From Rhodoplanes serenus (lineage in GTDB: Bacteria > Pseudomonadota > Alphaproteobacteria > Rhizobiales > Xanthobacteraceae): a stretch of DNA of 64,000 nucleotides. Location of the stretch: NCBI GenBank assembly GCA_945893145.1, contig CAMDDZ010000014.1, positions 1-64,000 on the forward strand. The letters are read 5' to 3'. The notes under the pieces were generated by a model. It did not search any database. It was not told the DNA's origin and worked only from the letters and a program-made list of their open reading frames with translations. Positions 1 through 64,000 of this stretch are shown in pieces (the stretch's first letter is position 1; every line of letters begins with the position of its first letter). The position numbers were made by a program, and so were the translations under genes.

Positions 1-141
1 TACGCGACTTGCGCCCAATTCGCCGATGCGACGCTTGGGTTCCTGCGTGAAAGAGTTCCCCGGAATTGGCCGCGATTCCGCGATTCGGTCACCGACAACT
101 TCCGCATCATCAATCCAAAGGATTTTCGGGTTGTGACGTGA
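1..141 (+). mobile_element. 3' end of an IS630-family transposase (truncated by window edge)
   Basis: Frame 1 from base 1 reads YATCAQFADATLGFLRERVPRNWPRFRDSVTDNFRIINPKDFRVVT* (TGA 139-141), resembling the C-terminus of IS630 DDE transposases (CAQFA...FLRE.VP..W...RD.VTDNFR.I....FRV). Confidence 0.75.
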
Positions 142-236
142 ACGGGGTAGACATGAAATTTTCTTTCCTTTCCGTTGGCCCCGCCCTGTCGCAGCCTCGC
201 GGCGGGTGCGGCTGGGGTAATGGGGGGATCAGAATC

Positions 237-479
237 ATGGCCGGCGTACAGGATAAGAGTGTCCATGACGTTGCGGACTACATTTCGTCGTTGAGCGCTC
301 AGTTGGCGCATATGGCGGCTGCCGTGCAGTGTACGGCTCTGGCGAACTTTCTCGAGTTGGCCCGTCTTGAAGCCGATCAACTGTGCGGCCGCGGGGCGGA
401 TATGCCGGAAGAGCCGGCTCAAGACGCGACCGACGAACCGCCCAGCGAGAAGCCCGTTCGTGTGCGCTATCGCAATTAG
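237..479 (+). CDS. small hypothetical protein
   Basis: ORF 66..479; internal ATG at 237 preceded by a G-rich SD-like tract (ggggggatc); product MAGVQDKSVHDVADYISSLSAQLAHMAAAVQ... Confidence 0.5.
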   Translation: MAGVQDKSVHDVADYISSLSAQLAHMAAAVQCTALANFLELARLEADQLCGRGADMPEEPAQDATDEPPSEKPVRVRYRN

Positions 480-557
480 TCGATAGCCCTTTGGTTACCG
501 CGCTGAAGCTGCCGGATAAATCTCCGGCCGTGCTTCTGCGCGCCGGCCATGCGTCGC

Positions 558-2153
558 CTACGCGGCCTCGCGCGCGGCGAGCCCCCACTTGGATCGCAGG
601 AACGCTCGCACCTCGATCAGGAAAGCGAGCTGCGAAAATGTTGTCGAGACCGAGATACGAACGGTCTCGCCGGGCGCGATGAACGCGCCGAGGACGTTTG
701 GTCCTTGCGGGCCGGCCTTATTCTCTTTGTGATCGAGCGCGCTCAACAACGCGCCGCTGCGCGGATCGGCCGACATCCGCTCCACAACGTGCCGGACCAT
801 CCGCTCATTGGCGGGCGATCCGAGGTGCCGTGGATGGACGAGGAGAAGCGTCTTGTCGAAGTGTTTGGCGGCGACGTTTTCGATTTCCCACCAGATGCCA
901 TCGAAATCGTCGATGCAGATGACGATGGCCTTGGATTTCTCCGCCAGGTCCAGCACGGCCTGCTGCCAGGTCTTGTCGTTGAAATATCCGCGCGCCGCGC
1001 CGTAGGGCGGCAGCTTGTCGCGCGGATTGCCGATCGCGACGACCGGGCCGTAAGGCGTGCCTTCGTCGAGCAGCACGCTGTCGAGATTGCGGATGGATGC
1101 GAGCCAATTCCCCACTCGGCCCAGGAACGCAAGCCGCGCCGGATTGAGCTGCACCTGGTCATCGGCAAACGACCGCAGGAACAGGATCGGGGCGCGGTGA
1201 TCGCGCTCCAACAACTCATCGACTGACAGCCGGATTTGCCGTTGTCCCGCCATGTTGAGACGGCCGGCCACGATCGGTGCGACGTACAGCGCAACCAGGA
1301 CGCCGGTGAGCGACAGGCCGAGATAGGCATACGCCTTTTCGGCGAGACACGGTTGCGCTTGGAGACCACAGGTGTCGAAAGCGTGGGCCCAATGCACGAC
1401 AACAATGAGCGTGCCGACCATCAGGAACAGCGTGGACATCGCATAAAACGTATTGGCCAGCACGAACAGTGCGGCCGTCTTCCATTGCCGTTTGGGAAGA
1501 AAATCGACGATACGCGGAATACCGAACACGGTTCGCAAGACGCGGTCGAAAAATCCTTGGTCGGGATTGTCCCGAAGATAATAGGCATCGGTTTCGTTGA
1601 GATGGAGAAAGCCTCGGGTCGCGCGGAAGCCGCAGCTGGCTTCGATCAGGATGACGGCGGCGACCAGGATGGCGATTTCCAGGATGCTGGCCCAATGGGC
1701 AAACGGCACCGAGAAGAACGACAGCATGATGCCAAAGAATTCCCCAACCCTGCCGTCGAGCGTGACATAGAAGAACACGCCCATAGCAATCAGCATCGCA
1801 ACTGCGATGAGGCGACCCACCAGAAAAGACTGGCGCGAGATCCGGCTTGAGGCGCGGGCGCCGAGCAGGCCCAGCGCCAGCCCCGACAGCAGCAGGATAT
1901 TGGGCATCAGGATATTGAACGCCAGATACCCGACAGAATGGCCGAGGTAATAGTAGGTTGGCGGGCGGAGATATTGGTTGCGGTGAAGGTAGGTCCAAAG
2001 GTCGGACAGCAGAAACCAGCAATCCGTTGCGATCAGGCCGGCCGAGAGCGTAACCGCGAAGCAGAACAGGTGCGAATAGAGGCGCTCCGGATAGATGATC
2101 TTGCGCTTGATCGCCTCCCGTTCATCCAGGCTGGCGATTTCGAATTTGTGCAT
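558..2153 (-). CDS. multipass membrane protein with C-terminal cytosolic domain of unknown function
   Basis: 531 aa ORF; several hydrophobic helices then a soluble domain with ILFLRSFADD, GPVVAIGNPRDKLPPYGAARGYF, SKAIVICIDDFDGIWWEIENV. Confidence 0.75.
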   Translation of the reverse strand: MHKFEIASLDEREAIKRKIIYPERLYSHLFCFAVTLSAGLIATDCWFLLSDLWTYLHRNQYLRPPTYYYLGHSVGYLAFNILMPNILLLSGLALGLLGARASSRISRQSFLVGRLIAVAMLIAMGVFFYVTLDGRVGEFFGIMLSFFSVPFAHWASILEIAILVAAVILIEASCGFRATRGFLHLNETDAYYLRDNPDQGFFDRVLRTVFGIPRIVDFLPKRQWKTAALFVLANTFYAMSTLFLMVGTLIVVVHWAHAFDTCGLQAQPCLAEKAYAYLGLSLTGVLVALYVAPIVAGRLNMAGQRQIRLSVDELLERDHRAPILFLRSFADDQVQLNPARLAFLGRVGNWLASIRNLDSVLLDEGTPYGPVVAIGNPRDKLPPYGAARGYFNDKTWQQAVLDLAEKSKAIVICIDDFDGIWWEIENVAAKHFDKTLLLVHPRHLGSPANERMVRHVVERMSADPRSGALLSALDHKENKAGPQGPNVLGAFIAPGETVRISVSTTFSQLAFLIEVRAFLRSKWGLAAREAA

Positions 2154-2418
2154 CGGTCAAATATCCGCGCTTCGGCCGCCATGCGCCGGCCATTTGCGAG
2201 AGGAGGCGGGTGCGCAATCGCAATAAGGTCCCCGAATTCGCTCGCCGGCACGCAGGCGCAATCCGCTAGGAGTGTTTCGCGCCCTGGAAAGCCCGGTGAT
2301 TGTATGGAATCTTGCGCTGCCCAACAAAGAACCCAATGGCTGATTTTGCTGGGCCTGGATCGCACGTTCCGGCGTCACATCGGTCGAAAGCCAGTCGAAA
2401 GCCAAGAGCACATTATCC

Positions 2419-2958
2419 ATGAGCCTGTTGTCGCTGAATCAAGTCCGGTCTCAGCCGATTGCGTCGGCAGCCGTCGTCATCTGCGCCGTCGGCATCGCCG
2501 CCATCCTGGGCGCCTATTTCTTCCAATACGTGCTCAAGCTGCCGCCGTGCCCGCTCTGCTTGGAACAGCGCTACCCCTACTACGTGACGATCCCGCTCGC
2601 CGCCATGATCCTGCTCGGCCACACGGTGGGCTCCTCGCGCCGGGTGATGCTACTGGCGTTGCTCGCGATCGTCGCCGCAATGTTGTGGAACGCAGGTCTT
2701 GGCGCTTATCACTCCGGCGTCGAATGGGGTTGGTGGGCGGGCCCGGAAGGTTGCTCCGGCGCGCAGTCGAGCTTCGGCTCGGCGGAGGATATGCTGAAGC
2801 GGATTCAGGGGCAGCGCTCGGTGCGGTGCGACGAAGCGGCGTGGCGCTTCCTCGGCCTGTCGCTGGCGGGCTACAACGCGCTGATCTCGCTTGGGCTCGC
2901 GGCCGTGGCGCTGTGGGCGCTCGTTACCAGCTGGCCGGCGGCGCGGGCGGCTGAATAG
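2419..2958 (+). CDS. dsbB: disulfide bond formation protein B
   Basis: 4-TM protein with LPPCPLCLEQRYPYY (CxxC) motif typical of DsbB. Confidence 0.85.
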   Translation: MSLLSLNQVRSQPIASAAVVICAVGIAAILGAYFFQYVLKLPPCPLCLEQRYPYYVTIPLAAMILLGHTVGSSRRVMLLALLAIVAAMLWNAGLGAYHSGVEWGWWAGPEGCSGAQSSFGSAEDMLKRIQGQRSVRCDEAAWRFLGLSLAGYNALISLGLAAVALWALVTSWPAARAAE

Positions 2959-3030
2959 AGCATGATCCCGAAAAAGCCTGCCCCGGACTTGATCCGGGGT
3001 GGGTACCGGTTTTCGGAAAAGATCATGCTC
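2958..3030. repeat. extragenic palindromic repeat
   Basis: gagcatgatcccgaaaa...ttttcggaaaagatcatgctc; terminal inverted repeat GAGCATGATC/GATCATGCTC. Confidence 0.7.
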
Positions 3031-3044
3031 AAACAAAAATAGGC

Positions 3045-3602
3045 TTACGGCTCGAGCTCGGTGTCCCAGTAGAGATAATCGAGCCAGCTCTGATGCAGGT
3101 AGTTCGGCGGGAACAGCCTGCCGTTGCGATGCAGATGGTTGACGCTCGGCTGGAATGGCATCTGCGCCGGCCACATGCGCGCTTCCTCGATCGTCATGTT
3201 GCCCTTGCGCAAATTGCAGCTCGAGCAGGCCGCCACGACGTTGATCCAGGTCGTGTGTCCGCCGCGCGAACGCGGCACCAGATGATCGAAGGTCAAATCG
3301 TCGCGCGAGCCGCAATACTGGCAGGAGAAGCGGTCGCGCAGGAATACGTTGAACCGCGTGAACGCCGGATTGGTCGATGGCTTCACATAGGACTTGAGCG
3401 AGACGACGCTCGGCAGCTTCATTTCCATCGAGGGGCTGCGCACAGCCTGGTCGTATTCCTCGACGATGTTCACGCGATCGAGGAAAACCGCCTTGATCGC
3501 GTCCTGCCACGACCACAGCGACAGCGGGTAATAGCTCAGCGGGCGGAAGTCCGCGTTGAGCACCAGCGCTGGAAAGCCGCCTGGAAACACGTGCACAGTC
3601 AC
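3045..3602 (-). CDS. HNH endonuclease
   Basis: CQYCGSRDDLTFDHLVPRSRGGHTTWINVVAACSSCNLRKGN HNH signature. Confidence 0.85.
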   Translation of the reverse strand: MTVHVFPGGFPALVLNADFRPLSYYPLSLWSWQDAIKAVFLDRVNIVEEYDQAVRSPSMEMKLPSVVSLKSYVKPSTNPAFTRFNVFLRDRFSCQYCGSRDDLTFDHLVPRSRGGHTTWINVVAACSSCNLRKGNMTIEEARMWPAQMPFQPSVNHLHRNGRLFPPNYLHQSWLDYLYWDTELEP

Positions 3603-3744
3603 GCGTGGCTCCTCCTAGCCAAGCCGCGCGCCGCAGCGGCGGCAACGCATAGTCTATAGGGGAGAGTGACGGGATTGTGAAGGATGTCCCGGGGCTTGGC
3701 TGTGCGCGAATCGGGTACGCCAGATGCCGAATTGGGGCGGCTTG

Positions 3745-4419
3745 TCAGCCCCGCAAGCCAAAGCGCTTTGCCAGGAATTCACCGCCGTGGCGCAGGCCCT
3801 CCTGGTCGATGCCGTGGCCGACGCCCTCCGACAGGTGCCACTCGACCGGCACTTCGAGCGCGGCCAGGTTTTGCGCCCCCTCGAACAGCGCCTGCACGGG
3901 AATCAGTTCGTCCTGGTCGCCGTGAACGAGCAACACCGGCGGCTTGCAGCGGACTTCGTGGGCGACCACCTCAGGCGTCGCCTCGTGCGGCAGCACGAAA
4001 ATTCCGGAAAAGCCGACGATCGCCGCGGGCGCGACTTGCCGCCGCAGCCCGACATGCAGCGCCATCATGGTGCCTTGGCTGAAGCCGACCAGCGCCAGCG
4101 CCGACGGCGGCAGCTTGCGGCGCGCAAGCTCGGCATCGAGGAAGCGTTCGAGCACCGGCCCTGCCTTGTTCACCCCGTTCCAGCGCTCATCGAGACTGCG
4201 AAAGGTGAGCGGAAACCATTGCCGCCCCACCGGCGCCTGACCACATGGCTCTGGCGCGTGCGGCGAGACGAACGCCGTGTCGGGCAACAGCGCTTGCCAA
4301 GCGCGGCCGATCTCGATCAGGTCGTTGCCGTCGGCGCCGTAGCCGTGGAGAAATATGACGAGACGTTTGGCCGTGCCACCGCGCGGCTCGATGCGCGGGC
4401 CGTCGAGTTCAGTCGCCAC
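3745..4419 (-). CDS. phospholipase/carboxylesterase family alpha/beta hydrolase
   Basis: FLHGYGADGNDLIEIG, GFSQGTMMALH, LLVHGDQDELIP motifs. Confidence 0.8.
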   Translation of the reverse strand: MATELDGPRIEPRGGTAKRLVIFLHGYGADGNDLIEIGRAWQALLPDTAFVSPHAPEPCGQAPVGRQWFPLTFRSLDERWNGVNKAGPVLERFLDAELARRKLPPSALALVGFSQGTMMALHVGLRRQVAPAAIVGFSGIFVLPHEATPEVVAHEVRCKPPVLLVHGDQDELIPVQALFEGAQNLAALEVPVEWHLSEGVGHGIDQEGLRHGGEFLAKRFGLRG

Positions 4420-5176
4420 GGCCGCCTCCGCTTTTCTTCGTTTGTTTTTTGGATTTTTTCTTGGTTTTTTTCTTGGATTCTTTGTTGGATTTCATGACGG
4501 GCTGTTTCGGAGATTCCGAATTCTTCTTGATCTCGACCGGCGCGCCTTCGCGGCGTTTGACCGCGTGATAGTAAGCCCACAGCAGATGCGCCGCCACCCC
4601 GCGCCACGGCCGCCAGACCTCTGCGAGCTTGATCATCTGTTTGGCGTCAGGCCGGCGCTTGAGGCCGAAGGCGATCCGTGCCGCCTCTTGCAATGCCAGG
4701 TCGCCAGCCGGCCAGGCGTCGGCGTTGCCGAGACAAAACAACAGATAAATATCGGCGGTCCACGGACCGACACCGTGCAGCGCGGTGAGCGCCGCGTGCG
4801 CCTGATCGGCTTCCATCTGGCCGACCACTTCGAGGTCGATCCGTCCCTTGGCGATGGCGTGCCCGATTTCCTTGATCGACTTGATTTTCGGCCGCGACAG
4901 ACCGAGCCGCGCGAGCTTGGCGGGACGCGCCAGCCGCACGGCATCGTGATGAAACGGATCGAACGCCGCAAACAGCCGCTGCCGGATTGAGGCTGCGCTC
5001 GCGGTCGAAAGCTGCTGCCCGCATACGATGTGGCAAAGTCCGGCGAAGCCCGCTTCGCGCCGGCGCAGGCCGGGCATGCCGGATTTCTCCAGCACGGGAG
5101 CGAGCCGGGGGTCCTGGGCCACCAGCGCCGCCATGCCGGCGGCGAGATCGTTTTCCGAGTGAATGAAGCGCATCAA
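4409..5176 (-). CDS. DNA-3-methyladenine glycosylase II (AlkA-type) with Lys-rich C-terminal tail
   Basis: HhH-GPD pattern IVCGQQLSTASAASIRQRL, LHGVGPWTADIYLLFCLGNADAWPAGDLAL; tail KSNKESKKKTKKKSKKQTKKS. Confidence 0.85.
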   Translation of the reverse strand: MMRFIHSENDLAAGMAALVAQDPRLAPVLEKSGMPGLRRREAGFAGLCHIVCGQQLSTASAASIRQRLFAAFDPFHHDAVRLARPAKLARLGLSRPKIKSIKEIGHAIAKGRIDLEVVGQMEADQAHAALTALHGVGPWTADIYLLFCLGNADAWPAGDLALQEAARIAFGLKRRPDAKQMIKLAEVWRPWRGVAAHLLWAYYHAVKRREGAPVEIKKNSESPKQPVMKSNKESKKKTKKKSKKQTKKSGGGRGD

Positions 5177-5220
5177 ATGATCTTAGCCGAACTTGCCGAT
5201 CTGTGCTGTCATCCCGCGCG

Positions 5221-6090
5221 ATGACGCAACCCGTTTTCCGTTTTGCCCCGAGCCCGAATGGGTATCTGCACCTGGGCCACGCCTATTCGGCGCTGTCGAA
5301 CTTCGACATGGCGCGGGCATCGGGCGGGCGTTTTCTGCTACGCATCGAGGACATCGACACGGCGCGCTGCCAGCCGGAGTACGAGGCCGCAATCTACCAA
5401 GACCTCGCGTGGCTTGGGCTGACGTGGGAAGAGCCGGTGCGGCGGCAGTCCGAGCATCTCGATGGCTATCGTGCCGCGCTTGCCAAGCTCGAAGCGCAGC
5501 GTCTCACATTCCCAAGTTTCGAAAGCCGGTCCGAGATCGCGCGCATGATTGCGGATCGCGATGTCCGTGAACGCTGGCCGCGCGATCCCGATGGCACGCC
5601 GCTCTATCCGGGCGCGGCGCGTATGATGGCTGAGGAGGAGCGCACAGTCCGCATCGTCCGCGGCGAGCCCTATGCAATCCGCCTCGACGTTGAGCGCGCG
5701 ATGGAATGGGCCGGCCCATTGCGATGGACCGAGACCGGCGAGGGTCCCTCCGGTGAGCGCGGCGAGGTCGCGGCCGATCCGGCCGCATGGGGCGACGTCG
5801 TGCTGGCGCGCAAGGAGACGCCGACCAGCTATCACCTCTCCGTGGTGATCGACGATGCGCGGCAGGGCATCACCGACGTCATCCGTGGACAGGACTTGTT
5901 CTGGTCCACCAGCGTGCACCGGCTGCTGCAAGCGCTGCTCGGCCTGCCGGCGCCGAATTATCGCCACCACCGGCTCATTCTCGATACGGAGGGCCGCAAG
6001 CTCGCGAAATCGACGCAGGCCACGGGCCTGCGTGAGCTCCGCGCACAGGGCGTCACAGCGGGGGATATCCGCAAGCTGGTGGGATTGTAG
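5221..6090 (+). CDS. gluQ: glutamyl-Q tRNA(Asp) synthetase
   Basis: MTQPVFRFAPSPNGYLHLGHAYSALSNF (HIGH-like), GRKLAKSTQ (KMSKS-like), short class I GluRS paralog. Confidence 0.85.
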   Translation: MTQPVFRFAPSPNGYLHLGHAYSALSNFDMARASGGRFLLRIEDIDTARCQPEYEAAIYQDLAWLGLTWEEPVRRQSEHLDGYRAALAKLEAQRLTFPSFESRSEIARMIADRDVRERWPRDPDGTPLYPGAARMMAEEERTVRIVRGEPYAIRLDVERAMEWAGPLRWTETGEGPSGERGEVAADPAAWGDVVLARKETPTSYHLSVVIDDARQGITDVIRGQDLFWSTSVHRLLQALLGLPAPNYRHHRLILDTEGRKLAKSTQATGLRELRAQGVTAGDIRKLVGL

Positions 6091-6120
6091 GGGACGGCCG
6101 CAGTCAGCCAACATGCTGCG

Positions 6121-7326
6121 TTGATTCGGGCGCAGGCCTTCAGGTGTCTCGTGCCGAAAACCAAACGCCGCAGGACGACGAAATCTGAGCGCAAGCCGCG
6201 CCCGCGCGCCATCGAGGTGGCGCTGGCGGGGCTCGCGCATGATATCCGCACGCCGCTGACTGGCATTCTGGCGCTGGCCGACCTGCTGAGTGCGTCGGAT
6301 CTCCCGGAGCGCGAGCGTGGCTGGGCGGAAGCCATGAAAGGCGCGGCCGAGCATCTGGCGCGGCTGACCACGCTGGTGGTGGACGCCGCCAAAGCCGACA
6401 CCACGGGCTTGGTGCTCCGCAACGAACCGTTTTCGCCCCGCGATCTGGCGGCCGCCATTGCGGGTTCGCTCAAGGGACGCGCCGAAACCAAGGGGCTGGG
6501 CTGTGACATCGCGGTCGCCCGCAACCTGCCGGATCGCGTCATCGGCGATCTGGTCCGCTTGCGCGGCGCGCTCGAGAATCTGATCGACAATGCGGTGAAG
6601 TTCACCGAGCGCGGCAGCATTCGCTTTGCAGTCACCTCTGCTGAGGCGCAGCCGGGACGCGTGCAGCTCATATTTTCGGTGAGCGACAGCGGCATCGGCA
6701 TCGTGGCGCGCGATCTCAAGCGGCTGTTCCGTCCGTTCGCTCAAGCGAGCGAGGAGGTGGCCCGTCGCTATGGCGGCGCGGGCCTTGGGCTGGTGTCCGT
6801 CAAACGCATCGTAACCGCGATGGGCGGGACGCTTGCGGTCACCAGCGAGCCGGGGCGCGGCAGCACGTTTCGTCTCACCGTTACGGTGGCACGGGCGCAA
6901 CGGCCAGCGCGTAGCGCGGCTCGCAAACCGAAATCCGCGCCGCCAAGTCTGCGGATTCTCTGCGTCGAGGATAATCCTTACGGCCGCATCGTGCTCAGTG
7001 CCGTGCTCGGGGAGCTTGGCCATCGCGTGAGCTTTGCGGGGAGCGGCGAGGCGGCGGTCGCCGCAGTCAAGCGCGGCGGATACGATGTCGTGCTGATGGA
7101 TGTCGCGCTGTCCGGGATGGATGGCATCGAGGCCACGCGCCGCATCCGCAAGCTCGCAGCGCCGGCCGGCCGTATCCCGATCATCGGCGTCTCAGGCCGC
7201 ACCGAAGCTGGCGATGCCGCCAATGCTCGCGCGGCCGGGATGGATGGCTATCTGCGCAAGCCGCCATCGCCCGCAGTGCTGAACGATACGCTGGCGGACG
7301 TGGCTGTGCGATTGGGCAAGAAATAA
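6121..7326 (+). CDS. hybrid histidine kinase with C-terminal receiver domain
   Basis: AHDIRTPLTG H-box, LENLIDNAVKFT N-box, GAGLGLVSVKRIV G-box, receiver CVEDNPYGR...DVVLMDVALSGMDGIEATR; start may be GTG at 6151. Confidence 0.85.
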   Translation: MIRAQAFRCLVPKTKRRRTTKSERKPRPRAIEVALAGLAHDIRTPLTGILALADLLSASDLPERERGWAEAMKGAAEHLARLTTLVVDAAKADTTGLVLRNEPFSPRDLAAAIAGSLKGRAETKGLGCDIAVARNLPDRVIGDLVRLRGALENLIDNAVKFTERGSIRFAVTSAEAQPGRVQLIFSVSDSGIGIVARDLKRLFRPFAQASEEVARRYGGAGLGLVSVKRIVTAMGGTLAVTSEPGRGSTFRLTVTVARAQRPARSAARKPKSAPPSLRILCVEDNPYGRIVLSAVLGELGHRVSFAGSGEAAVAAVKRGGYDVVLMDVALSGMDGIEATRRIRKLAAPAGRIPIIGVSGRTEAGDAANARAAGMDGYLRKPPSPAVLNDTLADVAVRLGKK

Positions 7327-7464
7327 GAATGACGAAATGAGAATTGAGAATGATGAGTGTTCAGCGCACATATCAAATTGTGCCGCCGGCGGGAGCTGGC
7401 CTGCCGGCCAACAACCGCGGCGGCACGAAGTGTAGCGCGAAGTTTGTTAAATCGTGGTGGCGCG

Positions 7465-7719
7465 CTAGGCGCGTTTGATCAAGCCGAGGATCACCAGCAG
7501 GATCACCGCGCCGATAGTGGCGTTGATGATTGCAGCGATGATGCCGCCGCCGATCGCAATGCCCAGTCTCGGCAGCAGCCAGCCGGCAATGAGGGCGCCG
7601 ACGATGCCGACGATGATGTTGCCGATCAGGCCGAAGCCGATGCCCTTCACGATCAGTCCGGCGAGCCAGCCGGCGACCGCGCCGATCACGAGAATGATGA
7701 TAATGGATTCTACTGTCAT
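7465..7719 (-). CDS. GlsB/YeaQ/YmgE family (transglycosylase-associated) membrane protein
   Basis: MTVESIIIILVIGAVAGWLAGLIVKGIGFGLIGNIIVGIVGALIAGWLL. Confidence 0.85.
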   Translation of the reverse strand: MTVESIIIILVIGAVAGWLAGLIVKGIGFGLIGNIIVGIVGALIAGWLLPRLGIAIGGGIIAAIINATIGAVILLVILGLIKRA

Positions 7720-7801
7720 GGTTTGCCTCCCCATTGCCGCAGGACACATGAGCACCACAGCCTGCTTGGCAAGCCTAGCTTAGGGCGGAGCAGGGTGGCT
7801 G

Positions 7802-9778
7802 TCAGCCGCCTTCCGGAGTGTTTTCAATGGCACGGTCCACGATCCGCACGATGTCGGCCATGATGCGGTTGATGTCGAAATCCTTGGGCGTGTAGACGGC
7901 GGCAACACCGGCCGCTTCCAGGAGCCTGGCGTCCTCCGGCGGCACGATGCCACCGACCACGACCGGGATGTCATTGAGGCCGGCATCGCGCATCCGCGCC
8001 ACCACGTCCCGGACCAGCGGCACATGCGAGCCCGACAGGATCGACAGCCCAACAACATGGACATCCTGCTGGCGCGCCGCTTCGACGATCTCCGCCGGTG
8101 ACAGCCGGATGCCGTCATAGACCACGTCCATGCCGGCATCGCGGGCGCGCACTGCGATCTGCTCCGCTCCGTTGGAGTGCCCATCGAGGCCGGGTTTGCC
8201 GACCAGGAATTTCATGCGGCGGCCGAGCTTGCGCGAGACCCGGTCGACGTCGTCGCGAATGCCATCGAGACGGCCCGGTTCATTGCGGGCCGCGCGGCCG
8301 ACGCCGGTCGGCGCGCGATATTGGCCGAACGCGTCGCGCAACGCCTCGCCCCATTCGCCGGTGGTGACGCCGGCTTTGGCGCACGCGATCGAGGCCGGCA
8401 TGATGTTGCGCCCTGAAGCCGCGGCACGGCGCAGCTCCCTGATCGCGGCGGCGACCGCCTGCGCATCGCGCTGTTCGCGCCACGCACGCAAACGTGCGAG
8501 CTGTTCGGTCTCGGCCTCCGGCGATATGGTCTGGATGGCGTCGGCCGCATCGGCGAGCGGCGACGCCTCGCTTTCGGTGTATTTGTTGACGCCGATCACG
8601 GTTTGCTCGCCGCTTTCGATCGCCTCGACGCGCCGCATATTGGATTCGACGAGCTGGTGCTTCATGTAGCCCTGATCGACGGCCGCGACCGCGCCGCCCA
8701 TCTGCTCGATGCGGGAAAGCTCGTCCAGGGCGTCGCGCTTGAGCTCGGCGACCTTGCGGGCGATCTCGCCGGAGCCGTCGAAAATATCGCCGTATTCGAG
8801 CAGGTCGGTTTCGAAGGCCAGGATCTGCTGCATGCGCAGCGACCATTGCTGATCCCAGGGCCGCGGCAGGCCGAGCGCCTCGTTCCAGGCCGGCAGCTGC
8901 ACCGCGCGGGCGCGTGCCGATTTCGACAGCGTGACCGCGAGCATCTCAATCAGGATGCGGGCGACGTTGTTTTCCGGTTGCTGTTCGGTCAACCCAAGTG
9001 AGTTGACCTGCACGCCGTAGCGAAACAGCCGCTGTTTCGGGTCGGTAACGCCATAGCGTTGCGCGGTGATTTCATCCCACAGCTCCGCGAAGGCGCGCAT
9101 CTTGCAGATTTCGGTGACGAAGCGCAGCCCGGCGTTGACGAAGAACGAGATGTGCCCCACCACCTCGCCGAACGCAGCATCGTCGATCTCGCCGGAGGCT
9201 TTCACCGAGTCGAGCACCGCAATCGCGGTCGCGAGTGCGAATGCGAGCTCCTGCACCGGCGTCGCGCCAGCCTCCTGCAGATGGTAGGAGCAGACGTTGA
9301 TCGGATTCCACTTCGGCATCGCGCCGGTGGTGAACAGGATGGTGTCCTTGATCAGCCGCATCGACGGCGCCGGCGGAAACACGTAAGTGCCGCGCGACAG
9401 ATATTCTTTGATGATGTCGTTCTGCGTGGTGCCCTGCAGCGTTGCACGCGGCACGCCCTGTTCGTCGGCGAGCGCGACGTAAAGCGCCAGCAGCCATGCG
9501 GCGGTGGCGTTGATCGTCATCGAGGTGTTCATCGCGCCGAGCGGGATGCCCTCGAACAGCGTGCGCATGTCGCCGAGGTGGCAGACCGGCACACCGACTT
9601 TGCCGACCTCGCCGCGCGCCAACGGATGGTCCGAGTCGTAGCCGGTCTGCGTCGGCAGATCGAAAGCGATGGAAAGCCCGGTCTGCCCCTTGGCGAGATT
9701 CTTGCGATAGAGCGCGTTCGAATCGCGGGCGCTCGAATGCCCCGCGTAAGTGCGGAAGATCCAGGGCTTGTCGCGCAT
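7802..9778 (-). CDS. ecm: ethylmalonyl-CoA mutase (B12-dependent)
   Basis: MRDKPWIFRTYAGHSSARDSNALYRKNLAKGQTGLSIAFDLPTQTGYDSDHP; C-terminal B12-binding GKPGLDGHSNGAEQIA; divergent from ccr. Confidence 0.85.
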   Translation of the reverse strand: MRDKPWIFRTYAGHSSARDSNALYRKNLAKGQTGLSIAFDLPTQTGYDSDHPLARGEVGKVGVPVCHLGDMRTLFEGIPLGAMNTSMTINATAAWLLALYVALADEQGVPRATLQGTTQNDIIKEYLSRGTYVFPPAPSMRLIKDTILFTTGAMPKWNPINVCSYHLQEAGATPVQELAFALATAIAVLDSVKASGEIDDAAFGEVVGHISFFVNAGLRFVTEICKMRAFAELWDEITAQRYGVTDPKQRLFRYGVQVNSLGLTEQQPENNVARILIEMLAVTLSKSARARAVQLPAWNEALGLPRPWDQQWSLRMQQILAFETDLLEYGDIFDGSGEIARKVAELKRDALDELSRIEQMGGAVAAVDQGYMKHQLVESNMRRVEAIESGEQTVIGVNKYTESEASPLADAADAIQTISPEAETEQLARLRAWREQRDAQAVAAAIRELRRAAASGRNIMPASIACAKAGVTTGEWGEALRDAFGQYRAPTGVGRAARNEPGRLDGIRDDVDRVSRKLGRRMKFLVGKPGLDGHSNGAEQIAVRARDAGMDVVYDGIRLSPAEIVEAARQQDVHVVGLSILSGSHVPLVRDVVARMRDAGLNDIPVVVGGIVPPEDARLLEAAGVAAVYTPKDFDINRIMADIVRIVDRAIENTPEGG

Positions 9779-9954
9779 CCTGTCCCGCCTGTTTCGGGCC
9801 GTGTGGGCCCGCATATTTTGCAACGCAAACAGAATAATAGCAGGAAATAAGCCTGTCCAATGCATCCTTTTCGCAGATGCGGCATTAGTATTATTGCAAT
9901 GCAGCAACGAATGACGCAGACTTGCCGAGACCACATGCGCGGGTGATCCAGACC
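9779..9954. promoter_or_regulatory. ecm/ccr divergent intergenic region with TTTGC-N3-GCAAA and TTGC-N6-GCAA palindromes
   Basis: tttgcaacgcaaa at 9817-9829; ttgcaatgcagcaa at 9894-9907. Confidence 0.45.
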
Positions 9955-11232
9955 ATGTCCGCCGTCGCACAGCTCAAGTCGCCGAAGCCGGCTCTGAAGG
10001 ATCTTTACGACCTCGGTGAAATGCCGCCGCTGGGGCATGTCCCGGCGCAGATGCACGCCTGGACGATCCGCAAGGAGCGCCACGGTCCGCCGGAAAGCTC
10101 GATGCAGATCGAGGTGGTGCCGACTTGGCCGGTCGGCGAGAACGATGTGTTGGTCTACGTCATGGCCGGCGGCGTCAACTACAACGGCGTTTGGGCGGCG
10201 CTGGGCCAGCCGATCTCGCCGCTCGACGTGCACAAGAATCCGTTCCACGTCGCCGGCTCCGATGCGGCCGGCGTGGTCTGGGCGGTCGGCTCCAAGGTGC
10301 GGCGCTGGAAGGTCGGCGACGAAGTCATCGTCCACTGCAATCAGGACGACGGCGACGACGAAGACTGCAACGGTGGCGATCCGATGCTGTCACCATCGCA
10401 GCGCATTTGGGGCTACGAGACTCCCGATGGCTCGTTCGCGCAATTCTGCCGCGTGCAGTCGCGCCAGCTCATGCCCAAGCCCAAGCATCTGCCGTGGGAA
10501 GAGGCGGGCTGCTACATGCTGACGCTCGCCACCGCCTACCGCATGCTGTTTGGCCATGCGCCGCACATCCTCAAGCCCGGCGATTATGTGCTGGTGTGGG
10601 GCGGCTCGGGCGGGCTCGGCGTGTTCGGCGTGCAACTCGCGGCGGCGTCCGGCGCGAAAGCGATCGGTGTGATCTCCGACGCCTCCAAACGCGATTACGT
10701 GATGGACCTCGGCGCGTTCGGCGTGATCAATCGCAAGGACTTCAAGTGCTGGGGTCAGATGCCGACCGTCAACACGCCCGAATACAACGAATGGCTGAAA
10801 GAGGCGCGCCGGTTCGGCAAGGCAATCTGGGACATCACCGGCAAGCGCGACGTCGATATCGTGTTCGAGCATCCGGGCGAGCAGACGTTCCCGGTGTCGT
10901 GCCTGGTGGTGAAGCGCGGCGGCATGGTGGTGTTTTGCGCCGGCACCTCGGGCTACAACATCACGTTCGACGCGCGTTACGTCTGGATGCGGCAGAAGCG
11001 CGTGCAGGGTTCGCACTTCGCACATTTGAAGCAGGCCTCGGCCGCCAATCAGTTCGTGCTCGACCGCCGCATCTATCCCTGCATGAGCGAAGTGCTGCCG
11101 TGGAGCGAGATTCCCCGCGCGCACCAGATGATGTGGAAGAACCAGCACAAGCCCGGCAACATGGCGGTGCTGGTGAATGCGCCGCGGCCCGGACTGAAGA
11201 ACCTCGATGATGTGCTCGAAGCGAGCCGGTAA
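9955..11232 (+). CDS. ccr: crotonyl-CoA carboxylase/reductase
   Basis: MDR-type reductase KDLYDLGEMPPLGHVPAQMHAWTIRKERHGPP; GGSGGLGVFGVQLAAASGAKAIGVI. Confidence 0.9.
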   Translation: MSAVAQLKSPKPALKDLYDLGEMPPLGHVPAQMHAWTIRKERHGPPESSMQIEVVPTWPVGENDVLVYVMAGGVNYNGVWAALGQPISPLDVHKNPFHVAGSDAAGVVWAVGSKVRRWKVGDEVIVHCNQDDGDDEDCNGGDPMLSPSQRIWGYETPDGSFAQFCRVQSRQLMPKPKHLPWEEAGCYMLTLATAYRMLFGHAPHILKPGDYVLVWGGSGGLGVFGVQLAAASGAKAIGVISDASKRDYVMDLGAFGVINRKDFKCWGQMPTVNTPEYNEWLKEARRFGKAIWDITGKRDVDIVFEHPGEQTFPVSCLVVKRGGMVVFCAGTSGYNITFDARYVWMRQKRVQGSHFAHLKQASAANQFVLDRRIYPCMSEVLPWSEIPRAHQMMWKNQHKPGNMAVLVNAPRPGLKNLDDVLEASR

Positions 11233-11260
11233 GCGCCCGCTTTTTGCTTGAGCCCGATGC

Positions 11261-12214
11261 TCAGCCGGACTTGAGCTTCGCCTCTACGCGTTCCTCGCGC
11301 AGCCGCCGGATCGAGGCATTGAATTCGCCGCCATAGATGAAGATCGAGGCGGTGAGGTAGAGGAACACGAGCGCGACCATCACCGAGGCAAGGCCGGCGT
11401 AATAGCTGACGTAGGTGTAAGCAAAGTCCGCGAGATAGCGGCCGAAGGCTTCGCCGGCGACCAGCCAAAGCAGCAGCGTGACCACGATCCCGGGCGCAAT
11501 CTCACCAAGGCGGCGGGTTCCTGCCGGCAGCCACATGTGCACGATCACGAGCGCGATGATCAGCACCGTGGAGGCCACCGCAAAGCGCAGGAAATTCAGC
11601 ATCGGCCAGAGCGGCTGCAGCCAGGTCATGTAGCGCGCCGCGGTCGCGAAAATCAGCGGCGTCAGCACCACCAGGAACGCCAGCACCAGCAGCGCAATGG
11701 CGCCAACCAGCACGTAGGCGATCGACTCGATGCGCATCAGCCACCAGGTGCGCGGCTCTGCCACGCCATAAGCACGATTGAGCCCGATGCGGACGCTCTC
11801 GATGCCGCTCGACGAGAAATAGATTGCCAGCGCAACGCCGATGGTCAGCACGCCGCCGCGTGCGGTCGTCAGCACGTTGTGGATTTCGGCCGCGATCGGA
11901 GCTGCCACCTGCGTCGGCCATGCCTCCAGCAAGATGCGCGCGACCTCGTCGGCGAGCTCGCGCGAGCCGAAAGCGAAGCTCGCGAGTGCGGTCACGAAGA
12001 TCAGAAATGGGAACAGCGACATCAACGCGGAGAGTGCGATGTGGCTTGCGATCGCCCAGCCGTCATCGGCGTTGAAGCGATAGAACGCATCGATCGGGAT
12101 GCGGTAGCAGAGCTGCAAAAATCGCAGAAATCGCACTTCGCTCTCCAGGCGCGAGGGCCGAGTGCTGAAATCGCGGATTATCGGATTTTTGGCAAGTGGT
12201 AAGGCGTGCGTCAT
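11261..12214 (-). CDS. YihY/BrkB family membrane protein
   Basis: Multi-TM with DDGWAIASHIALSALMSLFPFLIF and ASVMVALVFLYLTASIFIYGGEFNA. Confidence 0.85.
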   Translation of the reverse strand: MTHALPLAKNPIIRDFSTRPSRLESEVRFLRFLQLCYRIPIDAFYRFNADDGWAIASHIALSALMSLFPFLIFVTALASFAFGSRELADEVARILLEAWPTQVAAPIAAEIHNVLTTARGGVLTIGVALAIYFSSSGIESVRIGLNRAYGVAEPRTWWLMRIESIAYVLVGAIALLVLAFLVVLTPLIFATAARYMTWLQPLWPMLNFLRFAVASTVLIIALVIVHMWLPAGTRRLGEIAPGIVVTLLLWLVAGEAFGRYLADFAYTYVSYYAGLASVMVALVFLYLTASIFIYGGEFNASIRRLREERVEAKLKSG

Positions 12215-12298
12215 GTGGGGACACCGTTCACACAACGAGCCAACCGGCGGGGTCGTTCCAGCCCGCGTGCCGCCGTCACAAAGAAAGCGTTAATCGCC

Positions 12299-14290
12299 TT
12301 AGGCGGCTTGCACGTCGGCGAGGAAGCGTTGCACCTCGGCCTCGAGATTTTCCGCTTCGGAAGACAGCGCGTCGGCCAGCGATTTCACGTCGCCTGCGGT
12401 CGAGCGCGCCTCGGAACTGGTGCCGGCGACGCGGCTCATCGCCTCGGCGCCGCCGCGCGCCTCCATCGAGGCGCGGTTGACGCCGTCGGCGATGGTCGAG
12501 ACCGCGGCGTTTTGCTCTTCCACCGTGGCCGCGACCGTCGAGGCAATCGCCGACATGTCGGCGATGATCGCGTTCACCAGGTCGATGGCCTGTGCGGCGT
12601 CGGCCGCGGCGGATTGGATCGAGCCGATCTGCTCGGCGATTTCCTCGGTCGCCTTCGCGGTCTGGCCCGCGAGCGATTTCACCTCGGACGCGACGACCGC
12701 GAAGCCGCGGCCGGCTTCGCCCGCGCGTGCGGCTTCGATCGTTGCATTCAGCGCAAGCAGGTTGGTCTGGCCGGCGATCGCCTGGATCAGCCCGATCACC
12801 TCGCCGATACGGGTGGCGGCGCTGCCCAGGTCGGTCATGGTCTGCGCGGTGCGGCGGGCTTCGGAGACGGCGCGGCCGGCGACGTCGGTCGATTTGGCAG
12901 CTTGGCTCGCGATCTCGCCGATGGAAGCGGCCAATTCTTCGACCGAGCTTGCGGCGGCGGTGACGTTTTGCGAGGCCGCGCCGACCCGGCCCTCGGCGGT
13001 GCGCGCTTCCGCCGACACCGCATCCGCTGCGCCATTGAGCTTGGTCGCAGACAATTCGAGTTGGGCGGCTGCGCCGCGCAGCTTGCCGAGCGCCTGCTGC
13101 ACCGAATTGCGAAACGTCGCGATGGTGGAGGCGATGCTGTCGCCGCGCTTCTCGCGCGCCAGATTGGCGTCGGCCTGCGCGGCGGCCAGGCGCTCGCGCT
13201 CGATCATGTTGTCGCGGAACACGATCACGGTCCGTGCCATGGCGCCGATCTCATCCGTTGCGCGGGTGGCGGGAATGCGCGCCGACGTGTCGCCGTCAGC
13301 GAGCCGCTTCATGACGTCAGCGAGGCCATGGAGCGGTCGCGTGATGCTGCGGCCGATCAGCCAGCTCAAGCCCAATCCAATCAAAATGGCCGCAAAGCCA
13401 ACCCAGGTAATGATGTTCCGTGTGCGTGTTTGCGACCAAGCCAGTGCCGCCGACGCCGCTTTCTCGCGCGTACGCCCGGCCTCGATGATTTTGCCGGCCG
13501 CCGGCACCATGTCTTGCGTGTCCATATCGATCAGGGCCACCAGCGGCTTGATGCGCTCCAAGCTGGCGACCCATTGGTTGAAGGCCTCGGCGTAGGCTTT
13601 GACCTGTTCGCTGAGCTGTCCCTTCATGACGTCTGCCGCGACGACGGCCTTCAAAATGTTGACGAACTTATCGACCTCGGCGGCGAACGCCTGCTTGATC
13701 ATGTGGGTTTGGTTGAGACGGAATTCGCTCTCGTATCGGCGCAGGATGTGGACTGAGATCAACAGTTTGCTGGAATCGGCCTGGGTGAGCCAGGACATGT
13801 CGTTGATGCTGCGCTCGACGTCCAGCGCGACATCATGCAGGCGGTCACGCAATCCTTGGTCGTCCGAGAACCCGAGGATCTCCTGTTCCTTCATCAGCTT
13901 TTCGAAATTGGCCATGACCGCCGCGAGACGGGCGTTCAAAGTCTGAATGTAAGGCCTGTCCTCTGCGCTGACGGCTGCCTGGATCATCGCCAGGCTGCGC
14001 ACCGCCTGGGCATAGCTTCCGTCGAATGCCGCGATCGCGGTCCGGGTCGGCTGCGCCGAGAAATCGCGGGCGTTGATCCGCATCGACGACAGCGCGGCTT
14101 TGAACTCCTGGTTGCTCTCGCTCAGCCCCGCCGCGTGCTTCACGCTATCGAACGCCTGGGCGACCTCGGTCTCGCCGACCGTGTAAGCGATTCCGTTCGC
14201 TAGGAAACCGACGACCGGGATCAGCGCCAGCAGGATGATGCGCACGCGCACCGAGAGCCGAAAGAAGGAGCGGGACAGGGCTAGCGTCAT
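12299..14290 (-). CDS. methyl-accepting chemotaxis protein (long periplasmic helical sensor, HAMP, MCP signalling domain)
   Basis: [76 protein letters not shown]. Confidence 0.9.
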
Positions 14291-14451
14291 GTGGGGTCGG
14301 CGCCTCGCGCAGGACGTTGGCCAAAGGCCGGGGAATTGGCGGAATCGCATGTAAAAAGAGCCTGAAAATGGTTAATAATGTCGAAAATTCTGGGTCTTGC
14401 GGCTTCGATTTGTGCGCTGCACAATGACTTGGCCACAATTGGAGATCGGTT

Positions 14452-16125
14452 ATGCCGCAAGGCGCCGCCCAAGCCGCCGCACACAATATCGTCGGCACCA
14501 CCCAGAAGGCTGTGACCGCCGTCGAGGCGCTGCTCGCCGATGCCAGGCAGAACGTCAGCGCCCGGGTCTGCGTCGAGGGCCGGCTGGTGGGCCGGATGCT
14601 CGACCGTGAACAGCGCGCAGCCCACGGCCTTGCGTGGCTCGCTACCTATGTCGAAGCGGTGCGCCAGCTGGCCGCTTATGCGGAGCGGCTGGAGGTCGGC
14701 GGCAGCCTGACGGAGATCGAGGAACTGCTGCTCCGCATCGGGGTCGGCGAATATCTCGCGCAGATTTTTTGGGGCATTCCGATCAGCCAGGGCGAGATCG
14801 TGCGGCCCTCCGATCTGGGACTGTCGGCGCAGGCGGTGGCGTCACGCTTCACGCGCGATGTCGAATTGCTGATCGCAACCGGCAACACCGCGCAATGCCG
14901 CGCGCGCCTCGTCGAATTGATGCGCGCCGGGCGCAATACCACGGCTGGCGCGAGCGGCCTCGACGAAACGCTTGAAACCGTCCGTGAGGAAATGCGCAAG
15001 TTCGCCGAGAGCGAAGTCGCCGAGCAAGCGCAGGGCTGGCACCGCACCAACAGTTATATTCCGCTCGACGTGATCGAGCAGATGGCGGAGCTCGGCGTGT
15101 TCGGCCTCACCATTCCGGACCAGTTCGGCGGGCTCGGCCTCGGCAAGGAGGCCATGTGCGTGGTCTCCGAGGAGTTGTCGCGCGGTTATATCGGCGTCGG
15201 CTCCCTGGGCACGCGTTCGGAGATTGCCGCCGAGTTGATCCTCGGCAGTGGTACCGACGAGCAGAAGCGCAAATGGTTGCCGAAGCTCGCCACCGGCAAG
15301 GTGCTGCCGACCGCGGTATTCACCGAGCCGAACACCGGCTCGGACCTTGCCTCGATCAAGACCCGTGCGGTGCGCGAGGGCGACGTCTATCGGGTCTACG
15401 GCAATAAAACGTGGATCACGCATCCGGTGCGTGCCGATCTGATGACGCTGCTGGTCCGTACCAATCCGAAGGAGCCTGGTTATCGCGGCTTGTCGATGCT
15501 GCTCGCCGAGAAGCCGCGCGGCACCGATCAAGATCCATTCCCCGTCGCAGGCATGACCGGCACTGAGATCGAGGTGATCGGCTATCGCGGCATGAAGGAA
15601 TACGAAATCGCTTTCGATGGCTTCGAGGTCAAGGCCGAGAACCTGCTGGGCGGCGTCGAGGGCATGGGCTTCAAGCAGCTGATGAGCACGTTCGAGAGCG
15701 CGCGCATCCAGACCGCGGCGCGCGCCATCGGCGTGGCGCAATCGGCGATGGACCGGGCGCTGGAATACGCCAACATGCGCGTGCAATTCGGCGAGCCGAT
15801 CATCAGTTTCCCGCGCGTCGCCGACAAGATCGCTGCTATGGCTGCGGAAATCCTGATTGCGCGCCAGCTCACCTATCATGCGGCGCGGCAGAAGGATTCC
15901 GGCCGGCGCTGCGACCTGGAAGCCGGCATGGCGAAGCTGCTCGCGGCCCGTGTCGCCTGGGCTGCGGCCGACAACGCGGTGCAGATCCACGGCGGCAACG
16001 GTTTTGCCCTGGAGTTTCCGATTTCGCGCATCCTGTGCGACGCGCGGATTCTTTCGATCTTCGAGGGCGCGGCCGAAATTCAGGCCCAGGTCATTGCGCG
16101 GCGGCTGCTCGACGGCAGCAACTAA
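14452..16125 (+). CDS. mcd: (2S)-methylsuccinyl-CoA dehydrogenase (acyl-CoA dehydrogenase with N-terminal extension)
   Basis: 557 aa; about 170 aa N-terminal extension then ACAD fold (TIPDQFGGLGLG, VFTEPNTGSDLASIKTRA, QIHGGNGFALEFPISRILCDARILSIFEGAAEIQ); near ccr/ecm. Confidence 0.75.
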   Translation: MPQGAAQAAAHNIVGTTQKAVTAVEALLADARQNVSARVCVEGRLVGRMLDREQRAAHGLAWLATYVEAVRQLAAYAERLEVGGSLTEIEELLLRIGVGEYLAQIFWGIPISQGEIVRPSDLGLSAQAVASRFTRDVELLIATGNTAQCRARLVELMRAGRNTTAGASGLDETLETVREEMRKFAESEVAEQAQGWHRTNSYIPLDVIEQMAELGVFGLTIPDQFGGLGLGKEAMCVVSEELSRGYIGVGSLGTRSEIAAELILGSGTDEQKRKWLPKLATGKVLPTAVFTEPNTGSDLASIKTRAVREGDVYRVYGNKTWITHPVRADLMTLLVRTNPKEPGYRGLSMLLAEKPRGTDQDPFPVAGMTGTEIEVIGYRGMKEYEIAFDGFEVKAENLLGGVEGMGFKQLMSTFESARIQTAARAIGVAQSAMDRALEYANMRVQFGEPIISFPRVADKIAAMAAEILIARQLTYHAARQKDSGRRCDLEAGMAKLLAARVAWAAADNAVQIHGGNGFALEFPISRILCDARILSIFEGAAEIQAQVIARRLLDGSN

Positions 16126-16153
16126 AATTCAGCGCGCCAAAATTCAGCGCGCC
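16124..16153. repeat. perfect 15-bp tandem duplication
   Basis: aaaattcagcgcgcc repeated twice at 16124-16138 and 16139-16153. Confidence 0.95.
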
Positions 16154-17055
16154 AAGTGGGCGTCCAATATTTGGCACGCCTCGGTGCCTGCGCCGGCGCG
16201 CCAGTCCGCGATGGTTTGCGTCGCGGCCGCGCGCAACGCCGCCATCACGCTGGCGGCGGGCTGCTCGTTGACGGCGACACCATCGGCGCGAAACGCCGCA
16301 TAATTCCTGGCGACGCGGCCGGTCAAGGCGCTCCACTGCCGTTCGGTGGTGTCGCGGCCAGCGGCTTCGACCAATGTGCGGTCGCGCGTGTCGAGCTTGT
16401 CCCAGGCATCGAGCGAAACCGTGCCGAAGCTCACTGGAATCGCATAGGCGATCGCGGCGTAGTGCTTGAGCCATGTCTTAAGCCTACGGCCGGCGTCGCC
16501 ATCGCCGGACGACACCACGGCATCGATTTCGCCGGACAGCAGTTTGGGCGGCAGGTCGGAAAACGAAATGACGCAGCCCACGGTGGCGGCGCGGGCGAAC
16601 ACTTCGGCGCTGGCCTTGTCGTAGGTGCGCACCTTGAGTGCGTGCAACGCCGCGGTGTCGCTCACTGCGCGCGCCGACCACAGACCGGTCGGCGGCCACG
16701 GCGAGACATAGAGCACCTTCTGTCTGCGCTCCGCGAACAATCGCTCGTACAGCGGCATCGCCGCTGCCGTGAGCGCGCGTGCGCGATCGGCCGATGGCGT
16801 GATGAACGGCAGCGAGGACAGCAGGAACGCCGGACTTTCATCGGCGAGCGCGCCGGCAAAGCTTGACGCCATCGCGAAGCGGCCTTCGCTCACTGCGTTG
16901 ATCTGGTCGCGCGTGCGCACGCCGGATTTGGCGTCGGGCAGCGCACGCACGACGACACGGCCTTCGGTCCGCTGCGTTGCCGTTTCGGCGAAATAGGCAT
17001 CGCCTTCGCCGGCCAGCACCGCGGCCGGATATTCGTTGATCAGCTCCCAGATCAT
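16144..17055 (-). CDS. TRAP DctP-like substrate-binding protein lacking an evident signal peptide
   Basis: WELINEYPAAVLAGEGDAYFAETATQRTEGRVVVRALPDAKSG...AFLLSSLPFI; ATGA overlap with upstream gene. Confidence 0.65.
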   Translation of the reverse strand: MIWELINEYPAAVLAGEGDAYFAETATQRTEGRVVVRALPDAKSGVRTRDQINAVSEGRFAMASSFAGALADESPAFLLSSLPFITPSADRARALTAAAMPLYERLFAERRQKVLYVSPWPPTGLWSARAVSDTAALHALKVRTYDKASAEVFARAATVGCVISFSDLPPKLLSGEIDAVVSSGDGDAGRRLKTWLKHYAAIAYAIPVSFGTVSLDAWDKLDTRDRTLVEAAGRDTTERQWSALTGRVARNYAAFRADGVAVNEQPAASVMAALRAAATQTIADWRAGAGTEACQILDAHLAR

Positions 17056-18014
17056 GGCCGGTGGCCGAGATCGCGCAGCGCCGCGGATAGCGCACGTGGC
17101 AGCGGGGTGTGCGGCACGTTGCCGATAGCAGCTCGCAGCTTGTCGCCGGAGATGCGGTGCGGCACGCGCCACAGATATTCCAGCTCGGACATTTCGCGGC
17201 CGATCGCCAGCAATCGCAAGAAGGTCTTGAGCATCCACCAGCTCATGCGCCGGGCGTTGTACTTCTGCCGCGTGACGTCCTCGATGCCGCTGATGAGCTG
17301 GCGTCCGGTCACCGCGTGGCCGGAGAAGCCAAAGGTCTCGAACGGCGCGAAATCCGCGCGCATGGCGGCGAGCCGCACCAGCGCCGTGGTGAAGTCGGGC
17401 AGGTAGGCCCATTCGTGCACGACCTCCTCGGGGCCCGGATATGTGATGCGGCCACGCTCCAGGTCTTTCAGGATCACCAGGTCGAGCCAGGAGCCACGGC
17501 CGGCTCCGAAGAAGTCGCCGGCGCGCAGCACGATGGCGCGCATGCCGCGGTCGCAGGCCTCCTGGATGCGCTGCTCCATCTCGACGCGCATTTTTCCCTT
17601 GCGGGTGGTGGGCTGCATCGGCGTGCTTTCGTCGAGCACCGGCGGCATGCCCTTGCCGAAATTCCAGACGCTGCCGGGAAACATCAGGGTGGCGCCATTG
17701 CTCTCGGCCACCGCAATGGCGCCGTAGGTGAGCGACAGGGCGTTGCGCCGCCACTCGGTGATGACCGGATTGAAGGCGTTGAGCACGACATCGCAGCCTT
17801 GCCCCGCGGCGACCGCCTCGTCCCGCGTCACCGCCTCGACGGGCTCGACGCCTTTAGGGACAAAGCTCGACCGGCCGGGCCGCACCAGGCCCTTCACGGT
17901 CCAGCCGGCATCGCGAAACGCCTCCGCCGCCGCAAAGCCGAGCCGTCCGCGGGCCCCCAGCACCAGGATGCGGCCGGTGCTATTCTTCTGCGCCACGTTT
18001 TCGATCTCCCCCAT
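17052..18014 (-). CDS. NAD(P)-dependent epimerase/reductase family protein
   Basis: ILVLGARGRLGFAAAEAFRDAGWTVKGLVR Rossmann start; SDR-extended/NmrA-like. Confidence 0.8.
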   Translation of the reverse strand: MGEIENVAQKNSTGRILVLGARGRLGFAAAEAFRDAGWTVKGLVRPGRSSFVPKGVEPVEAVTRDEAVAAGQGCDVVLNAFNPVITEWRRNALSLTYGAIAVAESNGATLMFPGSVWNFGKGMPPVLDESTPMQPTTRKGKMRVEMEQRIQEACDRGMRAIVLRAGDFFGAGRGSWLDLVILKDLERGRITYPGPEEVVHEWAYLPDFTTALVRLAAMRADFAPFETFGFSGHAVTGRQLISGIEDVTRQKYNARRMSWWMLKTFLRLLAIGREMSELEYLWRVPHRISGDKLRAAIGNVPHTPLPRALSAALRDLGHRP

Positions 18015-18029
18015 AGGATTTAAGCACCT

Positions 18030-18650
18030 ATGCCGCCGATGCCCGAACTCGACAAGTCCGCCCTCGCGCGCCTCGCCTTCTGGTCTGGCAACATGACCAT
18101 GATCAACGAATCCAAGATGTCCTGGCCCGGCTTCTCCTACACCGAACCGGAGTTCGCGCGCATGGCCGTTCTCGCCGAAGCGGTCACGCCCGGCGCCTTT
18201 GCGCGCTATCTCGCCATCAACACCGTTGTGTTCATTGCGCTAGCGGGCCTCGCGATCGTGGGATTTTTTTTGCCGCTCATCATCGTGCTGTTCCCCAACC
18301 CGGCCGAAATGACGCCGCTGCCGTTCGTGCTGATCCTGGCGGCGACCTGCTTGCTGGCCATCGGGATCGGCCTGCCGATCTCGATGCGAGTTGCCGCTTG
18401 GGGTTCGACCAGCGACGAGATGCGCGCGCAGCTCACCGCCCGTCCGGGCGATGCCGAACTCGCCGCCAAGGCCGCGCATCAGATCACGCGCATGACGGTG
18501 ATCATGTGCGGCTTGCTGGTCCCCGGCGTACTGTTGTGGATCGCGTTCGACATCAAAGGCGGCCCGATCATCACGGCGCTGAAATGGGTCGCGGCCGGGC
18601 TGATGGGCGCTTCGATGGCGCACACCGCTCTCACCCGGCGCAAGGGCTGA
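18030..18650 (+). CDS. hypothetical membrane protein
   Basis: 206 aa with several hydrophobic segments. Confidence 0.6.
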   Translation: MPPMPELDKSALARLAFWSGNMTMINESKMSWPGFSYTEPEFARMAVLAEAVTPGAFARYLAINTVVFIALAGLAIVGFFLPLIIVLFPNPAEMTPLPFVLILAATCLLAIGIGLPISMRVAAWGSTSDEMRAQLTARPGDAELAAKAAHQITRMTVIMCGLLVPGVLLWIAFDIKGGPIITALKWVAAGLMGASMAHTALTRRKG

Positions 18651-18734
18651 TGGCGCATCGCCGACGGGCGTTGCAAAATTAATACCCGCTGCTAGCTAAC
18701 AACGGGGCGCCGCAGACAATTCCGAGGACTGCCG

Positions 18735-18929
18735 ATGGGCGAATTCATGTCGCATTATGCCGTTCCGATCGCCATCGGCGCGGTTGCCATAGTCCTGGTG
18801 CTGGGCCTGATCAACATGATGCGCGGCGGCTCGCCCAACACGTCGCAGAAGCTGATGCGGCTGCGCGTGCTGCTGCAATTCGTGGCCATCATCGTCATCA
18901 TGGCGACGATCTGGCTGATGCGGGGCTAG
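18735..18929 (+). CDS. HIG1-like twin-transmembrane protein
   Basis: 64 aa, two TM segments with SQKLMRLRVLLQFVAIIVI between. Confidence 0.65.
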   Translation: MGEFMSHYAVPIAIGAVAIVLVLGLINMMRGGSPNTSQKLMRLRVLLQFVAIIVIMATIWLMRG

Positions 18930-19025
18930 GGCTCGGACGGGGCTTCTCCGTCAATCGGTTCCGGGCCACAATCGACTCGCATAGATTGCCGATTTGGCAG
19001 CCGGCTCTCGGCGCCCGGAGACGCC

Positions 19026-19598
19026 ATGGTCGTATTGAACCGCATCTACACGCGCACCGGCGATGACGGCACCACCTCGCTCGGCTCGGGCGCGCGGCGC
19101 AAGAAATACGACCTTCGGGTTTCGGCCTACGGCACGCTCGACGAAGTCAACGCGGTGATCGGGATGGCGCGCTTGCACGCGGCTGGTGACGCCGCGCTCG
19201 ACTTAGCTCTCGCACGCATCCAGAACGATCTGTTCGACGTCGAGGCCGATCTGTGTCTGTCCGAGAAAGGCCCGGGCGGCGCGCGGCTGACCGTCACCGA
19301 CGCGCAAGTCGAGTGGATCGAAAGCGAGATCGACCGCTTCAACGCGGAGCTTGCGCCGTTGCGGTCGTTCGTGTTGCCGGGCGGAAGCGCCGCCGCGGCC
19401 TATTTGCATCTGGCGCGCACGGTCTGCCGTCGCGCCGAGCGCATCATGGTCGAGTTGCGGGACCAACCGGACGAGACCGTCACCGACGCCTCGCTCAGAT
19501 ATGTCAATCGGCTGTCGGATTTCTTGTTCGTCGCGAGCCGGCACGCCAACGACAAAGGCAAACGCGACGTGCTCTGGGCGCCGGGGCAAAATCGCTGA
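19026..19598 (+). CDS. cob(I)yrinic acid a,c-diamide adenosyltransferase (PduO-type)
   Basis: IYTRTGDDGTTSLGSGARRKK...YGTLDEVNAVIG...LPGGSAAAAYLHLARTVCRRAER. Confidence 0.9.
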   Translation: MVVLNRIYTRTGDDGTTSLGSGARRKKYDLRVSAYGTLDEVNAVIGMARLHAAGDAALDLALARIQNDLFDVEADLCLSEKGPGGARLTVTDAQVEWIESEIDRFNAELAPLRSFVLPGGSAAAAYLHLARTVCRRAERIMVELRDQPDETVTDASLRYVNRLSDFLFVASRHANDKGKRDVLWAPGQNR

Positions 19599-19622
19599 TA
19601 CGGGTGGGGTTGGGGGGAGTCG

Positions 19623-20327
19623 ATGGTCTTTCCGATGTTCGACGAGAATCCGTTCAAGAAGCCGAAGTGGCCCTACGTGACTTGGGCGATCATCGTGCTC
19701 AACGTCGTGATCTTCGTGTTTCAGGCGAGCGCGCCTGACGAAACCCAACGCGCCATCTTGGCGTCGTTCGCGGCGGTGCCGGCGGCGGTGAGCCGCGACG
19801 TTTCTTCAAGCGTGCTGCCGGAGCTGACGCTGGTCACCAGCATGTTTCTGCACGGCGGCTGGGAACACCTGCTCGGCAACATGGTCTATCTGTGGGTGTT
19901 CGGCGATGACATCGAGGAGGCGCTCGGGCCGCTGCGCTACATCGTGTTCTATCTCGGCTGCGGCATCATGGCGGCGCTGGCATTCATCGCGTTCAATGCC
20001 CATTCGACCGTGCCGCTGGTCGGCGCGTCGGGCGCGATCTCCGGTGTGCTCGCCGCCTATATGATGATCCGTCCCTGCGCCAAGGTTTCGGTGTTCGTGC
20101 TGCGCGTGGTGCTACGTGTCCGCGCCTATTGGGTGATCGGTCTCTGGGTGCTGTTGCAGGTTTTCTTTTTCGCCAGCGCCGACGATAGCGACAACGTCGC
20201 CTACCTCGCGCACCTCGGCGGACTGGTTGCCGGCGTCGTCCTGCTGTTCGGGCTGAAGCCGGACGGGTTGCGCCTGTTCCAGTGCATCGGCGAGGGCGAT
20301 ACATTCAGCAGCGTTTTTGGACGCTGA
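19623..20327 (+). CDS. rhomboid family intramembrane serine protease
   Basis: GGWEHLLGNMVYLWVFGDDIEEALG, GASGAISGVLAAY, AHLGGLVAG. Confidence 0.9.
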   Translation: MVFPMFDENPFKKPKWPYVTWAIIVLNVVIFVFQASAPDETQRAILASFAAVPAAVSRDVSSSVLPELTLVTSMFLHGGWEHLLGNMVYLWVFGDDIEEALGPLRYIVFYLGCGIMAALAFIAFNAHSTVPLVGASGAISGVLAAYMMIRPCAKVSVFVLRVVLRVRAYWVIGLWVLLQVFFFASADDSDNVAYLAHLGGLVAGVVLLFGLKPDGLRLFQCIGEGDTFSSVFGR

Positions 20328-20360
20328 CGTTTAGAATTCGCAAGGCGCGAGGCCCATTCC

Positions 20361-21104
20361 ATGGTGATGCCGCTGTTCGACGAGGGCCCGACCGAGCGGT
20401 CGATGCGGCCGTACGCGACCTACGGGCTGATGGCTGCCAACATCTTGGTTTTTCTTTACCAATGCGCGCTCGATACGCAGAGCAATAACATCTTCGAATA
20501 CACTTTTGGCGCGACGCCCGCCGCGCTGAGCGGCAACAACATCGACATTCCGCTGTTCGCGCCGCTGCTGACGCTGATCACCTATCAGTTCCTGCACGCC
20601 GACTTTTTCCACATCGGCTCCAACATGCTGTTCCTCTGGGTCTTCGGCGACAATGTCGAGGACACGATGGGGCCGGGGCGGTACCTCGCATTTTATTTCA
20701 TGTGCGGCATTGCGGGCGGGCTCGCACAGACCGCAATCGATCCGCGCTCGCTGATTCCGCTGGTTGGCGCCTCGGGGGCGATCTCGGGCGTGGTTGCGGC
20801 CTACCTGATGGTGCGGCCCTGCGCCAAAGTCGGCGTCTTCATTTTCATCTATGTGTGGAGGATCAGCGCCTATTGGGTGCTGGGCAGCTTCGTGGCGACG
20901 CAGCTTCTCCACCTCGGCCGCACCGATGCCTCGGACAACGTCGCCTATTGGTGTCACATCGGCGGGCTATTGGCCGGTGCCGTGTTGTACCCGCTGCTGC
21001 GTCACCGGCACGTCGAGCTGTTCCAGTGTGTCCGGCGGCGGGATGATGAAGCGCCACCGCCGTTGCCCGGTACGACGCCGCTTCCAGGGGCGCCGCCGTC
21101 CTGA
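20361..21104 (+). CDS. rhomboid family intramembrane serine protease (second copy)
   Basis: NMLFLWVFGDNVEDTMGPGRY, GASGAISGVVAAY, CHIGGLLAG. Confidence 0.9.
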   Translation: MVMPLFDEGPTERSMRPYATYGLMAANILVFLYQCALDTQSNNIFEYTFGATPAALSGNNIDIPLFAPLLTLITYQFLHADFFHIGSNMLFLWVFGDNVEDTMGPGRYLAFYFMCGIAGGLAQTAIDPRSLIPLVGASGAISGVVAAYLMVRPCAKVGVFIFIYVWRISAYWVLGSFVATQLLHLGRTDASDNVAYWCHIGGLLAGAVLYPLLRHRHVELFQCVRRRDDEAPPPLPGTTPLPGAPPS

Positions 21105-21202
21105 GCGTCGTTGACCCCGGAGGGGTCGGCCATTAGGGTGCGCCGCACCAAATTCCAGGCCCAAATACTGGGGCGGGCCGGCCTGCGGAGCAGTTCCAGC
21201 AC

Positions 21203-21952
21203 ATGAAAATTCTCGTGCCCGTCAAGCGGGTGGTCGATAAGGACATCAAGATACGCGTCAAAGCGGACGGCTCGGGCGTCGAGCTCGCCAACGTCAAGAT
21301 GTCGATGAATCCGTTTGACGAGATCGCGGTCGAAGAGGCGATCCGGCTGAAAGAGGCCGGCAAGGCGACCGAGATCATCGCGATTTCGGTCGGGCCGCAG
21401 CAAGCCGCGGAAACGATCCGCACCGCGCTCGCCATGGGCGCCGACCGCGGCATCCTGGTGAAGGTCGAAGGCGCGGTCGAGCCGCTGGCGGTGGCGAAAA
21501 TCCTCAAAGCCGTGGTCGATGCCGAGAAGCCGGGCCTCGTTATCCTGGGCAAGCAGGCGATCGACGACGACTGCAATCAGACCGGCCAGATGCTCGCCGC
21601 TCTCACCGGCTGGCCGCAGGGCACCTTCGCCTCCAAGCTCGCGGTCGATGGCGACAGCATCCAGGTCACGCGTGAGGTCGATGGCGGCCTGCAAACCGTG
21701 AAGCTGAAAGGCCCGGCGATCGTGACCACCGATCTGCGATTGAACGAGCCGCGTTACGCCAGCCTGCCGAACATCATGAAGGCGAAGAAGAAGCCGATCG
21801 ATGAAAAGACGCCGGACGCCTATGGGGTCGATGTGAAGCCGCGGCTCGAAGTGGTGAAGACCCTCGAGCCGCCGAGCCGCAAGGCCGGCGTCAAGGTCGG
21901 TTCGCCTGCCGAGCTGGTCGGCAAACTGAAAGACGCGGGAGTGCTGGGATGA
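21203..21952 (+). CDS. etfB: electron transfer flavoprotein beta subunit
   Basis: [27 protein letters not shown]...[18 protein letters not shown]. Confidence 0.95.
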
Positions 21953-22893
21953 CCGCGCTGCTGATTGCCGAGCACGACAACAAGTCGCTGAAGGATTCCA
22001 CCAACAAGGCGCTGACCGCCGCGAAGGCGCTCGGCGGCGACGTGCATATTCTGGTCGCTGGCGCCGGTGCGAAGGCCGTGGCCGATGCCGCAGCCAAACT
22101 CGACGGCGTGAAGAAGGTGCTGCTGGCCGACGCTCCGGCCTACCAGCATGGGCTGGCGGAGCCGCTGGCCGCGCTGATCGTATCGCTCGCGGGCGCTTAT
22201 GACGCGATCGTGGCGCCTGCCACGACCGGCGGAAAAAACGTCATGCCGCGGGTCGCAGCCCTGCTCGACGTCATGCAAATCTCTGATGTCAGCAAGGTCC
22301 TCGGCCCCGACACATTCGAGCGTCCGGTCTATGCCGGCAACGCGATCCAGGTCGTGAAGTCGAAGGACGCCAAGAAGGTGCTCACGGTGCGCACTTCGAC
22401 CTTCCCGGCGGCGGGGGAGGGTGGCTCGGCGCCGGTCGAGACCGTGACGCCGGTGGCGGACCCTGGCATTTCGTCCTTTGTCGGTGAGGCGCTGTCGAAG
22501 AGCGACCGGCCGGAGCTGACCTCCGCCAGGATCATCATCTCGGGCGGCCGCGCCATGCAGAGCCGCGACAACTTCACCAAGTACATCGAGCCGGTTGCCG
22601 ACAAACTCGGCGCCGCGGTCGGCGCGTCGCGCGCCGCCGTCGATGCCGGCTACGCGCCGAACGACTGGCAGGTCGGGCAGACCGGCAAGGTGGTGGCGCC
22701 GGAGCTCTACATCGCGGTTGGGATTTCCGGCGCGATCCAGCATCTCGCCGGTATGAAGGACTCCAAGGTGATCGTTGCCATCAACAAGGACGAAGAGGCG
22801 CCGATCTTCCAGGTCGCCGACTACGGGCTGGTGGCGGACCTCTATCAGGCGCTGCCGGAACTCGGCGCCGAACTGGACAAGATCAAGCGCTGA
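21949..22893 (+). CDS. etfA: electron transfer flavoprotein alpha subunit
   Basis: [13 protein letters not shown]...[49 protein letters not shown] overlap with etfB. Confidence 0.95.
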
Positions 22894-22931
22894 AAATCCG
22901 CTAATCTGGGCGGCAGGGGATTTCGGGCATC

Positions 22932-23813
22932 ATGGCGCAGAGCATTCGCAAGGTTGGCGTGGTCGGTGCGGGACAGATGGGCAACGGCATTGCCCATGTC
23001 TGCGCGCTCGCGGGCTTTCCGGTGCTGCTGAACGACACCAGCCCGGCCCGCATCAAGGAGGCGCTTGCGACCATCAACGGCAACATGACGCGCCAGGTCA
23101 GCAAGAACATCATCACCGAAGACCAGCGCAAAGCCGCGTTGAAGAACATCGGCGCGGCGGAAAAGTTCGAGGCCTTCGCCGACTGCGATCTGGTGATCGA
23201 GACCGCGACCGAGAAGGAAGAGGTCAAACGCAAGATCCTGGCCGAGCTTTGCCCGGTGCTGCGGCCCGAGGCGATCCTCGCCACCAACACCTCGTCGATC
23301 TCGATTACGCGGCTCGCCGCTTCGACCGACCGGCCGGAAAAGTTCATCGGTATTCATTTCATGAATCCGGTGCCGTTGATGGAGCTGGTCGAGCTGATCC
23401 GCGGCATCGCCACCGCGGACGGGACCTTCGAGGCATCCAAGGAATTCGTCAAAAAGCTCGGCAAGACCATCGCGGTGGCCGAGGACTTCCCGGCCTTCAT
23501 CGTCAACCGCATTCTGCTGCCGATGATCAACGAGGCGATCTACACGCTCTACGAAGGCGTCGGCAACGTCGAGGGGATCGACACCGCGATGCGGCTTGGC
23601 GCGCACCATCCGATGGGACCGCTGGAGCTTGCCGATTTCATCGGCCTCGATACGTGTTTGTCGGTGATGCAGGTGCTGCACGAGGGCCTCGCCGATTCCA
23701 AATACCGGCCGTGCCCGCTGTTGGTGAAATACGTCGAGGCCGGCTGGCTCGGCCGCAAGGCGCAGCGCGGCTTCTACGATTATCGCGGCGAGAAGCCGGT
23801 GCCGACGCGGTAA
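22932..23813 (+). CDS. 3-hydroxybutyryl-CoA dehydrogenase
   Basis: KVGVVGAGQMGNGIAHVCALAGFPVLLNDTS...GIHFMNPVPLMELVE...RGFYDY. Confidence 0.9.
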   Translation: MAQSIRKVGVVGAGQMGNGIAHVCALAGFPVLLNDTSPARIKEALATINGNMTRQVSKNIITEDQRKAALKNIGAAEKFEAFADCDLVIETATEKEEVKRKILAELCPVLRPEAILATNTSSISITRLAASTDRPEKFIGIHFMNPVPLMELVELIRGIATADGTFEASKEFVKKLGKTIAVAEDFPAFIVNRILLPMINEAIYTLYEGVGNVEGIDTAMRLGAHHPMGPLELADFIGLDTCLSVMQVLHEGLADSKYRPCPLLVKYVEAGWLGRKAQRGFYDYRGEKPVPTR

Positions 23814-23847
23814 TTACACCGCCACGGAACGCAATCGCGACGCAGCC

Positions 23848-24660
23848 ATGAGCAACGCGCCTTTGACACCGCAAGAGCAAGAACAGGCCGGCCATCCGGT
23901 GACAGCCGCGCCCAAGCTCGTCTGCTACGCGCTGAACGAGTATGCGCCGAAGATCGTGGCAGCACGGCCCGATCGTCAATGGATGGATGCGCAGCCGAAC
24001 CGGCATCCGTACCGTTGCCTGCCGTTGGCAATCGCCAACTCTTATGGCTGGCATCTGTTGTGTCCGACGCCGATCGAGATCGAGTGGAACGGCGGTCCCG
24101 GCCTCGGCGACCTCAAGGTGCGGGCGCTGAAGCCGCTGCAGCCGCCGGGCCGATTGATCGAGACGTTCTGCCGTTCGACCTTCGCGTTCGGCATCGCGAC
24201 CATGTTCATCAATTATATCTTCCAGACCGATCCGGGCTGGGACCTGATGGCGACCGGCCCCGCGAACGAGCCGAAGGACAACGCCTATCCGCTGACCGGC
24301 GTGATCGAGACGTCGTGGCTGCCTTATCCGTTCACGATGAATTGGCAGGTCTTGCGTCCCGGCAAGGTGAGGTTCGAACAGGACGAGCCGTTTTGCTCGA
24401 TCTTTCCGGTCCGGACCAACGCGCTGGTCGACTGCCAGCCGGAGATTCGGAATATCTCGTCCAACGCGGAGCTTGCGGAGCAGGCCAACGCGTTTCGGCT
24501 CAACCGCTTTGACTTTCACTCGCGGTTTTATAGCGGCAACGCCGAGGCAGTGAAGCAGGGTTGGTCCAAACAATACTTCCAGGGCACGCTCCCGGATGGC
24601 ACGCGTGCCGAGGAGCACATCAACAAGCTCCGCCTTAACGAGCCGGAGGACCGGCGGTAA
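23848..24660 (+). CDS. DUF6065 family protein
   Basis: LPLAIANSYGWHLLCPTPIEIEWNGG...PFTMNWQVLRPGKVRFEQDEPFCSIFPV. Confidence 0.7.
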   Translation: MSNAPLTPQEQEQAGHPVTAAPKLVCYALNEYAPKIVAARPDRQWMDAQPNRHPYRCLPLAIANSYGWHLLCPTPIEIEWNGGPGLGDLKVRALKPLQPPGRLIETFCRSTFAFGIATMFINYIFQTDPGWDLMATGPANEPKDNAYPLTGVIETSWLPYPFTMNWQVLRPGKVRFEQDEPFCSIFPVRTNALVDCQPEIRNISSNAELAEQANAFRLNRFDFHSRFYSGNAEAVKQGWSKQYFQGTLPDGTRAEEHINKLRLNEPEDRR

Positions 24661-24681
24661 CGCCCGCACAGTCGGCAACAA

Positions 24682-24707
24682 AAAAGGACGGCTCGCGCCG
24701 CCCTTTT
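24682..24707. terminator. candidate bidirectional intrinsic terminator
   Basis: aaaaggacggc-tcgc-gccgccctttt: 11-bp stem with one mismatch, A-tract/T-tract, between convergent genes. Confidence 0.7.
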
Positions 24708-24727
24708 CGATTCGTATCTGCGTGATG

Positions 24728-25363
24728 TTAGGCCGCAGCGGCCGGCGCTTGGGGCGCGGTCTGGCCCCAGCACGGCAGCGCCGAGACGCGGCCGAACCAT
24801 TCCTGGATGCGCCCGTAAGGGCCGAGCGGGAAGTCCGCCGCCTTGGCGTGGAACAGCGGCGCCGCGATTGAGAAGTCGGCAATTGTGATGTCCTTGCCGA
24901 CTAGGTAGGGCTGCTTCGCCAGATGCGCGTCGAGCACCTTGGCTTCCTTGTTGAAGCATTCGACGCCCTTGGCCACCACCGCCTCATCGGGCGGACCCAT
25001 GTTCAGGAGCTTCTTCACCAGCCGCTGGAACAACAGCGGCTCGCAACCCTCCTTGCCCCAATGCATGAGCGACCAGCTCTGCCAGCGCACGATATCGGCG
25101 CGCGTGCGCGGGTCGTTCGGGAACAGCGAGCTCGGCGTCTTGCTCGCCAGATATTGCAGGATGGCGGTCGACTCCCAGAGCTTGAAGTCGCCGTCGACCA
25201 GCACCGGCGTACGGCCGGTGGGATTGAGCGCAAGGAAGGCCGGCGTGTGCGAGCCGCCCTTGGTCAGATCGACGAATTCGTATTCGAGCGGAATGCCGAG
25301 ATGGGCAGCGACCGCCCGCACTTTCCAGGTGTTCGGTGACGGTGCAAAGCCATAGAGCTTCAT
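24728..25363 (-). CDS. glutathione S-transferase family protein
   Basis: MKLYGFAPSPNTWKVRAVAAHLGIPLEYEFVDL...LNPTGRTPVLVDGDFKLWESTAILQYLA. Confidence 0.9.
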   Translation of the reverse strand: MKLYGFAPSPNTWKVRAVAAHLGIPLEYEFVDLTKGGSHTPAFLALNPTGRTPVLVDGDFKLWESTAILQYLASKTPSSLFPNDPRTRADIVRWQSWSLMHWGKEGCEPLLFQRLVKKLLNMGPPDEAVVAKGVECFNKEAKVLDAHLAKQPYLVGKDITIADFSIAAPLFHAKAADFPLGPYGRIQEWFGRVSALPCWGQTAPQAPAAAA

Positions 25364-25413
25364 AGTTTGACTCCCACGTTGGTTGGATAATTTTCAAGGT
25401 CTCAGTCGTTCGA

Positions 25414-26154
25414 CTACTCGCAGCACGAATGCGAGGCGACCGGTTTGTCGTCATAGCGATCGTGGTGGCGCACCCAGGCCATCGTAAAAGGCAACGCCGC
25501 TTCGTCGCGGCCCTTTGGCACCAGATCGAGGAAATGGTAGGTGCCGACCAGCATGTCGAGGCCGCGCGCGTAGGTCGAATAGGTGTGGAACACTGCGCCG
25601 GCCGCGTCCTTGCTGAACACGCTGAGCCCGGGCGCTTCCTCGCTCGGAAATTCGCGGAGCTTTTCGTAATTGTAGTCGAGCTTGCCTTGCTGTTTCTCCT
25701 CGGACGTGAACGACACGTGATAGTCGAAGTTGAAGTCGTTGCCGTAGGACGACACCCATTTGAAGCGCCAACCCATGCGCTTCTGGAACGCCGTGATCTC
25801 TTTGTATGGCGCGCGCGACACCACGACGAAGGTGACGTCGCGCTGCGCCAGATGGATCACCGCGCAGTCGAAATGGTCGGCGAGGAACGAGCAGCTTGGG
25901 CAACCCTGCTCCCAACCCGGCCCGAACATGAAGTGATAGACGAGGAGCTGCCCGCGTCCGCCGAACAGATCGGCGAGCGTTTCTTTGCCGTTCGGACCGT
26001 TGAACTCGTAGGCCTTCTCGACCTTGACCCAGGGCAGCTCCTGGCGCTGCCGGCTCAATTCGTCGCGCGCCTTGGTGAAGGCCTTTTCGCGGGCCAGCAG
26101 CGACTTGCGTGCCGCGAGCCATTCGGACTCTGAGACGACTTTGTGCGGTTGCAT
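25414..26154 (-). CDS. DUF899 thioredoxin-like family protein
   Basis: LFGGRGQLLVYHFMFGPGWEQGCPSCSFLADHFD...FVVVSRAPYKEITAFQKRMGWRFKWVSS. Confidence 0.85.
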   Translation of the reverse strand: MQPHKVVSESEWLAARKSLLAREKAFTKARDELSRQRQELPWVKVEKAYEFNGPNGKETLADLFGGRGQLLVYHFMFGPGWEQGCPSCSFLADHFDCAVIHLAQRDVTFVVVSRAPYKEITAFQKRMGWRFKWVSSYGNDFNFDYHVSFTSEEKQQGKLDYNYEKLREFPSEEAPGLSVFSKDAAGAVFHTYSTYARGLDMLVGTYHFLDLVPKGRDEAALPFTMAWVRHHDRYDDKPVASHSCCE

Positions 26155-26164
26155 GACGGGCCTC

Positions 26165-26548
26165 CTAGGATTTGACCGGCGTCATCCAGCCGACTCCAGC
26201 GCCGCCCGGCTCGGTCAGGATCGCGATGCGGCCGACGTTCGGCACGTCGAAGATCGGGCGCATCAGCTTGGCGCCAGCCGCCGTCGCCTTCTTCACCCGC
26301 GCATCGACGTCATCGACCGCGAGATAGGACATCCAGGCTTCGGGAAGCTTTTCGAAGCCCGGCCGGTCGGTCGGAAACAATCCGCCAACCGGTTTGCCGC
26401 CCATCATTGCAACCCAATAGGTGGCGCCGTCGTCCATCGGCATCTTGTCGAAGGTCCAGCCGATGGTGTCGCCGTAGAATCGCTTGGCGCGCTCCACGTC
26501 TTTGGTCAGCAACTCGTTCCAGTAGAAATTTCCATGCGTCCACGCCAT
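26165..26548 (-). CDS. VOC (glyoxalase/bleomycin resistance) family protein
   Basis: HGNFYWNELLTKDVERAKRFYGDTIGWTF...VGRIAILTEPGGAGVGWMTP. Confidence 0.85.
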   Translation of the reverse strand: MAWTHGNFYWNELLTKDVERAKRFYGDTIGWTFDKMPMDDGATYWVAMMGGKPVGGLFPTDRPGFEKLPEAWMSYLAVDDVDARVKKATAAGAKLMRPIFDVPNVGRIAILTEPGGAGVGWMTPVKS

Positions 26549-26584
26549 GACTCACTCCTTATTTCAGGCAACGCCTTGTTGCTT

Positions 26585-27028
26585 TCAGGCAAACGTCTTT
26601 TCGAGCTTGTCGAGCGAGCTGGTCCAGCCGTGCTGGTGACGGTCGCGCGCCGGTTCGTCGAAGAACTGCTCGTGCAGCAGCGTCAGCATGGTGCCCGCGC
26701 CATCGGGCCTTAGTGTGACGGTGACCAGCGACTGGCGTTCCGGCGTGCTCTTCCAAGCCCAGGTGAAGACGAGCTTCTGGTTCGGCACCACCTCGCGATA
26801 GGTGCCCAATACTTCGTGGGTGTCGCTCGCCGAGCGCCCAACGATCCGATAGGCGCCGCCGACGCGGACGTCCATTTCGGCGTCGACGCTGATGATTTCC
26901 ATTCCGCCAAACCAGCGCGCTAGTTTTTGCGGGTCGGTCCACGCGGCGTAGACCTTTTCGGGCGGCGCATTGAGGTGACGTTTGAGGGTGAGGCTTGGCT
27001 TGACGTTGGTGCTGGCGGCGACGGACAT
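26585..27028 (-). CDS. SRPBCC/AHSA1-type protein
   Basis: LKRHLNAPPEKVYAAWTDPQKLARWFG...VTLRPDGAGTMLTLLHEQF...GWTSSLDKLEK. Confidence 0.85.
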   Translation of the reverse strand: MSVAASTNVKPSLTLKRHLNAPPEKVYAAWTDPQKLARWFGGMEIISVDAEMDVRVGGAYRIVGRSASDTHEVLGTYREVVPNQKLVFTWAWKSTPERQSLVTVTLRPDGAGTMLTLLHEQFFDEPARDRHQHGWTSSLDKLEKTFA

Positions 27029-27357
27029 GTTTCTTCCTCCACGAAAGCGGCAAGACGATCGAGTTGCTGTGACCAGAAGCGCTGGTAGCGGTTGAGCCAG
27101 TTCATGGCGTCTTCCATCGGCGCAGCCTTGAGCCGGCAGCTCACGGTACGCCCGGTCTTTTCACGCGTGACGAGGCCTGCGTCCGACAGCACGTCGAGGT
27201 GCTTCATGACGGCCGGCAATGACATCGCAAAGGGCTGCGCCAGTTCGCTGATCGACAGGCCTTCGGTGTCGCCCAGACGGGCCAGCAAGGCCCGCCGGGT
27301 CGGATCCGAAAGCGCCGCAAATGTGCGGTCCAGCGTGGCTTCTTGAAACTTAACCAT
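26920..27357 (-). CDS. ArsR family transcriptional regulator
   Basis: LSDPTRRALLARLGDTEGLSISELAQPFAMSLPAVMKHLDVLSDAGLVTREKTGRTVSCRL; paired with the AHSA1 gene. Confidence 0.9.
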   Translation of the reverse strand: MVKFQEATLDRTFAALSDPTRRALLARLGDTEGLSISELAQPFAMSLPAVMKHLDVLSDAGLVTREKTGRTVSCRLKAAPMEDAMNWLNRYQRFWSQQLDRLAAFVEEETCPSPPAPTSSQASPSNVTSMRRPKRSTPRGPTRKN

Positions 27358-27500
27358 GTGGTTAAGTGTAGGCCCGTCGCAGGAGCGCTGTCAACCGCGC
27401 GCACAGCAACCGGATCACAATTTCGTGGGCCGACATTTTTGCACGAGCGCCGGTGCGGCGTGCAGCCACCGCCGTTACCGCGCTGGCGGGGCGGCGGCGT

Positions 27501-27516
27501 TTAACCGTTCGTTAAC
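27501..27516 (+). promoter_or_regulatory. candidate CtrA-binding site TTAA-N7-TTAAC
   Basis: ttaa-ccgttcg-ttaac exact match; further TTAAC half-site at 27529-27533. Confidence 0.55.
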
Positions 27517-27569
27517 TGTCAGGGTTTGTTAACGCAAATTGCCTAGTCTCGCAGCCGGATAGTGGATGA

Positions 27570-28136
27570 GTGCCAATGACCACGGCTGCCGTCAGTCCCA
27601 TTGCATCGAGTACCGCGCAGAACTGGCTGAAGGAAGCTCAGGAGTCGCTCGCCGCTTCGGAAAATCCGGGCGGCATGATGGGCGCCCTGCAAAACGCCAG
27701 GGGCAATGGCAGCGTCAAATCGTTCCTGGCCACCAGCCAGACCATTTCCAATGCCTTCTCCTTGATTTCGTCCAGCACCGCGGAAGCTGCGTTCAATTTG
27801 GCAGCCCAGATGGGTTCGCAGGCGGCGCATCAGCGCGCGTCCGATCGTCTCGCCGCTGTGCTTGCGCAAAATCGGCAGCAAACCAATTACACGCCCTCGG
27901 AAGGGCTCGCTCCGGTGATCTATTTTGAAGACGGCTCGTCGCTCGATACCGTCGGCAACATCTTCACCATGGCTGATGGAAAGAAGATCGATAGCACCAC
28001 CGGTCAGAAATATATCGCGCCGGGCTCGCTGATCCAGATGGCCAATGGCTCCTACCTCGACACCGTGAACAACATCCTGACGATGAGCGACGGCACCAAA
28101 ATTGATACCGTGACGGGACTGACGGTCACGGCTTGA
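27570..28136 (+). CDS. hypothetical protein with C-terminal LDTV.NI.TM.DG.KID repeats
   Basis: Two copies: SLDTVGNIFTMADGKKIDSTTG and YLDTVNNILTMSDGTKIDTVTG; start may be 27576. Confidence 0.7.
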   Translation: MPMTTAAVSPIASSTAQNWLKEAQESLAASENPGGMMGALQNARGNGSVKSFLATSQTISNAFSLISSSTAEAAFNLAAQMGSQAAHQRASDRLAAVLAQNRQQTNYTPSEGLAPVIYFEDGSSLDTVGNIFTMADGKKIDSTTGQKYIAPGSLIQMANGSYLDTVNNILTMSDGTKIDTVTGLTVTA

Positions 28137-28183
28137 GTTCACTCTCCCGATGGCTGCGCAACTTCGCGTAACGAGTTTCGAGC

Positions 28184-28384
28184 ATGGACGTCGCTTCCAT
28201 CGCAGCCGCCTTCATCGCTCAGCAGACCGCGCAATTGCAGACCGCGGTCGCCGCCAAGATGCTGCGCATGAATGCGGATCAGGCGAACAACGCCGAGCAG
28301 CTGTTGCAGGCCGCGCAGCAGAATTTCAAAAGCCTCGCCAACGTGGCGGCCGGCGTCGGCCAAAACCTCGACATCTCGGTTTGA
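28184..28384 (+). CDS. YjfB-like putative motility protein
   Basis: 66 aa MDVASIAAAFIAQQTAQLQTAVAAKMLRMNADQANNAEQLLQAA; resembles the YjfB putative motility family. Confidence 0.5.
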   Translation: MDVASIAAAFIAQQTAQLQTAVAAKMLRMNADQANNAEQLLQAAQQNFKSLANVAAGVGQNLDISV

Positions 28385-28489
28385 CGGCGAGTCGATAGAG
28401 ATTTTCGCCCGCGCCATCCCCAACCGCTGGGGACGCGGATTTTCCAGTTTACAAATCGAACGAATAAGCCCACTAGGTATACCGTCCTA

Positions 28490-28900
28490 TCCAACCGAGG
28501 GCGTCATCATGAGACGTCGTGCTGGCGGGGTGGGATGCGGCGCCTGCGGATTGGCCTCGTAAACCAATCCCCGGGAGGCCTCGGGTAACTGTCCCCCCTA
28601 CTACGAGGGGCGCCCAGCTTTGGGTGACACGGGGACCGGATGAACGGCGGCGTAAGCCGCCGGGATCAGGGCGAGCGCGAGTTCGCTGCCGGTTCTTGTC
28701 AGTCACGGTTCCGAGACGCCCAAAATCGCCGCGATGGAGCGTCGGCCGGCGCGCGCCCACGAATTTGGGCGCCACGCCGGTTAGTCCCCGGTGGAGTAAT
28801 CCATCGGCGGACGAGGCGTGATCGAGATGTGGCGTCGACCGGCGCTCCATCCCCTCGGATTTTCCGAGGACCAACAAGACGGCGCCCGGGCGCCCAACAA
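28490..28900. ncRNA. candidate structured non-coding RNA (novel or unrecognised)
   Basis: At least eight hairpins in about 350 nt, including two GUAA-capped stems and a 13-bp stem enclosing a branched region; no convincing CDS on either strand. Confidence 0.45.
28509..28562 (+). CDS. possible 17-aa leader peptide MRRRAGGVGCGACGLAS
   Basis: gagg SD-like motif about 9 nt upstream of ATG; stop overlaps hairpin GGATTGG/CCAATCC. Confidence 0.3.
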   Translation: MRRRAGGVGCGACGLAS

Positions 28901-28999
28901 ATCCCGGCGATGGCGCACGTCTGCATCACAAGAAACCACAAGGAGCAGGGAGAGCAGATGAACACACGCCGTGCCGCGCGTTCCTTCTCTCGGCTCGCG

Positions 29000-30799
29000 T
29001 CAGTCCGGTTGATAGCGCCCGCCGATCGCCACTTTGCTGACGCCGAGGCCGGGCAGCTCCCAGACGCCGGCGCCGCCGGGATTCTGGTCGGCGTTGATGT
29101 TGACGTCGATCAGGTACGGCTTGTTGGCGGCGATGGCCATGCGGATGGCGTTGCCGATGTCGCCAGCGCGATCGACGCGCACGCCCTCGACGCCGGCCGA
29201 GCGCGCCATGGCGGCGAAGTCGGGATTGTACGGCTTGTTGCTGTCGGGATAGCGGAAGTCGGTGGCGAGTTCGCGGCCGTCGAGATAGCCGCGCTGCAAA
29301 CCGCGGATCGACGCATAGGCGTAATTGTTCCAGATCACCCAGACGACCGGCAGATTGTATTCGACCGCGGTGCCGAGCACGTTGGCGTGCATGAAGAAGG
29401 CGCCGTCGCCGCACACCGAGACGCAAGGCCGGTCAGGCGCCGCGAACTTGGCGCCGAGCACGCCGGCAACGCCGAAGCCCATCGCGCCGAAACCCATGCA
29501 ACCGATGAAGCTGTCCGGCCGCTTCGGTTTGCAGAATTGCAAAAGCCAGTTGTGGTGCACGCCGATGTCGCTGACCATGATGGCGTCGTCGGGCAGCGCC
29601 TTGTCGATCTCGGCCGCGGCGCGCTGCGGATGGATCGGGGTCGAGTCGTCGGCGAAGCCCGGCGCGATGAACCTCTCCCATTCCTTGCGCATGACGTCGA
29701 TGGTTGCGAGCCATTTCCGGCGCGAGGCGGCCGCATCGGCGACGCCTTTGCGCGTGTCCAGCTCGGCCAACACCTGACGCAGGAACGTCCGCACGTCCGC
29801 CATCAGCCCGAGCGCGACCGGATAGTTGCGGCCGATCTCCTCGGGGTCGATGTCGACGTGGATCAATTTGGTCGGCGGGATGGTGAAGGAATAGCCGGGG
29901 ATCCACGACGACGAGGTGCGGTCGTCGAAACGCACGCCGATCGCGAGCAGCACATCGGCCTGCCGCGCCGCGCCATTGGCCTGAAGCGCGCCGCCGCGCG
30001 ACAGCAGGCCGAGCGACAGCGGATGGTGCGTGTCGATGGCGCCAATGCCGCTCATCGAATGCGCCACCGGGATTTGCAGCTTCTCGGCGAGCGCCCGCAG
30101 GTCGTCGGTCGCGCCGCCGTATTTCACGCCCTGGCCGACCAGGATCACCGGCCGCTCGGCCGCGAGCAGCATGTCGACGGTCTTTTTCACGCCCTCGGGA
30201 TCGGCGCCGCAGCGGCTGGAAATGTTGGCGCACCAGTCTTCGGGCCTTGGCGTTTCCTCGGCGGCGGCTTCCTTAAAGACGTCGAACGGCACGTCCAGCA
30301 CGACCGGCCCCGGACGGCCGGTCACCATGGTCTTCCAGGCCTGCCGCACCATCATCGGCACCTGCTCACCGCGGGTCGGCTGGAACACTCTCTTGCAAAT
30401 GCCGCGAACCGTGGACGGGAAGTCGGCCTGGTGCTGGCGATACAGCTCCTGGAACGCGCCGCGACCGAATTGCGTGGTCGGCACGTTGCCGGTCACGGCG
30501 AGGAACGGCACGGAATCGAGATAAGCGGTCGCGAGTGCGATCGGCATGTTCAGCGAGCCCGGCCCGCACGACGTGAACGTCGCCACCGGCTTTCCCTTCA
30601 CGCGGTAATAGGCGTCTGCCATGAAACCGCAGACGCTCTCGTGGTGCACCGAGATGGTCTTGATGTCGTCGCGGCGTTCGTAAAGCGCGTCGATGAACTG
30701 GATGTTGCCGTGGCCGCAAAGGCCGAAGGCGTAGGGCACCTTTTCCCGGATCAGGTAATCGACGATGACCTGGCCGCCATCGAGCATGTTCTTTGGCAT
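29000..30799 (-). CDS. thiamine pyrophosphate-requiring enzyme (acetolactate synthase-like)
   Basis: VPYAFGLCGHGNIQFIDAL...TSCGPGSLNMPIALATAYLDSVPFLAVTGNVPT...SVCGDGAFFMHANVLGTAVEYNLPVVWVIWNN. Confidence 0.9.
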   Translation of the reverse strand: MPKNMLDGGQVIVDYLIREKVPYAFGLCGHGNIQFIDALYERRDDIKTISVHHESVCGFMADAYYRVKGKPVATFTSCGPGSLNMPIALATAYLDSVPFLAVTGNVPTTQFGRGAFQELYRQHQADFPSTVRGICKRVFQPTRGEQVPMMVRQAWKTMVTGRPGPVVLDVPFDVFKEAAAEETPRPEDWCANISSRCGADPEGVKKTVDMLLAAERPVILVGQGVKYGGATDDLRALAEKLQIPVAHSMSGIGAIDTHHPLSLGLLSRGGALQANGAARQADVLLAIGVRFDDRTSSSWIPGYSFTIPPTKLIHVDIDPEEIGRNYPVALGLMADVRTFLRQVLAELDTRKGVADAAASRRKWLATIDVMRKEWERFIAPGFADDSTPIHPQRAAAEIDKALPDDAIMVSDIGVHHNWLLQFCKPKRPDSFIGCMGFGAMGFGVAGVLGAKFAAPDRPCVSVCGDGAFFMHANVLGTAVEYNLPVVWVIWNNYAYASIRGLQRGYLDGRELATDFRYPDSNKPYNPDFAAMARSAGVEGVRVDRAGDIGNAIRMAIAANKPYLIDVNINADQNPGGAGVWELPGLGVSKVAIGGRYQPD

Positions 30800-30832
30800 C
30801 GCCGCAGATACTCCGCTACGTTTGTGGGACGA

Positions 30833-31816
30833 TCAGCGCGTCAGGCTTTTCAGCGCGCGGTCAAAGTACGACAGATCGAGATAGCGTTCGGGCGACGGTT
30901 GCGGCCCACCCTCGATTTCGCTGCGCAGCGTCAGCATGTTCTTGAAGCCCGTCATGTCGAGCTTGGCATCGGGGTTGAAACCGAAACCGGGCGTGGCAAT
31001 CAGCTGATAGGTCCGCTCCGCGAGGTCTGGCGGCGTTTTCAGGTTCTGCACCAGCATGGTGATCGCTTCGGCCTTGTTGCGCGGATTGAGCGACCAGCGC
31101 AGCGCCTCGATATAGGCGGCGAGATAGCGTTCGAGCGTGGCGGCGTGGTCGCGCGCCCAGGCGCGCATCACGAATGCGCCGCCGGCTTGGTACGGGCCGA
31201 GCAGGTCGCTGGTGCGGCCAAGGCTGCGCAGGCCCATTTTTTGCGCTTGCAGCGAGTAGGGCAGGTTGAGCACGGCCGCGGCGTTGTCCTTGTCGTCCGC
31301 CATCGCTTGCAGCCGCATGCTGCCGCGGCCGATCGGCTTGATGGTGTAGTCGGTGCCTTCCTTCAGCCCGTGGTTGAGCAGGATTTTCTTGGCCAGCAGC
31401 GCGTAGGCGGTGTCCGGCGCATCGACCACGACGGTGTGGCCGCGCAGGTCGGCGAAGGTCTTGATGTTCTGTTGCACGTAGAATTCGTTGGTGCCGGCGT
31501 CGCCGCCCATCACGATGATGACATCCAGCTTCGCGACCTCGATCATGGCGACCGCGTTGTCGAGCGCCGAATGCACCACGTCGGCCTTGCCGGCGGCCAG
31601 GTCCAGCCGCTGCTGCTTGGAATTCTCCGTGAAGGCAAGTTCGAGCTTAATGCCATGCTTGGCGAAGATGCCCTTGGCCTGACCGGCCACGAAGGGCAGC
31701 GAGCGGGCGGTCGGGAAGGTGTTGACCCGCACTAGATCGGGGTCGGCGGCGAACGCCGGAACTCCGCACAGCACCGCAAACAGCGCGGAAATGGCGGCAA
31801 ACTGCATACGTCTCAT
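30833..31816 (-). CDS. ABC transporter substrate-binding protein (NMT1/THI5-like)
   Basis: Signal peptide MRRMQFAAISALFAVLCGVPAFAA, then PTARSLPFVAGQAKGIFAKHGIKLELAF. Confidence 0.8.
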   Translation of the reverse strand: MRRMQFAAISALFAVLCGVPAFAADPDLVRVNTFPTARSLPFVAGQAKGIFAKHGIKLELAFTENSKQQRLDLAAGKADVVHSALDNAVAMIEVAKLDVIIVMGGDAGTNEFYVQQNIKTFADLRGHTVVVDAPDTAYALLAKKILLNHGLKEGTDYTIKPIGRGSMRLQAMADDKDNAAAVLNLPYSLQAQKMGLRSLGRTSDLLGPYQAGGAFVMRAWARDHAATLERYLAAYIEALRWSLNPRNKAEAITMLVQNLKTPPDLAERTYQLIATPGFGFNPDAKLDMTGFKNMLTLRSEIEGGPQPSPERYLDLSYFDRALKSLTR

Positions 31817-31915
31817 GTCGAAACTTGCTGGCACCGGCCGGCCCTGATCTTACACAATGGCTGCGTTGAACGTTTCCCTGAGATAGCCTAGCGGACGAAT
31901 GAGCGGAGATCGAGG

Positions 31916-33025
31916 ATGAGATTAGGCTACTTCACAATGCCGGTTCACCCGGTCGAGCGCGACTGGGCCGAGACGCTGCAAGAAGACCGGCAGGCGGTGA
32001 TCCTCGCCGACAAGCTTGGCTTCTATGACGCCTTCATGGGCGAGCACCTGACCGACCGCTGCGAGAACATCACCAACGCGCTGATGTTCAACGCCATGCT
32101 GATCAACGACACCAAGACCATCAAGCTCGCCACTGGCACCACCAATCTCTCGCATATGCACCCGGTGCTGATCGCCCAGCAGGCGGCGATGTTCGACCAC
32201 ATGTCGCAGGGCCGTTTCATCTTCGGCGTGAGCCCCGGCGCGCTGACCTCCGACGCCGAGGCGCTCGGCATCCTGGAGCAGGACCGCAACAAGATGTTCG
32301 CCGAGGCGATCGACGTCATCCTGGCGATCTGGGAGCGCGATCCGCCCTACGACATCGACCTGCCCGACAACCGCTTCAAAGTTTCGACCTCGCGCACGCA
32401 GGCGCTACCGATCGGCGTCGGCTATATGGGCAAGCCGTATCAGAAGCCGCGGCCGGAGATTGTTGGCACCGTGGTGGCGCCGTTTTCGCCCGGCGTGGTG
32501 CTGATGGGCAAGCGCGACTTTCATCCGCTGTCGGCGAACTTCCTGCTCTCGAAGCACCTGAAGTCGCATTGGGAGAATTACTGCAAGGGCAAGGCCGAGG
32601 CCGGCGTCGAGCCCAAGGTCGCCGACTGGCGTGTCGCGCGCGCGATCTGCGTGCTCGACGACGACAAGGCCGCGGCGCGCTACGGCCGCACCGATCCCAA
32701 CAGTCCCTACGCGTTCTATTGGTCGCAGATGTGGACCAAGATGAAGCGCGGCAAGCGGCTCTACGTGTTCAAGAGTCACAAGGACCAGCCGGACGACGAG
32801 ATCACGCTCGATTACGTGCTCGACCACTGCATGATCCATGGCAGCGTCAACAAGGTTGTGGATCAGGTGCTGGCGCTGCGCGAGGAGATCGGCGATTTCG
32901 GCGAGCTGGTCTATGCCGGCATGGACTGGGTCGATCCGGCGCTGTCGAAGCGCTCCATGCAGCTGATGGCCGAACAGGTCATGCCGCGGGTCAATGCGGC
33001 GATCGGCAAATCTGCGGCGGCCTAG
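31916..33025 (+). CDS. LLM class flavin-dependent oxidoreductase
   Basis: MRLGYFTMPVHPVERDWAETLQEDRQAVILADKLGFYDAFMGEHLTDRCENITNALMFNAML...LATGTTNLSHMHPVLIAQQAAMFDHMSQGRFIFGVSPG. Confidence 0.9.
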   Translation: MRLGYFTMPVHPVERDWAETLQEDRQAVILADKLGFYDAFMGEHLTDRCENITNALMFNAMLINDTKTIKLATGTTNLSHMHPVLIAQQAAMFDHMSQGRFIFGVSPGALTSDAEALGILEQDRNKMFAEAIDVILAIWERDPPYDIDLPDNRFKVSTSRTQALPIGVGYMGKPYQKPRPEIVGTVVAPFSPGVVLMGKRDFHPLSANFLLSKHLKSHWENYCKGKAEAGVEPKVADWRVARAICVLDDDKAAARYGRTDPNSPYAFYWSQMWTKMKRGKRLYVFKSHKDQPDDEITLDYVLDHCMIHGSVNKVVDQVLALREEIGDFGELVYAGMDWVDPALSKRSMQLMAEQVMPRVNAAIGKSAAA

Positions 33026-33771
33026 ACCGCCGTCAACCCGCCATCGACCGGCAACGTGTGGCCAGTCACTGACACGGCGCCCGGGCTTGCGAGATAGACC
33101 ACGGCGGCGGCGATCTCCTCGGGCGTCGCGAAGCGCCCCGACGGGATGCGCGACAGCGCCGCGGCCCGCGCCTTCGGGTCGCTCAGCAGTTGCTGACGCG
33201 ATTCCGTCATCACGGTGGTTGGCGCAATCGCGTTGACGCGGATGTTCTTGTCCGCCCATTCGATTGCCAGCATCCGCGTCATCTGGATCAGGCCGGCTTT
33301 GGAAATGCCGTAGACCGAGCGGCCCGCGATGCCGGTCATGCCGTGGGTCGAGGCCATGCTGACGATGACGCCAGGCCGGCCGCGCGCGACACAATGGCGG
33401 CCGAACAGCTGCGAGAGAAAGAACGCGCCTTTGAGATTGGTGTCGATGACGTCGTCCCACTCGGCTTCCGTGACGTCGACCACCGGCTTGAGCAGCGCCC
33501 GGCCGGCGTTGTTCACCAGCAGGTCGATGTCGCCCAATTCCTTGGCGGCGCGCTCGAACGCGGCCTTGATGCTGTCCTGCGAGCGCAGGTCGAGCGCGAC
33601 CGGCACGGCCTTGCGCTTGGCGATGTCGGGCTGTGCCAGGGTGTCCTTGAGGGCTGAGGTGTCGAGCTCGGTCAGCGCGAGGTCATAGCCTTCCTGCGCG
33701 AGCGCAATCGCAATGGCGCGGCCGAGCCCCGCCGAGGTGCCGGTTACGAGTGCGGTTCGAGACTGACCCAT
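33022..33771 (-). CDS. SDR family oxidoreductase
   Basis: TALVTGTSAGLGRAIAIALAQEGYDLAL, NNAG, YGISKAGLIQMTR. Confidence 0.9.
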   Translation of the reverse strand: MGQSRTALVTGTSAGLGRAIAIALAQEGYDLALTELDTSALKDTLAQPDIAKRKAVPVALDLRSQDSIKAAFERAAKELGDIDLLVNNAGRALLKPVVDVTEAEWDDVIDTNLKGAFFLSQLFGRHCVARGRPGVIVSMASTHGMTGIAGRSVYGISKAGLIQMTRMLAIEWADKNIRVNAIAPTTVMTESRQQLLSDPKARAAALSRIPSGRFATPEEIAAAVVYLASPGAVSVTGHTLPVDGGLTAV

Positions 33772-34889
33772 TTTCCGTCTTTCATGCTCGCGTAGCAGGC
33801 TTCGGCGAATTGCACGTCGCGCAGGCCGGCGGCGAGATCGGCCTTGAGCGGCGCGTCCGCCACCACATGGCGAAGATAATCTTCCCAGCCGACCCGATAC
33901 GGGTTCTTGAAGGGCCCGGCGTCCTGTATCTCGGTCCAGTGGCTGCGATAGTCGATGTTGGCGTCGGTCGTGATGCTGAAATGCGCGGTGCGCGGGATCT
34001 GCGCGTTGGTCGTGGTCCAGCACTTGTGCAGGCCCGCGATGGCTGAGCCCTTGGTGCCGTCGATCTGGAAGGTGAGGAGATCGTCGCGCCGCACGCGCGT
34101 TGCCCATGAGCTGAGGATCGTGCCGACGGCGCCGCTTTGCATCTCGACCAGCGTAGAAGCGGTGTCTTCCACGTCGACCGTGTAACGCTGGCCGCGCTCG
34201 TCGACGCGCTCAGGCGTCGCGGTCGAGAGCAGCGTCGCGACGCGGCGGATCGTGCCGAGCGTGTTCTCGATCACGTATCGCCAGTGCGGATACATGTCGA
34301 GAATGAGTCCGCCGCCCTCCTTGCGCTTGTAATTCCAGCTCGGCCGCTGGCCCGGCACCTCGGTGCCGTCGAAAATCCACCAGCCGAACTCGATGCGGAA
34401 GCCGACCACGCGGCCGAAGAAGTCGGATTGCGCCAGCCGATAAAGCTTCTGCAGGCCCGGCAGGTAGAGCTTGTCCTCGACCGCGCCATGCTTGACGCCG
34501 TGGCTCTGCGCCGATCCGAGCAGCGCCAGCCCATGCACCACGCTCGGTGCGACGGGCTTCTCCGAATAGATGTGCTTGCCGGCGGCGATCGCCTGCACCA
34601 GCGACGCAAGGCGCTGCGACGTGGCTGCGGCGTCGAAAAAGATCGCGTAGTCCGGATCGGCCAGCGCCTGTGCGAGGTCGGTGGTCCATTCGGCGTTGAA
34701 TTTTTTCGCCACAGCCTCGGTGCGCGCGGCGTCGCGGCCGACGAGCTTGAGCCGCGGCACGATGCGGTCCGCGCCCACCGCCAAGCCGCCCTCGTCGCGG
34801 ATCGGCACCAGCGCATTGGCAAGGTGCTGCGTCGAACAGATGCGCCCGGTGGCGCCGTTGAGGATGATGCCGATGGTTCGAGTGGCCAC
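33744..34889 (-). CDS. Gfo/Idh/MocA family oxidoreductase
   Basis: TIGIILNGATGRI, HIYSEKPVAP; GTG start inferred at 34889 to exclude upstream repeat. Confidence 0.8.
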   Translation of the reverse strand: MATRTIGIILNGATGRICSTQHLANALVPIRDEGGLAVGADRIVPRLKLVGRDAARTEAVAKKFNAEWTTDLAQALADPDYAIFFDAAATSQRLASLVQAIAAGKHIYSEKPVAPSVVHGLALLGSAQSHGVKHGAVEDKLYLPGLQKLYRLAQSDFFGRVVGFRIEFGWWIFDGTEVPGQRPSWNYKRKEGGGLILDMYPHWRYVIENTLGTIRRVATLLSTATPERVDERGQRYTVDVEDTASTLVEMQSGAVGTILSSWATRVRRDDLLTFQIDGTKGSAIAGLHKCWTTTNAQIPRTAHFSITTDANIDYRSHWTEIQDAGPFKNPYRVGWEDYLRHVVADAPLKADLAAGLRDVQFAEACYASMKDGKWVSLEPHS

Positions 34890-34896
34890 TAAACTC

Positions 34897-35024
34897 TCCG
34901 CGTCATGGCCGGGTTTAGACCGGCCATCCACGTCTTCGGACAAGAAGTAAGACGTGGATGCCCGGCACCATAGCCGAGCGAAGCGACGGCGTCCTTTGGA
35001 CGCCTATGGCCGGGCATGACGGAG
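34897..35024. repeat. compound palindromic repeat element
   Basis: CGTCATGGCCGGG...CCGGCCATCCACGTCTT...AAGACGTGGATGCCCGGC...GCCGGGCATGACGGAG nested inverted repeats. Confidence 0.7.
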
Positions 35025-35069
35025 TATGATGCGCCTCCGTGCTTTAATGCAATCAAACACAGGCCGAGA

Positions 35070-35906
35070 ATGCCCCGCCACATCGTCTGCCTCACTTTCG
35101 ACTTCGACACCCAATCGGGTTTCATTGCGCGCGGCATGACCACGCCAACGCCGCTGTCGCGCGGCGAGTTCGGCGCAACGGTGGCATGCGGTCGTCTCCT
35201 GACATTCCTCAAGGAGCGCGGCATCAAGTCGACCTGGTTCACGCCAGGCTTCACCATCGAGAGCTGGCCGAAGGAGAGCGCCGCCGTGGTCGAGGGCGGC
35301 CACGAGATCGGCCATCACTCCTGGGCGCATATTCCGAACGCCAACCAGACCCGCGACGAGGAAGAGGCCGACCTCGTCCGCGCCAACGAGAATATCCGCA
35401 AACTCACCGGCCACACCGCGCGCGGCTACCGCTCGCCGTCTTGGGACTTAAGCCCGCACACCATCGACCTCTTGCTCAAGCACGGCTTCCTCTACGACTC
35501 GAGCCTGATGGGCGCCGATTACATTCCGTACCGGGCGCGACGCGGCGACACAGTCGAGCTCGGCAAGCCTTACGGGTTCGGTGAGGAAACCGCGCTGATC
35601 GAAATGCCGATCTCCTGGTCGCTCGACGACCATCCGCATTTCGAATTCATCCGCACGCCGCAAACCGTCGCGCCGGGCCTGAAGCCAGCGCGCGACATGA
35701 TGCAGGCCTGGTACGACGAGTTCACCTACATGAAGAAGACGGCGGACTGGGGCGTGCTGACCTACACGATGCATCCTTACGTCATCGGACGCGGCTATCG
35801 GATGCTGGCGCTGGAGGACTTGTGCGACAAGCTCGCCCGCGACGGCGTCGTGTTCATGACCATGGAGCAGGCGGCCGAGGAGGCGAAGAAGCGCTTGTTT
35901 CCATAA
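35070..35906 (+). CDS. polysaccharide deacetylase (NodB/CE4-like) family protein
   Basis: CLTFDFDTQSG, GHEIGHHSWAH (HxxxH), GYRSPSWDLSPHT. Confidence 0.85.
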   Translation: MPRHIVCLTFDFDTQSGFIARGMTTPTPLSRGEFGATVACGRLLTFLKERGIKSTWFTPGFTIESWPKESAAVVEGGHEIGHHSWAHIPNANQTRDEEEADLVRANENIRKLTGHTARGYRSPSWDLSPHTIDLLLKHGFLYDSSLMGADYIPYRARRGDTVELGKPYGFGEETALIEMPISWSLDDHPHFEFIRTPQTVAPGLKPARDMMQAWYDEFTYMKKTADWGVLTYTMHPYVIGRGYRMLALEDLCDKLARDGVVFMTMEQAAEEAKKRLFP

Positions 35907-35939
35907 CGCCGCACTACCGGCACTTCAGACCGGTATCTG

Positions 35940-36938
35940 TTATTTTTTGGGCGTGTCGGCGTTGAGTTGCTCCAGGATCGGTCGCCAGGTCTTTTGCTCG
36001 CTCTGCACGAACGTGACGACCTCCTCCGGCGTCGAGTGACGCACGAAGCCGCCGTTGGCTGCGAGCTTGGTGCCGACCTCCGGATCGGCGAGCGCGACGC
36101 GCATGTCGGCGTTGACCTTCTTGATGATGGCGTCCGGCGTGCCGAGCGGCGCCAGCATCACGTTCCAGGCGCCGACGAAGAAGTTGGGGATCGTCTCGGC
36201 GATGGTCGGCAGGTTCTCAAATCCCGGTGGCCGCTTCAGCGCGGTGGACGCGAGTCCCTTGATCAAATCGCCCTTGATGGCGGGCGCGAGGCCCGCATAG
36301 CCGTCGAGCACCAGCGGCACGCGGCCGCTCATCACGTCATTCATCGCCTGCGCCGGACCGCCCGCATAGGGGATGAGCTGAAGCTTGATGCCGGCGCGCT
36401 GCTCCAGCAGCAGCATGGTCAGGTGGGTCAGCCGGCCACGGCCGGTCGCCGCATAGGACACCTCGCCGGGCTTCTGCTTCGCCATGCGGATGACGTCGGC
36501 AATGGTGTTGATGCCCGACTTGTGCGAGGCGCCGATGTAGAGCGGCTGCTCGAGAACGACGCTGATCGAGGCGAAATCGCGCGGCAGTTCGATCGGTAGG
36601 TTGGGCGCGACGCCTGGCGCGCCACGCAACGATAGGAATGGCGAGGTTGCCGGCATGTACAGCGTGTAGCCGTCTGGTGGTGCCTCGGATGCGACCTTGG
36701 CGGAAATACCGCCGCCGGCGCCCGGCTGGTTGAGCGTGACGACCTGCTGGTTCCAGAGCCTGCTGAGCCTGTCGCCGAGGATGCGCAGCGCCGCGTCGTT
36801 GGCGCTGCCGGCCGCCGAGTCGATCACGATGCGCACCGGCTTGTTCGGGTAGTCGGACTGGGCGAAGGCGGGGCGTGCGGCAATGCTTGCGGCAAATCCG
36901 AGCGATCCGATCGAGAATTGACGCCGATTGAGTTTCAT
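35940..36938 (-). CDS. Bug-family tripartite tricarboxylate transporter substrate-binding protein
   Basis: MKLNRRQFSIGSLGFAASIAARPAFAQ (Tat-like signal); YPNKPVRIVIDSAAGSANDAALRIL. Confidence 0.85.
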   Translation of the reverse strand: MKLNRRQFSIGSLGFAASIAARPAFAQSDYPNKPVRIVIDSAAGSANDAALRILGDRLSRLWNQQVVTLNQPGAGGGISAKVASEAPPDGYTLYMPATSPFLSLRGAPGVAPNLPIELPRDFASISVVLEQPLYIGASHKSGINTIADVIRMAKQKPGEVSYAATGRGRLTHLTMLLLEQRAGIKLQLIPYAGGPAQAMNDVMSGRVPLVLDGYAGLAPAIKGDLIKGLASTALKRPPGFENLPTIAETIPNFFVGAWNVMLAPLGTPDAIIKKVNADMRVALADPEVGTKLAANGGFVRHSTPEEVVTFVQSEQKTWRPILEQLNADTPKK

Positions 36939-37065
36939 GACGATCCCCTCTGAAGCAGGCCAACGCAAAGCGCCGTGCTGTCGTGATCCGGATTTTTAGC
37001 GCGCCATGCTCGCCCGGACAGGCTGACTGAGGCAAGCCCGGCCATGACGGCTGCGATGCCGCACC

Positions 37066-37956
37066 TTAGCCCTTCGGCTTCGGCACCTGCTTCGCGTACC
37101 AATCGTAAATCTGCTGGCCGGTCCAATGCACCACGCCCGGGTGCTTGTTGATGTAGGCGTAGAGCTGCTCGAAATATTTGATGCGGTGCGCCTGGCCGGT
37201 GACGTAGGGGTGCACGCCGATGGCGAGGATGCGCGGGGACTCCTTGCTTTCCAGATAGAGCCGGTCGAAGGCGTCGCGCGTGCGGTTCAGCAGCACGTCG
37301 GACTCGTGGTGGTGCGACACCATCATGGTGATGTCGTTGATCTCGGCTGAGTAGGGGATCGCCAGCACCGGCCCGTGCGCGGTCTTCACCCAGATTGGCT
37401 GATCGTCGAGCACCCAGTCGCCAAACCACGTAAAGCCCGCCTTGGCGACGTAATCGAGCGTGTCGAACATTTGTCCACGGCCCGGCCCGAGCCAGCCGGT
37501 CGGGAACTTGCCGGTGAACTTCTGGAGAATGTCGATCGACTGCTGCATCACCTCGGCCTGCCGGTCGGCGATCTGCTGGATCGGCATCTGCACGTAGGAG
37601 TGCGCCATGAACTCCCAGCCGGCGTCGCGCGCCGCAGCCGTCGCTTCGGGATAGGTTTCGCAGACCCGCGCGTTAAGCGACATGGTCGGCGTGACCTTGG
37701 CTTTCTTCAGCGCGCGCATCAGCCGCCAGAAGCCGACCCGCATGCCGTACTCGTACCAGGTCCAGTTCGGCATATCGGGGATCACGCTCTGACCCTGCGG
37801 CGCGATCGAAAGCTGCCGCGCCATCGGCCGGGTGATCTCCCATTCCTCGATGTTGACCACCGACCACACGATCATGCGGCCCTTGCCGGGCAGTTTTAGC
37901 TTCGGCCGTGTGAAAGGTGACGAATAGCTGAAGCGGTCGCGCGGATAGGTGGTCAT
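37066..37956 (-). CDS. polysaccharide deacetylase-like (PuuE-type) protein
   Basis: KLPGKGRMIVWSVVNIEEWE...WYEYGMRVGFWR...HPYVTGQAHRIKYFEQLYAYI. Confidence 0.8.
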   Translation of the reverse strand: MTTYPRDRFSYSSPFTRPKLKLPGKGRMIVWSVVNIEEWEITRPMARQLSIAPQGQSVIPDMPNWTWYEYGMRVGFWRLMRALKKAKVTPTMSLNARVCETYPEATAAARDAGWEFMAHSYVQMPIQQIADRQAEVMQQSIDILQKFTGKFPTGWLGPGRGQMFDTLDYVAKAGFTWFGDWVLDDQPIWVKTAHGPVLAIPYSAEINDITMMVSHHHESDVLLNRTRDAFDRLYLESKESPRILAIGVHPYVTGQAHRIKYFEQLYAYINKHPGVVHWTGQQIYDWYAKQVPKPKG

Positions 37957-37965
37957 GCAAACTCC

Positions 37966-38075
37966 GGCTGTCATGCCCGCGTAAGCGGGCATCCAGTAAA
38001 CACCGTCTTATCGATTGTGCACAGAACGAATGGCCCCGGATACTGGATCGCCCGCCTTCGCGGGCGATGACAGCC
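37966..38075. repeat. 110-bp compound palindromic repeat element
   Basis: GGCTGTCATGCCCGCGTAAGCGGGCATCCAGTA ... TACTGGATCGCCCGCCTTCGCGGGCGATGACAGCC. Confidence 0.8.
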
Positions 38076-38080
38076 GAGGG

Positions 38081-39502
38081 TTAAGCAGGCTCCCGAGCCC
38101 GCTGCGCGGAGAGGATCGGCGGACGCCGGTCGGCAAATCCGGTGGCGTCGCAATAGGCGTGGGCGATGCGATAGACCATCGGCTCGGCGAAGGCATGGCC
38201 GGCGATCTGCATGGCGAGCGGCACGCCGCTGTCGGTAAAACCGGTCGGCACCGAGATGCACGGCGTTCCGGTGACATTGAACACAAGCCGGGCCTGCTGG
38301 TCGTAGGTGCGCGCGATAGCTGCCGGATCGTCGATCCGGCAGGGCAACAGCAGGCTCGACAGTGACACCACCGCGTCGAGATCGCGCATCGCATTGGCCA
38401 TCTCGGTGCACAGCGCGGCGCGGAGTTGCTGCGCCTTGATGTATTTCGCCGCCGACACGAAGGCTCCCGGCATTAGCCGGTTTCGGGTCAGCGCTGCGTA
38501 GTCCTGCGGCCGCTCCTGGATGTCGCGCTCGTGGATGGCGTAGGCCTCGGCCTGGTGGATGGTGCGGTTGCAGTCGGTCCACAGCGGCAGCGGCGAGACG
38601 CGGATGGTGCGCACCTCGGCGCCGAGCTGGCGCAGCACATTGCAGGCCTGCCCGATGGCGCGCACCTGGTCCGGATCGGCCTCGGCATCCTCGGTGTGGA
38701 AGTGTTCGATCAGGCCGATGCGCAAGCCCTTCACGCCAGCTTTCAGATCTTTGAGGCAATCGGCCGCCGCGCGCTTGCTGCTGGTCGGGTCGTTGGCGTC
38801 GTGGCCCTCGATGGTGTGGAACAGGATGGCGTTGTCCTCGACCGTGCGCGTCATCGGGCCGACGTGATCGAGTGAATAGGTCAGCGGAAACACGCCGGAG
38901 AGCGAAACCGCGCCGTAGGTGGGTTTCAGCCCGATGATGCCGCAGCAGGTCGCGGGATTGCGCACCGAGCCGCCGGTGTCGGTGCCCAGCGCAGCCGGCG
39001 CCATGCCGGCCGCAAGCGCGGCCGCCGAGCCGCTCGATGAGCCGCCCGGATGCAGGTCGCGGTTCCAGGGATTGCGCGCCGGCGGCCAGGGCAGATCGAA
39101 CGCCGGACCGCCGGTCGCGAACTCATGCAGCGCCACCTTGCCGAGCAGGATGGCGCCGGCGTCGTGCAGCTTCTTCACCACGAAAGAATCCGACGCCGCG
39201 CGATGGTCCTTGCGAATCTTGGAGTGGCAAGTGGTCGGCAGTCCTTCGATGTCGAAAATGTCTTTCGCCGCATAAGGCACACCGTGCATCGGGCCGCGGG
39301 CCTTGCCGCTGGCGATCTCGGCCTCGGCGGTCTTGGCCTGGGCCAGGGCCTTGTCGGCCGTCACCGCGATGAAGGCGTTGTAGTGCGCATCGATCGCGGC
39401 GATGCGGTCGAGCAGCGCCTTGGTCCATTCGACCGGGGACAGCGCGCGCGTACGCAGCAGCCGCGCGCCTTCGGCGACGGAGAGATAGGCGAGATCGGTC
39501 AT
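38081..39502 (-). CDS. amidase (amidase signature family)
   Basis: GPMHGVPYAAKDIFDIEGLPTTCHSKI...HPGGSSSGSAAALAAGMAPAALGTDTGGSVRNPATCCGIIGLKPTYG. Confidence 0.95.
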   Translation of the reverse strand: MTDLAYLSVAEGARLLRTRALSPVEWTKALLDRIAAIDAHYNAFIAVTADKALAQAKTAEAEIASGKARGPMHGVPYAAKDIFDIEGLPTTCHSKIRKDHRAASDSFVVKKLHDAGAILLGKVALHEFATGGPAFDLPWPPARNPWNRDLHPGGSSSGSAAALAAGMAPAALGTDTGGSVRNPATCCGIIGLKPTYGAVSLSGVFPLTYSLDHVGPMTRTVEDNAILFHTIEGHDANDPTSSKRAAADCLKDLKAGVKGLRIGLIEHFHTEDAEADPDQVRAIGQACNVLRQLGAEVRTIRVSPLPLWTDCNRTIHQAEAYAIHERDIQERPQDYAALTRNRLMPGAFVSAAKYIKAQQLRAALCTEMANAMRDLDAVVSLSSLLLPCRIDDPAAIARTYDQQARLVFNVTGTPCISVPTGFTDSGVPLAMQIAGHAFAEPMVYRIAHAYCDATGFADRRPPILSAQRAREPA

Positions 39503-39705
39503 GCGTCGGGCTCGAAGCGGGCGGGATTGAACACGTGCGCGGGCGTGACGATCGGCGACGTGCCCTTGGGCGGCGCGCCAAGCGGGCGCGTGCCACGCTC
39601 GTAGGCAGCCTTCACGCCTTCGGGAAAGAGCTGCAGCGCTTTGCCGAGACCTTGCTGCTCGGCAGCCAGCCGGGTTTGCTCGGGCACTTTCGCAACGTCA
39701 CTCAT
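39499..39705 (-). CDS. 68-aa hypothetical protein in Rieske/amidase operon
   Basis: MSDVAKVPEQTRLAAEQQGLGKALQLFPEGVKAAYERGTRPLGAPP...; ATGA overlap with amidase start. Confidence 0.65.
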   Translation of the reverse strand: MSDVAKVPEQTRLAAEQQGLGKALQLFPEGVKAAYERGTRPLGAPPKGTSPIVTPAHVFNPARFEPDA

Positions 39706-39713
39706 GGCTGCGG

Positions 39714-41006
39714 CTAACCAACGGCGCGCAGCGGCTTGGGCGCCGGCTTGTGCGCCTCGTAGATGCGGCACACCTCGTCGGTGATCGGCGAATGCGCGGC
39801 GTGGATGCGCATCATCCAACTCCGCATGCCTTCCGCATTGTGGTGCTTGTCGCCCTCGTTCGGCAGGTCGATGCACTCGTTCTGCGCCGGATTGCGGAAG
39901 GTGAACATCGGGTCCTTGCCTTCCTCGACCTTCTTGATCTCACGGCGGAGCACGCGGCGATAAAGCGCGATGCCATTGTCGGAGGCGCCGAGGTTCTCGT
40001 GAGTGCGGTCGGCGATCGGCCCTTGCGTGATCCACGCCATGATGTCCTGGGCGTCGACGTTGTCGAGGATGAACTCGCCGTTCTGGTCTTTGAACGGCAC
40101 GTGGTAGGTGTGCACTTTGTCGAGCAGATGCGCCGGCACCTTGGCGGCCTTCGGTGGCACGTAAGCGGTGAACCAAAGATGCATGGTGTGCGTGTCGTCC
40201 ATCGGCACGCGGATCTGGAACGCGTAGTAGCGCGAGTCGACCCGCTCGTCGCCAGCGCCGACCGACAGGATGTTCGGGAACACGATCGGGTGGCCGACCT
40301 TCCAGTCGTCGCAGTCCTCCGACTGGCCGGTCAGCAGGCGATGCTTGGTGATGCCGTGATCGAATTCGCGAAACGCGATCTTCTCGTGGTGCGAGCTGAT
40401 CGCGACCTTCTGCGCCTGGCCCTTTTGCTCCTTGATGAACTCCCACGTGTGGCCGTGCAGCCATTCGGTGTGCACCGGATCGAGCGAGTTCTCCATGATC
40501 TGCAGCCAGTTGCACGGCACCACGGTGTGGCCGAGCATTCGGATGGTGCCTTCGCGGACGAAGCCGTCGATGCGCGGCACCAGCGGCTTGGATTCGGCGG
40601 GACCGAGATAGGCCCAGATCACGCCGGCCTGTTCCTCGACCGCATAGGCCGGGGTCTTCACCTTGTTGCGGAACTGGCTCTTCTCCGGCTCGTTCGGCTG
40701 CGCCAGGCACTCGCCGCCGCGGCCGAACTCCCAGCCGTGATAGGGGCAGCGGATGCCGTCCTTGGTCGGGATGCCGTAGGCGAGCGAAGCGTGGCGGTGC
40801 GGGCAGGCCTCGGTGATCAGGCCGAGCCGGCCTTGCCGGTCGCGGAACAGCACCAGGTCCTCGCCCAGGATGCGGACGCGCTTGTTCCACTTCTTGTCGA
40901 GCTCCGACAGCGCCGCGATCGGATGCCAGTAGCGGCGCATCAGGTCGCCGCACGGCGTGCCGGGTCCGATCCGCGTGAGCAGGTCGTTTTGCTCGGCTGT
41001 CAGCAT
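39714..41006 (-). CDS. Rieske 2Fe-2S oxygenase alpha subunit
   Basis: CPHRHASLAYGIPTKDGIRCPYHGWEF Rieske motif; NSLDPVHTEWLHGH mononuclear iron region. Confidence 0.9.
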   Translation of the reverse strand: MLTAEQNDLLTRIGPGTPCGDLMRRYWHPIAALSELDKKWNKRVRILGEDLVLFRDRQGRLGLITEACPHRHASLAYGIPTKDGIRCPYHGWEFGRGGECLAQPNEPEKSQFRNKVKTPAYAVEEQAGVIWAYLGPAESKPLVPRIDGFVREGTIRMLGHTVVPCNWLQIMENSLDPVHTEWLHGHTWEFIKEQKGQAQKVAISSHHEKIAFREFDHGITKHRLLTGQSEDCDDWKVGHPIVFPNILSVGAGDERVDSRYYAFQIRVPMDDTHTMHLWFTAYVPPKAAKVPAHLLDKVHTYHVPFKDQNGEFILDNVDAQDIMAWITQGPIADRTHENLGASDNGIALYRRVLRREIKKVEEGKDPMFTFRNPAQNECIDLPNEGDKHHNAEGMRSWMMRIHAAHSPITDEVCRIYEAHKPAPKPLRAVG

Positions 41007-41088
41007 GGCTGGCTCTCCTGTTCAGGGGCTTTCCCTCAGTTTACCCTTGCGCCGCAACGGTGACCAGACGAGCGGCGGTAGCCCAGAT

Positions 41089-42243
41089 ATGCCATCCAGA
41101 ATTCGCATCGGGATCGTGGGGATGGGGGCGGCCGGCTGGGCTTTCGTTCCCGCGATTCGCGGCAATTTGGCATTCGAATTGGCGGCCATCGCCGAGCCCG
41201 ATCCGGCTATGCGCGAGACGGCGGTGACCGAAACCGGCGCCGTGCCCTACTCGGATTTGCCGTCGATGCTGCGCGACGCCAAGCTCGACGCCATCTATGT
41301 CGCGACGCCCACGGAGCTCCATCCCGATCACGTTGCGCAGGTTTGCGCCGCGAAGAAGCACGTGCTGACCGAAAAGCCGATGGCGATTCGAGTGGAGCAG
41401 GCGCAGCAGATGGTCGAGGCCGCGGAGCGCGCCGGTGTCGTGCTGCAGGTCGGCCATTCGCATTCCTACGATCTGCCGATCGCGAGGATGCGGGAGATCG
41501 TTGCCTCCGGCGCGCTCGGCCGCGTCCGCATGATCCACACCTGGAATTTTACCGACTGGATGGCGCGGCCGCGCCGCGCCGCCGAGCTCGACATCGGACA
41601 GGGCGGCGGCGTCACCTACCGCCAGGGCGCGCACCAGATCGATATTCTGCGATTGCTCGGCGGCGGGCTGGTGAAGAGCGTGCGCGCCACGACGTTCGAC
41701 TGGGACGCGAGCCGGCGCTCGATCGGCGCGCACACGATCTTCCTGAATTTCACCGACGGCACAGCGGCGACCGCCATCTACAACGGCTACGGCCGTTTGT
41801 CCGCCGCCGAATTGACCGGCGGCGTCGGCGAATGGGGTCTGGAGGAAAAGCCGCGCGGGGAAACGAAACCTGCTGCGGCACTTTCTCCGGAGCAAGAGCT
41901 TGCCGTGAAGCGCAAGCGGGCGCGCACCGCTATTCCGGCAAACGCGCCGCATCAGCCGCATTTCGGCCTGACGCTGGTGAGCTGCGAGCGCGGCGACATC
42001 CGGCAATCGCCGGACGGTTTGCTGGTCTATTCGGACCAGGGCCGCGAAAAGATCGCGCTGCCAAAGGACAAGTCGCCACGCGATCTGGTGATCGCGGAAT
42101 TCGCCGATGCGGTGAGCGGCATGGCCACGACCCACACCGGCCGTTGGGGCGTGGCCAATCTCGAAGTCTGCACCGCGGCGATCGAATCCTCGCGCACCGG
42201 CCGGGAAATCGAATTGAAGCATCAGGTCGCGGTGGCGAAATAG
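41089..42243 (+). CDS. Gfo/Idh/MocA family oxidoreductase
   Basis: IRIGIVGMGAAGWAFVPAIRGN, VATPTELHPDHVAQVCAAKKHVLTEKPMAI. Confidence 0.9.
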   Translation: MPSRIRIGIVGMGAAGWAFVPAIRGNLAFELAAIAEPDPAMRETAVTETGAVPYSDLPSMLRDAKLDAIYVATPTELHPDHVAQVCAAKKHVLTEKPMAIRVEQAQQMVEAAERAGVVLQVGHSHSYDLPIARMREIVASGALGRVRMIHTWNFTDWMARPRRAAELDIGQGGGVTYRQGAHQIDILRLLGGGLVKSVRATTFDWDASRRSIGAHTIFLNFTDGTAATAIYNGYGRLSAAELTGGVGEWGLEEKPRGETKPAAALSPEQELAVKRKRARTAIPANAPHQPHFGLTLVSCERGDIRQSPDGLLVYSDQGREKIALPKDKSPRDLVIAEFADAVSGMATTHTGRWGVANLEVCTAAIESSRTGREIELKHQVAVAK

Positions 42244-42254
42244 GCGGAGCGTTC

Positions 42255-42611
42255 ATGCAGCCGATCAAGCTGAAAATTTCGTCCGATGGCGCGCACGCGA
42301 CGCTCGCGCTTGCGGGCGCGACCGCGGACCTGTCTGCACCGGACATCGACCATCTGATCCGCGATCTCGCCGCCATGCGCGCTAAGATGACGCCGGTGCA
42401 TCCGGCCGAGCCGCCCGCCGATCCGGCCAAGGTTCATCACAGCGACAATCTGCTCTGGAGCGTGAAAGCCGCGCCGCAGAAATCCACGATACAATTCGCC
42501 ACCCAGCATCCCGGTCTCGGCTGGATCGTGATGTGGCTATCGCGGGCGCAGGTCGAGGATTTGCAGACCAGCTTCGAATTCGAACTGGTGAAGATTCCAG
42601 AGGGCCGATGA
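42255..42611 (+). CDS. 118-aa hypothetical protein
   Basis: MQPIKLKISSDGAHATLALAGATADLSAPDIDHLIRDLAAMRAKM...; ATGA overlap with next CDS. Confidence 0.65.
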   Translation: MQPIKLKISSDGAHATLALAGATADLSAPDIDHLIRDLAAMRAKMTPVHPAEPPADPAKVHHSDNLLWSVKAAPQKSTIQFATQHPGLGWIVMWLSRAQVEDLQTSFEFELVKIPEGR

Positions 42612-43615
42612 AACGCATTCTCCCCATCGCGGCGTCGCTCGTTGCAACGCTTGCGCTCTCGGCAACGGCCCGCGCACAGACCGTCGAGGAATTCTATCGG
42701 GGTCGCACCGTCAACATCATCGTCGGTTTCTCGGCTGGCGGCGGCTATGACCTCTACGCGCGGCTGTTCGGCCGCCACATCGGCCGGCACATTCCGGGCA
42801 ATCCGACGATTGCGGTGCAGAACATGCCCGGCGCGGGAAGCCTGAAGGCCACGCAATACGTTTACAACGTCGCCAACAAAGACGGTCTGACGCTCGGCTC
42901 GGTCAGCCGCGGCATGCTCGCCGAGCCGCTGCTCTCCGGCGCCAACTTCGATCCAAATAAATTCTCCTGGCTCGGCAGCATCACCAGCGAGACCTCGGTC
43001 TGCGCCACCTGGAAAACGTCGCCGGTGAAAACCTGGGACGACATGTTTAAGCGCGAGTTCAGCCTCGGTAGCAACTCGGTCGGCGACGACACAGCGTCGT
43101 TTGCGCTGATCATGCGCAACGTGTTCGGCGCCAAGGTGAAGCTCGTCACCGGCTATCCGGGCGGCAACGACGTCAATCTGGCGATGGAGCGCGGCGAGGT
43201 CGACGGCCGCTGCGGCTGGTCGTGGTCGAGCCTGAAGAGCCAGAAGCAGTGGCTGCCGAACATCAGCGTGCTGGTGCAGTTCAATCTGGAAAAGAATCCA
43301 GACCTGCCCAACGTGCCGATGGCGCTCGAGAAGGCCTCGAACGATGAGCAGCGTCAGGTGCTGCGGCTTTTGATCGCGGGGCAATACGTCGGGCGGCCGT
43401 TCTTCAGCTCGCCGGACATCCCCGCTGACCGCAAGGCTGCCTTGCGCGCCGCATTCGACGCGACCATGAAGGACCCGCAGTTCCTGGCGGACGCTGCGAA
43501 AGTCGATATGGAGATCACGCCGGTTTCCGCAGGAACGATCGAGGCCTTCCTCGCCGAACTCTACAAGACCCCGAAGGAGATCGCGGCCAAGGCCGGAGCG
43601 GCGATCCGGAACTGA
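42608..43615 (+). CDS. Bug-like periplasmic substrate-binding protein
   Basis: Signal peptide; VEEFYRGRTVNIIVGFSAGGGYDLYARLFGRHIGRHIPGNPTIAVQNMPGAGS. Confidence 0.85.
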   Translation: MKRILPIAASLVATLALSATARAQTVEEFYRGRTVNIIVGFSAGGGYDLYARLFGRHIGRHIPGNPTIAVQNMPGAGSLKATQYVYNVANKDGLTLGSVSRGMLAEPLLSGANFDPNKFSWLGSITSETSVCATWKTSPVKTWDDMFKREFSLGSNSVGDDTASFALIMRNVFGAKVKLVTGYPGGNDVNLAMERGEVDGRCGWSWSSLKSQKQWLPNISVLVQFNLEKNPDLPNVPMALEKASNDEQRQVLRLLIAGQYVGRPFFSSPDIPADRKAALRAAFDATMKDPQFLADAAKVDMEITPVSAGTIEAFLAELYKTPKEIAAKAGAAIRN

Positions 43616-43648
43616 CGACCCGAAAGGTTTGCAAGTCCGCTCGTCTCG

Positions 43649-45013
43649 ATGCGACTTTTGAGCTATTCTAATCTCATGCAAAACGCCGGTTTCGAACAAG
43701 CCCTCACTTCGCGTGTCGACGAGATGGTCGACGCTTGCACCAAATGCGGGGCCTGCTTCGAGGTCTGCCCGATTGCCGCGCCGGCCGGGCTCGGCAGCGC
43801 CGATTCGAAGGCGGTGGTGTCCGGCGTGCTCGACATCCTGCGGTTTGGCAAAGGCCCGGAGGAATCGCAGAAGTGGGCCAAGGCCTGCATGGCGAGCGGC
43901 GAGTGCATCAAGGCTTGCAACTACGGCGTCAACCCGCGCTTTCTTTTGACGATGGCGCGACTTGCCATGATGCGGAACGAGAAGGAGCCGGTGGATCGCC
44001 GCAAGCAGGGCGTCACCGTGTTCCGCAAGATCGGCGAGGACGTCAGCGTTTTGTCGCGGCTGCAGCTCTCCGAGGAGTCGCTGATTCGGCTCGGCCAGAA
44101 GCCGTCGAAGGAGCCGTCGCGCACTGAGCTGCCCGATGTGGTGTTCTACACCGGCTGCAACGTGCTGAAGACGCCGCACATCGCGCTGCTATGCCTCGAT
44201 ATCATGGACATGATCGGCACCGATTATCGGGTGATGGGCGGGCCGACCCATTGCTGCGGCACCGCGCAGCTTCGCGCCGGCGACATCGACACGCTCGGCC
44301 GCTTCGCCAACAACACCATCCAGAAGCTTACGCAATCGAAGACCAAGCAGGTGCTGGCGTGGTGCCCGAGCTGCGTCATGCAGTTCGGCGAGACCGTGCT
44401 GCCGACCGTGCAACGCGCGACCGGCGAGATGCCATTCGACATGACGCCGTTCATGCCCTTCCTGCATGCCAAGCTCGACGCGCTGCGGCCGTTGCTGAAG
44501 AACCGCGTTGAGATGACGGTGGCGCTGCATCGGCATCCGGGCATCGCTGGCGTCATGGAAGCGGCCGAAGAGCTGTTGCGCGCCGTGCCTGGTATCACAA
44601 TCGTCAAGCTCGACGTGCCGGCGGTCGGCCTGCAGAGCGTCAATCTCGCGACCTTGCCGAAGTTCAAAGCCGAGCTTCAGCTCAAGGAACTGGAAGCTGC
44701 GCGTAAGGCCGGCATCGATGCGCTGGTCGCAGTTTATCATTCCGATCACCGCGAGCTGTGCGCGCACGAGCGCGATTGGCCGTTCAAGATCATGAACATT
44801 CTTGAGGTCATCGGCGAAAGCATGGGCTTGCGTCAGGACGACCACTACAAGAGCCTGAAGATCAAGCAGGACGTCGATGCGATCATCACCGACGCGTCCG
44901 ACCTGATGAAGCGTCACGGTGTCGATCTCGACACCGCCCGCAAGGTGATCGTGAACGGCATGCTGGGCGACCAGCCGTTGCCGTTGCAGGGCAAGCAGGC
45001 GGCTGCAGGTTAA
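43649..45013 (+). CDS. heterodisulfide reductase/GlpC-like Fe-S protein with CCG domains
   Basis: CTKCGACFEVCP, CMASGECIKACNYG, HCCGTAQLRAGD, WCPSCVMQF. Confidence 0.85.
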   Translation: MRLLSYSNLMQNAGFEQALTSRVDEMVDACTKCGACFEVCPIAAPAGLGSADSKAVVSGVLDILRFGKGPEESQKWAKACMASGECIKACNYGVNPRFLLTMARLAMMRNEKEPVDRRKQGVTVFRKIGEDVSVLSRLQLSEESLIRLGQKPSKEPSRTELPDVVFYTGCNVLKTPHIALLCLDIMDMIGTDYRVMGGPTHCCGTAQLRAGDIDTLGRFANNTIQKLTQSKTKQVLAWCPSCVMQFGETVLPTVQRATGEMPFDMTPFMPFLHAKLDALRPLLKNRVEMTVALHRHPGIAGVMEAAEELLRAVPGITIVKLDVPAVGLQSVNLATLPKFKAELQLKELEAARKAGIDALVAVYHSDHRELCAHERDWPFKIMNILEVIGESMGLRQDDHYKSLKIKQDVDAIITDASDLMKRHGVDLDTARKVIVNGMLGDQPLPLQGKQAAAG

Positions 45014-45999
45014 GCGGCAGCGATCTCCTTCATCAGCGTTTCGCTGATTGAAATGCCTTCGGCCTGGGCCTTTTCCCGCGTCTTAAGCCGCCGCGCGCCC
45101 GGCAGCCTTGCGCCGGCCTGGGCTTCGATCGAAGCAGCCAGCACGCCAAAGCGAGCGACGGCATCGCCACCAAACGCCGCCGCATCGAATGCCACAATCA
45201 ACTGGCCGGTGCCGGGCGGCGGGCCTTTGGCATCAAGATAGGACGATGCCTCCGCGGCAAAGTTCGAGCCGGTGAGGCCTGCGGCCAGCAGTTCGACCAT
45301 TAGCGCCAGCGCGACGCCCTTGGCGTCGCCCGCAGGGAACATCGTGCCGCCGAGCGCGGCGTCTGGATCGGTGGTCGGCTGGCCATTCGCGTCGAGCGCC
45401 CAGCCTTCGGGGATTTTCTCGCCGCGCTGCTTCGCCGCCATGATGTTGCCGCGCGCGACCTTCGATAGCGACAGGTCGATGACAAGCGGCGCGCGGCCCG
45501 GCAGCGGGCAGGCGAACGCGACCGGGTTGGTGCCGAACACCGGCTTCGAGCCGCCCCACGGCGCCATCGCGGATGGGGTGTTCACGAACATGATCGCGAC
45601 CAAGCCTGCTTGCGCGAGCCGTTCCACCGGCTGGCCGGCCGCGCCGCAATGGTGCGAGCGCCGGATCGCCCCCGTAGCGACACCCTGGTCGCGCGCCAGC
45701 ATGGGCAATGCGGCTTCCGCAGCCTCAAGGGCCGGAAACGCAAAGCCGTGCGCTGCATCGATGGCGATCAGGCCCGGCTTCGGCCGGGTCAGCACCGGCT
45801 TGGCAATCCCATCGACCTTGCCGATTTTCGCTTGGGCCGCGTACATCGGCACCCGCGAGAGCCCGTGACCTTTCAGTCCGTCGGCTTCGGCGGCGACCAG
45901 CGCGCGGGCAACGCTCTGTGCGTTCTCCGCAGCGGTGCGGCAGCGGGTCAGTGTGGTGACGACAAGATCGTGCGCTTGGGCCAGCGTCAGATTCGGCAT
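45010..45999 (-). CDS. Ldh family oxidoreductase (malate/L-lactate dehydrogenase-like)
   Basis: VARALVAAEADGLKGHGLSRVPMY...MAPWGGSKPVFGTNPVAFACPLPGRAPLVIDLSLSKVARGNI. Confidence 0.9.
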   Translation of the reverse strand: MPNLTLAQAHDLVVTTLTRCRTAAENAQSVARALVAAEADGLKGHGLSRVPMYAAQAKIGKVDGIAKPVLTRPKPGLIAIDAAHGFAFPALEAAEAALPMLARDQGVATGAIRRSHHCGAAGQPVERLAQAGLVAIMFVNTPSAMAPWGGSKPVFGTNPVAFACPLPGRAPLVIDLSLSKVARGNIMAAKQRGEKIPEGWALDANGQPTTDPDAALGGTMFPAGDAKGVALALMVELLAAGLTGSNFAAEASSYLDAKGPPPGTGQLIVAFDAAAFGGDAVARFGVLAASIEAQAGARLPGARRLKTREKAQAEGISISETLMKEIAAA

Positions 46000-46002
46000 G
46001 GC

Positions 46003-47055
46003 TCAGCCGACCACGAGCAGCCCGCCTATGACAAGCACGAGGATGACGATCGTTGTGCCGGTGACCGTGGCGACATGCCGCCAGCCCAGGCTCGCGATTG
46101 CCGTGATCGAGGTGCCGAGCCCAAGCGCGCCGATCGCGATCAGCAAGCCCCAGGTCGACACTTCAATGAGCACCGACTTGACCGGCGCGTAGATCGCGGC
46201 GAGCCCGAATGACGGAATGATGCTGTTGAGGATGCAGAGCGCGAGGAACACGAAGGCGAACACCGGGATCGGCACCTTCGCGGCATGCGTACCGCCGCCG
46301 GCGCGCGCGAACCAGGCGCCGATGCCGATTACCATCGGCAGCAGCAGGAAAACCCTGAACAATTTCACGATCACGGCGCTGTTGCCGACCGGCTCCGACA
46401 CCGCGTAGCCCGCGCCGACCACTTGCGCCACGTCGTGGATGGTCGCACCCAGCATCACGCCGGTCTTGGTCTCTGAGAAGCCGAGCCAGATGCAGAACAG
46501 CGGATAGACCACCATGGCGAGCGTCGAAAGCGCGTTCACCGCCACGACGACAAACGCGGTGTCCGCTTCTTTGCCCTTGTAGTCGGGCAGCACGGTCGTG
46601 GTGGCAAGCGTCGCCGAGGCGCCGCACACGGCAGTGCCGGCGCCGGCGAGCGCACCATAGGCATCGGTCTGCCCAAGCGCGCGGGCCAGCGCAAAGCCCG
46701 CGACCACGGTGAGGATCATCGACAGGATCACGATCAGCGCTGTGGCAAAGCCGAGCGCCACAATGTCGCCGAGCGCGATCCGCAGGCCGAGCAGCGCCAC
46801 CGCCCAGCGCAGCAGCGTCTTCACGCAGAACACGATACCGGGCTGGAACACCGGCCGCTGTGCCACCCCGTTAAGCGCAATACCGATGATCAGTGCGATC
46901 ACCATGGCGGGGATCGGCAGCGCCCGCGCCACCAGCGGTGCCGCCAGCACCGCCGCGATGGCGACCGCGGCCGAGAACGCAACGCCAGGCGCGAGACGGC
47001 GCAATGTTTCGGTCATCCGGGGCAATGCGGCGTCGGAGACGAGGTGATCAGCCAT
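46003..47055 (-). CDS. YeiH/UPF0324 family putative sulfate exporter
   Basis: PGIVFCVKTLLRWAVALLGLRI, CGASATLATTTVL, GATIHDVAQVVGAGYAVS. Confidence 0.85.
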   Translation of the reverse strand: MADHLVSDAALPRMTETLRRLAPGVAFSAAVAIAAVLAAPLVARALPIPAMVIALIIGIALNGVAQRPVFQPGIVFCVKTLLRWAVALLGLRIALGDIVALGFATALIVILSMILTVVAGFALARALGQTDAYGALAGAGTAVCGASATLATTTVLPDYKGKEADTAFVVVAVNALSTLAMVVYPLFCIWLGFSETKTGVMLGATIHDVAQVVGAGYAVSEPVGNSAVIVKLFRVFLLLPMVIGIGAWFARAGGGTHAAKVPIPVFAFVFLALCILNSIIPSFGLAAIYAPVKSVLIEVSTWGLLIAIGALGLGTSITAIASLGWRHVATVTGTTIVILVLVIGGLLVVG

Positions 47056-47114
47056 CGGACTTCAATGAACCGCGCGGTCCCGAAAGAGGAGCAATGAATT
47101 GCCTGGAACGTGGC

Positions 47115-48332
47115 TCACGCGCTCCGATAAAGCTTCGTCATCACGAATTCCCGGTGGCCGAGTGCTTCGGCGGCCGTGAGCCGGCCATTGGCGGTACGCA
47201 CGATCATCTCGATCAGCGCATCGCCGGCCTGCGGGATGGTCATGTCGCGGCGCAGGATGCCGGACACGTCCACGTCGATATGCTCGCCCATGGTGCGGAT
47301 GGTTTTCGGATTGCCGCTGATCTTAATCACCGGCACGATCGGATTGCCGATCACGTTGCCCTGACCGGTCGGGAAGGTGTGCACGGCGTAGCCGCCGGCC
47401 GCCATCAAGGTCACGCATTCGGCCGCGGCCGATGACGTGTCCATGTAATAGAGGCCGGCGCCCTTCTTCGGCGTCTCGGCCGGCAGCAGCACGTCGATAT
47501 AGGTGCACTCGCGGCCGATCTTTTCGAGATTGCCGAGTGCCTTCTCCTCGATGGTGGAGAGGCCGCCCGCAATGTTGCCCTTGGTCGGCTGCGAGTCCGA
47601 CAGGTCGTTGGTCTTGTGCGCCTGGATCACTTCGTCCTCGTAAGCTTGCCAGGTCTTCATCCACTTTTCGCCGACCTTCTTGTTGACGGCGCGCGCCTTG
47701 GCGAGGTGCTCGCCGCCGGTGATCTCGGAGGTTTCGCCGAACACACCGTGAATGCCGCGCGGGATCAGCTTGTCGTACATGTTGCCGACGGTCGGGCAGG
47801 AGGCGAGACCCGTGGTGGTGTCGCTCTCACCGCACTTGGTCGAAACCCAGAGATCGGAGATGTCGCACTCTTCGCGTTGCAGCTCCGACGCCATCTGCAC
47901 GTATTGCTTGGCGACGTAGGAGGCTTTGGCGATGGTCGCGATGTCGCCGTGGCCTTCGATGCCGAAGCCGGTCACCGGCTTGCCGGTCTTGGCGATGCCA
48001 TCGACCACGCGCTTGGTCCACTGGTCCTCGATGCCGATGACGACCACCGCCGCGACGTTCGGGTTGGCGCCGGTGCCGATCAGCGTGCGGAAATGCAGGT
48101 CGAGGTCCTCGCCGAATTGCAGCCGCCCGTAGGCGTGCGGCAGCGCCATGGTGCCCTTGATGTTGTTGGCGACCGCCTCACAGGCCGCGTTCGACAGATC
48201 GTCGAGCGGCAGGATGATGACGTGATTGCGTACGCCGACGCGGCCATTTTTGCGCCGCCAGCCCCAGAATGTGAGGTCTTGGTGGCCGTTCTTTTTCGCG
48301 ACCGCTTTGCCGTTCTTTTTCGCCTTCGCCAT
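47115..48332 (-). CDS. UxaA family hydrolase, large subunit (altronate dehydratase-like)
   Basis: [52 protein letters not shown]. Confidence 0.85.
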
Positions 48333-48402
48333 GGGGCTCACCTTTCCTCTGTCATTGGGGCACTCGCTTCGCTCGGCCGGGATGACGGCCGAGCCGAGGG
48401 GC

Positions 48403-48690
48403 TCACCACCGCTTGGTCTTGATATTGTGGACGTGGACGTGCTCGCCCTTGGCGATCTTGGCCTTGGCGATGCCGACGTCCTGGCCGTACTTCCAGATCG
48501 TGTCGCCCTTCTTGATATCCACAAGAGCGACCTTGTGGCCGATCGGCACGTCCATCTTGGCTTTCAGCTTGAACGACGAATTGTCGTGCGTGACGACGCA
48601 CAGCATGTCGGTGCCCTTTTTCAGGCCTTCGATCACGACGACCCCGACGGTGTCTTTGTTGTCGTGAACGAGAAGTTGTGGGATGGCCAT
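48403..48690 (-). CDS. UxaA family hydrolase, small SAF-domain subunit
   Basis: 95 aa, [45 protein letters not shown]. Confidence 0.85.
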
Positions 48691-48816
48691 CGCAGTCCTC
48701 GGCTCGAAATGGAGAGATTTCTTCTATAGGACAGCCTGCGGGGGAGTCGAGCGCCCTGTCCCAAGCTGGTGGGCTTGGCATATGTTGTCTGTGGGCGGCT
48801 GAGCGGAGAATCGGAA

Positions 48817-49707
48817 ATGAATCCACATATGTCCGTGCCGATAGCCCCGCCGCTCGATTACGTCCTGGTGCCTGACGCCTTCAAACTCCCGCCAGGCCTG
48901 AACTTCGGCGGCACCTCCGGCATCGCGCTCAACTCCAAAGGCCATATTTTTGTGCTGCACCGCGGCCCGCAGCCGCTGATGGAATTCGATGCCGACGGCA
49001 ATTTCATTCGCGGCTGGGGCGACGGCATGTTCGAGCGCCCGCATGGGCTGCGGATCGACGCGCAAGACAACATCTGGACCACCGATGTGGCGGCGCATGT
49101 CGTTTACAAGTTCAACCCCGCTGGACGGATCGTGATGGTGCTCGGGGTGAAGGGCCGCGCTGGCGAGGTGCACGAGTTCGGTCATCTGCGGCTGTTCCAC
49201 GAACCGAGCGACGCGGCGGTCGGACCGAGCGGCGACCTTTATGTGTTGCAAGGTCACGGCAAGGCCGAGTCGCGCGTGCTGAAATTCGACCGCGACGGCA
49301 ACTTTGTCAAAACGTGGGGCAAGACTGGCAAGGAGTCCGGCGAGTTCAACGTGCCCCATTCGATCGTGTTCGACGCCAAGGGGCTGCTGTACATCGCCGA
49401 CCGCAGCAACGGCCGTATTCAGGTGTTCGACCACGACGGCAATTATGTCCGCGAGTCGAAGCACCCCGGTCCGCCCTGCGGGCTATTCATGACCGACGAT
49501 CAATTCATCTGGCTGGCGCACGGTCACATGGGCCGCATCATGAAGCTCGATCTCGCCGGCAACGTGCTGGGCGAAATCCCCGGCACCGGGCCGGGCAAGG
49601 GCACCGGCCAGTACGGCGAAGCGCACTACATCGCGGTCAGCAAACGCGGCGAGATTTTCGTCGCCGACACGCTGAACTGGCGGGTGTTGAAGTATGTGCG
49701 GCGATAA
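48817..49707 (+). CDS. NHL-repeat protein, peptidyl-alpha-hydroxyglycine alpha-amidating lyase-like
   Basis: FVLHRGPQPLMEFDADGNFIRGWGDGMFERPHGLRIDAQDNIWTTDVAAHVVYKF repeats. Confidence 0.75.
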   Translation: MNPHMSVPIAPPLDYVLVPDAFKLPPGLNFGGTSGIALNSKGHIFVLHRGPQPLMEFDADGNFIRGWGDGMFERPHGLRIDAQDNIWTTDVAAHVVYKFNPAGRIVMVLGVKGRAGEVHEFGHLRLFHEPSDAAVGPSGDLYVLQGHGKAESRVLKFDRDGNFVKTWGKTGKESGEFNVPHSIVFDAKGLLYIADRSNGRIQVFDHDGNYVRESKHPGPPCGLFMTDDQFIWLAHGHMGRIMKLDLAGNVLGEIPGTGPGKGTGQYGEAHYIAVSKRGEIFVADTLNWRVLKYVRR

Positions 49708-49716
49708 CGGTCTCGT

Positions 49717-50688
49717 TTATTTGCGCCGCACTCCGGCCATGTCGACCATCTGCGCGTAGACCGGCATGTCCTTGCGTATGCTCGCGATGGCTTCATCCTG
49801 CGTGGTGCCAACGGAATCGATGCCGAGATTCGCGAAAATCTTGATGATGTCCGGGTCGCGGGCGATGACCCGCAAGGCTGCGGCGAGACGGTCGATGACC
49901 TCCTTCGGCACACCGCTGCCCACCGCATACCCGTTCCACGCGATGTATTCGAAGCCCGGAATGGTTTCCGCCACCGTCGGGACATTGGGAAGTTGCGGCA
50001 TGCGCTGCGGCGTCGACACCGCCAGCGCCTTCACGGTGCCGGCTCGCGTGGGCTCGATCAGGTCGGACGAATTGCCGAAGTGCATCTGCACCGACTTCGA
50101 CAGCACGGCTGTCAGCGCCGCCTGGCCGCCGCCAAACGGAACATGCACCATGTCGAGCTTTTCCTTGCCCGCCAGATAGGCCGTCGACAGGTGGTTGTTG
50201 GTGGCCGGACCGCCGCTCGAATAGGTGATCTTGCCGGGGTTGGCCCGCGCGTAATCGATGAACTCGCGCAGCGTGGAGTAGGGCGCATCCTTGTCGACCA
50301 CCATCACCATGCCGTTGGTGCCGGTGATGCTGAGGGGCACGAGGTCCTTCAAAGGTTCGTAGTTCACCTTCTGCGCCAGCGGCAGGACGGTGAAGATGGT
50401 GCTGCCGAGAAACAGCAGCGTGTAGCCGTCACGCGGCGCGTTCAGCGCATAATCGACGCCGATCGCGCCGCCGGCGCCAAGCTTGTTCTCGATGACAAAG
50501 GTCTGCCCAAGCATCTTGCTGAGCCGATCGGCGGTCATGCGTGCCATCGTGTCCGTGACGCCTCCGACGCCGTAGGGCACCACCACCTTGACGGTGCGGC
50601 TCGGCCATTGCTGAGCAGCGGAAGGCTGCGCCGATAGCGCAAACGCCACGCATGCGCTCATCGCTGCGAGCCATTGTTTGAATTTCAT
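49717..50688 (-). CDS. Bug-family tripartite tricarboxylate transporter substrate-binding protein
   Basis: Signal peptide; WPSRTVKVVVPYGVGGVTDTMARMTADRLSKMLGQTFVIENKLGAGGAIG. Confidence 0.9.
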   Translation of the reverse strand: MKFKQWLAAMSACVAFALSAQPSAAQQWPSRTVKVVVPYGVGGVTDTMARMTADRLSKMLGQTFVIENKLGAGGAIGVDYALNAPRDGYTLLFLGSTIFTVLPLAQKVNYEPLKDLVPLSITGTNGMVMVVDKDAPYSTLREFIDYARANPGKITYSSGGPATNNHLSTAYLAGKEKLDMVHVPFGGGQAALTAVLSKSVQMHFGNSSDLIEPTRAGTVKALAVSTPQRMPQLPNVPTVAETIPGFEYIAWNGYAVGSGVPKEVIDRLAAALRVIARDPDIIKIFANLGIDSVGTTQDEAIASIRKDMPVYAQMVDMAGVRRK

Positions 50689-50726
50689 TGTCGTCTCCAT
50701 CGTTTTGATCGCGGCGCGGCGGATGC

Positions 50727-52037
50727 TCAAGGAACGTAAACCCACAAATCGACCTGCAGCTGTGCGTCCGGCACCGGAAGCCACGGCACCTCGATGGGCG
50801 AGAGCGGCAGCGGCATGCCGCCGGTCGCCTCCGACCAGACTTCGAGTGTCGCCGGAAGGTCTGCGAGATCGGCGTGATACTGCTGAATGCGGACCGCGTT
50901 TTTGAGGCTGGTGCCGGCGGCCCGGCAGATCGTTTCCGCTTGCGCCAGGATTTCTTGCAACTCGGCTTTCACCGGCATCGCATAGAACGGCTGCGCCGGA
51001 TCGGCTTTGGCCTCCGGTACCAGCGCGCCATCGCGCACCGCCATCAGGCCGGAGATGAGCAGCAGGTCGCCGGCGCGGATCGCGGTAGAGCCGCCTTGAA
51101 ACAGCGGCGGGATCGGCGCGACCACCTGCTTTTTGGTTTTGCCGTCCTTGGCGAGCGCGATGGTGTTGATCTCGATGCGCAGCTCGGCCTGGATGAATCC
51201 GGGTGTCGCGGTTGCGATGATCGTCGTCGCGGGCTCCACCGGAAAGTGCTGGGCCCAGACCTGGCGGAAGCCCGGAATGTCCTCCTGGTCGCGCAGATAA
51301 ACTTGCGCCTTCACCACCGTATCCAAACCGGCGTTGACGGCTTCCAGCGTCGGCTTGAGCTTTCTTTTGATGATGAAATCGGTCTCGAGCATGATCGGCG
51401 TGCCCTTCCAAAGGCCGTGGGCACGCCGCGCTTCGGGATCGACCGGCAGATCTTTTTCGTCGCGCGCCTCGGCGGTCTGGCCCGGCACGAAGCGGAAATC
51501 GCCGGCGCTCAGCGCCGGGCTGTATCCGGAGCTGGCGTGGATCTTATAAGCGCCAGCTTTCGTCTCGTGTTGGACGTCGAAGCCCTTGCCCGGAATGGCC
51601 GCCATCACCTGCACTTCCATGGTCTGTCCGGTGCGGGCAAAGCGGCGATGAATATTGGACGTCGAAGGCGGGATTTTGCCTTTGAAGAATTCGCGCCGGG
51701 TCTGGTGGTAGCCGTCCACGACATTCGGCGAGGTGTAATATTGATCGATTCGGACCACATGGCTCGGGCTCGATCCGCCTGCGGCGAGCACCTCGGCGAC
51801 GTTCTGAAAGATGCGCCGTGCTTCGCGGTGCGACTTCGACGGACCGTCGAATGGATGTCCGAACCGCAGCACATCCGGCGCCATGGCGTGAACGTAGTCC
51901 GTGCCGCATTGCCCAGTTGCGAACAGCCATCGTCCGGCCCGAACGCCGCGCGCCCAGCGGTGTGGGGTGCCCGGAACCGCGGCCGGCAGGATGGCCTCGA
52001 TCGCGGCTGATGCGGGTACTTTTTTCTTGGAGCTCAT
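50727..52037 (-). CDS. RidA-like protein with three tandem RidA-type domains
   Basis: 436 aa; three segments each with RidA pattern (entry strands ...VFATGQ/RFVPGQ/LLISGL, helix QNVAEVLAAGG/LKPTLEAVNAG/LAQAETICRAAG, ...VVRIDQYY/VVKAQVYL/AVRIQQYH). Confidence 0.75.
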   Translation of the reverse strand: MSSKKKVPASAAIEAILPAAVPGTPHRWARGVRAGRWLFATGQCGTDYVHAMAPDVLRFGHPFDGPSKSHREARRIFQNVAEVLAAGGSSPSHVVRIDQYYTSPNVVDGYHQTRREFFKGKIPPSTSNIHRRFARTGQTMEVQVMAAIPGKGFDVQHETKAGAYKIHASSGYSPALSAGDFRFVPGQTAEARDEKDLPVDPEARRAHGLWKGTPIMLETDFIIKRKLKPTLEAVNAGLDTVVKAQVYLRDQEDIPGFRQVWAQHFPVEPATTIIATATPGFIQAELRIEINTIALAKDGKTKKQVVAPIPPLFQGGSTAIRAGDLLLISGLMAVRDGALVPEAKADPAQPFYAMPVKAELQEILAQAETICRAAGTSLKNAVRIQQYHADLADLPATLEVWSEATGGMPLPLSPIEVPWLPVPDAQLQVDLWVYVP

Positions 52038-52108
52038 GATCCAGTCAGGATGGCCGCGATCCAGGCCGTGAACAAGACATCACGCAAGATGCAGGCCATG
52101 CGTTTGGG

Positions 52109-52960
52109 CTAATCGAGATTGAAGCCCTTCTTCCTGACGAACGCCCCGAAGTCCGGCCGCTGCGGCACGCCGTATTGCCGAGCCTTGTCCTCCGACCAGC
52201 CGTAGAACGCGACGTCGCCCCAGCGCGCCGGATCGCGCGGCTTGTAGGGATGGATGGCGGCGCGGCGCTTGTCATAGGCGTCGATGCGCGCCGCGAGATC
52301 GCCTTCGTCATAACGGCCTTGATGCAGCGTACTTTCGAGGCCGAGCCGTGCGCTGGCGTGGCCCGCGTCCGAGGGCCAGCCCACGCATAGGCCGGCAACC
52401 GGGATCACCCGCTGCGGCAGCTTCAGCATGTCGCTGACCTTCTGCGAGTGGTCGCGGATCACGCTGATCGGGCAGGTGCCGAGGCCGACCGCATCGGCGG
52501 CGGCGATGAACGTGGCCAGCACGATCCCGGCATCGACCGCGGCGTTGAAGAACTGGTCGAGATGATCGTTGGGGAACGGCTTGCCGCGCATCCGCGCGAT
52601 CTCCGGCAGGCGGCGGCCGTTGGCGAGGAACACCAGGAAGGCCGGCGCCGAGCGGATGAACGGCTGATCCGGGATCAGATCGGCAATGACGTTCTGCTCG
52701 GGTTTTTCCAGAATCACGATGTCGGCTTGCTGCAAGTCGCTCTTGCTGGGCGCGGAGAGTGCACAGGCGCACAACAGGCGCAGCAGCGCCGGATCGACCG
52801 TGCGATCGGCGTAGCGCCGCTGCACCCGCCGTCCCGCCATGCGGGCGAGCGCGTCGAGGCCCGGGAGGTTCTCGTCGACGGGCAACGTCTCGCCGAAGCG
52901 CCGGCTGAGCGCATCGCGGAGGGCTTTGGCATGTTCAGGGCTTGGCTCGGGGCTTGGCAT
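52109..52960 (-). CDS. nitroreductase family protein
   Basis: MAGRRVQRRYADRTVDPALLRLLCACALSAPSKSDLQ...GLGTCPISVIRDH. Confidence 0.85.
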   Translation of the reverse strand: MPSPEPSPEHAKALRDALSRRFGETLPVDENLPGLDALARMAGRRVQRRYADRTVDPALLRLLCACALSAPSKSDLQQADIVILEKPEQNVIADLIPDQPFIRSAPAFLVFLANGRRLPEIARMRGKPFPNDHLDQFFNAAVDAGIVLATFIAAADAVGLGTCPISVIRDHSQKVSDMLKLPQRVIPVAGLCVGWPSDAGHASARLGLESTLHQGRYDEGDLAARIDAYDKRRAAIHPYKPRDPARWGDVAFYGWSEDKARQYGVPQRPDFGAFVRKKGFNLD

Positions 52961-53003
52961 GGGCGGGCGTTCCGGTATTCATGGGGCGGGGAAGCATTCT
53001 GTC

Positions 53004-53732
53004 ATGGCCGAAGGTTCCGAAGCGATGCTCTCGGTGGAGGTCTGGCGCGGCACGGAAGCGGGCGCGTTCCAGACCTTTCGCGTGCCGCAGCGCGCGCACC
53101 AGACCATCCTCGACGTGGTGACCGAGATCCAGCGCGATCTCGACGCGACGTTGTCCTACCGCTTCGCCTGCCGGGTCGGCATGTGCGGCTCCTGCGCCAT
53201 GGTGGTGAACGGCCGCCCGCGCTGGACCTGCCGCACGCGCGTCAGTGAGGTGGTGAGCCCCGACGGCGCGTTGCGGCTCGAGCCGCTGCGCAACTTCACG
53301 GTGGTGAAGGACTTGGCCGTCGAGATGACCACGTTCTTCGACAAATGGCGCGACGCCAAAGGCTCCTTCGACCCGGGTGACGCCAGGGCGGACTTCCACG
53401 TCGTGCCGCCCGCTAGCACGGAGCGGCAGGCGGCCGACGCCGGCATCGAATGCATCGGCTGCGGCGTCTGCTATTCGGCTTGCGACGTGGTGGCTTGGGA
53501 CAAGGATTATCTCGGCCCCGCCGCGCTCAACCGAGCCTGGACCTTGGTCAATGACGTGCGCGACGGCGGCAACGACGCGCGGATCGCCGCGGTGTCGGGC
53601 AGCGCCGGCTGCCACGCCTGTCACGCTCACATGAACTGCACGGAATTCTGCCCGCGCGGCATCGCACCGACCTATTCGATTGCAGGGCTGAAGCGCGCCA
53701 TGATGACGCGTGCGCTGCGGAGACGGCCGTGA
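53004..53732 (+). CDS. succinate dehydrogenase/fumarate reductase-like iron-sulfur subunit
   Basis: CRVGMCGSCAMVVNGRPRWTC [2Fe-2S]; CIGCGVCYSAC; CHAHMNCTEFCPRGI. Confidence 0.9.
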   Translation: MAEGSEAMLSVEVWRGTEAGAFQTFRVPQRAHQTILDVVTEIQRDLDATLSYRFACRVGMCGSCAMVVNGRPRWTCRTRVSEVVSPDGALRLEPLRNFTVVKDLAVEMTTFFDKWRDAKGSFDPGDARADFHVVPPASTERQAADAGIECIGCGVCYSACDVVAWDKDYLGPAALNRAWTLVNDVRDGGNDARIAAVSGSAGCHACHAHMNCTEFCPRGIAPTYSIAGLKRAMMTRALRRRP

Positions 53733-54058
53733 CCGCCTGGATGTTCCTGTTGCAGCGCGCGTCGGCCGCGGTGCTGGCGTTCGCGGTGTCGGTGCATCTC
53801 GCCACCATCCTCTACGCGGTGCGCGGCGGGCTGACGGCGGGCGAAGTGCTGGCACGCACGCGCGGCAACGGCTGGTTCCTCGCTTTCTATCTGCTGTTCG
53901 TCGTCGCCGTGACGCTGCACGCGCCGATCGGGCTGCGCAACATCCTGCGCGAATGGACGCCCTGGCGCGGCCGCTCGCTCGACGTGGCGCTGGCGCTGTT
54001 CGCGCTCGTGCTGCTGGGGTTCGGCACGCGTGCGGCGTTCGCCGTGTACCTGACATGA
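53729..54058 (+). CDS. SDH/FRD-like membrane anchor subunit 1
   Basis: 3-TM, LLQRASAAVLAFAVSVHLATI, TLHAPIGLRNILREW; GTGA overlap with Fe-S subunit. Confidence 0.75.
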   Translation: MTAWMFLLQRASAAVLAFAVSVHLATILYAVRGGLTAGEVLARTRGNGWFLAFYLLFVVAVTLHAPIGLRNILREWTPWRGRSLDVALALFALVLLGFGTRAAFAVYLT

Positions 54059-54396
54059 TCCGCGCCTCGCACAAGCAGCCTGGCTTTCTCGCGGCGCTCC
54101 TGCACCGACTCGCCGGCATCGCTCTCGCGGTGTTCCTGCCTATTCATTTTCTGGCGCTGGCGACCGCACTCAATGGCGCCGATGCGCTCGATTCTTTCCT
54201 TAAGGCCACGGCGCATCCGCTGCTGAAATTCTCCGAAGGCGCCATCGTGGTCGCGCTGGCGCTCCACATGGCGCTCGGGCTGCGCGTGCTGGCGGTTGAA
54301 TTTCTGCCGCTGCGCGAGCGCACCCGCGTCGTGGTCTCGCTCTGCCTGGCGGCGGGCTTTGCGGTCGGATTACTTTTTCTGCTCAACGCCGGCTGA
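54055..54396 (+). CDS. SDH/FRD-like membrane anchor subunit 2
   Basis: LLHRLAGIALAVFLPIHFLALATAL, LALHMALGLRVLAVEF; ATGA overlap. Confidence 0.75.
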   Translation: MIRASHKQPGFLAALLHRLAGIALAVFLPIHFLALATALNGADALDSFLKATAHPLLKFSEGAIVVALALHMALGLRVLAVEFLPLRERTRVVVSLCLAAGFAVGLLFLLNAG

Positions 54397-54807
54397 TCAG
54401 AGTACCCGGATGAACGGCCGCTCGGCGGAGGGGTCTATCTCGACCTGCGCGCCGTTTGGGATCGCTTGCGTGATGTCACAATCGAAGCCTGAGATCATGG
54501 TGAAGTCGGCGAGCGCTGCGCCTTGCGCCATGATCGGGTTGACGGCGTTGAGCACCAGCGCCGCCGGCATCACGCCGCGCGACTGCATCTCATAGAGCAT
54601 CCAGGCGGTGGCGACGCCGCCCTTCGCCGCATCCAGCACCAGCACGCGGCCGACGTAGCTCTCGCCCGCGAGCTTGTGCTCCGGCCGCGAGAACGTGCCC
54701 TTGATGCGATCGAGGTCGTAGCGTGCCGAGAAGCCATCCTTGGCGACCAGCGCTTGGCCTTGCAGCTTGCGGCCCATGCCGGCCGTGGCGTGGAAAATCT
54801 TGCTCAT
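54397..54807 (-). CDS. aconitase X swivel domain (DUF126) protein
   Basis: GESYVGRVLVLDAAKGGVATAWMLYEMQSRGVMPAALVLNAVNPIMAQGAALADFTMISGFD. Confidence 0.85.
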   Translation of the reverse strand: MSKIFHATAGMGRKLQGQALVAKDGFSARYDLDRIKGTFSRPEHKLAGESYVGRVLVLDAAKGGVATAWMLYEMQSRGVMPAALVLNAVNPIMAQGAALADFTMISGFDCDITQAIPNGAQVEIDPSAERPFIRVL

Positions 54808-56048
54808 GCGAGCTTCCCGCCAGCGCAGGCCGCCGTGATGCAGGCCTCCATCGACAGCAGCGCCGGCTTGTAGCCGTAGCCGCCGAGGATGTTGGTGAGC
54901 TTCGCCGAGTTGGTGGCGAGCCGCTTCCAGCCGTTCGCCTCCGCCATCTCGCGCGCGTAGCTCTGGTAGAAGCACATGCCGGACAGCACGGTGCCGCCGG
55001 CGCCCTCGATCCGTTTGGTGATGCCCATACGATCGGCGTCGGGCTTCACCTGCGGGCTGGTGATCACCAACGTCGGGATTGTGGCGCGCCGGCCATCGAG
55101 CAAATCGGCCACCTGCCGCATCTCGATCAGGCTCAATTGCGGGGCCGAGAACACCACCAGGTCGACCGTATCGATCTGCCGTACATAGCTCGCCTGGAAG
55201 GCGCGAACATCGGCTTCGCCGACATCGTGCGTGCGCAAGTCCGCGCCGGTATCGACCACGTCGCCAAGCCGCTGCGCCTCCGGCGTGATGCCGGCCATAT
55301 GAAACATTGCGAGCGAGCCATAGCTCGCCGCGGCCGCGCCGAAGTGTTTCATCTCGTCGGGGCCTGGCACCCGATCGAGCCCGACCACCACCGGCACCTG
55401 CCAGTAATCGCCCGCCAGGCGCCCGACAATGCCGCCGAGCGCGCCCCAGTCGTTGAGTTCGCGCGGTGTCCAGCTCACCTGCACGACCAGCGTCGCGCGC
55501 CGGTGCCGATCGAGATGATAGCCGTAGCGCGGCGTGCGGCCGGTGAGGCCCGCGCTCAGCGCCGAGGGGCCGCCCTCGAAGTTCGAACGCGCCCCGCACA
55601 CGCTGTTGCCGTAGATCGTGACGCCGGTGTCGCCGAAGGCGCAGTGCTCGCGGAGCACCGGCGCCATGATGGTTTGGTAGTTGATGCAGGTGTCGGTCAT
55701 CAGCACGCCGAGCGCCTCGAATGCCGCGATGGCGCGGCGCTCCAGATCGAGCATCCAGGGCTGGTGCTTGAGCTTGTGGGCCGCGGCGAAATCGGTGCCG
55801 CGCGGATCGGTGATGGTGGGGATGCGCACGCGGCGCTGCTTTTCGGGTAGCTTCGCCCAGCGTTCGAGCCATTCGACACCGGCGGCGCCGAGCGACTCGG
55901 TGTCGGCCATGATGTGGGCCTGGGTGACCGGGACGAAATCCTCCGCGCCGAGATAGCTGCCGACCTTGATCTGGTGCTCGATCGCCCATTGCGCGACGGG
56001 GCCGAAATCGCCCGCCCGCATGGCTTGTTCTTCGTCGTTCAGGCGCAT
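54804..56048 (-). CDS. aconitase X catalytic subunit (DUF521)
   Basis: MRLNDEEQAMRAGDFGPVAQWAIEHQIKVGSYLGAEDFVPVTQAHIM...TCINYQTIMAPVLREHCAFGDTGVTIYGNSVCGARSNFEGG. Confidence 0.9.
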   Translation of the reverse strand: MRLNDEEQAMRAGDFGPVAQWAIEHQIKVGSYLGAEDFVPVTQAHIMADTESLGAAGVEWLERWAKLPEKQRRVRIPTITDPRGTDFAAAHKLKHQPWMLDLERRAIAAFEALGVLMTDTCINYQTIMAPVLREHCAFGDTGVTIYGNSVCGARSNFEGGPSALSAGLTGRTPRYGYHLDRHRRATLVVQVSWTPRELNDWGALGGIVGRLAGDYWQVPVVVGLDRVPGPDEMKHFGAAAASYGSLAMFHMAGITPEAQRLGDVVDTGADLRTHDVGEADVRAFQASYVRQIDTVDLVVFSAPQLSLIEMRQVADLLDGRRATIPTLVITSPQVKPDADRMGITKRIEGAGGTVLSGMCFYQSYAREMAEANGWKRLATNSAKLTNILGGYGYKPALLSMEACITAACAGGKLA

Positions 56049-56206
56049 CGCGGTTTTCTGCTCTGGCGCAGCAGGAATTTGAAACGGCCATTCTTGGATA
56101 GCACCTATGCGGCCTGTGACAAGACCCGGCGGCAATGCGTCACTTGCTTGCGCGATGTCCGAACGCCATGATCGCACCAAACAACGATCGTCTAGGGAGA
56201 AGCACA

Positions 56207-57184
56207 ATGCGGTTTGGTCGTTTCCTGGTTCCGAGCGGCTTGCTGGCGCTCGCGGCATTGAGCACGCCGGCTCTCGCCCAGTATCCGAACAAGCCGGTCA
56301 CCATCATCGTGCCGTTCGCGGCCGGCGGGCCGACCGACGTGGTCGCGCGCCTTGTCGGCCAGCACATGAGCCGCACGCTCGGTCAGACCTTTGTGATCGA
56401 GAACATCGGCGGCGCCGGTGGCAGCCTCGGCATGACCCGCGTCGCGCAAGCCGCGCCTGACGGTTACATCATCGGCGTCGGCAACATGGGCACGCAGTCG
56501 GCGGCGCCCGCGCTCTATCCGAACCTGAAGTACGATCCGGCCAAGAGCTTCGCGCAGGTCGGCATCGTCAACTTCACACCGCAAGCGGTGGTCTCCAAAA
56601 AAGGCTTGCCGCCGGCAACCCTCAAAGAGTTCATCCTTTACGCCCGGGAGCGCGGCTCGGCGCTGACCTACGGCCATGCCGGCGTCGGCTCGATCTCTCA
56701 CGTTTCCGGTCTTGTCTTCAACACCAAGTTCGGGCTGAAGCCAAACCTCATTCCCTATCGCGGCACCGGTCCGGTGTTGCAGGACATGGTGGCGGGCCAG
56801 ATCGACTACACCGTCGATCAGTCGCTCAACGTCATTCCGCAGATCAAGGCCGGCACCATCAAGGTCTATGCGATCGCTGCGCCGGCGCGGCTGAAAAGCT
56901 TGCCCGATGTGCCGACCACAAAGGAGGCCGGCGAGGACTTCATCTTCAGTGCCTGGAACGCCATGGTGGCGCCCCAGGGTACGCCGCCCGATATCGTCGC
57001 CAAGCTGGTGGACGCGCTCAACAAGGCGCTCGACGATCCGGCAATCCAGGCGAGCTACGTGGAACTCGGAAGCTCGGCCCCGATGGGTGCCGATCGCGGT
57101 CCGGCTGGCTTGCAGAAGCTCGTCGAAAGCGAGGTTGCGCGCATCACGCCGGTCATCAAGGCCGCGGGCGTGACAGCCGAATAG
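56207..57184 (+). CDS. Bug-family tripartite tricarboxylate transporter substrate-binding protein
   Basis: Signal peptide; YPNKPVTIIVPFAAGGPTDVVARLVGQHMSRTLGQTFVIENIGGAGGSLG. Confidence 0.9.
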   Translation: MRFGRFLVPSGLLALAALSTPALAQYPNKPVTIIVPFAAGGPTDVVARLVGQHMSRTLGQTFVIENIGGAGGSLGMTRVAQAAPDGYIIGVGNMGTQSAAPALYPNLKYDPAKSFAQVGIVNFTPQAVVSKKGLPPATLKEFILYARERGSALTYGHAGVGSISHVSGLVFNTKFGLKPNLIPYRGTGPVLQDMVAGQIDYTVDQSLNVIPQIKAGTIKVYAIAAPARLKSLPDVPTTKEAGEDFIFSAWNAMVAPQGTPPDIVAKLVDALNKALDDPAIQASYVELGSSAPMGADRGPAGLQKLVESEVARITPVIKAAGVTAE

Positions 57185-57195
57185 GTGCTAATATC

Positions 57196-58074
57196 GTGGC
57201 CATGCAGCTCGATATTAAAGAAGTCGAAGAGGTCGCGAAGACGCTCTACATCCGCGCGCTGAAGCTCCTGCCGCCGGACATCAAGCGGGGCTTCGAGCGG
57301 CTGCAGGCGCAGGAAACCGACGCAACCGGCCGCTCTGTGCTCGGCACCATGGTGGAGAACATCGCGGTCGCCGAGCGCACCAAGAACCTGCTGTGCCAGG
57401 ACACCGGCATCCCGATCTACAACGTCGTCATCGGCAAGAACGTCGAGTTCGACGGCGTTGCGATGAAGGAGGCGATCCGTCGCGGCTGTGCGCGCGCCAC
57501 CACCGAGCATCCGTTGCGCTCGTCGGTGGTGCATCCGGTGACGCGCAAGAACGAGCAGACCTCGTGCGGCATCGGCGTGCCGCTGATCAACGTCGATTTC
57601 GACGGCCGCGACGAGACCGTGGAGATCGAGATGATCCCGAAGGGATCGGGCTCGGAGAATGGCTCATTCCTGCAAATGCTGATTCCAGCGGACGGCGTCA
57701 AAGCCGTGAAGCGCTTCGTCATCGACAAGGTGATCGACTGTGGCGGCCGCGTCTGCCCGCCGACCATCGTCGGCGTCGGCGTTGGCGGCACGTCGGACCT
57801 GTGCATGCATATCGCCAAGGTGGCGGCGACCCGTCCGCTCGGCACCGCTTGCAGCGATCCGGAGGGCGCCAAGCTCGAAGCGGAGCTGTCGGAAGCCGTG
57901 AACCAACTTGGCATCGGCCCGCAAGGGCTGGGCGGCCGTTCAACCTCGTTCCGCGTGCATGTCGAAGTGGCGGCGACCCACATCACGATGAATCCGGTCG
58001 CGGTCAACATTCAGTGCCACTCGGCGCGGCGCGCCAACGCCGTCATCACGCCGGGCGGCATCGATTTCAAGTGA
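57196..58074 (+). CDS. class I fumarate hydratase/tartrate dehydratase-type alpha subunit
   Basis: LLCQDTGIPIYNVVIGKN, NEQTSCGIGVPLINVDFDG, PPTIVGVGVGGTSDLCMHIAK. Confidence 0.9.
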   Translation: MAMQLDIKEVEEVAKTLYIRALKLLPPDIKRGFERLQAQETDATGRSVLGTMVENIAVAERTKNLLCQDTGIPIYNVVIGKNVEFDGVAMKEAIRRGCARATTEHPLRSSVVHPVTRKNEQTSCGIGVPLINVDFDGRDETVEIEMIPKGSGSENGSFLQMLIPADGVKAVKRFVIDKVIDCGGRVCPPTIVGVGVGGTSDLCMHIAKVAATRPLGTACSDPEGAKLEAELSEAVNQLGIGPQGLGGRSTSFRVHVEVAATHITMNPVAVNIQCHSARRANAVITPGGIDFK

Positions 58075-58078
58075 CGTC

Positions 58079-58690
58079 ATGACCCATCATGTTTTCGAAA
58101 CCCCCGTCACCGAGGCGCAGGTGCGCGCGCTGCGCATCAATGACACGGTGACGCTGGAGAAAACACTGTTCGGCATCCGCGACGGCACGTTGATCGCGAT
58201 GTTCGACCGCGACCGGCGCACCACCATGGATCTTCACGGCCACGCGGTGGTTCACACCGCGCCGAACGTGCGCAAAATACCGGTGACCAACGAGTGTCCA
58301 ACCGGCTACGCGCCGCTCTGCATCGGCACCACCACGTCGCAGCGCATGGAGCGCTTCACGCGGCCGCTGATGGAGCGCGAGGGCGTGCGCGTCATCATCG
58401 GCAAGGGCGGCATGGGTCCTTTGACGCAGGCGGCGTTTCGCGATCTCGGCGGCGCTTATCTCGCGGTGATCGGCGGCGCGGCGGCGCTCGAAACCACTTG
58501 GATCGAGGCGATCGACGAGGTGGACATGGACGATCTCCATCCTGAGAGCCTTTGGCGCTTCCGCATCAAGGGATTCGGCCCGCTGCTGGTGACGATGGAT
58601 TCGCACGGCGGCTCGATCTATGACCGCGTGCAGGACGAGGCCAAGGCGCGGCGCGCGAAGATCTTGGCTGACCTCGGCGCCAGCGAGTAG
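58079..58690 (+). CDS. class I fumarate hydratase/tartrate dehydratase-type beta subunit
   Basis: VPVTNECPTGYAPLCIGTTTSQRM-like region, VRVIIGKGGMGPLTQAAFRDLGGAYLAVIGGAAAL. Confidence 0.9.
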   Translation: MTHHVFETPVTEAQVRALRINDTVTLEKTLFGIRDGTLIAMFDRDRRTTMDLHGHAVVHTAPNVRKIPVTNECPTGYAPLCIGTTTSQRMERFTRPLMEREGVRVIIGKGGMGPLTQAAFRDLGGAYLAVIGGAAALETTWIEAIDEVDMDDLHPESLWRFRIKGFGPLLVTMDSHGGSIYDRVQDEAKARRAKILADLGASE

Positions 58691-58722
58691 GGCGCAGGTT
58701 CAGCAGCAGGCCACTCGGCGCC

Positions 58723-59169
58723 TCAGCGGCACTGCGAAACCCACTCGGCCTCGATCAGGGTCTTGTTGTTCATCATCTGCATTCCGCCCATCGAGGCCTT
58801 GTTGGTCACCGTCGCCACGTAGCGGCGGGGATTCTCGAACGCGAAGTTGCCTGTCACTTCCATGTTGAGCTGGCCCTTGCAGACCAGTTTCCAGCTCAGC
58901 GTGTTGCCGGAGAAGTTTTGCTCAAGCGGCGCGCAGTCGGAATTGACCGTGCGTGACACCGGCGAGAACGTCTTGGCGAGATCGCTCGTCTCCTCGACAG
59001 AGAGGCATTTCTGCGAGTACCGCGGTGGGTCGATCGCGCCGTCGTCTTCGACCCAAGTGGTGAGCTTCCACAGCCCCGGCTCGATGCCGTCGGCGTGCGC
59101 CGCGGATGCAAAGAGGAGCAGGGCGGCCGGAAACGCTAGGCTGTAAAGCAAGTTTAAAATTGGTTTCAT
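58723..59169 (-). CDS. DUF3617 family secreted protein
   Basis: Signal peptide; GIEPGLWKLTTWVEDDG...CLSVEE. Confidence 0.75.
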   Translation of the reverse strand: MKPILNLLYSLAFPAALLLFASAAHADGIEPGLWKLTTWVEDDGAIDPPRYSQKCLSVEETSDLAKTFSPVSRTVNSDCAPLEQNFSGNTLSWKLVCKGQLNMEVTGNFAFENPRRYVATVTNKASMGGMQMMNNKTLIEAEWVSQCR

Positions 59170-59313
59170 CACGCCCGTCTCGACAATCAATGGCAGTCAA
59201 CCTACCACCGATTTTCCGGGCGTCTCGACAAATCTCGGCAGCGAATGCGCCCGTGCCGTTTCTCCGCTGCCGTGCATAATGCGTGTACTGATCTTGGGTT
59301 TTCGGAGCGAACA

Positions 59314-59928
59314 ATGTCCGTCGAACTTTATCTCGCCTATGTGGTCGCCTGCTTTGTCATCACGATCATTCCCGGCCCGACCGTCACCCTGATCGTCGCC
59401 AACAGCCTGGCGCACGGCGCGCGCGCCGGCTTGCTCAACGTCGCGGGCACCCAGCTCGGCCTTGGCATGATGATGCTGGTGCTGATCGTGGGACTGTCCT
59501 CGATCATCGCCACCATGGGTGTTTGGTTCGACTGGCTGCGGCTCGCGGGCGCGGCTTATCTGATCTGGCTGGGCTGGAAGCTGTTGCGCAGCGAAGGCGC
59601 GTTCGGCCAATCCGGCGACACGCCCAAGCCGCGCGGTGGATTTTTCCTGCAAGGTTTCTTGGTGCTGCTCGGAAATCCCAAGGCGCTGCTTTGGTTCGGC
59701 GCCTTCATCCCGCAGTTCATCGATCCAGCCGGCGACTACATGTGGCAGGTGGTGCTGCTCGGCGTGACCGCGATGGCGACCGCGGCGATTTCCGACGGCG
59801 CCTACGCCATCCTCGCCGGCGGCGCGGGGCGGCTGCTGTCACGGCAGCGCGTACGTCTCGTCTCCCGCATCGGCGGGCTCTGCCTGATCGGCGGCGGCGC
59901 CTGGCTGGCGCTCGCTCGCGTGCGGTGA
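59314..59928 (+). CDS. LysE family translocator
   Basis: FVITIIPGPTVTLIVANSLAHGARAGLLNVAGTQLGL, GNPKALLWFGAFIPQFI. Confidence 0.9.
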   Translation: MSVELYLAYVVACFVITIIPGPTVTLIVANSLAHGARAGLLNVAGTQLGLGMMMLVLIVGLSSIIATMGVWFDWLRLAGAAYLIWLGWKLLRSEGAFGQSGDTPKPRGGFFLQGFLVLLGNPKALLWFGAFIPQFIDPAGDYMWQVVLLGVTAMATAAISDGAYAILAGGAGRLLSRQRVRLVSRIGGLCLIGGGAWLALARVR

Positions 59929-59940
59929 CGGCCGCGATCG

Positions 59941-61008
59941 TTAGTTGGCAGCGCTGCGATTGTCGGTGCGCGACGCAAAGGTCGGCGGCTTGCCGAGACG
60001 ATCCACCACGACGATGCGCTCGATCTCGCCGCGCTGGAATGCGCGCAGGAACCGCGGATAGTCCTTGAACGAGATGCAGCCGTGCGACTGGCCGGTCGGT
60101 CCGAGCAGATAGGAATGCGCCAGGATGCCGTCGCGGCCATACATGGCCTTTTCGTCCACCGGAGTGAGGCGGATGGCCGCCACCCCGTGGAACAGTGTTT
60201 CCCGCATCTTGAGCTCATAGGTGTTAGGCGGGGTTGGACCGCGCATCTTCATCCGGCTGTAGCGCGGATCGTCCATGAACTGCCCCACACCGGAGTGCGC
60301 TTCGAGGCGTTCGCCGTTCGGCAGATACACGGTGCGCGCCGAGATATCGTAGATCGCCGTGCGCGGCGGACGAACCTCCTCGTCGGGTTTCATCCGAAGA
60401 CCGTCCATCGGGATCAGCGATGCGAGCTTGGGTCGCACCCGCGGCACCGGCGTCGCTCGCGGGTCTTCGGGCGACGGCGGGACGTCGACCAGCCGGGCAG
60501 GAGGCGGAACGTCACCGAGTTGCGCCGGCGTGACGGTGCTGTCTGCCGACGCAAGAACGAAGGTGTTGGCGGAGGGAGCACTGATCGAGCCGGTGACTGC
60601 CGGATCGGTCAAGGCGTCCGACGTTGCAGGCGCAGCCCGTATGGACAGCGTGGCCACCTTGACCGGCATCGGCTCGACGACTTCCACGGTCTGCGGGACG
60701 TCGATCAGTGGTGAAACGGCAATGACCGTTCGCCAGGCCTCCGTTCCGCCGTTGAGCGGCCCGATCCACGCGCGCCGGTCAAACGGCTGTGCGAGCACGA
60801 CGGCGGATTTGGCGTCCGTGCGTGCTTGGAACGTGACGGCGAGCGCCCATCCGGCCCCGATCATCGCGGTCGTGACGAACACGAAGCCCAGCACAACGGC
60901 CGCAAGGCCGCGGCTCAAGGCCTTCAGGCCATTGCGCCGGCGGTTGGTTAAAGAGGGGCGGGGTTTTGGGGCTGTGACGCGATGCGAAGGCGGGGCCGCA
61001 AACGCCAT
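59941..61008 (-). CDS. membrane-anchored DUF2778/Tlde1-like (L,D-transpeptidase-fold) protein
   Basis: N-terminal TM; C-terminal YDISARTVYLPNGERLEAHSGVGQFMDDP...GQSHGCISFKDYPRFLRAFQRGEI. Confidence 0.75.
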   Translation of the reverse strand: MAFAAPPSHRVTAPKPRPSLTNRRRNGLKALSRGLAAVVLGFVFVTTAMIGAGWALAVTFQARTDAKSAVVLAQPFDRRAWIGPLNGGTEAWRTVIAVSPLIDVPQTVEVVEPMPVKVATLSIRAAPATSDALTDPAVTGSISAPSANTFVLASADSTVTPAQLGDVPPPARLVDVPPSPEDPRATPVPRVRPKLASLIPMDGLRMKPDEEVRPPRTAIYDISARTVYLPNGERLEAHSGVGQFMDDPRYSRMKMRGPTPPNTYELKMRETLFHGVAAIRLTPVDEKAMYGRDGILAHSYLLGPTGQSHGCISFKDYPRFLRAFQRGEIERIVVVDRLGKPPTFASRTDNRSAAN

Positions 61009-61225
61009 GGAACACGCTACTCGCTACTGTTACAGGGGCTTTATCGCAAACCATGGCTGAGCATGGTTAAGCTGACGTAAAAAACGGCCAGGAAAGTGCT
61101 GGCGTTTTTCCTGTCGTGTTTAAGGACAAGGAAAAAGGCCAACACGAGGCACAAGACGAGACAGTGTGAAAACTTGGTTACGCGCGCTTGTCTCTTGTGC
61201 ATCGCCGCCGCGATAATGGGTGTTC

Positions 61226-62950
61226 ATGCAAACTCTCGACACCGACATCCTGATTCTCGGCGCCGGCGGTGCGGGCCTGTTCGCAGCGCTCCATGCAAAA
61301 AAGGCACGCCCGGAACTCGACGTCACGATTGCGGTTAAGGGTCTGCTCGGCAAATGTGGCTGCACCCGCATGGTGCAGGGCGGCTACAACGTAGCGCTGG
61401 CGCCAGATGATTCCGTCGAGCGCCATTTCATGGACACGATCGAGGGCGGCGGCTGGCTCAACGATCAGGAGCTGGCGTGGCTTTTGGTGAGCACCGCTCC
61501 CAAGCGCATCCGCGAACTCGAAAACGAGATCGGTTGCTTCTTCGACCGGAACCCTGATGGAACCGTGCACCAGAAAGCGTTCGCGGGTCAGACCTTCGAC
61601 CGCACCGTGCACAAGGGCGATCTCACCGGCATCGAGATCATCAACCGGCTTGCGGAACAAATCTGGCGGCGCGACGTCCGGCGGCTGGAAGATCACCGCG
61701 CGCTCGACCTGATCCCGGCAGCCGACGGTTCCGGCCTCGCCGGCGTCTACATGCTCGACATGCGCACCGGCGAGCCGCTGATGGTTCGGGCGCGCGCGAC
61801 GCTGCTCGGCACCGGCGGCGGGCCGACCATGTACCTCTATCACACGCCCTCCGGCGACAAGTCGTGCGACGGCATGGCGATGGCGTTGCGCGCAGGTCTC
61901 CCGCTGCGCGACATGGAGATGGTGCAATTTCATCCGACCGGATTGCTGGCGGGCCCCGGCACGCGCATGACCGGCACCGTGCTGGAAGAAGGCCTGCGCG
62001 GCTCGGGCGGCTATCTGCTCGACGAAAGCGGTGCGCGCTTCATGTTCGACTACGACAAGCGCGGCGAGCGCGCCACGCGCGACATCGTGTGCCGCGGCAT
62101 TGCGGATCGCATCCGCAAAGGCTTCGTGTCACCGAACGGCGGCGTCTATATCGCGATGGGCCATCTCGGCGCGGCGAACGTGCGGCGCGAGTTCAAGGGC
62201 ATGGTCGAGCGCTGCGCCGACTGCGGCTTCGATCTCGCGGGCGGCAAGGTCGAGGTGGTCCCGACCGCGCACTACATGATGGGCGGCGTGCAGTTCAAAA
62301 CCGATTGCACCACCGCGATGCCGCGGCTCTATGCGGCGGGCGAGGACACCGGCGGCGTGCACGGCGCGAACCGGCTCGGCGGCAACGGCGTCGCCAACTC
62401 CACAGTGTTCGGCGGCATTGCGGGCGACTGCATCGCGGCGCAGATCAAAACCGCCGGCAAGCTCGCCGATCCCGATCAGGCCGTGATCGAGGTGGCGCAC
62501 GAGCGCGCCTTCGCGCCGCTCGGCAAGCGCCGCGCCGACCTCGAAGGCGTGCGGCGCAGGCTTTACGACATCATGTGGAACGACGTCGGCATCCTGCGCA
62601 CCGCCGAGGGCCTCGCCAAGGCCCGGCACGCGCTGAACAATCTCGCCACCGGACTCTCGGCGATGGGCGTGCCCAATCCGGAGAAGCGATACAACCTGAC
62701 CTGGATGGACCGGCTGAACCTGGAAAACCTCGTGCAGGTCAGCCGCGCGATCTGTGCCGCGGCGCAGGCACGCGCCGACAGCCGCGGCGCGCATTTCCGG
62801 GAAGATTTCCCGGCGGCCTCCGATCTCGACACCTCGCACTACACGGTCGTGCGAGCCAAGGACGAGAGCTTCGCCGTCACCACCGAGCCTGTGGTGTTCA
62901 GCCGCGTGCGGCCGGGCGAATCGCTGCTGACCCCGCAGGCGGCGGAGTGA
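61226..62950 (+). CDS. SdhA/FrdA/NadB-like FAD-binding flavoprotein subunit
   Basis: DILILGAGGAGLFAALHA, GCTRMVQGGYN, HPTGL, GVHGANRLGGNGVANSTVFGG. Confidence 0.9.
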   Translation: MQTLDTDILILGAGGAGLFAALHAKKARPELDVTIAVKGLLGKCGCTRMVQGGYNVALAPDDSVERHFMDTIEGGGWLNDQELAWLLVSTAPKRIRELENEIGCFFDRNPDGTVHQKAFAGQTFDRTVHKGDLTGIEIINRLAEQIWRRDVRRLEDHRALDLIPAADGSGLAGVYMLDMRTGEPLMVRARATLLGTGGGPTMYLYHTPSGDKSCDGMAMALRAGLPLRDMEMVQFHPTGLLAGPGTRMTGTVLEEGLRGSGGYLLDESGARFMFDYDKRGERATRDIVCRGIADRIRKGFVSPNGGVYIAMGHLGAANVRREFKGMVERCADCGFDLAGGKVEVVPTAHYMMGGVQFKTDCTTAMPRLYAAGEDTGGVHGANRLGGNGVANSTVFGGIAGDCIAAQIKTAGKLADPDQAVIEVAHERAFAPLGKRRADLEGVRRRLYDIMWNDVGILRTAEGLAKARHALNNLATGLSAMGVPNPEKRYNLTWMDRLNLENLVQVSRAICAAAQARADSRGAHFREDFPAASDLDTSHYTVVRAKDESFAVTTEPVVFSRVRPGESLLTPQAAE

Positions 62951-63017
62951 ACTCGGGACTCACGCGGAGCCGGTGTGCTACATGGCGACGGTCCGCTGAC
63001 CGAGTGAGGTTTGCTCC

Positions 63018-63914
63018 ATGCCCGACCACATGATCCCGCGCGAGCGCTGCGACTTTTCGGCGATCGTCGATCGCCCGCCGCTCAAGCTGCCGGGCAACGC
63101 GCGGCTGATCTTGTGGACCATCGTCAATTATGAGGTCTGGGACATCAGCAAGCCGATGGCGCGGCAGGTGATCCCGGCGCCGACCGGACAGGCGCTGCTG
63201 CCCGACGTGCCGAACTGGAGCTGGCATGAATACGGCATGCGGGTTGGAGCCTGGCGGTTTTTCGAGTTGTACGAGCGCCTCGGTATCAAGCCGTCGCTCT
63301 CCGCCAATGCCCGCATCTGCGAGGACTACCCGCGGGTCGCCGAGCAGGCCAAGCGCGCAGGTTGGGAGTTCATGGGCCATGCCTACGAGCAGGGTCCGAT
63401 CCACAAGGAGGCCGACCAGGCCGGCATGATCAACCGTTCGATGGATGTCATCGAGAAGTTCACCGGCACGCGGCCGGTGGGTTGGATGGGTCCGGGCCTG
63501 ACGCAGACGCTGGACACGCCGGAGCTGCTGGCCAAAGCCGGCGTCAAATACATTGCCGACTGGGTGTATGACGACGAGCCCACGGTGATCAAAACCGCCA
63601 ATGGCCCGCTGGTGACACTGCCCTATACGGTCGAGCTGAACGACATCCCGATGATGATCGTGCAGCATCACGAAAGCGACTATCTGCTCAAGCGTGCGAT
63701 CGATCAGTTCGACCGGCTTTACACCGAAGGCGCCGACCGCGCGAAAATCATGGCGCTGGCGATCCATCCCTACATCAGCGGTCAGCCGCACCGGATCAAG
63801 TATCTCGAGGCGATCTACGATTACGTGCGGCGCTTCCCCGGCGTGCTGCATTGGAACGGCGTGCAGATCCTCGACTGGTACAAATCGGCCTCGGGCAACA
63901 AGCTCGTCGCGTAG
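63018..63914 (+). CDS. polysaccharide deacetylase-like (PuuE-type) protein
   Basis: Clear paralog of 37066..37956: LKLPGNARLILWTIVNYEVWD...WHEYGMRVGAWR...HPYISGQPHRIKYLEAIYDYV. Confidence 0.8.
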   Translation: MPDHMIPRERCDFSAIVDRPPLKLPGNARLILWTIVNYEVWDISKPMARQVIPAPTGQALLPDVPNWSWHEYGMRVGAWRFFELYERLGIKPSLSANARICEDYPRVAEQAKRAGWEFMGHAYEQGPIHKEADQAGMINRSMDVIEKFTGTRPVGWMGPGLTQTLDTPELLAKAGVKYIADWVYDDEPTVIKTANGPLVTLPYTVELNDIPMMIVQHHESDYLLKRAIDQFDRLYTEGADRAKIMALAIHPYISGQPHRIKYLEAIYDYVRRFPGVLHWNGVQILDWYKSASGNKLVA

Positions 63915-63924
63915 CACCTCAACA

Positions 63925-64000
63925 ATGGCCCAAGACAACATCCGCATCGGCAAGGCCGAGCTCGAAGCGTTCGTCGGCGCGATCTTCGTCGCGGTCGGGT
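63925..64000 (+). CDS. 5' end of a CDS, possibly Ldh-family oxidoreductase (truncated by window edge)
   Basis: ATG at 63925; MAQDNIRIGKAELEAFVGAIFVAVG; only 25 aa visible. Confidence 0.35.
   Translation, partial: MAQDNIRIGKAELEAFVGAIFVAVG

Follow-up and report, generated by a model that had tools for sequence, protein, structure and literature searches.

The locus and the RNA unit

The window analysed here is a stretch of 64,000 nucleotides from Rhodoplanes serenus. Positions 28482-28932 of its + strand hold a unit of about 450 nt (451 nt), whose limits are set by homology among copies. Just upstream lies a 66-aa open reading frame (MDVASIAAAFIAQQTAQLQTAV..., 28184-28384, +), which appears to resemble the YjfB motility family, and the next gene downstream is convergent. 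A 1031-aa open frame (28640-31735, +) overlaps the unit and runs antisense to an open reading frame like that of a thiamine-diphosphate enzyme (29000-30799); it looks spurious and is an annotation risk. The features of the locus are as follows.

28448-28479, +: upstream block TTTACAAATCGAACGAATAAG...CTAGGTA, a candidate promoter kept in most aligned own-genome copies; -35 TTTACA at 28448-28453, -10 near 28473-28479, weak, spacer about 19-20
28482-28932, +: RNA unit, beginning near the predicted start; left limit of homology at about -16 to -12 (28497 as reference) where promoters differ; 3' limit set by homology, right limit 28930-28934; folding z-score -5.9
28484-28536, +: stem P1, 28484-28492 with 28528-28536, enclosing hairpin P2; from covariation
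28500-28518, +: hairpin P2, GGCGTC-[A TCATGA]-GACGTC, with a heptaloop (28506-28512) containing the 6-nt palindrome TCATGA (28507-28512); from the fold and palindrome conservation; predicted kissing loop of a homodimer
28520-28527, +: segment with an alternative pairing to the P2 5' strand (CGTCA/TGGCG), which excludes P2; possible switch
28537-28732, +: central domain closed by PA (GCGGCG 28537-28542 with CGCCGC 28727-28732), holding P3 (28548-28554 with 28564-28570) and a branched middle; from the fold
28733-28851, +: long stem PB, 28733-28745 with 28839-28851, with inner arms 28753-28772 and 28773-28820; from covariation
28853-28869, +: hairpin PC, CCTCGGA-TTT-TCCGAGG; from the fold, found in nearly all copies
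28881-28907, +: 3' pseudoknot module, hairpin 28881-28894 with loop CCGG (28886-28889) and downstream partner CCGG (28904-28907); from covariation among copies
28908-28932, +: 3' tail CGATGGCGCACGTCTGCATCACAAG, at the site where many relatives carry the rRNA-leader boxA GGCTGTTTGACA

We infer the -10 element of the window copy, and the clear TTGACT-N17-TATATT promoters of other subfamilies sit at the same distance. An earlier note, made from the sequence, had described 28490-28900 as a hairpin-dense candidate structured RNA. Every hairpin string it quoted lies where the note had placed it in the window. The minimum-energy fold of the single sequence returns GGATTGG/CCAATCC (28548-28554/28564-28570), CCCCT/AGGGG (28595-28599/28606-28610), CGGCGGC-GTAA-GCCGCCG (28645-28662), the 13-bp stem 28733-28745/28839-28851, GCGCCCA/TGGGCGC (28753-28759/28766-28772), CCGGTGGA-GTAA-TCCATCGG (28788-28807) and CCTCGGA/TCCGAGG (28853-28869). 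The GTCCCC/GGGGAC helix of the note is absent from this fold; from homologues such as L135, which has CCGUCC/GGACGG in the same place, the equivalent helix is read as TGTC 28590-28593 with GACA 28626-28629. For the 3' pseudoknot region of the window copy, the single-sequence fold draws a different pairing. The note had captured the hairpins, but its outline of the block missed the multicopy dispersed nature of the element, its own promoters, the palindromic loop, the 5' hairpin and P1 (28484-28536), PA (28537-28542/28727-28732) and the 3' end.

The folding signal exceeds chance and is asymmetric between strands. Its z-score is -5.3 on the + strand and -3.0 on the - strand for 28490-28900, and -5.9 versus -3.5 for 28482-28932, where none of 100 dinucleotide shuffles was as stable. 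GNRA loops make up 37% of the predicted tetraloops compared with 5.7% in shuffled sequences, an enrichment that fits the remark in the note on recurring GUAA tetraloops.

A multicopy family in Hyphomicrobiales

A DNA search with 28490-28900 found at least 16 places in the same genome at 92-100% identity, and weaker matches in relatives. Allowing up to three mismatches, the 5' core GAGGGCGTNNTCATGAGACGTC has 36 matches in this genome and 37 in the complete genome (8.2 Mb) of a relative (G004), and a reversed control pattern gives 0 matches. Because many contigs of the assembly end inside the element, the copy number in the own genome is probably above 36. The aligned copies share a common unit from about 28482 to 28932.

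The wider distribution was surveyed with a covariance model of the 5' domain (R1), on which the following counts at the level of taxonomic family, order and class are based. In the family, R1 detects the RNA in 159 of 300 genomes and 31 of 47 genera, often at 13 or more copies per genome; 15 selected genomes have 1-18 copies each. Across the order, 17 of 398 genomes are positive, with at least five other families among them, and the order-level sample gave no R1 matches in genus g40, whose genomes are large. Across the class, the only positive among 385 genomes is the own genome and none lies outside the order, a survey that doubles as a negative control. Named records with copies carry the labels Pseudolabrys, Pseudorhodoplanes, Rhodoplanes and Xanthobacteraceae/Hyphomicrobiales, the carriers being related bacteria of soil and water. 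Phage and plasmid collections contain no similar DNA, and hence no phage or plasmid carrier was found.

Shorter and differently built relatives exist. Three short forms (L244, L245 and L246, in the tatC-serS intergenic region of G005, G007 and G003) are without the P1/P3 core and keep a TTGAC-type promoter, a 5' hairpin with a palindromic loop (ACCGGU), PB and the tail. By their sequences, these short forms point to a superfamily wider than R1 detects. Other architectures were reached through the shared 3' tail CGGGCGGCGGAGCGTTGGCT (L264, L266, L267, L273, L275, L277, L280 and L286), some with quite different middles.

Covariation and exclusion of known classes

The proposal of a structured RNA is supported by strong covariation among homologues, in P1, P3, PB and the pseudoknot. 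In an alignment of 53 diverse copies, 95.5% of the cells of P1, P2 and P3 are paired versus 84.5% after shuffling, and their covariation score is 0.496 versus 0.279; helices slid by 1-3 columns score at most 0.15. P1 shows changes on both sides at six of its nine pairs, with 96% of cells paired in the 53 copies, and P3 covaries at five of five. Compensatory changes are also seen in PA, with GCGGCG/CGCCGC in the window copy against GTGGCG/CGCCAC in G004. The base of PB appears as GGAGCG/CGCTCC, GGCGCG/CGCGCC, GGGGCG/CGCCCC, GAAGCG/CGCTTC, GGTGCG/CGCACC and GGCACG/CGTGCC, and the arms inside it differ in number and length from copy to copy. The loop and downstream strand of the 3' pseudoknot change together across copies (CCGGG/CCCGG, GGCCCC/GGGGCC, CCCG/CGGG, CCCC/GGGG and TCCGC/GCGGA).

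The P2 region has a second pairing. Its 5' strand can pair further downstream in a helix that is mutually exclusive with P2, 92.9% paired and covarying, and alignment positions 30-31 covary with 41-42. With this helix in place of P2, the set is 93.5% paired overall and scores 0.586. Since the alternative is also well supported, the P2 region may switch.

A conserved coding frame, which had been named as one of the findings that would speak against an RNA, is not seen. The start codon in the P2 loop is lost where TCATGA becomes TCTAGA, TCCGGA or TCGCGA (ATG giving way to CTAG, CCGG or GCGC), indels of all lengths occur and the arms vary freely in length, so a protein-coding gene was rejected. 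A small peptide starting at the loop ATG (MRRR..GVGCGACGLAS*) was likewise rejected, because that ATG is lost in many relatives.

Rfam covariance models gave no match above the gathering threshold in the window or in 19 loci with other copies or forms, and only chance-level matches at a relaxed threshold. This cmscan search ruled out identity with group I/II introns, ribozymes, ROOL/GOLLD/OLE and 6S RNA, and gave no match to HEARO, RNase P or tmRNA; the suggestion of a structured RNA other than RNase P, tmRNA, SRP, 6S or a group I/II intron is thereby supported. REP-type repeats, which are under about 50 bp and have no promoter of their own, were rejected for a 451-nt unit with a promoter at a fixed distance.

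A palindromic loop and a predicted homodimer

P2 consists of a short stem and a seven-base loop made up of one base and a six-base palindrome, A-UCAUGA in the window. Nine hexamers occupy this loop across copies: UCAUGA, UCUAGA, UCCGGA, UCGCGA, CUCGAG, ACCGGU, CGAUCG, CUUAAG and CUAUAG. The hexamer is self-complementary in 108 of 125 distinct 5' segments (some short-form segments being picked by eye and their hairpins assigned by script), compared with a mean of 10.8 and a maximum of 22 in 2000 shufflings of the loops. Counting distinct loops only, 19 of 33 are self-complementary versus 2.3 expected (shuffle maximum 9). The exceptions include the non-palindromic TCCCGA (L172) and TCCTGG (L211) and a few loops that are palindromic only with G-U pairs. 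The palindrome is also kept in loci retrieved by their 3' tail, a sampling independent of the loop, and in the tatC-serS short forms. For the two commonest types, the loop hexamer recurs elsewhere in the RNA in 0 of 44 and 0 of 40 cases, which makes an intramolecular partner unlikely.

Change from one palindrome to another in the same loop is taken as evidence for symmetric intermolecular kissing loops, as in the L9.3 bridge of OLE and the L21a bridge of GOLLD (PMC12286853). Because the swaps observed here preserve the palindrome and match this criterion, we infer homodimerisation, and by analogy the RNA is predicted to form homodimers through the P2 loop. Several loop classes can coexist in one genome (UCUAGA, UCCGGA and UCAUGA in G004), and such classes would be separate self-recognition groups. 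Sequence analysis found no protein partner or target of the RNA.

Exchangeable promoters and boxA tails

Most copies carry a promoter-like block at a fixed place, with a -35 near -48 and a -10 near -25 relative to GAGGGCG, the latter about 11 before P1. From the position of the -10, the start is predicted at about -13, the first base of P1. The block occurs in several classes: TTGACT-N17-TATATT, a block with the LexA box GTTCN7GTTC, TTTGCATTCTCGCAAATCACGAGTAGACG, ACTTATCCCCG...TTATCTT, and, in the own genome, TTTACAAATCGAACGAATAAG, which is weak as a promoter. The ACTTATCCCCG...TTATCTT class recurs upstream of many copies in G001, G003, G009 and G010. Another class has the palindrome TATTCCTATAGGAATA between -35 and -10.

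GTTCN7GTTC is the alphaproteobacterial LexA motif (PMC8565304). It overlaps the promoter, in exact form and at -33 to -35, in 12 of 36 copies of G004 and not in the window copy, against a background of 3 in 193 kb of flanks. Some copies are predicted from this motif to be under LexA/SOS control.

From -14 onwards, copies are near-identical even where their promoters differ (L101 and L104, 98.6% over 426 bases). Left and right homology limits differ between subfamilies, and the right limits also fall into classes. The copies are thus modular, with promoter, core and tail as the modules. In many copies, the tail ends with a hairpin and, after it, boxA, GGCTGTTTGACA. An exact CTGTTTGA[AC]A lies within +330 to +620 in 35 of 141 copies, with none on the opposite strand and none in an equal length upstream; the own-genome copies in this 141-copy scan have no boxA. 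The same GGCTGTTTGACA precedes the 16S gene by about 240 bases in G004 and in an operon of G147, and G207 has a variant differing by one base.

Genomic context and site history

Of 36 copies in G004, 23 have an upstream gene on their own strand, often with its stop about 90 bases ahead of the core; only 12 of the 36 have a co-oriented downstream gene, which argues against a leader. The genes next to the copies are unrelated to one another, and many look like housekeeping genes by sequence; together with the strand counts, this does not fit a cis-regulatory leader or riboswitch.

Between tatC and serS, G001 has a long copy, and G003, G005 and G007 have short forms with a similar promoter, PB stem and tail; several other genomes, G000 and G004 included, have a short gap without the element, these empty sites giving no exact junctions. 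Such presence and absence between species indicates that copies are gained, lost or exchanged at sites, for which mobility and gene conversion are both possible routes. Relatives do not have the two flanking genes of the window locus side by side. By eye, no terminal inverted repeats or target-site duplications typical of DNA transposons or MITEs were seen in the aligned copies, and homology limits differ between subfamilies.

A few sites have a history of their own. In L002, L045 and L052 (G009, G008 and G002), the RNA is followed by one and the same SDR dehydrogenase gene, and the copy looks orthologous across species. In L142 and L144 (also L006), from two or three genomes, the RNA is soon followed by the start of a small cysteine-rich protein (e.g. 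LWCACPVKRCRRAKTCIG), which may be linked to it or be there by chance. A link of the RNA to one neighbour gene was rejected: the SDR gene, tatC-serS and the cysteine-rich protein (L142/L144) represent site conservation and are not family-wide. In low-copy genomes, copies at L207, L209 and L192 are divergent to genes for what we take to be a RelE/HigB-type toxin, an OLD-like AAA ATPase and a vWA protein, presumably marking genomic islands. In G001, a repeat like Br-REP2 adjoins the element and is separate from it (L239, read against the published consensus).

Interpretation and alternative explanations

Based on these observations, the hairpin block of the window is probably one of many dispersed, stand-alone genes for a structured RNA, each with its own promoter; the product is predicted to form homo-oligomers. 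Each gene would give, from its own promoter, an RNA of about 300-500 nt starting at P1. This RNA would fold into the 5' kissing hairpin P2, a central branched domain closed by PA, PB with variable arms, the 3' pseudoknot and an optional boxA. Two RNAs of the same loop type would pair through the self-complementary hexamer of P2 to give a homodimer or larger homo-oligomer. Within a genome the core may be homogenised by gene conversion or copying, and, as promoters are exchangeable, copies would be regulated differently. Comparison of sequences establishes the family, its limits and helices, the conserved palindrome, the promoter classes with their fixed position and the boxA tails; transcription, dimerisation, action at the RNA level and the route by which copies spread are predictions from it. 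Three observations weigh against this reading: the helix competing with P2 covaries better per pair, so that the palindrome could serve a switch instead; a few loops are non-palindromic or depend on G-U pairs; and the window copy has a weak promoter match and no boxA.

A fuller reading, which we put forward as a tentative but real possibility, is an undescribed homodimerising RNA family of dozens of dispersed genes in Hyphomicrobiales, with loop-defined self-recognition classes, partly SOS-induced and linked through boxA to rRNA antitermination, that would either act in trans, as an assembly made of RNA only, or be a selfish RNA replicon relying on homotypic RNA recognition. Natural self-assembling RNAs (OLE, ROOL and GOLLD) have been recognised only recently and their roles are open. 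Here, many loop swaps keep self-complementarity in chromosomal multicopy genes, and the order has cultured species, making dimerisation, SOS induction and function testable by mutation. A common class of long GC-rich intergenic repeats would then be a structured RNA gene family, and a likely cause of assembly breaks and spurious ORF calls. We rank an RNA-level homo-oligomer, whether its function is host-related or selfish, first, followed by an element that is selfish only, a monomeric switch and, last, a leader.

It is somewhat doubtful that the element is a non-autonomous selfish mobile element without host function, comparable to the mobile/repeat candidates of Breaker and colleagues, its fold serving copying or recognition by a transposase or reverse transcriptase from elsewhere. 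The high copy number, near-identical copies at different places, patchy distribution, tatC-serS presence and absence between species and the many contig ends inside the element are what such an element would leave. However, inspection of the aligned copies by eye gave neither target-site duplications nor fixed terminal repeats; among the flanking genes, none was noticed that encodes a transposase or reverse transcriptase; and some sites are common to several species. The RNA core also stays constant while promoter and tail classes change, and the fine-scale conservation of helices and palindrome points to RNA function.

A monomeric RNA that switches between P2 and the alternative helix, with the palindrome serving this intramolecular switch, is in our view unlikely. 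The strong pairing and covariation of that helix, and of positions 30-31 with 41-42, are consistent with a switch, but a switch does not require a self-complementary loop hexamer, and hairpins of short forms such as L245 and L246 keep palindromic ACCGGU loops on a different stem.

An improbable reading is a cis-acting leader, in which the RNA forms the 5' end of longer transcripts and boxA promotes polymerase read-through into the next gene. The own promoter, a 3' boxA identical to that of rRNA leaders, and a purine-rich stretch and ATG after some own-genome copies would suit it; the scarcity of same-strand downstream genes in G004 (12 of 36), the convergent next gene in the window, the lack of a recurrent downstream gene family and the absence of boxA from most copies argue against it.

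Although 6-nt palindromes resemble restriction or operator sites, a DNA-level role of the palindrome (protein operator, restriction or methylation site) with incidental RNA structure is highly improbable, as no single protein could have nine unrelated hexamers as its site, the palindrome lies in the loop of a covarying RNA hairpin and the folding signal is stronger on the sense strand.

Comparison with known systems

No description of this RNA family was found in the literature searched, subscription papers and preprints lying outside its scope. The nearest published repeats are Br-REP1 and Br-REP2 of Bradyrhizobium and Rhodopseudomonas, which are short palindromes (PMC5082802). Like these and the REP/BIME, ERIC and BOX repeats, the element has many intergenic copies, is palindromic and modular, and often lies just downstream of genes (PMC5082802). 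In contrast, REPs are single palindromes of roughly 20-40 nt (PMC5082802), whereas the unit here is about 450 nt with its own promoter and a covarying multi-branch fold. It also resembles the mobile/repeat candidates and large high-ranking RNAs of a GC-IGR screen, long covarying intergenic motifs such as the Thioalkalivibrio smtA motif of over 350 nt, of which the multicopy class is considered selfish (PMC11109978). The smtA motif lies upstream of one gene family and the repeat example of that screen is a single long stem, neither being reported with palindrome-switching loops or promoter exchange in the parts consulted (PMC11109978).

The tail resembles the boxB-boxA arrangement of rRNA operon leaders, with a hairpin followed by GGCTGTTTGACA as in the 16S leaders of three genomes of the taxonomic family. 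Unlike in those leaders, the RNA family is not linked to rRNA, and boxA lies at the 3' end of a structured unit and is missing in many copies.

OLE, ROOL and GOLLD are large ornate bacterial RNAs that form homo-oligomers, the function of ROOL and GOLLD being unknown (PMC12286853). Two properties of this kind of RNA, as distinct from these families, are found here: extensive covarying structure and palindrome-preserving changes of a predicted kissing loop. Like OLE, ROOL and GOLLD (PMC12286853), the present RNA is large and multi-helical, contains a pseudoknot and GNRA loops, and has loop palindromes that change as whole units, the oligomer being predicted here from sequence. ROOL and GOLLD occur mostly in phages and prophages near tRNA islands (PMC12286853), unlike the present family, which is shorter, has many copies dispersed over the chromosomes of Hyphomicrobiales, exchanges its promoters and has no Rfam match. 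As a kind of RNA, its closest relatives are the large ornate homo-oligomeric RNAs, although it does not belong to any of those families and differs from them in copy number, genomic habit and promoter exchange.
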